A DNA stretch of 36,994 nucleotides. It comes from Ignavibacteria bacterium. GTDB lineage: Bacteria > Bacteroidota > Ignavibacteria > Kapaibacteriales > UBA2268. The notes below the pieces were generated by a model. The model was not told the origin of the DNA. It searched no databases and saw nothing but the letters and a program-made list of their open reading frames with translations. The stretch is taken from the NCBI GenBank assembly GCA_012522895.1, contig JAAYJM010000216.1:1-36994 (forward strand), given 5' to 3'. Positions 1 to 36,994 of this stretch are shown here, one piece after another (the stretch's first letter is position 1; every line of letters begins with the position of its first letter). Made by a program: the position numbers and the translations under genes.

Positions 1-12
1 ATTGAATTAAAA

Positions 13-957
13 TTGAAAAATACAAATAATATAATAAAATCTTATAAAAATTTAGACATAAAGGAAAAAATAAAACAGCTCTGCGAAATTGAGCCAAGCA
101 TTCTTTCCAGCGATTCGCTTGATTGCTCCTATAACTTTTGTAAAAACATAGCCTTAAAGCATTATGAAAATTTTCCGGTTGGCTCTATTCTCATCCCTCG
201 GCAAGCTCGCAAGCACTTTTATTCGATTTATGCTTTTTCTCGCTTTGCTGATGATATTGCTGATATTCCAAACATTTTTAGCAGCGAAGAAAGAATTGAG
301 TTTCTTTCTAAATACGAAAATCTTCTCGAGCTTTGCCAAAGTGAAAAGACAAGCAATCCTATTTTTCTTGCCCTTATAAACACTATAAAGAATTTTAATA
401 TTCCTATTTCTACATTAAAAAAGCTAATTTCCGCCTTTAAAATGGATATAAATTTTAAGCAAGCGGACAGCATAAAAGATTTAGAACACTATTGCTCTTT
501 TTCTGCAAACCCCGTTGGAGAGCTTGTTTTAAGATTATTCAATAATTATAATGATGACACAGTAATTTTTTCTGATAGCATTTGCACGGGATTGCAACTG
601 CTTAATTTTTGGCAAGATTTATCACTTGATTTGAAAAACGGAAGGTCTTATATCCCAAAAGAGTATGAAGAAAAACATAGCATAACGAGCAAAGATTTTT
701 CTAAAAAAAATGGTAATTTAAAGCTGAATAATTGTTTAAATGAATTATTGGAGCTAACGGAGAGTTATTTCATTCAAGGCGAGCAGATTTTAAAATTGAT
801 TAACAATAAGCGTTTAAAATTAGAGCTAAAAGTGATAATCGAAGCCGCTCTATATTTTATTAAGATTATGAAAAAAAATCCAGCCAATCTGCTAATTGCA
901 AGACCCAAAATAAGCAAGACCGAAAAAGTAACAATATTGATTAAAGCATTATTTTAA
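13..957 (+). CDS. hpnC: Squalene/phytoene synthase family, HpnC-like
   Basis: Trans-isoprenyl diphosphate synthase fold enzyme. HpnC converts presqualene diphosphate to hydroxysqualene in the HpnCDE route to squalene and hopanoids. The 314-aa product has a HYENFPV stretch near residue 50 typical of HpnC, the first aspartate-rich motif DDIAD (D80, D81, D84), and the second motif NFWQDLSLD with N198, D202 and D206 for magnesium-diphosphate binding. Length fits the family. The start is uncertain: position 13 is TTG, no in-frame stop lies between it and the left edge, and a true start may lie outside the window. No hpnD or hpnE is visible here. A phytoene synthase is the alternative, but the HYENFPV and NFWQD motifs favour HpnC. 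Confidence 0.82.
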   Translation: MKNTNNIIKSYKNLDIKEKIKQLCEIEPSILSSDSLDCSYNFCKNIALKHYENFPVGSILIPRQARKHFYSIYAFSRFADDIADIPNIFSSEERIEFLSKYENLLELCQSEKTSNPIFLALINTIKNFNIPISTLKKLISAFKMDINFKQADSIKDLEHYCSFSANPVGELVLRLFNNYNDDTVIFSDSICTGLQLLNFWQDLSLDLKNGRSYIPKEYEEKHSITSKDFSKKNGNLKLNNCLNELLELTESYFIQGEQILKLINNKRLKLELKVIIEAALYFIKIMKKNPANLLIARPKISKTEKVTILIKALF

Positions 958-979
958 AAGGATTGCTTGATTTTTCATT
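958..979 (+). repeat. Left arm of perfect 22-bp inverted repeat
   Basis: Positions 958-979 are the exact reverse complement of 1715-1736 over 22 bp, and the match ends at both sides. The left arm begins just after the hpnC stop codon. The core, GATTGCTTGATTTTT, belongs to the GAACCTTGATT repeat family also seen near 8475, 13828 and 31671. Confidence 0.85.
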
Positions 980-990
980 TACTGGACTAT

Positions 991-1192
991 CCCCCTCTGG
1001 CGGGGAAAAAGGGGGTGGATAAATTATTTTGCTACCTCAATTTTATGTTTTTAGCAAAAGAGTTAATTAAAAAAAGGTAGATAAAAAGTGCTAAGTAATT
1101 ATAATATATAAAGATCCACCCCCTGCCCCCTTTCACAGAAAGCAGAAGAAAGAAAGCAGAAGAAAGAAGTCTGGAGGTAAAGAATAAGCTGT
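991..1192 (+). repeat. Tandem repeat unit 1 (202 bp)
   Basis: This unit starts with CCCCCTCTGGCGGGG, runs into GGGGGTGGAT, passes through an AT-rich core and returns as ATCCACCCCCTGCCCCCTTT before a purine-rich tail of AGCAGAAGAAAGA repeats. GGGGGTGGAT and ATCCACCCCC are inverted, so one unit can fold as a long hairpin around the AT-rich core. The same layout recurs at 1193. Confidence 0.85.
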
Positions 1193-1393
1193 CCCCCTCT
1201 GGCGGGGGAAAAGGGGGTGGATTATTTTCTTTGTTACCATAATTTTATTTTTTAGCAAAACTGTTAATTAAAAAAAGGTGGATAAAAAGCACTAAGTAAT
1301 TATAATATATAAAGATCCACCCCCTGCCCCCTTTCACAGAAAGCAGAAAAAAGAAAGCAGAAGAAAGAAGTTTAGAGGTGAAAAATAAGCTGT
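1193..1393 (+). repeat. Tandem repeat unit 2 (201 bp)
   Basis: Second copy of the unit at 991. Differences cluster in the AT-rich core (for example TTGCTACCTC versus TTGTTACCAT) while the G/C-rich inverted ends are nearly unchanged. A third unit starts at 1394 with CCCCCTCTGGCGGGGG and breaks off after about 25 bp. Confidence 0.85.
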
Positions 1394-1436
1394 CCCCCTC
1401 TGGCGGGGGAAAAAGGACTGTTCTGTGTTTTCCCCT

Positions 1437-1461
1437 CCTTCCAAAATTGAATTTTGGAAGG
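1437..1461. repeat. Near-perfect palindrome, 12-bp arms
   Basis: CCTTCCAAAATT, one central base, then AATTTTGGAAGG: a 12-bp inverted repeat with a single-base centre. It sits just after the broken third tandem unit. Confidence 0.8.
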
Positions 1462-1468
1462 AAATTTT

Positions 1469-1491
1469 CTTCCCAAGTTCAACTTGGGAAG
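1469..1491. repeat. Near-perfect palindrome, 11-bp arms
   Basis: CTTCCCAAGTT, one central C, then AACTTGGGAAG. It has the same design as the palindrome eight bases upstream, with a different arm sequence after CTTCC. A degenerate relative with CTCCTTCC/GGAAGGAG arms is at 11484-11512. Confidence 0.8.
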
Positions 1492-1510
1492 TAGCGGGGA
1501 AAGTTACACA

Positions 1511-1542
1511 GATGTTCCACACCTTCGAGGTGTGGCACATCT
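1511..1542. repeat. Hairpin repeat, CCACACCT-TCG-AGGTGTGG
   Basis: Eight-bp stem (1517-1524 with 1528-1535) around TCG, flanked by GATG and CACATCT. A related copy lies at 11447-11479, again next to a CCTTCC-type palindrome, so the two modules recur as a pair. Confidence 0.75.
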
Positions 1543-1562
1543 AAAACAATATCCACCCCCTG

Positions 1563-1578
1563 CCCCCGCCAGCGGGGG
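1563..1578. repeat. CCCCCGC/GCGGGGG palindrome
   Basis: Seven-bp arms with a CA centre. The same arms with a TG centre (the opposite orientation) occur at 34142-34157. Both are close to the 81-nt imperfect palindrome. Confidence 0.75.
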
Positions 1579-1593
1579 ATACAGGACAGCAGC

Positions 1594-1674
1594 GTCATTC
1601 CGAGCGCAGCGCGGAATCAAGAAATATTGCCGCATTGAAACGTTTTCTTGATTCTTCACTGTGTTCATAATGAC
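1594..1674. repeat. 81-nt imperfect palindrome, copy 1
   Basis: It starts GTCATTCCGAGCGCAGCG and ends with CACTGTGTTCATAATGAC. The inner arms GAATCAAGAAA and TTTCTTGATTC pair over 11 bp. Copy 2 at 34208-34289 has the same layout with paired changes: inner TCAAGA/TCTTGA becomes TCCAGA/TCTGGA, and outer GCGCAG/CTGTGT becomes GCGTAG/CTACGT. Confidence 0.8.
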
Positions 1675-1714
1675 CCTGCTACAAGTGCAGCAAGGAGTTG
1701 CAACCCCTTATTAG

Positions 1715-1760
1715 AATGAAAAATCAAGCAATCCTTCAATCAAGTAAATCAAGGTTCTGA
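1715..1760 (-). repeat. Right arm of 22-bp inverted repeat plus GAACCTTGATT-family repeat
   Basis: Positions 1715-1736 are the perfect inverted match of 958-979. On the minus strand the whole stretch starts TCAGAACCTTGATT and runs into the shared GATTGCTTGATTTTT, which is the fullest form of this family seen here. Confidence 0.8.
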
Positions 1761-1897
1761 AAAAAAAATCCGAAAAACCTTGCTTAGCTGTTTTAAAAAA
1801 TGCTTTTTTTCAATTCAAATATAATTCATTAAATTTGAATTAAAATTTTGTCATAATTCTAAATTTTAGAATTGTTTTGTAAAAAATTAGTACAAAA

Positions 1898-2425
1898 ATG
1901 AAAAGGGGCATAAAGAATAAATGTTATAGAACGCTTGAATTTCAAGCAAGGAGAACTTATTTTCATTTTGCTCAAACGTTTTGGTCTTTTCAAAATAGAA
2001 TAGCATTTTTCTTGAAATTGCAGCTTTTCATTTTAATTTGCTTTTTAGCAAGTGCTTGCGAACTTATTGTGATAGGAGAAAAACAAAGAAACGAGCCAGT
2101 ATTTGATTATAGCAAAAATACACCTTTCGGCATTGCCTTGCGTTTCAAAATGCAGCTCGATAGCAATGATGAGCAGTATGCGAGTTTGCTTTTAGCCTCG
2201 CCTTATGGAAAAAAATATAGTGCTTACGAGAGATACGAAATGCAAAGCGAAATTTCCCGCTTTAAAAGACAAATAATGAATAAAAGCATTACAGATTTTC
2301 GCGAGGACACGCTTTCGGACAGCCGCTATAACGTCAAATTAGAGCTTGACTACATTCACAATGTCTTTTTTGCTACCCAAAAAATTAAAGAAAGTTGGTA
2401 TATCATTGATTTTCAATATCAATAG
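1898..2425 (+). CDS. Small hypothetical lipoprotein
   Basis: No recognised family. The 175-aa frame has a hydrophobic stretch followed by the lipobox-like LASAC (C54), so the product is probably a lipid-anchored envelope protein. The mature part is charged, with a YERYEMQSEI helix-like region and a C-terminal beta-like SWYIIDFQYQ. The annotated ATG leaves about 34 residues before the hydrophobic core, which is long for a signal peptide. A TTG at 2012 would begin MKLQLFILICFLASAC, an ideal lipoprotein signal, but neither start has a clear ribosome binding site. It faces the nuclease-helicase gene tail to tail with an 18-bp gap. Confidence 0.62.
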   Translation: MKRGIKNKCYRTLEFQARRTYFHFAQTFWSFQNRIAFFLKLQLFILICFLASACELIVIGEKQRNEPVFDYSKNTPFGIALRFKMQLDSNDEQYASLLLASPYGKKYSAYERYEMQSEISRFKRQIMNKSITDFREDTLSDSRYNVKLELDYIHNVFFATQKIKESWYIIDFQYQ

Positions 2426-2443
2426 CTTCGATTAGCTATTTAA

Positions 2444-5400
2444 TCAATAATCTTGAAAATCGAGAAAGCCGCCCTTTTCCTTAATAAAATCAATCATTTT
2501 CTTGTAAATTTCACTTTTGCGTAAAACGTCTTCATTCCCAAGGAAAATCAGCTGGCGTCTTGCACGCGAAATCGCAACGTTCAATTTTCTATCGACTTTG
2601 CAGCCGTCAATATCCACAACAGATTGGACAAATTGAATGTAATGAGAATTATGGACGGCACTTGAAATAATAATAAAATCCCTTTCGCTCCCCTGAAAAC
2701 GCTCAACAGTATCAATTAAAATATTTTCCTTTAAATCTTGATTGAGCATTTTTAGCACATTAGAAACCTGAGCGCGAAACATACAGACTACTCCGATGCT
2801 TTTCTCCTTAAAATCCGCTCCGAGCTTCGTTTTAATTAAATCAATTATTTCAATAATGAGCCTTGCTTCTGCGTTGTTTGCTTTTGCTCTGTTCTCGGTT
2901 TTTGTATTAATAAAAATCAATCTTGAACTCGACAGCTGGCTTTCCAGAAAATTTTCAGAGTTTTTAGAAAAGAAAGTATTGCTTTTTGAAAGAGCTGGAT
3001 TTTCACGCCAAAGTTTAATTTGATTATTATAAAATAAAAAGTTCGTAAGCTCTTGAATATCTTTGTGCATACGTGCTTGGCGATTTATTAAATCGTAGCA
3101 ACTCCATTTTTTGCTTTTTGCAATTTTTAAAAGGCGTTCAAAAAGTGAATCGGAAAGATTGTGAAGCTCAATATTTTTTAGTAATTCAGACTTTGCCTCA
3201 CAATTATTTCTATTTTGCAAAACTACGGCTGGCAGCTGCTTTTCGTCCCCAATCATTATAAAGCGCTCGACTCTGCAAAGCAATCCGATTAAATGCGGCT
3301 CCAAGATCTGAGAAGCCTCGTCAGTGATTGCTATATTAAATTTTTTTATTTGAAAGACCTCGCAATTTGAAAGAGCGGAAGAAACCGTTGAAACGAATAC
3401 CCTCGTGTTTTTTATAAGCAAAAAAAGCTCGCGTAAATCCATTGATTCAGCAATGAAAGATATGCTTCTATCGAGATGATTGGAATTATCTTTATAGCCA
3501 AGACGCAAGAATGGAAAATTTTCGTCAATCTTTTTTAGCTGGGTGCAAATCTCATCAACCGCTCTATTTGTATATGCAAGTAAAAGTATATTGTCAGCGG
3601 AATTATGGAATAAATGGTTTACGATATTCTTTAAAATAACGGAGGTTTTTCCCGTTCCGGGCGGTCCTTGGATTAGATAGTAATCCCGCGCTGCAATAGC
3701 TTTTGCAATTATATCCCTTTGATTTTTATATAAGTTTGGAAATAAATCCTTTTCTATTTCGCCAAATTGTGGCTGGCTTTCACCAAGAAGAAGCTGCTGC
3801 TTTTCTTCACTTGCACTTAAAAGTTCGAAAACGGAGGAATAAAGCGCTTTTGCAGCAGATTCCATTGAATCGCCTTCCAAAATAAAAGTGGCATCTTCTT
3901 CAAAAAAATCTGCTGGTATGTGCTTATTTCTCAAACTGATAGCAAGCTGGCGATTATCAATAAATCTAATGGAGGATTTGAAAAGCTGCTGTATATTTGG
4001 GTTAGCTTCAGCTTTGCCGTATTCTTTGTAGAGAACTACTAAATCTCCCTTTCTGAAAATCGAATTATTTCCTTCCTCGCCCTCGATATTGAAAGTCAGG
4101 TGTAGTTGGTCAAAATTCGATAATTCTCTATTTAACTTCAAATTGGCGAGCAAGCTATTATTCAAACGCTTCTCTTCGATTGAGCTTTCCCAAGGCGCGG
4201 AATGATTGCTTGACCCTGCATCTTTGCCGAGTTTTCCAATTTTGATTTCTTTTGAAATAAAAGTAGTAAATTCAAATAAATACTCTTTTAATGTTTCATT
4301 AGAATTTTCATAACGATTTAGCAGCTCAAAATACGCTTCCCTTGTATATTTGGGTATATTTTCACTTTGGACAAATTTTCTATCAAAAAACAGAGGAAGC
4401 TCAGTTTCTAAAAGTTCATAATGATGAATGAGTAAATTTCTTATTTTCAAAAAATCTTGCTTCAAAAAAAAGTGATTTGGAACGTTTCTCAATGGAGCGT
4501 CAAGGTCGGAAGAATATAGAATTAAGGAAGAACCCGCTCTTTTCACGTCAATTGAATCTAATAGCAAATTATATCCAGTGGCTTGTGTAATGTGGTTACT
4601 CCAGCAGCCAGTCGAAACCATTTTTCCATCTTCATTTTTATAAAAGATTTCTTTTCGCGGAGCTTTGCCCGATTTGAGTTCAACAAGATCTTTTCTATGC
4701 CCATCTTCTGCGTCTTCGATAAGCAAATCCAATCGCCCTTGTATTCCAAAAATTGGAGAAACAAAGCTTGGCTCAATGTAAAATTTAGTTAGATTAAATT
4801 TATTAATCTGCTTTTTTAAAATTTCAAACTGATTCTGTGTTTTTTCTTTTAAATAAGATGCGTTATTCTTGCTTTGCAAAGCAATAGCAAAAAAGGAGAG
4901 CGGCTTCACTTTTAGTGCTTCATTGTAAGCGCTTTCAAAATCTGCGTTTTTATTTAAAAGCAATTCATCAAAAAGAGAATTGATAAGGCTGCCAAGCAAT
5001 AATTCCTTGGATAAGTCCTTTTTACTAAATAGCTTAATGAAAAAACTTATTTGAAATGAAAAATTAAAATCTACTGATTCCGCAATTTCCGTTATGTCGA
5101 GCAAGATATCTGGCTCCAAAACAATTATTGAGTTTGGGTCAGTAAAGTATGCAGTTTTGGATTTTTCTGCTTTTATAACTCCAATTAAATTTAAAAGATT
5201 TCCTTTTTTTGTAATTTTCGACAAATAGTAAAACTTGCTATTCAAATAAAGTTGGAAGCTCCCAAATTCCTCGGAAAGAAAATCAAATCCAATGCTTTTT
5301 TCAGAGCTAATTTTTCTCCTTATTGAGGCATTAAAAATATTAATTCTGTTTTTTTCTTTTTTGGCAATGTGCAAATGTCCATCATCATATTTTTTGCAAA

Positions 5401-5764
5401 TTGCTTGTATTTCTGCGTCTGGCTTATGCTTTGAAAAAAAATAGCATAAATTGACAATGACTTTAACATTAAGCAAGGCAATGGGTTCAAGTTGCTCTTC
5501 TCTCTTTTTTTTCAAGTTTTTTGAAAAATAAAATGTTTGTCTAAGAAGTGAAGCAAGTTTTGAGCCAATGCTATGTTTATCAATCACAAAAACCAAGCGC
5601 GCAAAATGAGAAGGAAAAATTTGCTCTTCTTCTTTTGTCAATAATACTATTATTTCTTTTAAAAATGAATGTAACTTTATTACATTTTTGAAGTTAAGCC
5701 CGTCTGCCCTAAAAATTTCTTTGATTTCTTTATAGTAGTATTCAAGATTTTCTTTATTTAGCAT
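2444..5764 (-). CDS. Dna2-like nuclease-helicase (PD-(D/E)XK plus SF1 helicase)
   Basis: The 1106-aa protein probably acts in DNA end processing or replication repair. A Cas4/Dna2-type nuclease core lies near residues 330-400: GRLDLL with D346, VELKSGK with E362 and K364, then ITQATGYN. A superfamily 1B helicase follows: Walker A GPPGTGKT at 700-707, Walker B DEAS at 815-818, GDEKQLPAVV, the NRQARMH motif, ERFQGSERD and finally AISRARRQL. The nuclease-then-helicase order matches Dna2. The first 330 residues are not recognised. It is transcribed alone, divergent from the receiver-CheD gene. The known family supports a 5'-flap or end-resection role; a defence role cannot be excluded but no defence partners are adjacent. 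Confidence 0.83.
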   Translation of the reverse strand: MLNKENLEYYYKEIKEIFRADGLNFKNVIKLHSFLKEIIVLLTKEEEQIFPSHFARLVFVIDKHSIGSKLASLLRQTFYFSKNLKKKREEQLEPIALLNVKVIVNLCYFFSKHKPDAEIQAICKKYDDGHLHIAKKEKNRINIFNASIRRKISSEKSIGFDFLSEEFGSFQLYLNSKFYYLSKITKKGNLLNLIGVIKAEKSKTAYFTDPNSIIVLEPDILLDITEIAESVDFNFSFQISFFIKLFSKKDLSKELLLGSLINSLFDELLLNKNADFESAYNEALKVKPLSFFAIALQSKNNASYLKEKTQNQFEILKKQINKFNLTKFYIEPSFVSPIFGIQGRLDLLIEDAEDGHRKDLVELKSGKAPRKEIFYKNEDGKMVSTGCWSNHITQATGYNLLLDSIDVKRAGSSLILYSSDLDAPLRNVPNHFFLKQDFLKIRNLLIHHYELLETELPLFFDRKFVQSENIPKYTREAYFELLNRYENSNETLKEYLFEFTTFISKEIKIGKLGKDAGSSNHSAPWESSIEEKRLNNSLLANLKLNRELSNFDQLHLTFNIEGEEGNNSIFRKGDLVVLYKEYGKAEANPNIQQLFKSSIRFIDNRQLAISLRNKHIPADFFEEDATFILEGDSMESAAKALYSSVFELLSASEEKQQLLLGESQPQFGEIEKDLFPNLYKNQRDIIAKAIAARDYYLIQGPPGTGKTSVILKNIVNHLFHNSADNILLLAYTNRAVDEICTQLKKIDENFPFLRLGYKDNSNHLDRSISFIAESMDLRELFLLIKNTRVFVSTVSSALSNCEVFQIKKFNIAITDEASQILEPHLIGLLCRVERFIMIGDEKQLPAVVLQNRNNCEAKSELLKNIELHNLSDSLFERLLKIAKSKKWSCYDLINRQARMHKDIQELTNFLFYNNQIKLWRENPALSKSNTFFSKNSENFLESQLSSSRLIFINTKTENRAKANNAEARLIIEIIDLIKTKLGADFKEKSIGVVCMFRAQVSNVLKMLNQDLKENILIDTVERFQGSERDFIIISSAVHNSHYIQFVQSVVDIDGCKVDRKLNVAISRARRQLIFLGNEDVLRKSEIYKKMIDFIKEKGGFLDFQDY

Positions 5765-5772
5765 AAAATAAG

Positions 5773-5780
5773 TATATTTG
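5773..5780 (+). promoter_or_regulatory. Candidate Bacteroidota-type -7 element
   Basis: TATATTTG matches the TAnnTTTG -7 consensus known for Bacteroidota, in the 87-bp divergent gap about 70 bp before the receiver-CheD gene. No clear -33 TTG lies at the right distance, so this is weak support. Confidence 0.3.
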
Positions 5781-5851
5781 TAAAATGTAATTTGTTAAGT
5801 TAGCAAATTATAATAAATTGCTGGCAGTATAAAATAAAGTAAAAATAATCT

Positions 5852-6811
5852 ATGGCAAAAAGGAAAATTAAAGTATTAATAGTAGACGATCAAGTTTTAG
5901 TGCTTGACATATTAGCAAAAGGTCTATCTAGAGATCCTGGTATAGAAGTAGTAGGAACAGCCACCGATGGACAATTAGCACTAAATCAAATTCCACGCAT
6001 TCAGCCCGATGTAATAGTTTTAGATATGGAAATGCCGCGAATGAACGGCATACAATTCCTTCATAAGCTAATGCCAATCAATCCAATTCCAACAATCGTT
6101 CTAAGTGCGCTAACTCAAAAAGATTCAAGGATTACAAAAGAAGCATTTGAATTAGGGGCTGTAGACTTTTTACCCAAACCCTCGGGTGGCGCCAAAGCAT
6201 TGCCCACTCTCTTTGTTCAGCTTTGGACTAAAATTAGAATAGCAGCCACGCAAGACCTTAGCCATCTTAAAAAGACCTCTTTGCCAAGGACCTTGCCTTC
6301 AAATGAATTGGATAGACAAGCAAGAACAAACCAAAGCATTTTAGGTATGGGCGCCTTTGACGTTACAAATGAAAGAGATAGAATTTTAAAAATCTTTGCA
6401 CTCGGCTCTTGCATTGGGCTTGCCTTGTATTGTCCAAGCAAGCAGGTGATTGGTATGTCTCACGTCGTTCTTCCATCTTCTTCTACTGATGCGGCAAAAG
6501 CTAATAGTATGCCCGGGTATTTTGCCGATACTGCTGTTAATATAATGTTAGAAAAAATGCATGAGCAGGGCTGCACCAACGCAAGTATAGTTGCTAAACT
6601 TGCAGGGGGCGCGAAAACTAATGTCGATCTAGGTGATTATTTTGGTATCGGGCAAAGAAACGCAGTTGCTGTGAAAGCTACACTACTAAAAAAAGGAGTG
6701 AAAATATTAGCTGAAGACTTAGGAGGAACAATTTCCAGAACCATTTTCTCGCGTGTAGGAGATGCAAAGCTTTATCTTAGCCACCCGGACAAAGGAAATT
6801 GGGAACTCTGA
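5852..6811 (+). CDS. cheD: CheB-type receiver domain fused to CheD glutamine deamidase
   Basis: Chemotaxis-type fusion of 319 aa. Residues 1-125 form a receiver domain: acidic pair D12/D13, phosphoacceptor D58 in VLDMEMP, and K109 in LPKPSGG. The SALT and ELGAVDFLPKPSGG stretches resemble the CheB receiver more than CheY. A linker of about 35 residues follows. Residues 160-319 are CheD, which deamidates glutamines on chemoreceptors: ALGSCIGLALY with catalytic C187 and GMSHVVLP with H204. The 17-residue spacing equals C27-H44 of Thermotoga CheD. The position of the third residue, T21 there, appears to be I181 here. No CheB methylesterase domain is present and no other che gene is in the window. 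A stand-alone ATG start is used, with a long AT-rich leader. Confidence 0.88.
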   Translation: MAKRKIKVLIVDDQVLVLDILAKGLSRDPGIEVVGTATDGQLALNQIPRIQPDVIVLDMEMPRMNGIQFLHKLMPINPIPTIVLSALTQKDSRITKEAFELGAVDFLPKPSGGAKALPTLFVQLWTKIRIAATQDLSHLKKTSLPRTLPSNELDRQARTNQSILGMGAFDVTNERDRILKIFALGSCIGLALYCPSKQVIGMSHVVLPSSSTDAAKANSMPGYFADTAVNIMLEKMHEQGCTNASIVAKLAGGAKTNVDLGDYFGIGQRNAVAVKATLLKKGVKILAEDLGGTISRTIFSRVGDAKLYLSHPDKGNWEL

Positions 6812-6878
6812 TCGCGTTTGGAAAATTTGCTTTTTTATAATAATAATTCGACATTTTTGTTTTATTAGTAAGCATATT

Positions 6879-6892
6879 CGACAATATTGTCG
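6879..6892. promoter_or_regulatory. 14-bp palindrome, possible operator
   Basis: CGACAATATTGTCG is a perfect palindrome between the receiver-CheD gene and the next T9SS gene. Half-site-like CGACATTTTTG (6849) and GACATTTTCG (6903) lie on either side. It could be a repressor site, but the binding protein is unknown. Confidence 0.35.
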
Positions 6893-6989
6893 TTTACTTA
6901 TATTGAGACATTTTCGTTAATACACAGCCAGAGCGGGTTTGGAGAGCATTCCACTTTCTTGGCACATATATTGCAACTTTTAAGTATAG

Positions 6990-7003
6990 GTTAATTATTT
7001 GTA
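6990..7003 (+). promoter_or_regulatory. Candidate promoter element GTTAATTATTTGTA
   Basis: This is nearly identical to GTTAACTATTTGTA at 11655-11668, and both end 25-26 nt before the ATG of a secreted-protein gene. It carries the TTTG core of the Bacteroidota -7 element, though not the full TAnnTTTG spacing. A TTG at 6971 could be the upstream half. Confidence 0.35.
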
Positions 7004-7027
7004 AAACTTATCTGTAAAGGAAAAACA

Positions 7028-7582
7028 ATGAAAAAAATAATATTTTTAAGCACAAGCTTGCTTATAGCACTAATCATTGCATTGCCAACTGATGCAATTT
7101 CACAGCAGCGCAACAAGAACTGGAATAATTCTCCCGGACTTGGGCAAGGAAATGGCTACGGAAAAAAGCGTGGGATCTGCGACTCTACACAAAAAAGACT
7201 TAGACTTAGAGACGGCAGCTGCATAAATCGAAACAACCAGAATTGGAATGGGCAAAAAGAAGGAAACGGAAGAAGACTCAGACAGCAAAACAGACAGCCA
7301 GAAAATTGCATCTATTTCAATAATATTCAATTAAGCCCCGCATACCCAAATCCATTCCAAAACTCAATCACAATCCCAATAGCTTTGACAGAAGATAAGG
7401 ACGTTTCGATAAAAGTGTATGATTTGAACGGGAATTTAATTTCAACAGTGCACGAGGGCAATTTACCGAAAGCTGAGCATAACTTCACTTTCACCCCCTC
7501 AAATTTAACAGCGGGCAGATATATTTACGTTGTTAAATCCGGGAACTTAACCCGTTCAAGATATATTCACTATCAGCCATAG
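7028..7582 (+). CDS. Secreted protein with T9SS type A sorting domain
   Basis: The 184-aa product starts with a classic signal peptide (MKKIIFLSTSLLIALIIAL, cleavage probably after DAIS). The middle is Asn/Gln/Arg/Gly-rich and low in complexity, with two cysteines (CDSTQ and GSCINR). The C-terminal 80 residues begin with SPAYPNPF and end with an AGRYIYVVKSG strand. This is a typical type IX sorting or FlgD-like Ig domain, so the protein is expected at the cell surface or released. Its function is unknown. The basic, glycine-rich centre may be flexible or bind polyanions (inference). An AAAGG sequence lies upstream of the ATG. Confidence 0.8.
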   Translation: MKKIIFLSTSLLIALIIALPTDAISQQRNKNWNNSPGLGQGNGYGKKRGICDSTQKRLRLRDGSCINRNNQNWNGQKEGNGRRLRQQNRQPENCIYFNNIQLSPAYPNPFQNSITIPIALTEDKDVSIKVYDLNGNLISTVHEGNLPKAEHNFTFTPSNLTAGRYIYVVKSGNLTRSRYIHYQP

Positions 7583-7627
7583 TTATATTTATAGTTTTAG
7601 TTATAATTATAGTTTTAGCTTTAAAGT

Positions 7628-7652
7628 CATCGGTGGCTGGCTGCCACCGATG
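7628..7652 (+). terminator. Hairpin after T9SS gene
   Basis: CATCGGTGGC and GCCACCGATG form a perfect 10-bp stem around TGGCT, 46 bases after the stop codon. There is no T-run after it, so it may be a processing or stabilising hairpin, or a dispersed repeat, instead of a rho-independent terminator. Confidence 0.5.
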
Positions 7653-7689
7653 TCAAAGCAAAAAGATTTCTTAATGAAATTTAAAAATA

Positions 7690-8484
7690 ATGAAAAAACT
7701 CGCTTTTGCTTTAACAATGCTTTTTGTGCTGTTTAACTCTTGCATTGCAGAAGAGTTTTATTTGCACCATCGCGAAATATTTTCTATTGAGCTAAAAACT
7801 GGCGCCGCAGTTGATTTCCATTCCATTGATTACGAGCATCTTTTTACTGACGAAAAATCCTCCAATTTTAATACGAAAAATCAACTTTTCCCCCTAATAC
7901 ATTTTAACGCAAGCTATGCCTTAACAAAGAAATTGCAATCAAGCTTGGCTTTTGCCTTCAATAAAAGTAAAGCGCTTTTTCAAGCTGATAATTATTTCTT
8001 TACCCGCGATGAAGATTTTTCTGAATTAAAAAAAGTAATTACAAAGGAACATTTCGACTATTCTTTCGATATCTATTCCCTTTCAGCTGGCATAAGTTAC
8101 GAAATATTTCCAGAACTGATTAATGGACCATTAAAATTGAATGCGGAAATATTTTCTGCTTTTTTTAGCAATGAATTTCTTAACTATGAAGAAATTATGG
8201 AGCCAGAAAATTCCGTTTTTCTTATTGACGGAAAAACAACTCGAACACGCATTTTGGGCAAAGGAGAAAGCAAAGATTTAAGAAAACAAAGCTTTGGACT
8301 TTCCTTTTCACTTGAGCATTATTTAAAAGTAGCAAGGAATATGTTTTTCACGCAAACCCTTGCTTACTCTCAACAGTTACAAAGTCTTTCCAAAAATTTC
8401 GATTGGCATCTAAATGGCATTTCTTTTGTTCTCGGGCTTCGCTACTCCTTAATAAAAGAAATGGCAAGTCCATTAGAACCTTGA
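7690..8484 (+). CDS. Probable outer-membrane beta-barrel protein
   Basis: No named family recognised. The 264-aa product has a signal peptide (MKKLAFALTMLFVLFNSCIA, cleavage before EEFY). The rest has many alternating hydrophobic/polar stretches ending in aromatic residues, such as LFPLIHFNASYAL, SLSAGISYEIF, SFGLSFSLEHYL and GISFVLGLRYSL, as in small outer-membrane barrels. The last strand ends about 10 residues before the C-terminus. The stop codon lies inside a GAACCTTGATT-family repeat. The gene converges on the S9 peptidase gene with a 20-bp gap. It may form an operon with the upstream T9SS gene, but a hairpin separates them. Confidence 0.6.
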   Translation: MKKLAFALTMLFVLFNSCIAEEFYLHHREIFSIELKTGAAVDFHSIDYEHLFTDEKSSNFNTKNQLFPLIHFNASYALTKKLQSSLAFAFNKSKALFQADNYFFTRDEDFSELKKVITKEHFDYSFDIYSLSAGISYEIFPELINGPLKLNAEIFSAFFSNEFLNYEEIMEPENSVFLIDGKTTRTRILGKGESKDLRKQSFGLSFSLEHYLKVARNMFFTQTLAYSQQLQSLSKNFDWHLNGISFVLGLRYSLIKEMASPLEP

Positions 8485-8495
8485 TTTTCTTGATT
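8475..8495 (+). repeat. GAACCTTGATT-family repeat overlapping a stop codon
   Basis: AGAACCTTGATTTTCTTGATT covers the last codons and TGA stop of the barrel gene. Relatives lie at 1719-1760 (reversed), 13828-13870 and 31671-31732. Confidence 0.55.
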
Positions 8496-8504
8496 AATTG
8501 GCAT

Positions 8505-11294
8505 TTATCTCCCATCATATTCAACGCCTCGGATAATCCAATCTGGGGCTGGCGTTTTCTTTAAATATGTATCAAAAAATTCTTTAATTTTTATTGCATA
8601 ATCCAATCGATTTGGATAACGCTCGGGCCAATGGGCTTCGTTGCGGTATTCGAGGAATACAACGTTTTTGAAAGCACGGCGAAATGCAAGATAAAGCTCT
8701 ATTCCTTGCTCCCAAGGGACTTTCGGATCTTTATCGCCGAACATTATTAAAAAGGGAGTGCGCGCTTTTTGTGCATAAAAAATTGGCGAATTCTTAATGT
8801 AATTCTCCAATGAATCGAAAATACTGCCGCCAATCCTACTTTGCTGCTTTTCATATTGGAATTGACGCGCAAGCCCAGACTCGTGCCTTATTCCGCTGTA
8901 AGCACTTGTCATATTTCCAACAGGACAGCCAGCAATTGCAGCAGCGTATAAATCGGTTTGAGTTATCATATACGCAGCTTGGTAACCACTCCAAGAATGC
9001 CCCCAAATCCCAATCGCGTTTGAATCGGCAATGCCTAACGAAATTAGCTTTTGAACCCCTTTGTTTACTGATTCTAAAGCGGACTCGCCCGGAAAACCGG
9101 TGGTATATTTAACGTCTGGCTTAAAGACGACATAGCCATCGGAGACATATTGCGGGAAGCACCAATTATGTCCAGTGTAGGGTTGATTGAAAGAGTGCAG
9201 TCCATCGGACATTTGCTCATAAAAATAGATTACTACGGGGTATCGTTTTTTTGGATTAAAATCCTCTGGCTTAATTACTATTCCTTGCAAAGTATCGCCA
9301 GACTTTATTGTCCAATCCACTAATTCGGCGCGTCCCCAGTTGAAATCCGCCATTTGGGGATTCGCATCAGTTAATTTTTTCTTAAATGAAAAAGCTGAAT
9401 CTGTAAGCCAAATATTTGGAAATTCATCGTAACTTTCGCGAGTATAAAGAATTCTATCTGCGTTTTTTGCTTTCCTAATCAAGTTCAATTTTTTCCCTTC
9501 GTCTAAAATTCTTGAAGTGCCGAGAATTTGCAGATTGCAGTTAAAAATTGCAGTTTCCTTTGTTTTATGATTAAACCCGGTTAAATAAACGTATTCAAGA
9601 GAAGTGAACCATCTTTTATCCCTGTCAAGATTTCTAATTCGGTAACTTGTTTCACTTATTCTGCCTTCTGCAGCGGTTAGATTTATTGTCGCATTTCCTC
9701 TTGATGTGAAAACTTTCCAAATATCATATTTATCGTAAAGCAAGATAGCATCGTCATTTTTAAGCCATCCTCCAATTCCATAGCTTCGCGGCTCCGATGG
9801 AATATCCCAATCTTCTTGATAGAAATCTACGTTAATTTTGCTTGTTATGTCGAAAGTGCTGTCCCGCCTTGTGTCGTAAAGATACCAAACCTTATTTTTA
9901 AAGAAAGCAACATATTGTCCAAACGGAGAAAGGGCGGCGCCCTCTTCCATTCTCTTTTGAATTATTTTTCTTTCTCCATTATTAACATTGACTATATATA
10001 AATCGTGAAACCAGCCATTGAAAGTGATTTCACGCAAGTAAGGTGTGTCGTCATAAGCGATAAGAAAATTAGGATTTTCAGCAAAGAGAACTTGGGGCAA
10101 ATCAATATCTGCTAATTGAATAAACTGCTTTGTATCGAAGTGATAAACGCAAAGAAAAGTCCTGTCTTTGTTTTCTTTCCACCAAATTTTTTGATGCGGC
10201 TTAATCCTTGGGTCGTTTGAGTGCCAAATGTCAATTTCTCGCTTTTTTAAAATGGAGTCTATGTCGTAAAAAGTGGATTCTGTAAAAGTAACTTTCTCCT
10301 CCTTTGGAACTGTGTCTATATATGGCTTAAGACCAAAAAACAAGCGTTCTCCATTTTGCGTCCATTTCATTTGATTTTTAAAAGGAATAAACCAATCTTT
10401 TGGGCTGTTTTCAGATAAAAGCACGGTGTCAAGCGTTTTGTCAGCAGATTTCCAAATAAAAACAGAGCAAGAATCGGGCTTTGCTTCTTTGTCTTCTTTT
10501 GCCACAATAAAGGAGAGCAGCTGGTCATTTTCATACCAGGCAAGCGAGGAGTAATGCGAGTTTTTTTCAGTAAATATTTGCATCGGAAAACTCAAATTCC
10601 CTTTTAAATCAATATAATACAGACCGTTCTTTTCTCCTCCCAAATCCTCTCTTGCAAACACGAGATAATTTGATAAGCTATCGAAACTAAATTCAGTAGT
10701 AAACCTAAATGTTAGCTCGGCTTCGCTTTCTAAATGTCTTAAAATCAAGTCTGAGCCGGTAATTTTTTTATTTTTATCTTTGGATTTCGAGCTTTCATCT
10801 TGATATAACTTATACGCCAGCCATTTAGAATCATTAGAAAAATCAAATTTTTGCACGCTTTCTATTCTATTTTCTTTTGCTTGCTCAAAATTATAAAGAA
10901 TCATTGCGTTTTTTGGACGCTCTTTACCTTTTTCTAAGTTCTCAATTTCCAAAGCCTTAGGAACGGAAACAATCGCCGCCCAAACGGAGTTTTTAGAAAT
11001 CTTGCAAGAGGCAGCTTGCTCAAAACTGATTGAGGTATCGGCATCGGTTGGCTGAATAATGATTTTTGGGTCGCCACGCTCGGGACGCAAAACATAGCTA
11101 AGAAATTTCCCATCATCACTAATTTCAGGGAGCCGCAAAGCGTTGAATTTCATTATATCTGTAAAAGTAAAAGGCTCTTTTGCATTTAGTAAATTTGCAG
11201 AAAAAATAATTAAACTAACAAAAATAATTGCTTTTCTAAAAGCGACAATCGATGCGTTAAGTCTTTGAAAATGCACTTTGTAGTTTATGCTCAT
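8505..11294 (-). CDS. S9 (prolyl oligopeptidase family) serine peptidase
   Basis: The 929-aa exported peptidase probably degrades proline-containing or acylated peptides in the periplasm. The N-terminus has a long basic region followed by the signal stretch AIIFVSLIIFSANLLNA. Residues 50-620 look like the beta-propeller lid. The C-terminal alpha/beta-hydrolase has the nucleophile in GHSWSG (S767), Asp in FGDKDPKVP (D856) and His in NEAHWPE (H888), all in the expected order. The usual GxSxGG motif is modified: the third glycine is serine. SGIRHESGLARQFQYEKQQSRIGG-type surroundings fit the DPP/acylaminoacyl branch. It is a single gene on the minus strand with a 399-bp upstream gap. Confidence 0.85.
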   Translation of the reverse strand: MSINYKVHFQRLNASIVAFRKAIIFVSLIIFSANLLNAKEPFTFTDIMKFNALRLPEISDDGKFLSYVLRPERGDPKIIIQPTDADTSISFEQAASCKISKNSVWAAIVSVPKALEIENLEKGKERPKNAMILYNFEQAKENRIESVQKFDFSNDSKWLAYKLYQDESSKSKDKNKKITGSDLILRHLESEAELTFRFTTEFSFDSLSNYLVFAREDLGGEKNGLYYIDLKGNLSFPMQIFTEKNSHYSSLAWYENDQLLSFIVAKEDKEAKPDSCSVFIWKSADKTLDTVLLSENSPKDWFIPFKNQMKWTQNGERLFFGLKPYIDTVPKEEKVTFTESTFYDIDSILKKREIDIWHSNDPRIKPHQKIWWKENKDRTFLCVYHFDTKQFIQLADIDLPQVLFAENPNFLIAYDDTPYLREITFNGWFHDLYIVNVNNGERKIIQKRMEEGAALSPFGQYVAFFKNKVWYLYDTRRDSTFDITSKINVDFYQEDWDIPSEPRSYGIGGWLKNDDAILLYDKYDIWKVFTSRGNATINLTAAEGRISETSYRIRNLDRDKRWFTSLEYVYLTGFNHKTKETAIFNCNLQILGTSRILDEGKKLNLIRKAKNADRILYTRESYDEFPNIWLTDSAFSFKKKLTDANPQMADFNWGRAELVDWTIKSGDTLQGIVIKPEDFNPKKRYPVVIYFYEQMSDGLHSFNQPYTGHNWCFPQYVSDGYVVFKPDVKYTTGFPGESALESVNKGVQKLISLGIADSNAIGIWGHSWSGYQAAYMITQTDLYAAAIAGCPVGNMTSAYSGIRHESGLARQFQYEKQQSRIGGSIFDSLENYIKNSPIFYAQKARTPFLIMFGDKDPKVPWEQGIELYLAFRRAFKNVVFLEYRNEAHWPERYPNRLDYAIKIKEFFDTYLKKTPAPDWIIRGVEYDGR

Positions 11295-11446
11295 CGTTTT
11301 TCCTTAAATATTAATCATACTATAATAAAAATCAAAAAAGCAATTTAATTGAAAAATATTGCAAAAAAAAATGAAAATCGAAATTTATGTGAAAGCTCTT
11401 GAAAAAGCGTAGATTAAAACGTAGGGAATGTATTGTAGAAAAAAAG

Positions 11447-11512
11447 AGATGTGCTACACCTTCAAGCTGTGGCAGATCTTGAACTCCTTCCCATTTGAGT
11501 TTTAGGAAGGAG
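11447..11512. repeat. Degenerate copy of the hairpin-pair repeat
   Basis: GATGTGCTACACCTTC..GCTGTGGCAGATCT is a mutated form of the hairpin at 1511-1542. It is followed at once by CTCCTTCC and GGAAGGAG arms, like the palindromes at 1437-1491. Both modules are in one block, but their order is reversed relative to the first island. Confidence 0.6.
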
Positions 11513-11654
11513 GTAGGCTTCCTATAAATATTTTATTTTTTCCCTTGCATATTTTATTTTTATTTATTATGTTGCAAAAGTTATAATAATCATGAAAAAA
11601 GGAAAATTAAAAGTAAACCCCTTATCAATCTTTTAAAAAAAGCTGGGGTAAACA

Positions 11655-11668
11655 GTTAACTATTTGTA
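11655..11668 (+). promoter_or_regulatory. Candidate promoter element GTTAACTATTTGTA
   Basis: One base differs from 6990-7003, at the same distance (26 nt) from the start codon. A GAGG ribosome binding site at 11681-11684 lies between it and the ATG. Confidence 0.35.
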
Positions 11669-11693
11669 TTAAAAATTTACGAGGTTTTTTGTT

Positions 11694-12275
11694 ATGAAAA
11701 AAGCATTTTTTTTACTAGCATTGTTAGTAATTTTATTTACTAACGTTAGAGCATGCCCACCCGGATGGACTGAATCAGCGAGAGAAACCATTACATATAA
11801 TGGTTGCACTTATGAATATATCTATTGCTATGGTATTAATAATGGATACCATTGCATCGCCATTTCTGAAATCAGTGTAGTTTACGATCCTCCTTTATGC
11901 ACAGGCTTGACTTTTGAGTTAAACATGCAAAATATAACTGATAAAATTTTGATCCAAATTGCAACAGACTCAACAATACGTAATTGGGCTGGGTTTGCAG
12001 AAATTCCTAACTGCCCAAATGGGCTAATGTGTCTTATTAGAATGTATGATGCTATCTGCTATAACGGATGGTACACCTATACAAGGCTTAACAAAGACGG
12101 AACCACAACCATTGTCGAGTCAATGAATAAATGTGATGATAAAGTAAGAAGCTGTAGTGAAACTGTTACAATTTGTTGGGATGTGAGTTTGCAAGAATAT
12201 GTAATAATAAGAGTAGGTAGCAGCTTGGTAGGTCCCCCTTGCAAATGGCCTTGCCACACAAATTGCGAATACTAA
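11694..12275 (+). CDS. Cysteine-rich secreted protein
   Basis: The family is not recognised. The 193-aa product has a signal peptide (MKKAFFLLALLVILFTNVRA) and then a mature part opening with CPPGWTES. I count 14 cysteines after the signal, an even number that fits disulphide bonding outside the cytoplasm. Several lie in short pairs (CTYEYIYC, CPNGLMC, CKWPCHTNC). There is no T9SS domain or lipobox: Arg at -2 argues against lipidation. GAGG at 11681-11684 supports the ATG. The next gene, a T9SS propeller protein, follows 119 bp downstream in the same direction after a weak hairpin, so the two may be co-expressed. Confidence 0.68.
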   Translation: MKKAFFLLALLVILFTNVRACPPGWTESARETITYNGCTYEYIYCYGINNGYHCIAISEISVVYDPPLCTGLTFELNMQNITDKILIQIATDSTIRNWAGFAEIPNCPNGLMCLIRMYDAICYNGWYTYTRLNKDGTTTIVESMNKCDDKVRSCSETVTICWDVSLQEYVIIRVGSSLVGPPCKWPCHTNCEY

Positions 12276-12278
12276 AAA

Positions 12279-12299
12279 AGGTTTTTTGAGAAAAAACCT
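12279..12299 (+). terminator. Weak hairpin after cysteine-rich gene
   Basis: AGGTTTTTT-GAG-AAAAAACCT is a 9-bp stem with a 3-nt loop right after the stop codon. It is mostly A-T and has no long T-run, so termination may be partial. Confidence 0.5.
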
Positions 12300-12394
12300 G
12301 CCCATTTGTATTTCACATAAAAAACAAAAAAGTTGAAAATAATTAATGATTAATGAGTATACAACTTATATACCACTAAGCTAAAGGTAACACT

Positions 12395-13822
12395 ATGAAA
12401 AAATTAGTTTTCTTTTTTTTAATATTCTTGTCATATAACCTTTTTCCTCAAAGCTGGGAGTTAATGTATAAAGATAGTATTATGCAATATGACAATATTT
12501 ATCAAGACTACGGGAAATTAAATATAGAGGAGCTATTAATAAAAGGCGATTCCGTTATTTTTTTAAGAGCAAGGTCTGATTCTATTCTTCTGATATATGA
12601 TAAAAGTAAAAAAGAATTTTATCATATTTTAAAGCAAGATTTTTGGAAGGGACTTAAAAATGATACTTTGTATAACTTGTATAAAAAATCAGATATTCTT
12701 AATTTATTTTATGATTCTAAAGAGAATTGCTGGTTTAGTTGTGGAGATTGTATAATACAATTTACTCCAGATACAGCGTATATATATAGTGATATTTTTG
12801 TTAAAGAACTAAATAAAACTTGTAAAATAAGGCGGGGTGCCAACAGAACCATTAGAAAAATTAAAGAAGACAAAGCGGGTAATATTTGGTTTTATTTAAT
12901 TTCAGTTCTACAAGACACTGACACTACTTTACAAACGTATTCAATGCTTTGTAAGCATACCGGCAGTGGAATTGAGTCAGTCTTAATTTCATCGACATTT
13001 TATATGTTTGTTTCAAAATGTAATTTCGTTTTTGACGATCAAAATCGGGTTTGGTATGTTTATGGAGATTCTTGTTATATCATCAAAGATGATGTGGTTG
13101 AAAAAAAGTTTACCACTATTGATGCTTGGAAAGGTTATGGCAGTTTTTCAGACTTAGTGATGGATTCAAAAGGGAATTTTTTTGCTACGAATAATCTTTT
13201 ATTTCTATTTAAATATGATGGTGATACTTTGACTGTTGACAGAAGGTTGCGAGATATAGAAGTAGAAATTAGAAAAACAGGTGTTGGGCATTTGTATTGG
13301 ATGCGAATAGATAGCTTGGATAATATTTGGATAACTGGTCATTATTCCTGTTATTTGTATAAAATTGACACAGCTGGAGTTATAAGTGCTTACGAAACAC
13401 CTAAATTTGACACAACTGGAACTGATTGGTGCTATAAATCGTTGATGGAAATCGACAATGACGGAAAAATCTGGATACCAGCTCAAGGTATTGTCTTGGA
13501 AAGTTATGGCATTTACGTTTTCGACCCAGATTCAACTAAAACTGAAGTAGAAGAAAGGAAAGAAAGCGTTAGCAAGGATTTCCAAATCTTCCCCAATCCC
13601 GCTCAAAATGAAATAACTCTTTCCATTCCAGAAAATCAAAGTATATACTCAATCTCTATTTTTAATTCTCTCGGAATGGAAGTAAAACGGATTGAGCAAG
13701 CCAAAATAATAGGAAATAGCAAAATCACAATTTCAACAGCAGATTTCCCAAATGGCTTATATCATTGCTCCTTCATAAATCAAGCAGACAGAATAACGAA
13801 AAGTTTTGTAATATTGAGGTGA
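12395..13822 (+). CDS. Secreted beta-propeller protein with T9SS sorting domain
   Basis: The 475-aa product starts with signal peptide MKKLVFFFLIFLSYNLFPQ. The body carries repeated blades ending in D-x-x-x-N-x-W patterns: KEDKAGNIWFYL, DDQNRVWYVYG, DSLDNIWITGH and DNDGKIWIPA. This resembles the reg_prop/two-component-regulator propeller repeats of surface sensors, but no histidine kinase or transmembrane segment follows. The final 75 residues begin FPNPAQNEITLSI and end SFVILR, a T9SS type A sorting domain, so the protein is exported. The ligand is unknown. The codon use and AT-richness match the preceding cysteine-rich gene. Confidence 0.75.
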   Translation: MKKLVFFFLIFLSYNLFPQSWELMYKDSIMQYDNIYQDYGKLNIEELLIKGDSVIFLRARSDSILLIYDKSKKEFYHILKQDFWKGLKNDTLYNLYKKSDILNLFYDSKENCWFSCGDCIIQFTPDTAYIYSDIFVKELNKTCKIRRGANRTIRKIKEDKAGNIWFYLISVLQDTDTTLQTYSMLCKHTGSGIESVLISSTFYMFVSKCNFVFDDQNRVWYVYGDSCYIIKDDVVEKKFTTIDAWKGYGSFSDLVMDSKGNFFATNNLLFLFKYDGDTLTVDRRLRDIEVEIRKTGVGHLYWMRIDSLDNIWITGHYSCYLYKIDTAGVISAYETPKFDTTGTDWCYKSLMEIDNDGKIWIPAQGIVLESYGIYVFDPDSTKTEVEERKESVSKDFQIFPNPAQNEITLSIPENQSIYSISIFNSLGMEVKRIEQAKIIGNSKITISTADFPNGLYHCSFINQADRITKSFVILR

Positions 13823-13827
13823 TCTTT

Positions 13828-13870
13828 TTGAACCGTGATTAAAAGGATTTTAGGATTACTTGATTTTTCA
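13828..13870 (+). repeat. GAACCTTGATT-family repeat
   Basis: TTTGAACCGTGATT followed by AAAAGGATTTTAGGATTACTTGATTTTT-like sequence, right after the propeller gene stop. It resembles 958-979 (AAGGATTGCTTGATTTTT) and the minus-strand sequence of 1719-1760. Confidence 0.55.
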
Positions 13871-13871
13871 G

Positions 13872-13900
13872 ATGGACTCCACCTCAAAAGTGGAGTCCAT
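13872..13900. terminator. Hairpin between convergent genes
   Basis: ATGGACTCCAC and GTGGAGTCCAT form a perfect 11-bp stem around CTCAAAA, between the convergent propeller and transglutaminase-like genes. It could end transcription in both directions or be another dispersed palindrome. Confidence 0.55.
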
Positions 13901-13933
13901 TTGAAAGAATGGCGCAGCCTAACTTTTCAAAAT

Positions 13934-16285
13934 TTATTTTGTGATAATAAATTTTTGTGATAAGTTTCTCTGAGCGCTTTTTAAAATGCAGTAGTAAATG
14001 CCAGATGGGAATTGTTTTGCATCTAAAATGAAGGGACTGCTGCTCTCGAATTTGCTTTCAAAAACTACTTCACCGATGCTGTTCAATATTTTCAAATCTG
14101 CGGCTGCATTGTTTTCTAAATTATGTTTTATAGATATGTAATCGCTTGCCGGATTAGGAGTTATTAAAAGTTGCGGAATTTCGCTTAAACTATTTTCTTT
14201 AACGCTAATTTTGAAATCTTTAATTAGTTCAATTTTTGATTCAACAAACTGATAATAGCTTGTGAAATTGTGATTTGAAAATACAGCGAACCATTTTCCC
14301 GAGCCTGGCAAAGCTATTTGGAGGTCGCCCCCAACGCTAAGATGCTCATAAGAATAAGCTGAAAATTCTTCTTTTTTCTTAAACTTTTCAAAATTTACGC
14401 TGTCGCATAGAAAGAAAGATACTTCACCAGTATTTTCATCGTTCCACTTGTAGAATCTACTTCTTTGGCCATCTCTTTTATTTTCAGCAGTTAAAATATC
14501 GCGTGCGCTCCATTGCAAATTAACTCCATATTCCGCCGTCTCGGGTAAAGTTAAAAGTTCTGGACTGTATTCAGCTATTTTTACGTTAAAATATGGAATT
14601 GTTACGTTATAAACAGCATTTGCAGTGCTGTTAAAGTTTGTTAAGTAAAATGCCTTTGTGGAATCTTGGGGCGCCCAGCCATATTTTGGATGGTAAATTT
14701 GAACTAAATACTGCTTTTTTTCACCAGCTAAAAAAGTAACTTTTCCATTAAAATCTGTCCAAATTGTGCCAGCTTGATCTGGATTACTACTGTAAGCACT
14801 TGGTGCAGCATAAATTATGAGTTTTGCTCCTTCGATTGGATTGCCAAGCGTATCGGTTACGCTTACATTGAAAGTGCAGGTTTCAGCATAATTTTCTATT
14901 AAATTAATTGGATAGCCATCAGGACGAAAACCCTCAACTAAGGCATCGTCCCAGCCATAGCTGCCGCCTTCCATCATATTTGTAATACCATAAGCTGAAT
15001 TCCCGCTTGGGGCAAGACCGCCGCGGAAGAACTCAAAATGATTCCAGCCCTCGTCATAAATAGCGCCAAAAACGTGGTCCATACTCCAAGTTCCAAGGTA
15101 AATCAGAGGTATAAGAGCAGTTCTGCAAGCGCCTGCCATTAAAAATGCGTCTTCGTTGCACATTCCATCGTGCTTCATCAAAATCTGGTTTGGCTGAAAA
15201 CTACGCGGCAAAGTTACATCTACCGGCAAGGCAAGCGATCCCCAATTCCCAATCATATCTAATGCGTGATTGGAGGGCAAAAAGGGTCTGCCAAAGGGGA
15301 AATATGTCCTTCTTCTATCCCAAAGGATTTTCGGCTGCTGCATTAGCTCGCCAAAACGCGGGATTGAATCCACGCTACCTTTGGAGGTCTTAACGTTTAC
15401 TGGTTGATAATTGTAATTTGGGTCAGGGTTGCTCCAAATGTAATGCCTCCACTCATAACCATAAGTTCTTTGTTCTTTGCTGTTTACATTGTCTTTAGCG
15501 TAAACTCCTTCTTGGTCTAATTTTGGGTGAACAACGTAAAAATAATAAATTTCCTTTGGGACTTCGGACCAAATTGTGTCGTTAAGGCTTGGGTCAAAAA
15601 TGCGATATTTTGTTGTTGTGTAATAATCCCTTGCTTCGAAAGAGCCATACTCAACTTTTTCAACGTATTGGAGCGAATCGTCAACCTTATATATGTGTGC
15701 CGCGTTTCTTAAAATCATTTCCTTATCGGACAAAAACCTTGAATCGCTAAGCGATTGCAAGGACATATAGGCAATAACAAAAGCAACTTCATCTTTTTGC
15801 TCAATCGGAGCATCAAGAATGAGCTGGGCATAATCGACGTCAAGATTTCTTGTGGCTAATAGTCTAAACTTATACAATAATTGGTCTTCGAGCCAAAGCG
15901 GGGCTTCTCCAATCGCTTCTTTAGCGGTCTCTGAAATTGTAAAGGCTGGGGAAAGATAGCTTAAAGATTCATCTCGGGTGTCGATTATGTAGGCAGAATA
16001 TTCATTGTCCTGCAAAATTGTTTTTCCGGAAATGCTTTCAATTAATTCGTTTTCTTGAATGTAGTTAAGGATTTCCATTTTATTTTTTAGAAATCTTGGT
16101 TTATAGTAATTCGGTTTTATTTGCGTTGCTGGAAGCGGAATTGCCTCAATTGACTTAATTTCTTTATTGACAGAAGCAGTTCCCTTTTGCTCAGCCTTTT
16201 CTACTTTAATGATTTGTTGAGAATTAGCAAAATAGTTAAAAACAAAAAAACATATAACTGCTAAAAATATAATATTTTTCTTCAT
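13934..16285 (-). CDS. Secreted transglutaminase-like protein with T9SS sorting domain
   Basis: 783 aa. A signal peptide (MKKNIIFLAVICFFVFNYFANS) is followed by an unassigned N-terminal half. Residues 370-425 then carry a transglutaminase/papain-like core: GMCNEDAFLMAGACRTALIP with Cys376, DHVFGAIYDEGW with His404, and the acid position four residues after Trp414 filled by Glu418 where Asp is usual. A carboxypeptidase-regulatory-like Ig fold follows (VSVTDTLGNPIEGAKLII). The end is a T9SS sorting domain (TPNPASDYISI ... QKFIITK). The role may be crosslinking or cleaving surface proteins or peptides; the substrate is unknown. AAGGAG lies just upstream of the ATG. Related eukaryotic-like transglutaminase cores often act as proteases in bacteria. 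Confidence 0.74.
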   Translation of the reverse strand: MKKNIIFLAVICFFVFNYFANSQQIIKVEKAEQKGTASVNKEIKSIEAIPLPATQIKPNYYKPRFLKNKMEILNYIQENELIESISGKTILQDNEYSAYIIDTRDESLSYLSPAFTISETAKEAIGEAPLWLEDQLLYKFRLLATRNLDVDYAQLILDAPIEQKDEVAFVIAYMSLQSLSDSRFLSDKEMILRNAAHIYKVDDSLQYVEKVEYGSFEARDYYTTTKYRIFDPSLNDTIWSEVPKEIYYFYVVHPKLDQEGVYAKDNVNSKEQRTYGYEWRHYIWSNPDPNYNYQPVNVKTSKGSVDSIPRFGELMQQPKILWDRRRTYFPFGRPFLPSNHALDMIGNWGSLALPVDVTLPRSFQPNQILMKHDGMCNEDAFLMAGACRTALIPLIYLGTWSMDHVFGAIYDEGWNHFEFFRGGLAPSGNSAYGITNMMEGGSYGWDDALVEGFRPDGYPINLIENYAETCTFNVSVTDTLGNPIEGAKLIIYAAPSAYSSNPDQAGTIWTDFNGKVTFLAGEKKQYLVQIYHPKYGWAPQDSTKAFYLTNFNSTANAVYNVTIPYFNVKIAEYSPELLTLPETAEYGVNLQWSARDILTAENKRDGQRSRFYKWNDENTGEVSFFLCDSVNFEKFKKKEEFSAYSYEHLSVGGDLQIALPGSGKWFAVFSNHNFTSYYQFVESKIELIKDFKISVKENSLSEIPQLLITPNPASDYISIKHNLENNAAADLKILNSIGEVVFESKFESSSPFILDAKQFPSGIYYCILKSAQRNLSQKFIITK

Positions 16286-16631
16286 TTTATCTCCTTATTT
16301 CAAAAAACTTTTCATTAACCCCAAAATTTACCAAAGTTAATCTTATAAAATTACGATTTTTACGCTTTATTCCAAAATAAAAAATAAAAAGTTTTACAAT
16401 TAAAAGCAAATTCCTTTTTTAAAATTTGTATTTGCTTTATTTCAAAGAGTAAGCATAATTTATAAGAAAATCTTGCAGAATTTTAGTAATTTTGAATATA
16501 GTTTTTAAGCAAAATATAATTTTAAACAAAATATAATTATGCTTAGCTTGTTTTCATTTGAAAAGGAATAAAGGCAAGAGAAGGGAAATTCCTTTTACGA
16601 ATAATTACTTTACAAAAATCATTCAACAGAA
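16286..16631. other. 346-bp divergent intergenic region
   Basis: AT-rich spacer between the transglutaminase-like gene (minus) and the GAPDH operon (plus). It contains an 11-bp direct repeat, AAAATATAATT, at 16511-16521 and 16528-16538, 17 bp apart, about 100 bp before the operon start. It must hold both promoters, but I cannot place them. Confidence 0.55.
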
Positions 16632-17633
16632 ATGGCAATTAGAATAGGAATAAATGGTTTTGGTCGGATCGGCAAATTAGTTTTTCGTTTAGCTTCTTTA
16701 AGTCCAAATATTAAAGTCGTTCATATAAACGATAAAATGCCAATTGAGTTATTGGCTCATTTAATGAAATATGACAGCATTCACGGACAATTTGAGCATT
16801 CGATAAAGCATAATAAAAACTACATTTATTTGAATGATCAAAATATTTTAGTTAGCAATAATGAAACTCCGGCTGAAATAAATTGGAATAACGAAGTCGA
16901 TATTGCGGTCGAATCAAGCGGAAAATTTAAAATAAAAAAAGAATTGGAAGGGCATTTTAAAAGCGGCGTAAAGAAAGTAATTCTTAGCTGTCCATCGAAA
17001 GATAATTCTGTGGATAAAACGGTGGTATTTGGGGTGAATCATTTGGATCTATTGCCCTCGGATCTCATTATTTCTAATGGCTCTTGCACAACTAATTGTG
17101 TTTGCGTTATGCTGCAAGTCTTGAAAAATCAATTCGGAATAAAACGCTGTTTTATGAACACAGTCCATCCTTTTACAAATAATCAAAATCTCCAAGATGG
17201 CTTTCATAAAGACTTTCGGCGCGCCCGCTCCGCCTTTGCAAATATTATTCCTACAAGCACAAGCGCTGTGGAAACTACTAAAATCATATTCCCAGAGCTG
17301 AAAGATAGTTTTGATGGCTTTGCAACGCGGGTGCCTGTTCCGGATTGCTCTTATGTTGAGCTGAGCGCAGAGTTGAATTGCGATGTAACTGTGGAAGACG
17401 TTAACGCTGCTTTTCTTCACTATTCGCAAAACGATTTAAAGGGTTGCTTGGAATATAGCAGCGTCCCGCTTGTTAGCAGCGACATAACAAATAATTGCCA
17501 TTCAGCAATTTACGATTCGCTTTGCACCAAAGTATTGCTCGGCAATATGATTCAAATCATCGCCTGGTATGACAATGAAAGCGGATATTCTGCGAGAATT
17601 ATTGATTTAATTAATTTTTTATCGAAAATATGA
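16632..17633 (+). CDS. gapA: Glyceraldehyde-3-phosphate dehydrogenase, type I
   Basis: Catalyses the reversible oxidation and phosphorylation of glyceraldehyde-3-phosphate to 1,3-bisphosphoglycerate in glycolysis and gluconeogenesis. The 333-aa length is normal. The Rossmann motif GINGFGRIG starts at G6, with D34 (HINDK) at the position that favours NAD. The active-site SCTTN has C152, and H179 follows in TVHPFT with the standard spacing of 27. FHKDFRRARSAFANIIPTST is the phosphate-binding region, and WYDNESGYS is at the C-terminus. Its stop overlaps the next start in ATGA, which indicates translational coupling to the dikinase. The first gene of a three-gene operon; NAD preference is inferred from D34 only. 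Confidence 0.93.
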   Translation: MAIRIGINGFGRIGKLVFRLASLSPNIKVVHINDKMPIELLAHLMKYDSIHGQFEHSIKHNKNYIYLNDQNILVSNNETPAEINWNNEVDIAVESSGKFKIKKELEGHFKSGVKKVILSCPSKDNSVDKTVVFGVNHLDLLPSDLIISNGSCTTNCVCVMLQVLKNQFGIKRCFMNTVHPFTNNQNLQDGFHKDFRRARSAFANIIPTSTSAVETTKIIFPELKDSFDGFATRVPVPDCSYVELSAELNCDVTVEDVNAAFLHYSQNDLKGCLEYSSVPLVSSDITNNCHSAIYDSLCTKVLLGNMIQIIAWYDNESGYSARIIDLINFLSKI

Positions 17634-20600
17634 GTGAAATTATAAAATCCCAAGCTTTAGAAGTAAATTTATCTAAAACTAAAAACGTAGAATTTAAAAT
17701 CCCAGATGAGCATTTGTGGTTCCTTTCTCTTTCTGAAAAATACTGGGGTATTCACAAAAGAATGAAGGATTTTTTTACCGAGTTCCATCACCCCTACTCC
17801 AATAGAAAGGAAGTAATTGAACTTATTATTAACGTGTCTATTGGCGATTTTTGGGTCTATAAGGAAATAGAAGAAAAAGAAAGAGCTATATCAATTTTGC
17901 TTGATATTTTCAACAGTTTATTAAGTGAAAAATTGTCCGATGACCTTGCAAAGCATTTGGTATTTGTATATTTGGATTTTTTTAATAAAAATTTTAATGA
18001 CATAGCTCCCTTCGATTCCTTGCTTCATAAATATGTTGATATATTAGACAAAAGATTCCAAGATAATTATTTTGGATATTTAAGCAATATCGGATACTTC
18101 AAAAAGAGTTTGGAGAACGCTGCGGCATCGGAAAGCGTTGGCAAAGGCACTTTTCAATTTATGCAGAAGCTTGTTAAGGAAAATCTTAGATTTTGGGAAG
18201 ACTCGACCGACATAGAAAACTGGTATGATGGGGTAAAACCCAAAATGTCAAAAGATTATACCGAAGAAATAAAACCACTGGGAAAAGAATTTTTTTCACG
18301 CTATTACGAAGAACTTGAAAAGGCAAGCAACTGGAAAGAACTGTGCAACGTAGTTTTTACTTTCTCAGATATTATTGACGCTCTAAGAAAAAAGACCAAT
18401 GACTTTGAAAAGGTAACCGAGCAGTTTTCCTTCATTTTCTATCTGCTGCATTTGCCGGGCGTGATTTATCATCGCAACTATTTATTAGCTGATCTAAATC
18501 GTATAATCAAAAGAATTAGCAACGAGTTAGACGAAGCTCAGTGCATTGAAGCTATAGACGAGCTGTTTTATCTTTTTGCCGATTTTAAAGAAAGCCACAT
18601 AAGTTTTATTTTAGATTCCATTTTAGCATTAGGCAAGGAAATAATAAATACACATAATAAAAAATTAATTAACTACTATGAAAATAAGACAATAAGCTTT
18701 GGCTTCGTCTCGCCCGGACTTAGTTATTTGACTAACGATTGGGTGCTAAAAATAAATCCAAATCACATAAAAAATATTAGAGTTTGGTTAGAATTAATTG
18801 AACACGATCCAGAAACAATGGAAAAGTTACTTTCTGCTCTAATTATTAATTTAAGGATAGGCGGAATATTTATTTTTGATACTGACTTATTTCAAAAAGA
18901 TGTTACAAAACTGCTTAATTCAAAAATTTCTCCTATCTATAAACAAATCAAGCAGCTTACAAGAATTTTTCCGGTTTATTTTAATGAAATTGGTGCAGAA
19001 GGAGTTCTTCGTGATGTAACTACAAAAATAGATGAAATCTCGCATAGAAATGATAAATTAATTCACTTTTTACGCAAGCAAATCCATACCGAGGGAAATA
19101 ATTCTCACATTCAAATAACAGTTGAAATCATTAAATTTTGGTTCGATTTAGATAAGGAAAGATTAAAAAATATAGTGCCGGAAAATGTTTTTGAGTCAAT
19201 AGATGAAAATGGCATTTGGGTTAACGGTGTAAATTTCGTTTTAAATCAACTGTGCGAGCTTTGCGTATGCTCTTTAGATGAGCTTATAGAAAAAGATTTA
19301 AAGGATATTTCTGAGCTTATTGGCAAAGCCAAGCATTATAATAATAATGACTTACAAAGAGTTCATTTGATAATAGAACTATACCAGCTGCTTAAAGAAA
19401 AATATCTTTTTGACGCCACCGATATTGGGCAAATTATTAGAAGATACAATTTTTTTGAAAATCAAGACATAGAAACACTTGAAAAACATTTAGAAGAAAA
19501 AAACGACATAGAAGCATTGAAGCTGATTTTTTCTTTTATGGTGCGCCTAAACGACATTATTTTCGACCCCAAAATCAGCGAGGGCTGGGAAAGTATTTAT
19601 TATAAAAGGCACGTTGCTTTTGGCATTCCCTCTATGTATGGGCAGTATAAGGAAATAAAATTTGAAGCACTGGGACTTACTTTTCGACTTGAGCTAATTG
19701 CCTCTACTTTGGTGAGCAATATTATAAACAATGTTAAAACTGATTATTTTACTGCAAAAACTTTGAAAGACATCTCTATTGTAATTCAATTAGTTTTAGA
19801 AGGTTTGCAGCTCGACGGAATTTCAGATCAAGGCTTTAATTCAAATTTAAAAATGTTCCAATATAGCTTAACCTCCAGAAGTTTTACGATCAATCAATAT
19901 CTTAATATCTTCCAATTTATGGAGGTTAGCATAAAAGAAATTATAAATAAGTATTTTATTAGACCTTACGAGCAATTATTAAAAGTCATTGTGCCTCAAT
20001 ACATTGACGAGAGCGAGCAGCAAATCACCAAAAAGCAAATCCTCCAAAAATCAGAAATCTTTTATCGGGAGCTTCTTTCCTCTGCTTTTTTAATTCAATC
20101 CTTAGATAATTTTATTGGGAGAATACTTATTAATCTTCGCAAAATGGTGCGTTATTTAAGTGAAGATGAAATACAAAGTATGATGACATATGATCCAGAA
20201 ATGATAATAAGCACCCTGTATCAAAAATCTCCCTCTATGGATAATCCAGTATTTTTAGGTTCAAAAGCCTACTACTTAAAAAATTTACTGCTTAATAAAT
20301 TCCCAGTTCCACCGGGCTTTGTAATTACAACAGAAATTTTTAGACGCTTCGATACAATTTTAAAAGTCAACTCCTTGGAAACCGAGATTGACAATCTGAT
20401 TAAACTTCACATTTCGGAATTAGAAACGATAACGGGGAAAAAATATGGAGATCCAGCTAATCCCTTACTGCTCAGCGTTCGCTCTGGGGCTGCAATTTCC
20501 ATGCCCGGCGCAATGAATACTTTTCTTAATGTCGGACTTAATGATGAAATAACTGAGAATTTAAGCAAGCAATATAATTTTGGCTGGACTTCCTGGGATT

Positions 20601-21718
20601 GCTACCGCCGTTTGCTTCAAACATGGGGCATGTCTCACGGGCTAAATCGAAATGATTTTGACCAAATTATGGTAGATTACAAGAACAAATACGGCGTGAG
20701 GCAAAAAATTGGCTTTTCACCAGCAATAATGCGCGAAATTGCTTTTACATATAAACAATTACTTGTCGACAATAACGTTCACTTTGAAGAAAACCTTTTT
20801 TTGCAAATAAAAAAAGCAATTATGTCGGTATTCAGTTCTTGGAACACAGCGAGAGCAAAAGTGTATCGGGAACATCTGCAAATAGCAAATGAATGGGGAA
20901 CCGCGGTGATTGTCCAGCAAATGATATTCGGTAATCTGCACCACGAATCTGGCTCGGGAGTGCTATTCACTCACGACAGCCAAAGTAATTTAGCCGGGAT
21001 AAATTTAGCAGGCGATTTTTCATTCCTTAGCCAAGGAGAAGATATCGTGGCTGGTCTGGTAAGCACTTTGCCAATAAGTGAAAATCAAAGGAAAATGTAT
21101 TATAAGCAAAGCCAATTTTCTTTGGAAAGCGCATTTCCAAAAATTTATGCTAAATTGAAAGAAATTGCCCAAGAGCTAATTGATACACACGGATTTGGTC
21201 ATCAAGAAATTGAATTTACTTTTGAAACACCAGAGCCGGAGGACTTATACATTCTCCAAACAAGAGATATGGCAATTTTGAAGCGAGATAACATTGAATA
21301 TTTTGCCTACCCGGAAAAGAAAATGAAGCGTATCGGCTCTGGAATTGGAATCAGCAATAAGGTGCTGAATGGAGTGATTGTTTTCGATAAAGAAGATTTA
21401 GAATATTTAAAGAAAAATAGCCCAGATAAAAACGCTATTTTAGTTAGACCTGACACCGTGCCAGACGACATAGAAATGATTTTTGGATGCGAAGGACTTT
21501 TAACAAGTAAAGGTGGCGCAACTTCTCACGCCGCAGTTACAGCAGCCTCGCTCGGCAAGACCTGCGTTGTTAATTGTAACGATATGCTTGTTTTTGAAAA
21601 AGACAAAAAGTGCATAATCAGCAACAAGGTTTATCAGGTTTTCACTCCCATAGCAATTGATGGAAATAAAGGGATTGTCTACGAAGGCAATTATCCTATA
21701 AAAACTCAAGAATTATAG
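17630..21718 (+). CDS. PPDK-like dikinase lacking the PEP/pyruvate TIM barrel
   Basis: 1362 aa. Residues 1-870 are largely helical and not recognised. Residues 875-1220 form an ATP-grasp domain close to pyruvate phosphate dikinase: G877-K879, LSVRSGAAISMPGAMNT with R951, RAKVYREHLQIANEWGTAV, SGSGVLFT, GEDIVAGLVST, E1195 in QEIEF and Q1210 in ILQTRD. Then comes the swivelling phosphohistidine domain, GGATSHAAVTAASLGKTC, with H1300. The protein stops about 60 residues later, so the C-terminal TIM barrel that makes PEP from pyruvate is absent. The ATP half reaction and histidine phosphorylation look possible; the final acceptor is unknown, and could be bound by the N-terminal module or another protein. 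The gene overlaps gapA by four bases and precedes a second GAPDH by 30. Confidence 0.85.
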   Translation: MSEIIKSQALEVNLSKTKNVEFKIPDEHLWFLSLSEKYWGIHKRMKDFFTEFHHPYSNRKEVIELIINVSIGDFWVYKEIEEKERAISILLDIFNSLLSEKLSDDLAKHLVFVYLDFFNKNFNDIAPFDSLLHKYVDILDKRFQDNYFGYLSNIGYFKKSLENAAASESVGKGTFQFMQKLVKENLRFWEDSTDIENWYDGVKPKMSKDYTEEIKPLGKEFFSRYYEELEKASNWKELCNVVFTFSDIIDALRKKTNDFEKVTEQFSFIFYLLHLPGVIYHRNYLLADLNRIIKRISNELDEAQCIEAIDELFYLFADFKESHISFILDSILALGKEIINTHNKKLINYYENKTISFGFVSPGLSYLTNDWVLKINPNHIKNIRVWLELIEHDPETMEKLLSALIINLRIGGIFIFDTDLFQKDVTKLLNSKISPIYKQIKQLTRIFPVYFNEIGAEGVLRDVTTKIDEISHRNDKLIHFLRKQIHTEGNNSHIQITVEIIKFWFDLDKERLKNIVPENVFESIDENGIWVNGVNFVLNQLCELCVCSLDELIEKDLKDISELIGKAKHYNNNDLQRVHLIIELYQLLKEKYLFDATDIGQIIRRYNFFENQDIETLEKHLEEKNDIEALKLIFSFMVRLNDIIFDPKISEGWESIYYKRHVAFGIPSMYGQYKEIKFEALGLTFRLELIASTLVSNIINNVKTDYFTAKTLKDISIVIQLVLEGLQLDGISDQGFNSNLKMFQYSLTSRSFTINQYLNIFQFMEVSIKEIINKYFIRPYEQLLKVIVPQYIDESEQQITKKQILQKSEIFYRELLSSAFLIQSLDNFIGRILINLRKMVRYLSEDEIQSMMTYDPEMIISTLYQKSPSMDNPVFLGSKAYYLKNLLLNKFPVPPGFVITTEIFRRFDTILKVNSLETEIDNLIKLHISELETITGKKYGDPANPLLLSVRSGAAISMPGAMNTFLNVGLNDEITENLSKQYNFGWTSWDCYRRLLQTWGMSHGLNRNDFDQIMVDYKNKYGVRQKIGFSPAIMREIAFTYKQLLVDNNVHFEENLFLQIKKAIMSVFSSWNTARAKVYREHLQIANEWGTAVIVQQMIFGNLHHESGSGVLFTHDSQSNLAGINLAGDFSFLSQGEDIVAGLVSTLPISENQRKMYYKQSQFSLESAFPKIYAKLKEIAQELIDTHGFGHQEIEFTFETPEPEDLYILQTRDMAILKRDNIEYFAYPEKKMKRIGSGIGISNKVLNGVIVFDKEDLEYLKKNSPDKNAILVRPDTVPDDIEMIFGCEGLLTSKGGATSHAAVTAASLGKTCVVNCNDMLVFEKDKKCIISNKVYQVFTPIAIDGNKGIVYEGNYPIKTQEL

Positions 21719-21736
21719 TTATATTAGTATTTTTTT

Positions 21737-21741
21737 GGAGG
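21737..21741 (+). promoter_or_regulatory. Strong Shine-Dalgarno before second GAPDH
   Basis: GGAGG seven bases before the ATG at 21749. It is the strongest such site I noted in the window, where most genes have weak or no ribosome binding site. This suggests independent, high translation of this gene within the operon. Confidence 0.6.
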
Positions 21742-21748
21742 ACTTCTT

Positions 21749-23005
21749 ATGAATATATCTATTAAGGAAAAAAAGTTATTAGGTATCAACAGCTTAGGCA
21801 GAATTGGCAAGCTCTCGCTATGGTATCATCTTTATTCAAGATTTTTTGATGGAATTGTAATCAACCAAGGGCGGGAAGTCGGAAAAAGCTTAGATGACAT
21901 TATTCACTCTATCTCTTCCGATTCCTCTTATGGCTCGCTTAGCAGTTTTCTGAACGGTTATCACGGGAAAAGATGCAACATTGAAATTACTGACAGAGAT
22001 AATGGTTGCTTTACAATAGACGGTTTTCCGGTAAAAATGCTGACCAAAGAAAGAAATCCGCATAACATAAATTGGGGCGCCGAAGGAGTAAAAATCGTAG
22101 TCGATTGCACTGGCAAGTTTTTAGACCCCACTTTGCCTTCAAGCGAGCAAAAGCCAAGCATTTTAGGGCATTTGACTTCCGGGGCGCAAAAAGTGATTGC
22201 AAGCGCTCCTTTCAAGGTAAAGCACGCACCGTCTGATAATCTTGACGACTTTCCCACCCTTATTTATGGTATTAATCACATGAGCTATAATCCGCAGAAA
22301 AATCACGTGATTTCTGCAGCAAGCTGCACCACAACAGGCCTTGCGCACATGATTATGCCCTTGCTCGAGGACAAAGAAACAAACAATGTGCTAACGGCTT
22401 CAATGTCCACGGTTCACGCGGCGACAAACACCCAAAGCGTGCTTGATTCAGTTCCTTCAACTGGAACGGGAGATTTAAGAAAAAATAGATCTGTCTTAAA
22501 TAATATCATTCTTTCTTCAACAGGGGCGGCTAAAACCTTGGAAAAAGTAATTCCAGAGGTAATAAAATTTGGCTTTATGGCTGATTCTATTCGCATTCCC
22601 ACTAACACCGTTTCGCTAATCGCTCTTAATATTACTTTTAATTCAAGATTAAGCGATAGCGGGATGCCCTTTATTAATGCTGATTATATTAAAAATATTT
22701 ACAAAACTGCTGCTAATGGTTCGCAAAAAGATTTGCTCTATTATACAGAGCGGCAAAATGTTTCTCTTGATTTGATTGGCCTTCCAGCCGCAGTTGTAAT
22801 TGAGGCAAATGAAATTCATACAAGAACTGGCTTTTTACAAGTTCCACCTGAAGTTCTCGCTTCTATTGGAATTAATAATATCAATGAAGTAAATATTCCC
22901 GTTACTCACGCAAAGATTATGGGCTGGTATGATAACGAATACGGCAGCTATACTTATTGTCTTGGCAAGCTTACTGAATATGTTGCAAACCTTATGGAGT
23001 CTTAG
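21749..23005 (+). CDS. Divergent long-form glyceraldehyde-3-phosphate dehydrogenase
   Basis: A 418-aa GAPDH homologue, about 80 residues longer than the usual enzyme. Extra sequence lies near residues 40-80, in a proline-containing stretch near 130-180, and later. The Rossmann motif GINSLGRIG starts at G12, but the middle glycine is S15, and the cofactor-selecting Asp is replaced in VINQG (Q40), so NADP or relaxed use is possible. Catalytic C193 is in SAASCTTTG (normally SCTTN) and H223 in STVHAAT, 30 residues apart, not 27. The ending WYDNEYGSYTY is normal. Long GAPDH forms are known in Bacteroidota. It may serve the opposite direction (gluconeogenic) from gapA, or a related aldehyde-phosphate substrate. 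It is third in the operon. Confidence 0.87.
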   Translation: MNISIKEKKLLGINSLGRIGKLSLWYHLYSRFFDGIVINQGREVGKSLDDIIHSISSDSSYGSLSSFLNGYHGKRCNIEITDRDNGCFTIDGFPVKMLTKERNPHNINWGAEGVKIVVDCTGKFLDPTLPSSEQKPSILGHLTSGAQKVIASAPFKVKHAPSDNLDDFPTLIYGINHMSYNPQKNHVISAASCTTTGLAHMIMPLLEDKETNNVLTASMSTVHAATNTQSVLDSVPSTGTGDLRKNRSVLNNIILSSTGAAKTLEKVIPEVIKFGFMADSIRIPTNTVSLIALNITFNSRLSDSGMPFINADYIKNIYKTAANGSQKDLLYYTERQNVSLDLIGLPAAVVIEANEIHTRTGFLQVPPEVLASIGINNINEVNIPVTHAKIMGWYDNEYGSYTYCLGKLTEYVANLMES

Positions 23006-23126
23006 TTTTATAGTCAAGCAGAGATGCTTGAACTACTTGAGTTGTTATATTTTTATAGTCAAGCAGAGATGCTTGTCCTACTTAGAAATAGCGTTTTAGT
23101 AGGACAGGCATCCTTGCCTGTTTGAC
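23006..23126. repeat. Direct and inverted repeats after the GAPDH operon
   Basis: A 25-bp sequence starting TTTTATAGTCAAGCAGAG is repeated exactly at 23006-23030 and 23051-23075. The second copy continues into GTCCTACTTAG, and an inverted imperfect copy (AGTAGGACAGGCATCCTTGC onward) follows at 23098-23126, so the last two can form a long hairpin. It may end the operon transcript. A related arrangement lies at 25392-25446. Confidence 0.75.
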
Positions 23127-23194
23127 GATTTAATTTTGCTGGCACAGATTCTTTAAGCTCCTTTTAATAAAATATATGCAGAGACGAAAAATCT

Positions 23195-24079
23195 ATGAAA
23201 ATTAGAATTGTTTTTTTAATTTATAATATTGTAATTCTTTGCATTTTCCCTTTTGTTCTAACAAGTTGCAGCAGCGAGCAAAAAGAAAGCAGCTTCAAGG
23301 AAAACAAGTCTTTTTCCCAAAACGAAAGCAAGAAAGAAGAAAAAACGGAATTAGACCAAAAAGAGGAGATTGCCTTGAAAACAAAGCATTACAAAGCAAA
23401 GGTTGTGAGAACTTTCCCACACGATAGCTCTGCATTTACACAAGGATTCTTATTTCATAACGGCTCGCTTTTTGAAAGCACCGGATTAAAATTTCTTTCT
23501 ACTTTAAAGCAAATAGATTTAGAACATAACAAAGTTTTAAAATCTATTAGCATACCCGGAAATTATTTTGCTGAGGGAATTGCGATTGTTGGCAATAAAA
23601 TCTATTTGCTCACTTGGGAATCCAATACCTGCCTTGTCTATGACCTTAAAACATTTAAAGAGATTACTACGTTTAATTACTATGGCGAGGGCTGGGGGCT
23701 TACTTTCGATGGAAATTCATTGATAATGAGCGATGGAACAAACAATTTACGCTTTGTAAGTCCAGAAGATTTTCAAATATTGAGAACTTTATCCGTGCAA
23801 GATGGAAACCGCCCAATCCACAATTTAAACGAACTCGAATATATTAATGGCGAAATTTGGGCAAACGTCTGGATGAGCGATAATATTGTAAAAATAGACC
23901 CGAATAATGGCAAAGTTCTTGCTTGGATAGACCTAGGCAGCTTATATGATTATATTGACAAAGAGCGTAGAATTGATGTGCTTAATGGTATAGCTTTCGA
24001 CAAAGAGACTAAAAGAATTTTTGTTACCGGGAAGCTATGGCCCCTTATTTTTGAAATTACAATCGAAGAAATAAAATAA
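23195..24079 (+). CDS. Glutaminyl-peptide cyclotransferase lipoprotein
   Basis: Converts N-terminal glutamine of peptides or proteins to pyroglutamate, releasing ammonia. The 294-aa product has a lipobox LTSC (C25) and a Lys/Glu/Ser-rich linker to residue 60, so it is lipid-anchored in the periplasm or at the surface. The catalytic part is the five-bladed-propeller family: FTQGFLFHNG, YGEGWGLTFDG, LNELEYINGEIWANVWMSD, KIDPNNGKV, VLNGIAFD and FVTGKLWPLIFEI. In Bacteroidota, many exported proteins carry N-terminal pyroglutamate after signal cleavage, which fits such an enzyme. It ends one base before murG begins, so the two are one transcript and probably translationally coupled. Confidence 0.9.
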   Translation: MKIRIVFLIYNIVILCIFPFVLTSCSSEQKESSFKENKSFSQNESKKEEKTELDQKEEIALKTKHYKAKVVRTFPHDSSAFTQGFLFHNGSLFESTGLKFLSTLKQIDLEHNKVLKSISIPGNYFAEGIAIVGNKIYLLTWESNTCLVYDLKTFKEITTFNYYGEGWGLTFDGNSLIMSDGTNNLRFVSPEDFQILRTLSVQDGNRPIHNLNELEYINGEIWANVWMSDNIVKIDPNNGKVLAWIDLGSLYDYIDKERRIDVLNGIAFDKETKRIFVTGKLWPLIFEITIEEIK

Positions 24080-24080
24080 T

Positions 24081-25190
24081 ATGGATACAACAAAAAACTT
24101 AAAAGTATTGATTGCGGCTGGAGGAACTGGCGGGCATTTATTTCCCGCATTAGCGCTTGTTGAGGAATTGCAAATCCTTTTAAATGGGCACCTTGTTCCA
24201 ATTTTTGTAGGAAATGGAGAAAAAATTGAATCGCGAGTTATCCCAAAGCTTGGCTATCAATTCCATAAAATCCCTGTAAGGGGCTTCAATGGTATATTTC
24301 AACTGAATACTCTGACTTTACCAGTAAAAATATTCAACTCAATTTTAAAATGCCGCTCCCTTATAAGAAAGCATAAAATAGACGCCTGTGTCTGCGCTGG
24401 CGCCTATATTAGCTATCCAGCCGGGATTGCAGCGCACCAAGAGCGAATCCCACTTATTTTAATGGAATCAAACGTTTTCCCCGGAAAAACCAATCGACTG
24501 CTTTCCGAAAAAGCCACTGCTATATTTACGGCGTTTGAGGAAAGCGAGCGATATTTCTCCCAGCCAATTAAGAAAAAAATTAAGTATCTTGGCAATCCCA
24601 TAAGGCAAGCATTGGCAAAGCTACCAAATCAAGAAGAAGCGCGAGCTAAATTCAATCTTGAGCCAAAGAAAAAGACTATATTAGTTTTTGGTGGGAGCTT
24701 GGGAGCAAGAAGTATTAATCAAGCTATTGAGAAAATTATACCAAATTTTGCTGATTCCGGGATTCAATTTCTTTGGCAAACCGGAACTAACTATCAACTC
24801 CCTCAATCGCTTCCGGAATACGTAACCCCACTTACATTTATAAATGATATGGCTTCCGCTTATTCTGCTGCCGATTTGGTGATCGCCCGCTCTGGCGCAA
24901 CAACAGTAACTGAGCTTTGCGTTGTTGGAAAACCTTCAATTCTAATTCCATTGCCAACAGCTGCGAATAATGAACAAGAGCTAAATGCTTCTATATTGGA
25001 AGAAAAAAAAGCTGCTGTTATGCTGCCAGACGAAAGCTTAAACGATGAGCTTGAAGCCGTTATCCGAAATGTGATAAGTGATAAAAAATTACTTAGCTGG
25101 ATGGGAAAAATTGCTAAATCCATTGCAAAGCCAGATGCAGCAAAAAAGTCAGCCGAGGAACTTATGAAAATAATAAATGAATTTCATTGA
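24081..25190 (+). CDS. murG: UDP-GlcNAc lipid II synthase
   Basis: Transfers GlcNAc from UDP-GlcNAc to lipid I to make lipid II, on the cytoplasmic face of the inner membrane. The 369-aa length is normal. The N-terminal Rossmann fold has AAGGTGGHLFPALAL (residues 12-26) and an ESNVFPGKTNR loop. The C-terminal domain has FGGSLGARSIN, the ARSGATTVTEL motif and LIPLPTAANNEQ for donor binding. Its usual home is the dcw cluster, between ftsW and murC. Here it is isolated from all other mur/fts genes and follows the glutaminyl cyclase by one base. Regulation probably comes from the upstream promoter of that gene. Confidence 0.94.
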   Translation: MDTTKNLKVLIAAGGTGGHLFPALALVEELQILLNGHLVPIFVGNGEKIESRVIPKLGYQFHKIPVRGFNGIFQLNTLTLPVKIFNSILKCRSLIRKHKIDACVCAGAYISYPAGIAAHQERIPLILMESNVFPGKTNRLLSEKATAIFTAFEESERYFSQPIKKKIKYLGNPIRQALAKLPNQEEARAKFNLEPKKKTILVFGGSLGARSINQAIEKIIPNFADSGIQFLWQTGTNYQLPQSLPEYVTPLTFINDMASAYSAADLVIARSGATTVTELCVVGKPSILIPLPTAANNEQELNASILEEKKAAVMLPDESLNDELEAVIRNVISDKKLLSWMGKIAKSIAKPDAAKKSAEELMKIINEFH

Positions 25191-25276
25191 GTATTGGCAA
25201 ATTGCTGAACTATATTTTTGCTAAGGGAAAATAGTATTTGTAAAAAAGAAATTTAATGATTAATTTTGTAAAACAT

Positions 25277-25350
25277 GGCGGGTATAGCTCAGATGGTAGA
25301 GCACCAGATTGTGGCTCTGGTTGTCGCGGGTTCGATCCCCGTTGCTCGCC
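25277..25350 (+). tRNA. tRNA-His (GTG)
   Basis: Full cloverleaf. The acceptor stem GGCGGGT pairs with 3' GCTCGCC with two G-T wobbles, and the extra G-1 at 25277 pairs with discriminator C at 25350, the hallmark of tRNA-His. D-arm AGCTCAGATGGTAGAGC. The anticodon stem CCAGA/TCTGG surrounds anticodon GTG at 25311-25313. T-arm GCGGG TTCGATC CCCGT. The 3' CCA is not encoded (CAA follows). Confidence 0.95.
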
Positions 25351-25391
25351 CAAATAAAAACACCTGATCCTTTAAAAAAGTTTGTAATCGT

Positions 25392-25446
25392 AGACAGGCA
25401 AAGATGCCCGTTCTACATCTTTCCAGTAGGTCAAGCATCTTGCTTG
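25392..25446. repeat. Repeat related to the 23006-23126 block
   Basis: GACAGGCAAAGATGCCCGTTCTAC is followed by GTAGGTCAAGCATCTTGCTTGA, an imperfect inverted pair using the same words (CAGGCA..GATGC, GTAGG, CAAGCATC) as the block after the GAPDH operon. It lies between tRNA-His and the convergent glycosyltransferase gene. Confidence 0.6.
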
Positions 25447-25487
25447 AAAATGAAAATTGGTTTTTTTGCAGAATTTTAAATGTCTTT

Positions 25488-27824
25488 TTATATATTAGCC
25501 CTTCTTTTTTTTATTTCATTTAAACCAGTAAATATTATATCTTCATCTAAAACAATGTCGAATCCGGATTGCGGAACTCCTTTATTTGTCCTTAAACGTC
25601 TTAATACCTCGTTAAAAAGAAGTTCTGCTTCATCGAAACGATTTAAGTGCATTAAGGAATATGCTTTGAGATTGAGTGCATAAACTTGATTTGGCGCTTG
25701 TTCTAAAGATTTTTCTGCCCAAAAAAGAGCTTCCTCATACTGCCCTTGATTTCCAACGATTTGAGATAATGTAGAGCTTGCGCTTGCAAAAACCGATGGC
25801 GTCATCCCTCCTAATTCAATAGCAAAGCGGATAGCGTTTTCAGCTTCCTTATAAAGTCTCATATTCCCAAGCGTTTGCCCAAGCTGATACCAGGCATAAG
25901 CGTTTAATGGCTCCTCTTGAATGTGCTGCATTAATAGATCATAGTTCCTTCTAATTTTTTTGTCCATCTCCTCGCGGCTTTTATTATAGCCCAAATGCTC
26001 AATGATGATGTCAGAAAAGTCTATACTTTTCCCCGCCTCAAAAATTGAAGGAGCGATCTGCTCGTGAACTCTGCCCTCAAAGCGAATAGTTGGGAAGCCG
26101 AGATTTCTGAAAATCCTTGGGTATCCTCCGCGATGCATTTCAGTTGAGCCAGTAAGTTGCAAATGCTCGCTTTCGATAGTGCAGATGTATCCAGCAACAT
26201 GGTAAGGAGCATTAAGCAAAAGCTGCCTTATTTTCTTTGAACTTTCTTTTTCAATGCGTTCATCGGCATCAAGGTAAATTAACCAATCGCAAGTGCAGTG
26301 CTTTAAAGATTCGTTTCTTGCAGCAGCAAAATCCTTATTCCATACAAAATTATAGACTTTCGCGCCATAGCTCAATGCAATTTCTTTAGTTTTATCGCTT
26401 GAGCCAGTGTCAACTATTACTATCTCATCAACTATATCCTTAACGCTTTCTAAACAGCCAGGCAGCATTTCTTCTTCATTTTTAACAATCATACTAAGCG
26501 AAAGCAAATCCTTTTTGACGTCATTTCTTGTAATCTTTTCCAGGTTTTTTTGTGAAATTTTTAGCTCGCTTTCGTCTGTTTTATCAGTAAATTTATCTGC
26601 AAAAGCAGTATCGCTCTTCATTGTTTGTCTTACTTGATTGATAAAGCCTTTTATTTCAGGTCTATTCGGCTCAATCGCCCTTGCCTTTTCTAAAAGTTCT
26701 AAGGCATCTTTATAATTTTTTGAGATGTAAAAAACATTTGCCAGCCCGACCATGCAACTTGAATCATTTTGATTTGCGGCAAGTCCTTTTTCAAATTCAC
26801 TTTTAGCAAGTTTATGCTGATTCAAACCGATATAAGATTTGCCTAATCTAAAATGAAGCTGCTCTATTGGTAAATTATAATCACCAATAATTTGGGACAT
26901 CAAACTTGGCGAAAGCTGAGCTGCATGCATTTTCTGATAGAAATTTAGTGCTTCTTCATATTTTCGTAGCGCCGTATATGTTTCACCGAGAATGAAATTT
27001 GCAAAGCTCTGTATGGGAACGATTCTTAAAGACTCTGTTGCTCTTTGAATCGCCTTTTGATAATCTCCTTGTTGATAAGAAATTATTGCTCCGTAATTTA
27101 ACGCCTGCGGCTTGATTGTGCTGTTGTCGCTTGCAAGCTCAATAGCGATGGCAATATCCCTCTCCGCTTTACTTAAATCCTTTAAAGCTAAATATGTTTT
27201 TGCCCTTTGATAATAAGAATTTAAATCCTTTTCATTGTTTTTTATAGCTAAATCAAGCAGTTCAAGATTGCGTAACTGCTTTTTTTTCATCTGTTCTAAA
27301 TCGTGCGTGTATCCAAGGTGAAGGAACTGAATGTCGCTATTTTCTATTTTTAAATTAAGCTCTTGAATTGGGTCGATAATCTGCTCGTGTATTATGCCAT
27401 AAAAACGAATTTTTGGCTGAGAACGAAATAAACGGAGCAAGCTCGTTGAGTAAACATCAAATTTTCCATCTGCCCTTGTTGCCTCTGATACAACGTTAAT
27501 TAAAAAGCCACCAATATTTTTTTTGACCTTCTTTAATTTTGAAGTCAAAGCATCTGGATTAAGCAATCGCTCGTCAGCGTCAATGCTTAAAATCCAATCG
27601 GATTGAGCTTTTTCGAGTGCAAAATTCCTTGCTTTTGAGAAATCATTTTGCCAAGGAAAATTGAATACTTTGCAATTATATGATTTTGCTATTTCTACTG
27701 TTCTGTCGCTTGAGCCGGTGTCGACAAGAATTATTTCGTTTGCCACAGTTTTAATAGAATCAATGCAATCGGGCAAAAACTTTTCTTCATTTTTTGCTAT
27801 TATACAAACACTTAGAGTTTCCAT
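25488..27824 (-). CDS. Tandem-duplicated GT2 glycosyltransferase with TPR repeats
   Basis: A 778-aa soluble protein made of two similar halves. Each half has a GT-A family 2 glycosyltransferase (SVCIIAKNEE and LSMIVKNEE at the start, VDTGSSDRT / VDTGSSDKT, then the metal-binding DADER at D82/D84 and D519/D521, period about 437 residues) followed by tetratricopeptide repeats (for example YQRAKTYLALKDLSKAERDI and YAWYQLGQTLGNMRLYKEAE). Both catalytic halves keep their DxD motifs, so both may be active. Donor and acceptor are unknown. Such SunS-like or TPR-linked GT2 proteins modify proteins or polysaccharides. It is a single gene, convergent with tRNA-His and divergent from the Kgd-type gene. 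Confidence 0.88.
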   Translation of the reverse strand: METLSVCIIAKNEEKFLPDCIDSIKTVANEIILVDTGSSDRTVEIAKSYNCKVFNFPWQNDFSKARNFALEKAQSDWILSIDADERLLNPDALTSKLKKVKKNIGGFLINVVSEATRADGKFDVYSTSLLRLFRSQPKIRFYGIIHEQIIDPIQELNLKIENSDIQFLHLGYTHDLEQMKKKQLRNLELLDLAIKNNEKDLNSYYQRAKTYLALKDLSKAERDIAIAIELASDNSTIKPQALNYGAIISYQQGDYQKAIQRATESLRIVPIQSFANFILGETYTALRKYEEALNFYQKMHAAQLSPSLMSQIIGDYNLPIEQLHFRLGKSYIGLNQHKLAKSEFEKGLAANQNDSSCMVGLANVFYISKNYKDALELLEKARAIEPNRPEIKGFINQVRQTMKSDTAFADKFTDKTDESELKISQKNLEKITRNDVKKDLLSLSMIVKNEEEMLPGCLESVKDIVDEIVIVDTGSSDKTKEIALSYGAKVYNFVWNKDFAAARNESLKHCTCDWLIYLDADERIEKESSKKIRQLLLNAPYHVAGYICTIESEHLQLTGSTEMHRGGYPRIFRNLGFPTIRFEGRVHEQIAPSIFEAGKSIDFSDIIIEHLGYNKSREEMDKKIRRNYDLLMQHIQEEPLNAYAWYQLGQTLGNMRLYKEAENAIRFAIELGGMTPSVFASASSTLSQIVGNQGQYEEALFWAEKSLEQAPNQVYALNLKAYSLMHLNRFDEAELLFNEVLRRLRTNKGVPQSGFDIVLDEDIIFTGLNEIKKRRANI

Positions 27825-28101
27825 ACTTTATTGCTTTCCATTAAATAAAAATTCTTTCTTAATCTTTTGATTGATAAGCAAATAATTAAAACACACAATT
27901 TACAAAAAAAATCTTTTCTTAATATAAAAATAAGAAATATAATTCTGTTTTCAAAAGAATAATAAAAAATGACTTTTAATGTCTTTAGCTTTTATCTATA
28001 GCTTTAAAGCTACCATGCTTTTAAAACAAAATTATTTATGTAATTAAATAAATATTAAGCATATTTGTATTTTTTGTATAAATTTTTAGCTTAAATAAAT
28101 T

Positions 28102-31100
28102 ATGCTTACACCGAATTTTGCCTTTGAAGAAGAACTTTTTTATAAATATTTAAGAGATGCCGAGTCAGTAAGCCCGGAATGGCGAGCATATTTCAAAAGG
28201 AAAGAAAGCGATTTCAGTGCCAAAGAAGAAAAGAAAGCACCGGCAAGCGAAGAAAAACTTAGCTTATCAGAAAGCGATGAGCTTCAGTCTCTTAGTCCAA
28301 TGCTGTCCCGGGTGGCAAGCAATATGGAAGAAAGCATTGAAATTCCCACCGCAACTTCATTTCGCGATATCCCAGTCAAAGCACTTGACGAAAATAGAAG
28401 GATTATCAATAAATACTTGCAAAAATTGAAGCGGCGCCGCATTTCCTTTACACACTTGCTTGCTTGGGCTATTGTGAAAGGGCTAATCAAATATCCTTTG
28501 CTTAATTCAGCTTTCACAAAAATTGACGGGAAGGCTCATCGCATTCTTCATAAATCAATAAATATTGGACTTGCAGTAGATATTGCCCGCAGCGATGGTA
28601 GTCGAATGCTGCTTGTTCCAAATATTAAAAACGCACAAAATCTTAATTTTTCAGATTTTATAGAAGAATACGACAGATTAATTGATAAAGCGAGAAATAA
28701 TAAAATTAGTCCAGACGATATGTTTGGAACTACTGTTACTTTGACAAACCCCGGAATGATTGGAACCACCTGCTCTTCTCCACGCTTGATGAAAGGACAG
28801 GGCTTAATTGTCGCAAGCGGCTCTATTGATTATCCCGTTGAATTTCAAGCTGTTAGACCAGATTTGCTGACTACTCTTGCCGTTTCAAAAGTGCTTACCA
28901 TTACAAACACTTATGACCATAGAATAATACAAGGGGCGGAATCCGCTGAATTCCTTGCCTATTTAAGCAAACTCCTTCTTGGGGCGGATTTGTTTTACGA
29001 TCAGATTTTTGCTATACTCCGCATTCCTTTTGAGCCGATTCGTTGGTCAAGCGATATAGCAAGCTCAAAAAATAAACTCTACGATGAGCAAGCAGCGATT
29101 GAAAAGGGCGCCCACGTTATGCTTATGATTAATGCTTACAGGGTGCGGGGCCATTTGCTTGCAAATATTAATCCCCTGGGCTTTGAATCATACTACTATC
29201 CCGAGCTTGACCCTGCTCACTATGGCTTTACAATCTGGGACTTGGATAGATATTTCCACGCCGATGATTCTTGGGATCAAAACGATTTACCCTTGCGTCA
29301 AATAATTGAGATACTGCGAGAAACCTACTGTGGCACCACTGGTTATGAATTTATGTATATTCAAAATCCAGAGAAAAAAGAGTGGATTAAAAGCAAGTTA
29401 GAACTCAAAGAAAATGCTCATAGTTTTTCAAAAGAAGAAAAAACTTCTTTTTTAAAAAAATTGATTGAAGCAGAGGAATTTGAAAATTTTCTGCATACAA
29501 AATTCATCGGCTCGAAGCGCTTTTCCCTTGAAGGGAGCGAATCTATGATTGTGATGCTCGATAAGCTGTTTCAACTTGCTGCCGATAATGATTTATCCGC
29601 AATCTCGCTCGGTATGGCTCACAGAGGCCGTTTGAACGTCCTTGCTAATATAATAGGAAAGGACTTGCAAACGATGTTTGCTGAATTTGACGGAGTTATT
29701 GACGCCGTAAATTACTTTGGCTCTGGCGATGTGAAATACCATTTAGGAGCAGATGCAATTTACAGCTCAGAAAATGGCAAGGAAATTCAGGTTGTTCTTT
29801 CTCCAAACCCAAGCCATCTCGAACTTGTAAATCCAGTAGTCGAGGGCGTTGCCCGCGCTTTGGACAATAAATATGAAGATCCAACTTACACAAAGACCTT
29901 GCCTATCCTTATTCACGGCGATGCAGCATTTTCCGGGCAGGGCATTGTTGCCGAAACGCTTAATCTTTCTGAGCTTGAAGGATACCGCACCGGCGGGACT
30001 ATTCACATTATTATCAATAATCAAATTGGCTTTACTACAACGGCAATAGACGCCCGCTCCACTGTTTATTCGACTGATATTGCTAAAATGATCCAAGTTC
30101 CAATTTTGCACGTCAACGGGCATAGCATAGAATCTGTTGTGAGTGCCGCTATTTTTGCTTTTGAATATAGGAAAAAATTCAATAATGATCTGATTATCGA
30201 TCTGCTTTGTTATAGAAAATATGGGCATAACGAAGCTGACGAGCCTTCCTACACTCAGCCTCTTCTTTACAAAAAAATAAAAAACATAGCGCCAGTGTCC
30301 AAAATATTTTCAGAAGAAATATTGAAAGAAGGCGTTATTGAAAAAGATTTTTATCAAAACTATATCCACTCTTTTCAAGAAAAATTAACAGAAATTTTTA
30401 ATAGCAGAAAAGCAAAGGAAATTGATTTTGAAGCACTATACAAGAAAAATGTAGATTTCGATTATAAGTCAGAAACAGCGGTTGAAGAGCCAATTTTAAA
30501 GAAAATTGCTGAAAAAATATCATATTTGCCAGAGCGCATAAATGCTCATAGCAAAGTGAAGCAGCTTTTTTCTCGCCGAGCAACAATGCTCGATTCCCCG
30601 CTTCCGGCGATAGATTGGGGTATGGCTGAGCTACTTGCCTTTGGCTCGATTTTGCTTGATGGACGAGAGATTCGTTTTTCCGGAGAGGATTCTCGGAGAG
30701 GCACTTTCAGTCACCGCCACGCGGTTGTTGTCGATATAAAAAATGAAAATATTTACATCCCGCTTAATAACATTGAGGAAAAACAAGGATTGCTGAGAAT
30801 TTTCGATAGCCCGCTCAGCGAACTTTCTATACTTGGCTTTGAGTATGGCTATAGCACTATTTCTAAAAATGGTTTGACGATTTGGGAGGCACAGTTTGGC
30901 GATTTTGCGAATATGGCTCAACCGATAATCGACCAATACATCGTTTGCGGAGAAGTGAAATGGGGAATAAGCTCAAACTTAGTGCTGCTGCTCCCTCATA
31001 GCTATGAAGGACAGGGGGCAGAGCATTCAAGCGCAAGATTGGAGCGTTTTCTTCAGCTTTGTGCCGACAACAACATCATCGTTGCAAATTTATCTACTCC

Positions 31101-31626
31101 AGCTCAATATTTTCACATTTTGAGAAGGCAGCTTCTTTTAGAAAAGAAAAAGCCGCTTGTCATTATGTCTCCAAAAAGCATTTTAAGGCATCAGCTCGCA
31201 GTTTCCTCTTTAAACGATTTCACGCAAAAGAGTTTTAAAACGATTATGGACGACGAAAGAATAAGCGATTACAAAAAAGTTAAAAAGCTGATTTTCTGCT
31301 CTGGAAAAATTTATTATGACTTGCTGCAAGCAAAGGAAAACGGAGAAAACATTGCAATAATAAGGATTGAGCAGCTTTATCCTTTCGATGAAAAATCTTT
31401 AAAAGAAATACTGAAAAAATACACAAAAATAAAAGAATATCTTTGGCTGCAGGAAGAACCGCAAAATCAAGGTGCTTGGAATTTTATTAACCCGATTTTA
31501 AGCGACTTACTTAACGCGAAAATAAAATACATTGGACGGAAGCAAAGCCCATCAACAGCAACAGGCTCTTTCATCGTCCACAATTTTGAGCAAGAGCAGA
31601 TAATTAAAGAAGCGCTAACCATCTAA
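28102..31626 (+). CDS. kgd: Single-chain 2-oxoglutarate decarboxylase/dehydrogenase E1 with succinyltransferase domain
   Basis: TCA-cycle enzyme of 1174 aa with the architecture of mycobacterial Kgd and corynebacterial OdhA. Residues 1-41 resemble the E1o N-terminal helix (YKYLRDAESVSPEWRAYF). A flexible Ser/Glu/Lys linker follows. Residues 85-320 form a dihydrolipoyl succinyltransferase catalytic domain with TYDHRIIQGAE (H273); Q277 stands where E2 enzymes usually have Asp, as in Kgd. Residues 330-1174 are thiamine-diphosphate E1: MAHRGRLNVLANI, SPNPSHLE, G606-DAAFSGQG and NNQIGFTT at 639-646. There is no lipoyl domain, so lipoyl groups must come from another E2 in trans. It is a single gene with a 277-bp upstream gap. 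Confidence 0.93.
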   Translation: MLTPNFAFEEELFYKYLRDAESVSPEWRAYFKRKESDFSAKEEKKAPASEEKLSLSESDELQSLSPMLSRVASNMEESIEIPTATSFRDIPVKALDENRRIINKYLQKLKRRRISFTHLLAWAIVKGLIKYPLLNSAFTKIDGKAHRILHKSINIGLAVDIARSDGSRMLLVPNIKNAQNLNFSDFIEEYDRLIDKARNNKISPDDMFGTTVTLTNPGMIGTTCSSPRLMKGQGLIVASGSIDYPVEFQAVRPDLLTTLAVSKVLTITNTYDHRIIQGAESAEFLAYLSKLLLGADLFYDQIFAILRIPFEPIRWSSDIASSKNKLYDEQAAIEKGAHVMLMINAYRVRGHLLANINPLGFESYYYPELDPAHYGFTIWDLDRYFHADDSWDQNDLPLRQIIEILRETYCGTTGYEFMYIQNPEKKEWIKSKLELKENAHSFSKEEKTSFLKKLIEAEEFENFLHTKFIGSKRFSLEGSESMIVMLDKLFQLAADNDLSAISLGMAHRGRLNVLANIIGKDLQTMFAEFDGVIDAVNYFGSGDVKYHLGADAIYSSENGKEIQVVLSPNPSHLELVNPVVEGVARALDNKYEDPTYTKTLPILIHGDAAFSGQGIVAETLNLSELEGYRTGGTIHIIINNQIGFTTTAIDARSTVYSTDIAKMIQVPILHVNGHSIESVVSAAIFAFEYRKKFNNDLIIDLLCYRKYGHNEADEPSYTQPLLYKKIKNIAPVSKIFSEEILKEGVIEKDFYQNYIHSFQEKLTEIFNSRKAKEIDFEALYKKNVDFDYKSETAVEEPILKKIAEKISYLPERINAHSKVKQLFSRRATMLDSPLPAIDWGMAELLAFGSILLDGREIRFSGEDSRRGTFSHRHAVVVDIKNENIYIPLNNIEEKQGLLRIFDSPLSELSILGFEYGYSTISKNGLTIWEAQFGDFANMAQPIIDQYIVCGEVKWGISSNLVLLLPHSYEGQGAEHSSARLERFLQLCADNNIIVANLSTPAQYFHILRRQLLLEKKKPLVIMSPKSILRHQLAVSSLNDFTQKSFKTIMDDERISDYKKVKKLIFCSGKIYYDLLQAKENGENIAIIRIEQLYPFDEKSLKEILKKYTKIKEYLWLQEEPQNQGAWNFINPILSDLLNAKIKYIGRKQSPSTATGSFIVHNFEQEQIIKEALTI

Positions 31627-31670
31627 AAAAGTTATGGCAAGCAGGAATAGAATACTTGCCTAACAATTTG

Positions 31671-31732
31671 TCTGAACCTTGATTTCAATGTTTTTCGATT
31701 TCTTAAAAAAATCTGGTGAATCAAGGTTCAGA
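31671..31732. repeat. GAACCTTGATT-family long hairpin
   Basis: TCTGAACCTTGATT (31671-31684) and AATCAAGGTTCAGA (31719-31732) are a perfect 14-bp inverted repeat around a 34-base T/A-rich loop, located between the convergent kgd and TonB-receptor genes. A likely bidirectional terminator and the most complete member of the family. Confidence 0.7.
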
Positions 31733-31738
31733 CCAACT

Positions 31739-31766
31739 GGACTCTTCGCTGCGCTCAGAGAGAGAC
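31739..31766. repeat. Degenerate arm of the 81-nt palindrome
   Basis: GACTCTTCGCTGCGCTCAGAG, then AGAGACG, matches the 3' arm GATTCTTCACTGCGTTCAGAATGAC of the element at 34337-34363 with several changes. Confidence 0.5.
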
Positions 31767-31810
31767 GAAAAAAAAGCTCTGACTAATCACAGTTCAGACA
31801 AAAACAACGA

Positions 31811-34060
31811 TTAATAGAGTTTCCAGCGCAAGCCCATATAAATATTTCTGCCAGTAACCGGGGCGTAAATTATTGAGCTATCAAAAAATTCTCCAAATGG
31901 ATTTTGATAGCCCAAAACAGGCATTGGCTGAGTGTAGCCTGTCAAGTTTTCTGCGCCCATGTATAGCTCAAAATTATCGAATGTCTTTGTTATTTGAGCG
32001 TGGAGTAAGACATAGCTTTTAAATCTTTCTGCCAAGCGGAACTCCGCCGGATTTGAAGAAGTGTTTGGCAAGCGCCCTCCTCCATTGTAATCTATTGTGA
32101 AATCGAGCATCCACTCCCTAAACAGCGTAGAATAGCCCAAATTTAAAAAGCCCTTATGCTTGCTAACCAAAGGTTTTTCGAGCAGCTGCCCGTTGTAAGT
32201 AGCTTTCACATCGTTTAAACGATAGGCAGCCATAATATCCAATCCCTCAAATAAAGTGAAGGAAATGTCCGTTTGGAAGCTATTTGAATAAGAATCGCCG
32301 TGCAAATTAGAAAAATACACTTCTCGCGGGCTTCTATCCATATCCACAATGATTTGATTTATAAAGTCGGTGCGATAAAACTCTGTGTTCAAAGTAAATT
32401 CCGTTCCAAATAAGTCAAATTTATAGAAAGCGTTTATGCCATAATTTAAAGCTTCTTCTGGCTTTAATTCTTCTTCAATCGTAAAATTTCTTGAGCTGGC
32501 AAGTGAGCCAACATTTTCAGCAAAAATATTTGCAGTTCTGAAGCCTTTTCCAATAGAGCCACGCAGGATAAGGTCCTCCGTTAAATCATATTTTAAATGG
32601 AAGCGCGGTGTGAAAAAAGTCCCTTGTATATTGTGAAAATCGGCACGCATACCAGCAATAAATGTAAAGCCCAGAACGTTTCTCAAAGTGTATTCTGTGT
32701 AAACTCCCGGAACGACTTCTTTCCTATAATAGCTCTGCCCTTTAAATTCTTCATTAAACTCGTCATAAACTAAGCTAATTCCATTGACAAAGCCGTGGCT
32801 AATTTCTTTTTCCTGATGATGCTCATCTTCACCGTCTTCGTGATGATGAATCGCTTCAATAGACCAATCGTATAAAAGATTGACAAATAAAGAGTTTTGC
32901 TTTCCGTTATAAGTATTTTTATCAAAATAAGAATCTTGCTTGTGATGAGAAGCAGATGCTATTAAGGCAATGCTTTTATACTGCTCTGTCGGAAGGACAA
33001 ATCCATTTTTTGCAAAAACTTCATAACGCTCGGTCTTGATGTTCATTCCATATAGATCTGGACTTTTGCTTGGATAATAGCCCTTTTGTCCGGCTCCCCT
33101 ATCTTCGTAAAGTGCTTTTATTCCGAGCTGCGAGTGAACGCCGTCCCCCGCATATTCCCAATGATTGAAAAGGTTTATTTGATCTACAAGCGGGTGATCG
33201 AGAAAGCCATCGTGATTATGATCTTCTTCAAAACGCAGTGTGTTTCCGTGCAAGAACAAGATAGTTCTCAAATTATCAGTTACCGGGATTTTTGTATTAA
33301 TATTAGCTTCGATTTTCCCTTGCTGGCTCAGATAAAGATTTGAGAAAAATGGCTCTGCCGATTCGTTTTTTTTGAAAGTAACGTTAATTTGTCCTGTAAT
33401 AGATTCATAGCCTTCGACAACCGAGGCTGTGCCTTTTGAAATCTGAATTGACTCCATCCAAGTGCCGGGAATATAGCCCAATCCAAACATAGAAGCAATT
33501 CCACGCAGATTTGGTATCTTATCAGTCATCATTTGGACATACTTACCTTGAAGCCCAAGCAACTGAATTTGCTTTGCTCCAGACATTGCATCGGTATACT
33601 CCACATCTACCGAAGGATTTGTTTGAAAGCTCTCAGCCAAATTGCAGCAAGCAGCTTTTTTCAATCCGTGTGAGGTAATTGATTCCGTTTTTGCGATCGA
33701 GGAATAAGAAAGAGCGTTCCCTGTTTGCCGTCCTACTACCTCAATTTCATCTAATTCAAGTTCTGATTTTAAATTAATTTCAATTCCAGTTTGATTGTTA
33801 GAAACGATTATCGTATCTTTTTTATAACCAATATAGGAAACGACTAATTTATTTGTTTTGTTGTTATTTTCTAATGTAAAAGCACCTTTTGAACTAGTAA
33901 GTGTGCCTTTGCCACTGTTTAGCCATTGGACTGAGGCGGCGGAAAGTGGAGCTTTCTTTCCGTCTGCATCAATTCCAAAAACAATCCCGCTTACTTCCGC
34001 TTTTGCGAAGCTGAAGGAAACAAGAAACAATAGCACTAATAAATATATATTTTTATTCAT
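31811..34060 (-). CDS. TonB-dependent receptor, probably for a metal or metal complex
   Basis: Outer-membrane receptor of 749 aa. Signal peptide (MNKNIYLLVLLFLVSFSFAKA), carboxypeptidase-regulatory-like domain (residues 24-115, GKGTLTSSKGAFTL and YIGYKKDTI), plug domain with a Cys pair (ACCNLAESFQTNPSVDV, C138-C139) and the QLLGLQGKYVQMMTD stretch, then a 22-strand barrel ending in YMGLRWKLY. A surface loop at residues 405-415 is HHHEDGEDEHH, which could bind metal ions. The Cys-pair plug motif is typical of Bacteroidota receptors found near HYC_CC_PP proteins and associated with copper or other transition metals; the ligand here is inferred. No SusD partner is present. AAGGAG precedes the ATG. 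The upstream HYC_CC_PP gene is separated by 381 bp of repeats. Confidence 0.86.
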   Translation of the reverse strand: MNKNIYLLVLLFLVSFSFAKAEVSGIVFGIDADGKKAPLSAASVQWLNSGKGTLTSSKGAFTLENNNKTNKLVVSYIGYKKDTIIVSNNQTGIEINLKSELELDEIEVVGRQTGNALSYSSIAKTESITSHGLKKAACCNLAESFQTNPSVDVEYTDAMSGAKQIQLLGLQGKYVQMMTDKIPNLRGIASMFGLGYIPGTWMESIQISKGTASVVEGYESITGQINVTFKKNESAEPFFSNLYLSQQGKIEANINTKIPVTDNLRTILFLHGNTLRFEEDHNHDGFLDHPLVDQINLFNHWEYAGDGVHSQLGIKALYEDRGAGQKGYYPSKSPDLYGMNIKTERYEVFAKNGFVLPTEQYKSIALIASASHHKQDSYFDKNTYNGKQNSLFVNLLYDWSIEAIHHHEDGEDEHHQEKEISHGFVNGISLVYDEFNEEFKGQSYYRKEVVPGVYTEYTLRNVLGFTFIAGMRADFHNIQGTFFTPRFHLKYDLTEDLILRGSIGKGFRTANIFAENVGSLASSRNFTIEEELKPEEALNYGINAFYKFDLFGTEFTLNTEFYRTDFINQIIVDMDRSPREVYFSNLHGDSYSNSFQTDISFTLFEGLDIMAAYRLNDVKATYNGQLLEKPLVSKHKGFLNLGYSTLFREWMLDFTIDYNGGGRLPNTSSNPAEFRLAERFKSYVLLHAQITKTFDNFELYMGAENLTGYTQPMPVLGYQNPFGEFFDSSIIYAPVTGRNIYMGLRWKLY

Positions 34061-34141
34061 TTTTTCTCCTTGAATTTATTTTAAATTTTAAAAAGAATTT
34101 TTTTTAGTCACTCTTCAATTTGTTGCCAAGAACGTCTTTAT

Positions 34142-34157
34142 CCCCCGCTGGCGGGGG
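34142..34157. repeat. CCCCCGC/GCGGGGG palindrome
   Basis: Same seven-bp arms as 1563-1578, with a TG centre where the first has CA, so the copy is in reverse orientation. Confidence 0.7.
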
Positions 34158-34207
34158 ACATGCTTTCTCACCATTTGAAAAAAGCGGACGGGGAGATTTT
34201 TCACTTT

Positions 34208-34289
34208 GTCATTCCGAGCGTAGCGAGGAATCCAGAGTAATTGCGGTATTAAAACGCTTTCTGGATTCTTCACTACGTTCAGAAAGACA
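34208..34289. repeat. 81-nt imperfect palindrome, copy 2
   Basis: Starts GTCATTCCGAGCGTAGCG, continues GAATCCAGA, and returns as TCTGGATTCTTCACTACG, then TTCAGAAAGACA. Compared with copy 1 (1594-1674), two paired positions changed together, which supports selection or gene conversion for a folded form. Confidence 0.8.
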
Positions 34290-34336
34290 GTGCCATTCTA
34301 TCTCATCATTTGAAAAAGGGGGCCGGGGGATTTTCT

Positions 34337-34363
34337 GGATTCTTCACTGCGTTCAGAATGACA
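34337..34363. repeat. Isolated 3' arm of the 81-nt palindrome
   Basis: GGATTCTTCACTGCGTTCAG, then AATGACA, matches the right-hand arm of the elements at 1594-1674 and 34208-34289, without the left arm. Confidence 0.7.
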
Positions 34364-34441
34364 GAGAAATTTTCCACCCCCTTTTTCCACCGACAGCGGG
34401 GGACATTCATGTCTCCACCTTTGAAAAAAAATAAGCGAAAC

Positions 34442-34951
34442 TTAGCTTAAAGGAGGAACTGGCTCGGAAGAGTAGTTGTGAAAATAAGTTTTTATGATGA
34501 ATTGAATAATTCGTTTGATTGGATAATCTAAATTTTCTCGGAGTTTAAATAGCTTTTTTTCTATTTTTTCGTAGTAAAAATAAATGCTATCAAAGATTTT
34601 CGAAACTGTGCTAACAGGAACAGAAATTTGCTTTTTAACGCTTTCTAAAAGAACAGAGCTTTGCAATATTACAAGATAACTGTGGTCCTCGCAGCAGCTC
34701 TTACTTTTTAAGCTTTTTGAGTTCCAATCATTGCTTTGCTCAGATCTGCTTTCGCAACTTTTCTGCTCGCCGCAGCAATGACAATGACTTTCCTTGCCTT
34801 GAGAATGCCCGCATTTTGCAGGTATATAAAAAGATACAATCCTGTTCCCAGTGCTGTTGCACTTATGCTCTTTTATATCAATTCCTATCAAAGTGGGCGG
34901 AATGATTAGCAAAAGCAAATATGTTAGCAATATTTCGTATCTTTTATTCAT
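34442..34951 (-). CDS. HYC_CC_PP-family-like small membrane protein
   Basis: The 169-aa protein has an N-terminal hydrophobic segment (ILLTYLLLLIIPPTLIGI), so it is exported or membrane-anchored. It carries the marks of the Bacteroidota HYC_CC_PP family in order: a Cys/His cluster HCHCC (56-60, where HYC is usual), a CC pair (C86-C87) followed by EDHSY, and PP near the C-terminus (P166-P167). Extra cysteines (C31, C47, C66) and histidines make a strong potential metal-binding surface. Family members commonly accompany TonB receptors and heavy-metal transport genes; their exact role is unknown. It is upstream of the receptor on the same strand, but 381 bp of repeats separate them, so co-transcription is uncertain. 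Confidence 0.68.
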   Translation of the reverse strand: MNKRYEILLTYLLLLIIPPTLIGIDIKEHKCNSTGNRIVSFYIPAKCGHSQGKESHCHCCGEQKSCESRSEQSNDWNSKSLKSKSCCEDHSYLVILQSSVLLESVKKQISVPVSTVSKIFDSIYFYYEKIEKKLFKLRENLDYPIKRIIQFIIKTYFHNYSSEPVPPLS

Positions 34952-35037
34952 AAATAATAAAACGAATAAAAAAAATATTTATTATAATTTTTTTATTGCA
35001 AAAAAAGAAAATCTTGTCGAAGGACTTTCAACTGCTT

Positions 35038-35613
35038 TTATTTTATAGTGTAGGATTCAAGCTCGCTTATTGTGATTGATTTTCTGAAGCCCGCACTATC
35101 GGAATAAAGCACATATTTTATCAAGCCTATACCAGGCGCAAAATATTCCTCGTATCTTGTTGAATCGCTATACATAACGTTGAAATAATAGCAAGAAAAA
35201 GTGCCAGCGGGAACGCTAACCTCTTTATCTGTTGCTACAAGACGCACTTGATTTCCATTAACTTCATATTCAGAAATTTCTTCTACTGGATATTTATAAA
35301 ATAAAAAGTCCTCTTCTTTCTTTGTGCTATCGTTATAAAGCAAGACGTGAACTCCATCGGCGGCGTTTCTTATAACTTTTTGAGTCTTTGGAGCTATGAC
35401 AAAGCTAAACCAGTCTTTTTCTTCGATTTTCATAAGTTCTGAAACTTTACCCAAGCGGATAGTTCCAATTCCACCAGTTGTAGCAACATATTTCCATTCG
35501 TTGCCAACCTTCGTTGGTAGCAGCTCTTTGGTTTTACTTGGCGAATTTCCACTATCGCTGCAAGCTGAGCTAAAAAGCAGTGCAAGTGCCAAAAACAGAG
35601 TAATTTTTTTCAT
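35038..35613 (-). CDS. Hypothetical lipoprotein
   Basis: The 191-aa product has a lipoprotein signal peptide with SSAC at residues 15-18 (lipid-modified C18). The mature part is rich in beta-like strands (NEWKYVATTGG, VSVPAGTFSCYYFNVMY, YEEYFAPGIGLIKYVLY). The sequence resembles Bacteroidota lipoproteins with a PxxVGNxWxY start and an APGIGLVK motif near the end, but I cannot assign a function. It is separated from pdxA by 48 bases on the same strand, downstream of it, so it may share its transcript. A single internal cysteine (FSCYY) remains. Confidence 0.68.
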   Translation of the reverse strand: MKKITLFLALALLFSSACSDSGNSPSKTKELLPTKVGNEWKYVATTGGIGTIRLGKVSELMKIEEKDWFSFVIAPKTQKVIRNAADGVHVLLYNDSTKKEEDFLFYKYPVEEISEYEVNGNQVRLVATDKEVSVPAGTFSCYYFNVMYSDSTRYEEYFAPGIGLIKYVLYSDSAGFRKSITISELESYTIK

Positions 35614-35661
35614 TATCCAACCCTAATTTAATTTGAAAAAAAAGCAATTTACAAAATTTAA

Positions 35662-36684
35662 TTATTCATTTAATTTTTTTCTTGATTTAGCTATTTCAAT
35701 AGCTGCAAGCAAACTTTTTAAACTGCTGCATTCGTTTGCAATCCCTTTCCCTGCTATGCTGAAGCCTGTGCCGTGATCGGGAGAGCATCGCACAATAGGG
35801 AGTCCAGCCGTAAAATTAACGCCATTGCCTTTTGATAGCAGTTTTAATGGTATAAGCCCTTGGTCGTGATACATAGCGAGAATACCATCGTATTTTTTAT
35901 ATTCTCCAAAGCCAAAAAAGCCATCAGCGGGGAAAGGTCCTTCTGCTCGTATGCCCTTAGCTTTGCAATCGTTTATTGCCGGTTCGATAATTGCCGACTC
36001 CTCTCTCCCAATCGAGCCAGATTCGCCAGCGTGTGGGTTTAGTCCAAGAACAGCAATTCTGCCATTTTTTATTCCGAAATCAATCAATAAACTTTTATTA
36101 AATATTTCTAATGTCCGAATAAGTTCAGCTTGATTAATGCTCTTTGGAACGTCTTCAAGCGGGACGTGGATTGTCGCAAGAGCAATTCTTATATTGCCCA
36201 AAAAAAGCAGCATTAAGGGATTTTTCACAGCGCAAACGCTTGCAAAAAATTCAGTCTGCCCCGGGAACTCCCAGCCAGCGGAATAAAGCGATTTCTTTGA
36301 AACGGGCAATGTTACAGCGGCATCGAATTTTTTTTCAAAGGTTTCTTTTGCTGCGTATTTTAAAGAGGAGGCTGCGAGGCGCCCCGCGTCCAAGGTTTCT
36401 TTCCCAAATTCAACAGGAGAGCATTCTGCACAATTAATAATTTCACAAGCTAAATCATTAAAATATATTCTGTTATTATCTATTTCTTTTAATTGCCTTT
36501 TGCTAAGAAAATCAAAATTACATTTTTCCGCATATTCATAAATAGTTTTTTTGTTTCCAGCTATAAAAAAGTCAACATCACTATTTTTTGAATCAGCAGA
36601 AAATTTTATTAATGTCTTGAAAAAGCATTCTAATCCAATTCCGTTGCAATCGCCTATTGTAAAAATTATCTTCATTTTTCCCAA
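35662..36684 (-). CDS. pdxA: 4-hydroxythreonine-4-phosphate dehydrogenase
   Basis: Oxidises 4-phosphohydroxy-L-threonine with NAD in pyridoxal phosphate synthesis (DXP-dependent route); the product is joined to deoxyxylulose phosphate by PdxJ, which is not in this window. The 340-aa length is normal. The N-terminal TIGDCNGIGLE matches the family start (usually GDPAGIGPE). Metal ligands are H173 (TIHVPL), H218 (LNPHAGE) and H273 (MYHDQG), with spacings 45 and 55 identical to those I recall for E. coli PdxA. SPDHGTGFSIAGKG closes the active site. The start may be M1 or M4 (MKIIF). Upstream, the 164-bp divergent gap contains TATTTTTG on the minus strand, a possible -7 element at 36714-36721. Confidence 0.93.
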   Translation of the reverse strand: MGKMKIIFTIGDCNGIGLECFFKTLIKFSADSKNSDVDFFIAGNKKTIYEYAEKCNFDFLSKRQLKEIDNNRIYFNDLACEIINCAECSPVEFGKETLDAGRLAASSLKYAAKETFEKKFDAAVTLPVSKKSLYSAGWEFPGQTEFFASVCAVKNPLMLLFLGNIRIALATIHVPLEDVPKSINQAELIRTLEIFNKSLLIDFGIKNGRIAVLGLNPHAGESGSIGREESAIIEPAINDCKAKGIRAEGPFPADGFFGFGEYKKYDGILAMYHDQGLIPLKLLSKGNGVNFTAGLPIVRCSPDHGTGFSIAGKGIANECSSLKSLLAAIEIAKSRKKLNE

Positions 36685-36713
36685 TTTTTTAACCTTTATA
36701 TAATGTAAATTTA

Positions 36714-36721
36714 CAAAAATA
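36714..36721 (-). promoter_or_regulatory. Candidate -7 element for pdxA
   Basis: On the minus strand TATTTTTG fits TAnnTTTG and is 30 bases before the pdxA start. The -33 half is not clear. Confidence 0.3.
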
Positions 36722-36848
36722 TTGTAAAACCTTTTCTATTTAAAAAAGAAAAACGATTCATTTTTTATTTTTATACCGTATTCTAAATTATTTATTAAAT
36801 TGCTAATTATAAAGGAAAACTATATTTTTAAATAATAAATGGGAAAAA

Positions 36849-36994
36849 ATGCAATATCTGACATTTGACATTGAGACCGTCCCGCTTCCTTGGGAAAACT
36901 TTTCAGAATCGCAGCAGGAATATTTAATTCGCGGGGCAAATTCAGAAGAGGAAATCCAAAGAAAAAAGGACGAAATGGGGCTTTCGCCAATGAC
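36849..36994 (+). CDS. Predicted PolB-like 3'-5' exonuclease, cut by window end
   Basis: Only the first 48 residues are present. They start MQYLTFDIETVPLPWENF, the exonuclease I motif with metal-binding D7 and E9, as in the DnaQ-like PolB-associated exonuclease family (DNA_pol_B_exo2). An acidic, helical stretch, SEEEIQRKKDEMGLSP, follows, also typical of that family. The ATG at 36849 is chosen because the other nearby ATG (36839) runs into a stop after nine codons. Divergent from pdxA. Confidence 0.72.
   Translation, partial: MQYLTFDIETVPLPWENFSESQQEYLIRGANSEEEIQRKKDEMGLSPM

Follow-up and report, generated by a model that had tools for sequence, protein, structure and literature searches.

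A gene for a PPDK-type dikinase (DK) followed by a gene for a divergent GAPDH (GAPDH2), with another GAPDH gene (GAPDH1) in front of them in part of the loci, constitutes a conserved uncharacterised set of two or three genes in anaerobes of several phyla, which suggests an undescribed variant of the GAPDH step, itself among the best conserved in sugar metabolism. The set was recognised in the window, a DNA stretch of 36,994 nucleotides representing contig C156 of the 2.66 Mb draft genome of an Ignavibacteria bacterium (G000; GenBank GCA_012522895.1). We propose, as a serious possibility that falls somewhat short of a probable one, that DK and GAPDH2, accompanied by GAPDH1 in one subclade, act as a dedicated GAP/1,3-BPG/3PG module of anaerobes in which the acceptor of DK is 3PG and the pathway operates in the gluconeogenic direction. 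There is a real chance that this combination of a PPDK-family dikinase with GAPDH represents a new reaction of central metabolism.

The three open reading frames form a tight run on one strand (Table 1), as the original prediction had described, and the ATGA overlap between GAPDH1 and DK, the spacer of exactly 30 nt between DK and GAPDH2, and the GGAGG motif that it listed were all present in the sequence. Translational coupling of DK to GAPDH1 through the stop/start overlap is likely, and the same overlap (-4) was found at the GAPDH1/DK junction in four other loci (L054, L055, L059, and L070). A promoter scan gave no clear surplus of promoter-like sites over shuffled sequence, and the run may be called an operon on the strength of its spacing and conserved gene order. 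Right after GAPDH2, positions 23003–23120 carry a pair of direct repeats of 36 nt each (92% alike) together with an inverted repeat of 23 nt (83%) which is not of the T-tailed terminator type. A search of the window revealed no further copy of these repeats, which are possibly a mobile or REP-like element.

Table 1. Features of the GAPDH1–DK–GAPDH2 gene run (positions in the window; residues numbered in DK).
Feature	Positions	Strand	Description
GAPDH1	16632–17633	+	333 aa ORF, type I GAPDH
DK	17630–21718	+	1362 aa ORF, PPDK-type dikinase with new N-terminal domain
GAPDH2	21749–23005	+	418 aa ORF, divergent GAPDH
ATGA stop/start overlap GAPDH1/DK	17630–17633	+	GAPDH1 TGA overlaps DK start
Ribosome-binding site of GAPDH2 (GGAGG)	21737–21741	+	7 nt before ATG at 21749
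DK N-terminal domain	17630–20239	+	residues 1–870, predicted all-alpha, pLDDT 84
Conserved N-terminal stretch 1 of DK	18878–19111	+	residues 417–494, DTDLFQ..FPVYFNEIGAEG..HFLRKQ
Conserved N-terminal stretch 2 of DK	19595–19699	+	residues 656–690, KRHVAFGIPSMYG, low-pLDDT loop
ATP-grasp domain (PPDK_N) of DK	20255–21286	+	K879, R951, E1137, D1138, E1195, Q1210, R1212 invariant
Swivelling phosphohistidine domain (PEP-utilizers) of DK	21425–21625	+	TSH1300, codon 21527–21529

The DK protein combines the ATP-grasp domain (Pfam PPDK_N, residues 876–1219) and the swivelling His domain (PEP-utilizers, residues 1266–1332) of PPDK (EC 2.7.9.1; PDB 1kbl, 1dik), which is its best match in both sequence and fold. 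The NCBIfam score was 342 bits against PPDK (TIGR01828) versus 77 bits against PEP synthase, and Foldseek superimposed the model of residues 300–1362 on the PPDK structure 1kbl with an rmsd of 2.9 and an E-value of 4e-30. The active-site residues are intact: the ATP-grasp residues K22, R92, E323, Q335, and R337 of PPDK have their equivalents in K879, R951, E1195, Q1210, and R1212 of DK, the counterpart of TSH455 is T1298-S1299-H1300, and all of these, together with E1137, D1138, and E1193, are invariant in the alignment of 27 DKs. The difference from PPDK is that the C-terminal PEP/pyruvate TIM barrel (PF02896) gave no match in the Pfam and NCBIfam searches, DK ending past the His domain, while a new helical domain of about 870 residues is placed in front. 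The original prediction had spoken of a truncated dikinase; the barrel is indeed absent, but with this N-terminal extension the description does not hold, and full-length relatives share the architecture. This conserved full-length family rules out DK being a truncated or degraded PPDK. An ATP-grasp domain and a His domain joined to another acceptor domain are also found in rifampin phosphotransferase and other acceptor-swapped dikinases, but DK has no RIF-type acceptor domain, its domain order is unlike theirs, and its genomic context is unrelated.

The N-terminal domain of DK is a putative acceptor domain. Its 870 residues gave no significant match in Pfam, PDB profile, or Foldseek searches, and the same searches did not relate the domain to any protein that binds 3PG or BPG; Foldseek returned weak alpha-solenoid-like matches only. 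The highest conservation within this domain falls in the two stretches listed in Table 1, which are rich in Arg, Lys, His, Asp, and Glu and are predicted with low confidence, which is frequently the case for flexible loops of active sites. When the conserved loops were modelled by AlphaFold together with the C-terminal half of the protein, including the His domain, they stayed disordered.

Both GAPDHs contain the Gp_dh_N and Gp_dh_C domains (Pfam) and have in common with type I phosphorylating GAPDH (GapA and its NADP-using variants) the fold as well as the catalytic residues Cys, His, and Arg. GAPDH1 is a type I enzyme with Rossmann and catalytic domains and equivalents of Cys149, His176, Arg231, and Asp32; its catalytic Cys152 is located within the SNGSCTTNC motif, the NAD-type Asp32 is retained in the 'IND' motif, the S-loop has Gly-Phe in place of Leu-Pro, and the score against TIGR01534 (354 bits) is slightly below the curated cut-off of 367. 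GAPDH2 retains Cys193 (codon 22325–22327), His223, and Arg282 as equivalents of Cys149, His176, and Arg231, but differs from type I GAPDH in the loss of Asp32, in two insertions, and in its position on a very long branch of the GAPDH tree. The Asp32 position is occupied by Gln40 in the window protein and by Val, Ile, Cys, Ala, or Gln across the aligned GAPDH2 rows, followed by Gly-Arg, and because of this replacement GAPDH2 is, judging by its sequence, probably NADP(H)-dependent. One of the insertions adds four residues to the S-loop, and the other carries an invariant HTRTGF motif (22817–22834). GAPDH2 scored 284 bits against TIGR01534, below the equivalog cut-off of 367, and matched no curated NCBIfam equivalog. 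A cofactor theme for the two GAPDHs, one with Asp32 and the other without it, is plausible.

Scanning of the genome collection (one genome per species) with a single DK protein as the query gave no match, and a profile based on a two-row alignment of the N-terminal domain was needed. The scan with this profile revealed 27 loci in Bacteroidales, Cloacimonadota, a Calditrichales record, a Clostridia MAG, and Acetobacterium paludosum. In 17 of these loci GAPDH2 follows DK directly on the same strand, after a gap of 19–219 nt, and in 12 GAPDH1 immediately precedes DK; in G060 the DK–GAPDH2 junction lies on another contig. Four further DK–GAPDH2 pairs came from the Bacteroidales sample and nine from the class of G071 (Clostridia-class), and in Cloacimonadota the pair was present in all 20 loci examined, with the full triad in one of them. 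Altogether, the adjacency was observed in 51 loci besides the window, in which the identity of DK to the window protein ranges from 37 to 70%. Many of the surveyed genomes are MAGs, and contig ends hide some neighbours.

The DK–GAPDH2 pair is thus conserved across phyla, outside close relatives, and the functional link of DK with GAPDH that had been predicted is strongly supported by gene order and co-occurrence. With respect to the predicted three-gene unit, the DK–GAPDH2 part stood, whereas GAPDH1 proved not to be a necessary member, since most clusters hold DK and GAPDH2 only. Within the window's own family, the presence of DK and GAPDH2 in just one of the 60 relatives searched, with the genes unlinked there, might suggest chance neighbours or a single-lineage artefact; however, the identical order in 51 loci of Cloacimonadota, Bacteroidales, and the Clostridia-class lineage, with no other shared neighbours, refutes this explanation and makes its probability practically negligible. 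A third conserved neighbour was not found around DK–GAPDH2, and the other neighbours differ between distant lineages. LepA is located beside DK in five loci and looks incidental, and plasmids yielded ordinary PPDK-type matches only. In one Bacteroidales locus (L127), a HydE-like radical SAM maturase is encoded immediately before DK (5452–6537) and a flavodiiron-type flavoprotein after GAPDH2 (12109–13341).

The two genes also co-occur at the genome level. Among 295 Bacteroidales genomes, DK was found in 25 (8%) and GAPDH2 (called at E <= 1e-60) in 14, all of which are within the 25 (hypergeometric P of 1.4e-17, with shared ancestry ignored). GAPDH2 is present in 26 of the 27 DK genomes of the first set, the exception being Acetobacterium. 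DK was detected in 50 of 125 Cloacimonadota genomes (40%) and in 16 of 391 genomes of the class of G071 (4%). Four genomes (G022, G065, G072, and G076) carry GAPDH2 unlinked to DK. DK can act with other partners, since GAPDH2 is not found near DK in A. paludosum (L069), which has one ordinary GAPDH in addition to DK, and in three loci from the class of G071 (L151, L152, and L154). An ordinary GAPDH gene in the opposite orientation is located within 16–7865 nt of DK in 8 of the 11 Bacteroidales DK loci lacking GAPDH2, and nine of these 11 genomes (G130, G157, G209, G235, G254, G256, G277, G325, and G345) encode an extra GAPDH of 483–522 aa, which we take to be possibly of the PRK08289 type and which may substitute for GAPDH2.

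Linkage of three independent types with different GAPDHs (GAPDH1, GAPDH2, and ordinary GAPDH), together with the weak alpha-solenoid-like matches of the helical domain, could also mean that DK serves GAPDH as a regulator or structural partner, its helical domain binding GAPDH and its phosphohistidine relay phosphorylating or switching it. We consider such a role rather improbable, given that the DK and GAPDH2 genes are unlinked in the four genomes named above, that Acetobacterium combines DK with a single ordinary GAPDH, and that the top N-terminal conservation is concentrated in Arg/Lys/His-rich loops, which would be more typical of a ligand pocket than of a binding face. If DK acts chemically at the 3PG/1,3-BPG/GAP node, the pattern is accounted for no less well than by the switch put forward in the original prediction.

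In the proposed module, DK would move phosphate from ATP onto His1300 with the release of AMP, its Pi/PPi chemistry following that of PPDK, and the swivelling His domain would hand the phosphate to an acceptor held in the helical N-terminal domain. The acceptor would most likely be the carboxyl group of 3PG (3PG + ATP + Pi <-> 1,3-BPG + AMP + PPi), and GAPDH2, probably using NADP(H), would then interconvert 1,3-BPG and GAP. The sum of these reactions, 3PG + ATP + NADPH -> GAP + AMP + PPi + NADP+, would represent a gluconeogenic route around PGK that is strongly driven and makes PPi as well. The domain architecture, the intact active site, the linkage across phyla, and the horizontal transfer are results of computation; the acceptor, the choice between Pi and water, the cofactor, and the direction of the DK–GAPDH2 pair are what we infer here. 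That DK is a '3-phosphoglycerate, phosphate dikinase', forming or using 1,3-BPG by AMP/PPi chemistry for a dedicated NADPH-type GAPDH within a PPi-linked GAP–3PG segment of uncultured anaerobes, is a real possibility, though less likely than not.

The 3PG proposal draws on rare neighbours which, suggestively, touch 3PG or its immediate relatives. In L146, genes for glycerate kinase and a GntP-family permease are located just upstream of DK–GAPDH2 on the same strand, while in L077 and L142 a phosphoglycerate-dehydrogenase-like gene, with scores below the PGDH equivalog cut-off, is found 220–232 nt downstream of GAPDH2; neighbours of this kind occur in three loci only, two of which are possibly related. 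It is unlikely that DK acts instead on another C3 compound (glycerate, glyceraldehyde, dihydroxyacetone, or a related polyol) with GAPDH merely handling the product. The novelty of the N-terminal domain would permit any small acceptor, and dikinases with swapped acceptor domains do use unrelated acceptors, as in the case of rifampin phosphotransferase, which was also a Foldseek match; however, a dedicated glycerate kinase is already present beside DK in L146, and sugar or polyol genes are not conserved around the module.

The direction of the proposed reaction can likewise be questioned, as the same chemistry could run in reverse during sugar fermentation, with GAPDH2 making 1,3-BPG and DK converting it, with AMP and PPi, to 3PG, ATP, and Pi, so that PPi would be turned into ATP in a PPDK-like manner. 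We regard this as quite unlikely, since the glycerate kinase, permease, and phosphoglycerate dehydrogenase neighbours suggest the entry of 3PG rather than its exit, and NADP-type GAPDHs more usually work in the reductive direction. The points in its favour are the PPDK-like ATP-grasp domain of DK and the PPi economy of Cloacimonadota, for which the use of PPDK rather than pyruvate kinase (PMC13082233), as well as of PPi-PFK and HppA (PMC8542988), has been reported, so that PPi chemistry would fit these bacteria.

Under the 3PG proposal, DK would share its acceptor with PGK, to which no homology was found. As a general rule DK does not replace PGK, which is present in 25 of the 27 DK genomes, nor does it replace PPDK, whose canonical form is co-resident in 40 of 42 DK genomes, including G000 (a 409-aa open frame on C205); since both enzymes coexist with DK, it is a simple substitute for neither. 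A divergent PGK (about 250–285 bits, about 390–455 aa) is the second or the only PGK found in seven DK genomes (G061, G066, G070, G073, G076, G078, and G079).

A recent review names just two known variations of the lower trunk of glycolysis, GAPN and GAPOR (PMC8100219), which are also given as the known variations at the GAP–3PG step in PMC12965863. Like the proposed module, they provide alternative chemistry at this step, but both skip 1,3-BPG, and a dikinase acting on 3PG or 1,3-BPG is absent from the lists in these two papers. With DK, a conserved phosphotransferase that is driven by ATP and linked to GAPDH, a third variation would join them if the proposal is true. Should DK be a dikinase that forms PPi, it would be relevant as well to the source of PPi for glycolysis in anaerobes, a question still unsettled in Clostridium thermocellum (PMC8863071), a species outside the DK survey. 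A literature search, with subscription papers and preprints outside its coverage, found no published description of DK or of the DK–GAPDH cluster.

Among the 60 relatives, only G022 contains a full-length DK (47% identity) and GAPDH2 (54%). In this genome DK spans contigs C30 and C88 and has plsY-like and permease-like neighbours, while GAPDH2 is located on C74, where its neighbours are a nusB-like gene and a gene for a large T9SS-type protein (all names by sequence reading); an ordinary GAPDH was not found in this assembly, which is 91% complete. Three GAPDH genes are present in G000, namely GAPDH1, GAPDH2, and an ordinary one on C112. The DK and GAPDH2 trees contain the same main groups and broadly agree. 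The window DK groups with those of Cloacimonas sp. SDB (70%) and a Salinivirgaceae bacterium (69%) and not with that of G022, and the nearest genomes for GAPDH1 and GAPDH2 of the window are the same as for DK. The genes of the window were transferred horizontally, and gain of the triad as one piece is the simplest reading. The GAPDH1s encoded upstream of DK form a monophyletic clade with support of 100/99; GAPDH1 is a later addition to the DK–GAPDH2 core, in one subclade only.

Two other genes of the window encode multidomain proteins. Positions 28102–31626 encode a 1174-aa protein in which a 2-oxoacid dehydrogenase acyltransferase (E2) domain is joined to 2-oxoglutarate dehydrogenase E1, a fusion of the kind known from actinobacterial OdhA/KGD. 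On the minus strand, positions 25488–27824 encode a 778-aa protein with two glycosyltransferase-2 domains and many TPR repeats between them, whose top NCBIfam match is a SunS-type S-glycosyltransferase with a score under its cut-off.
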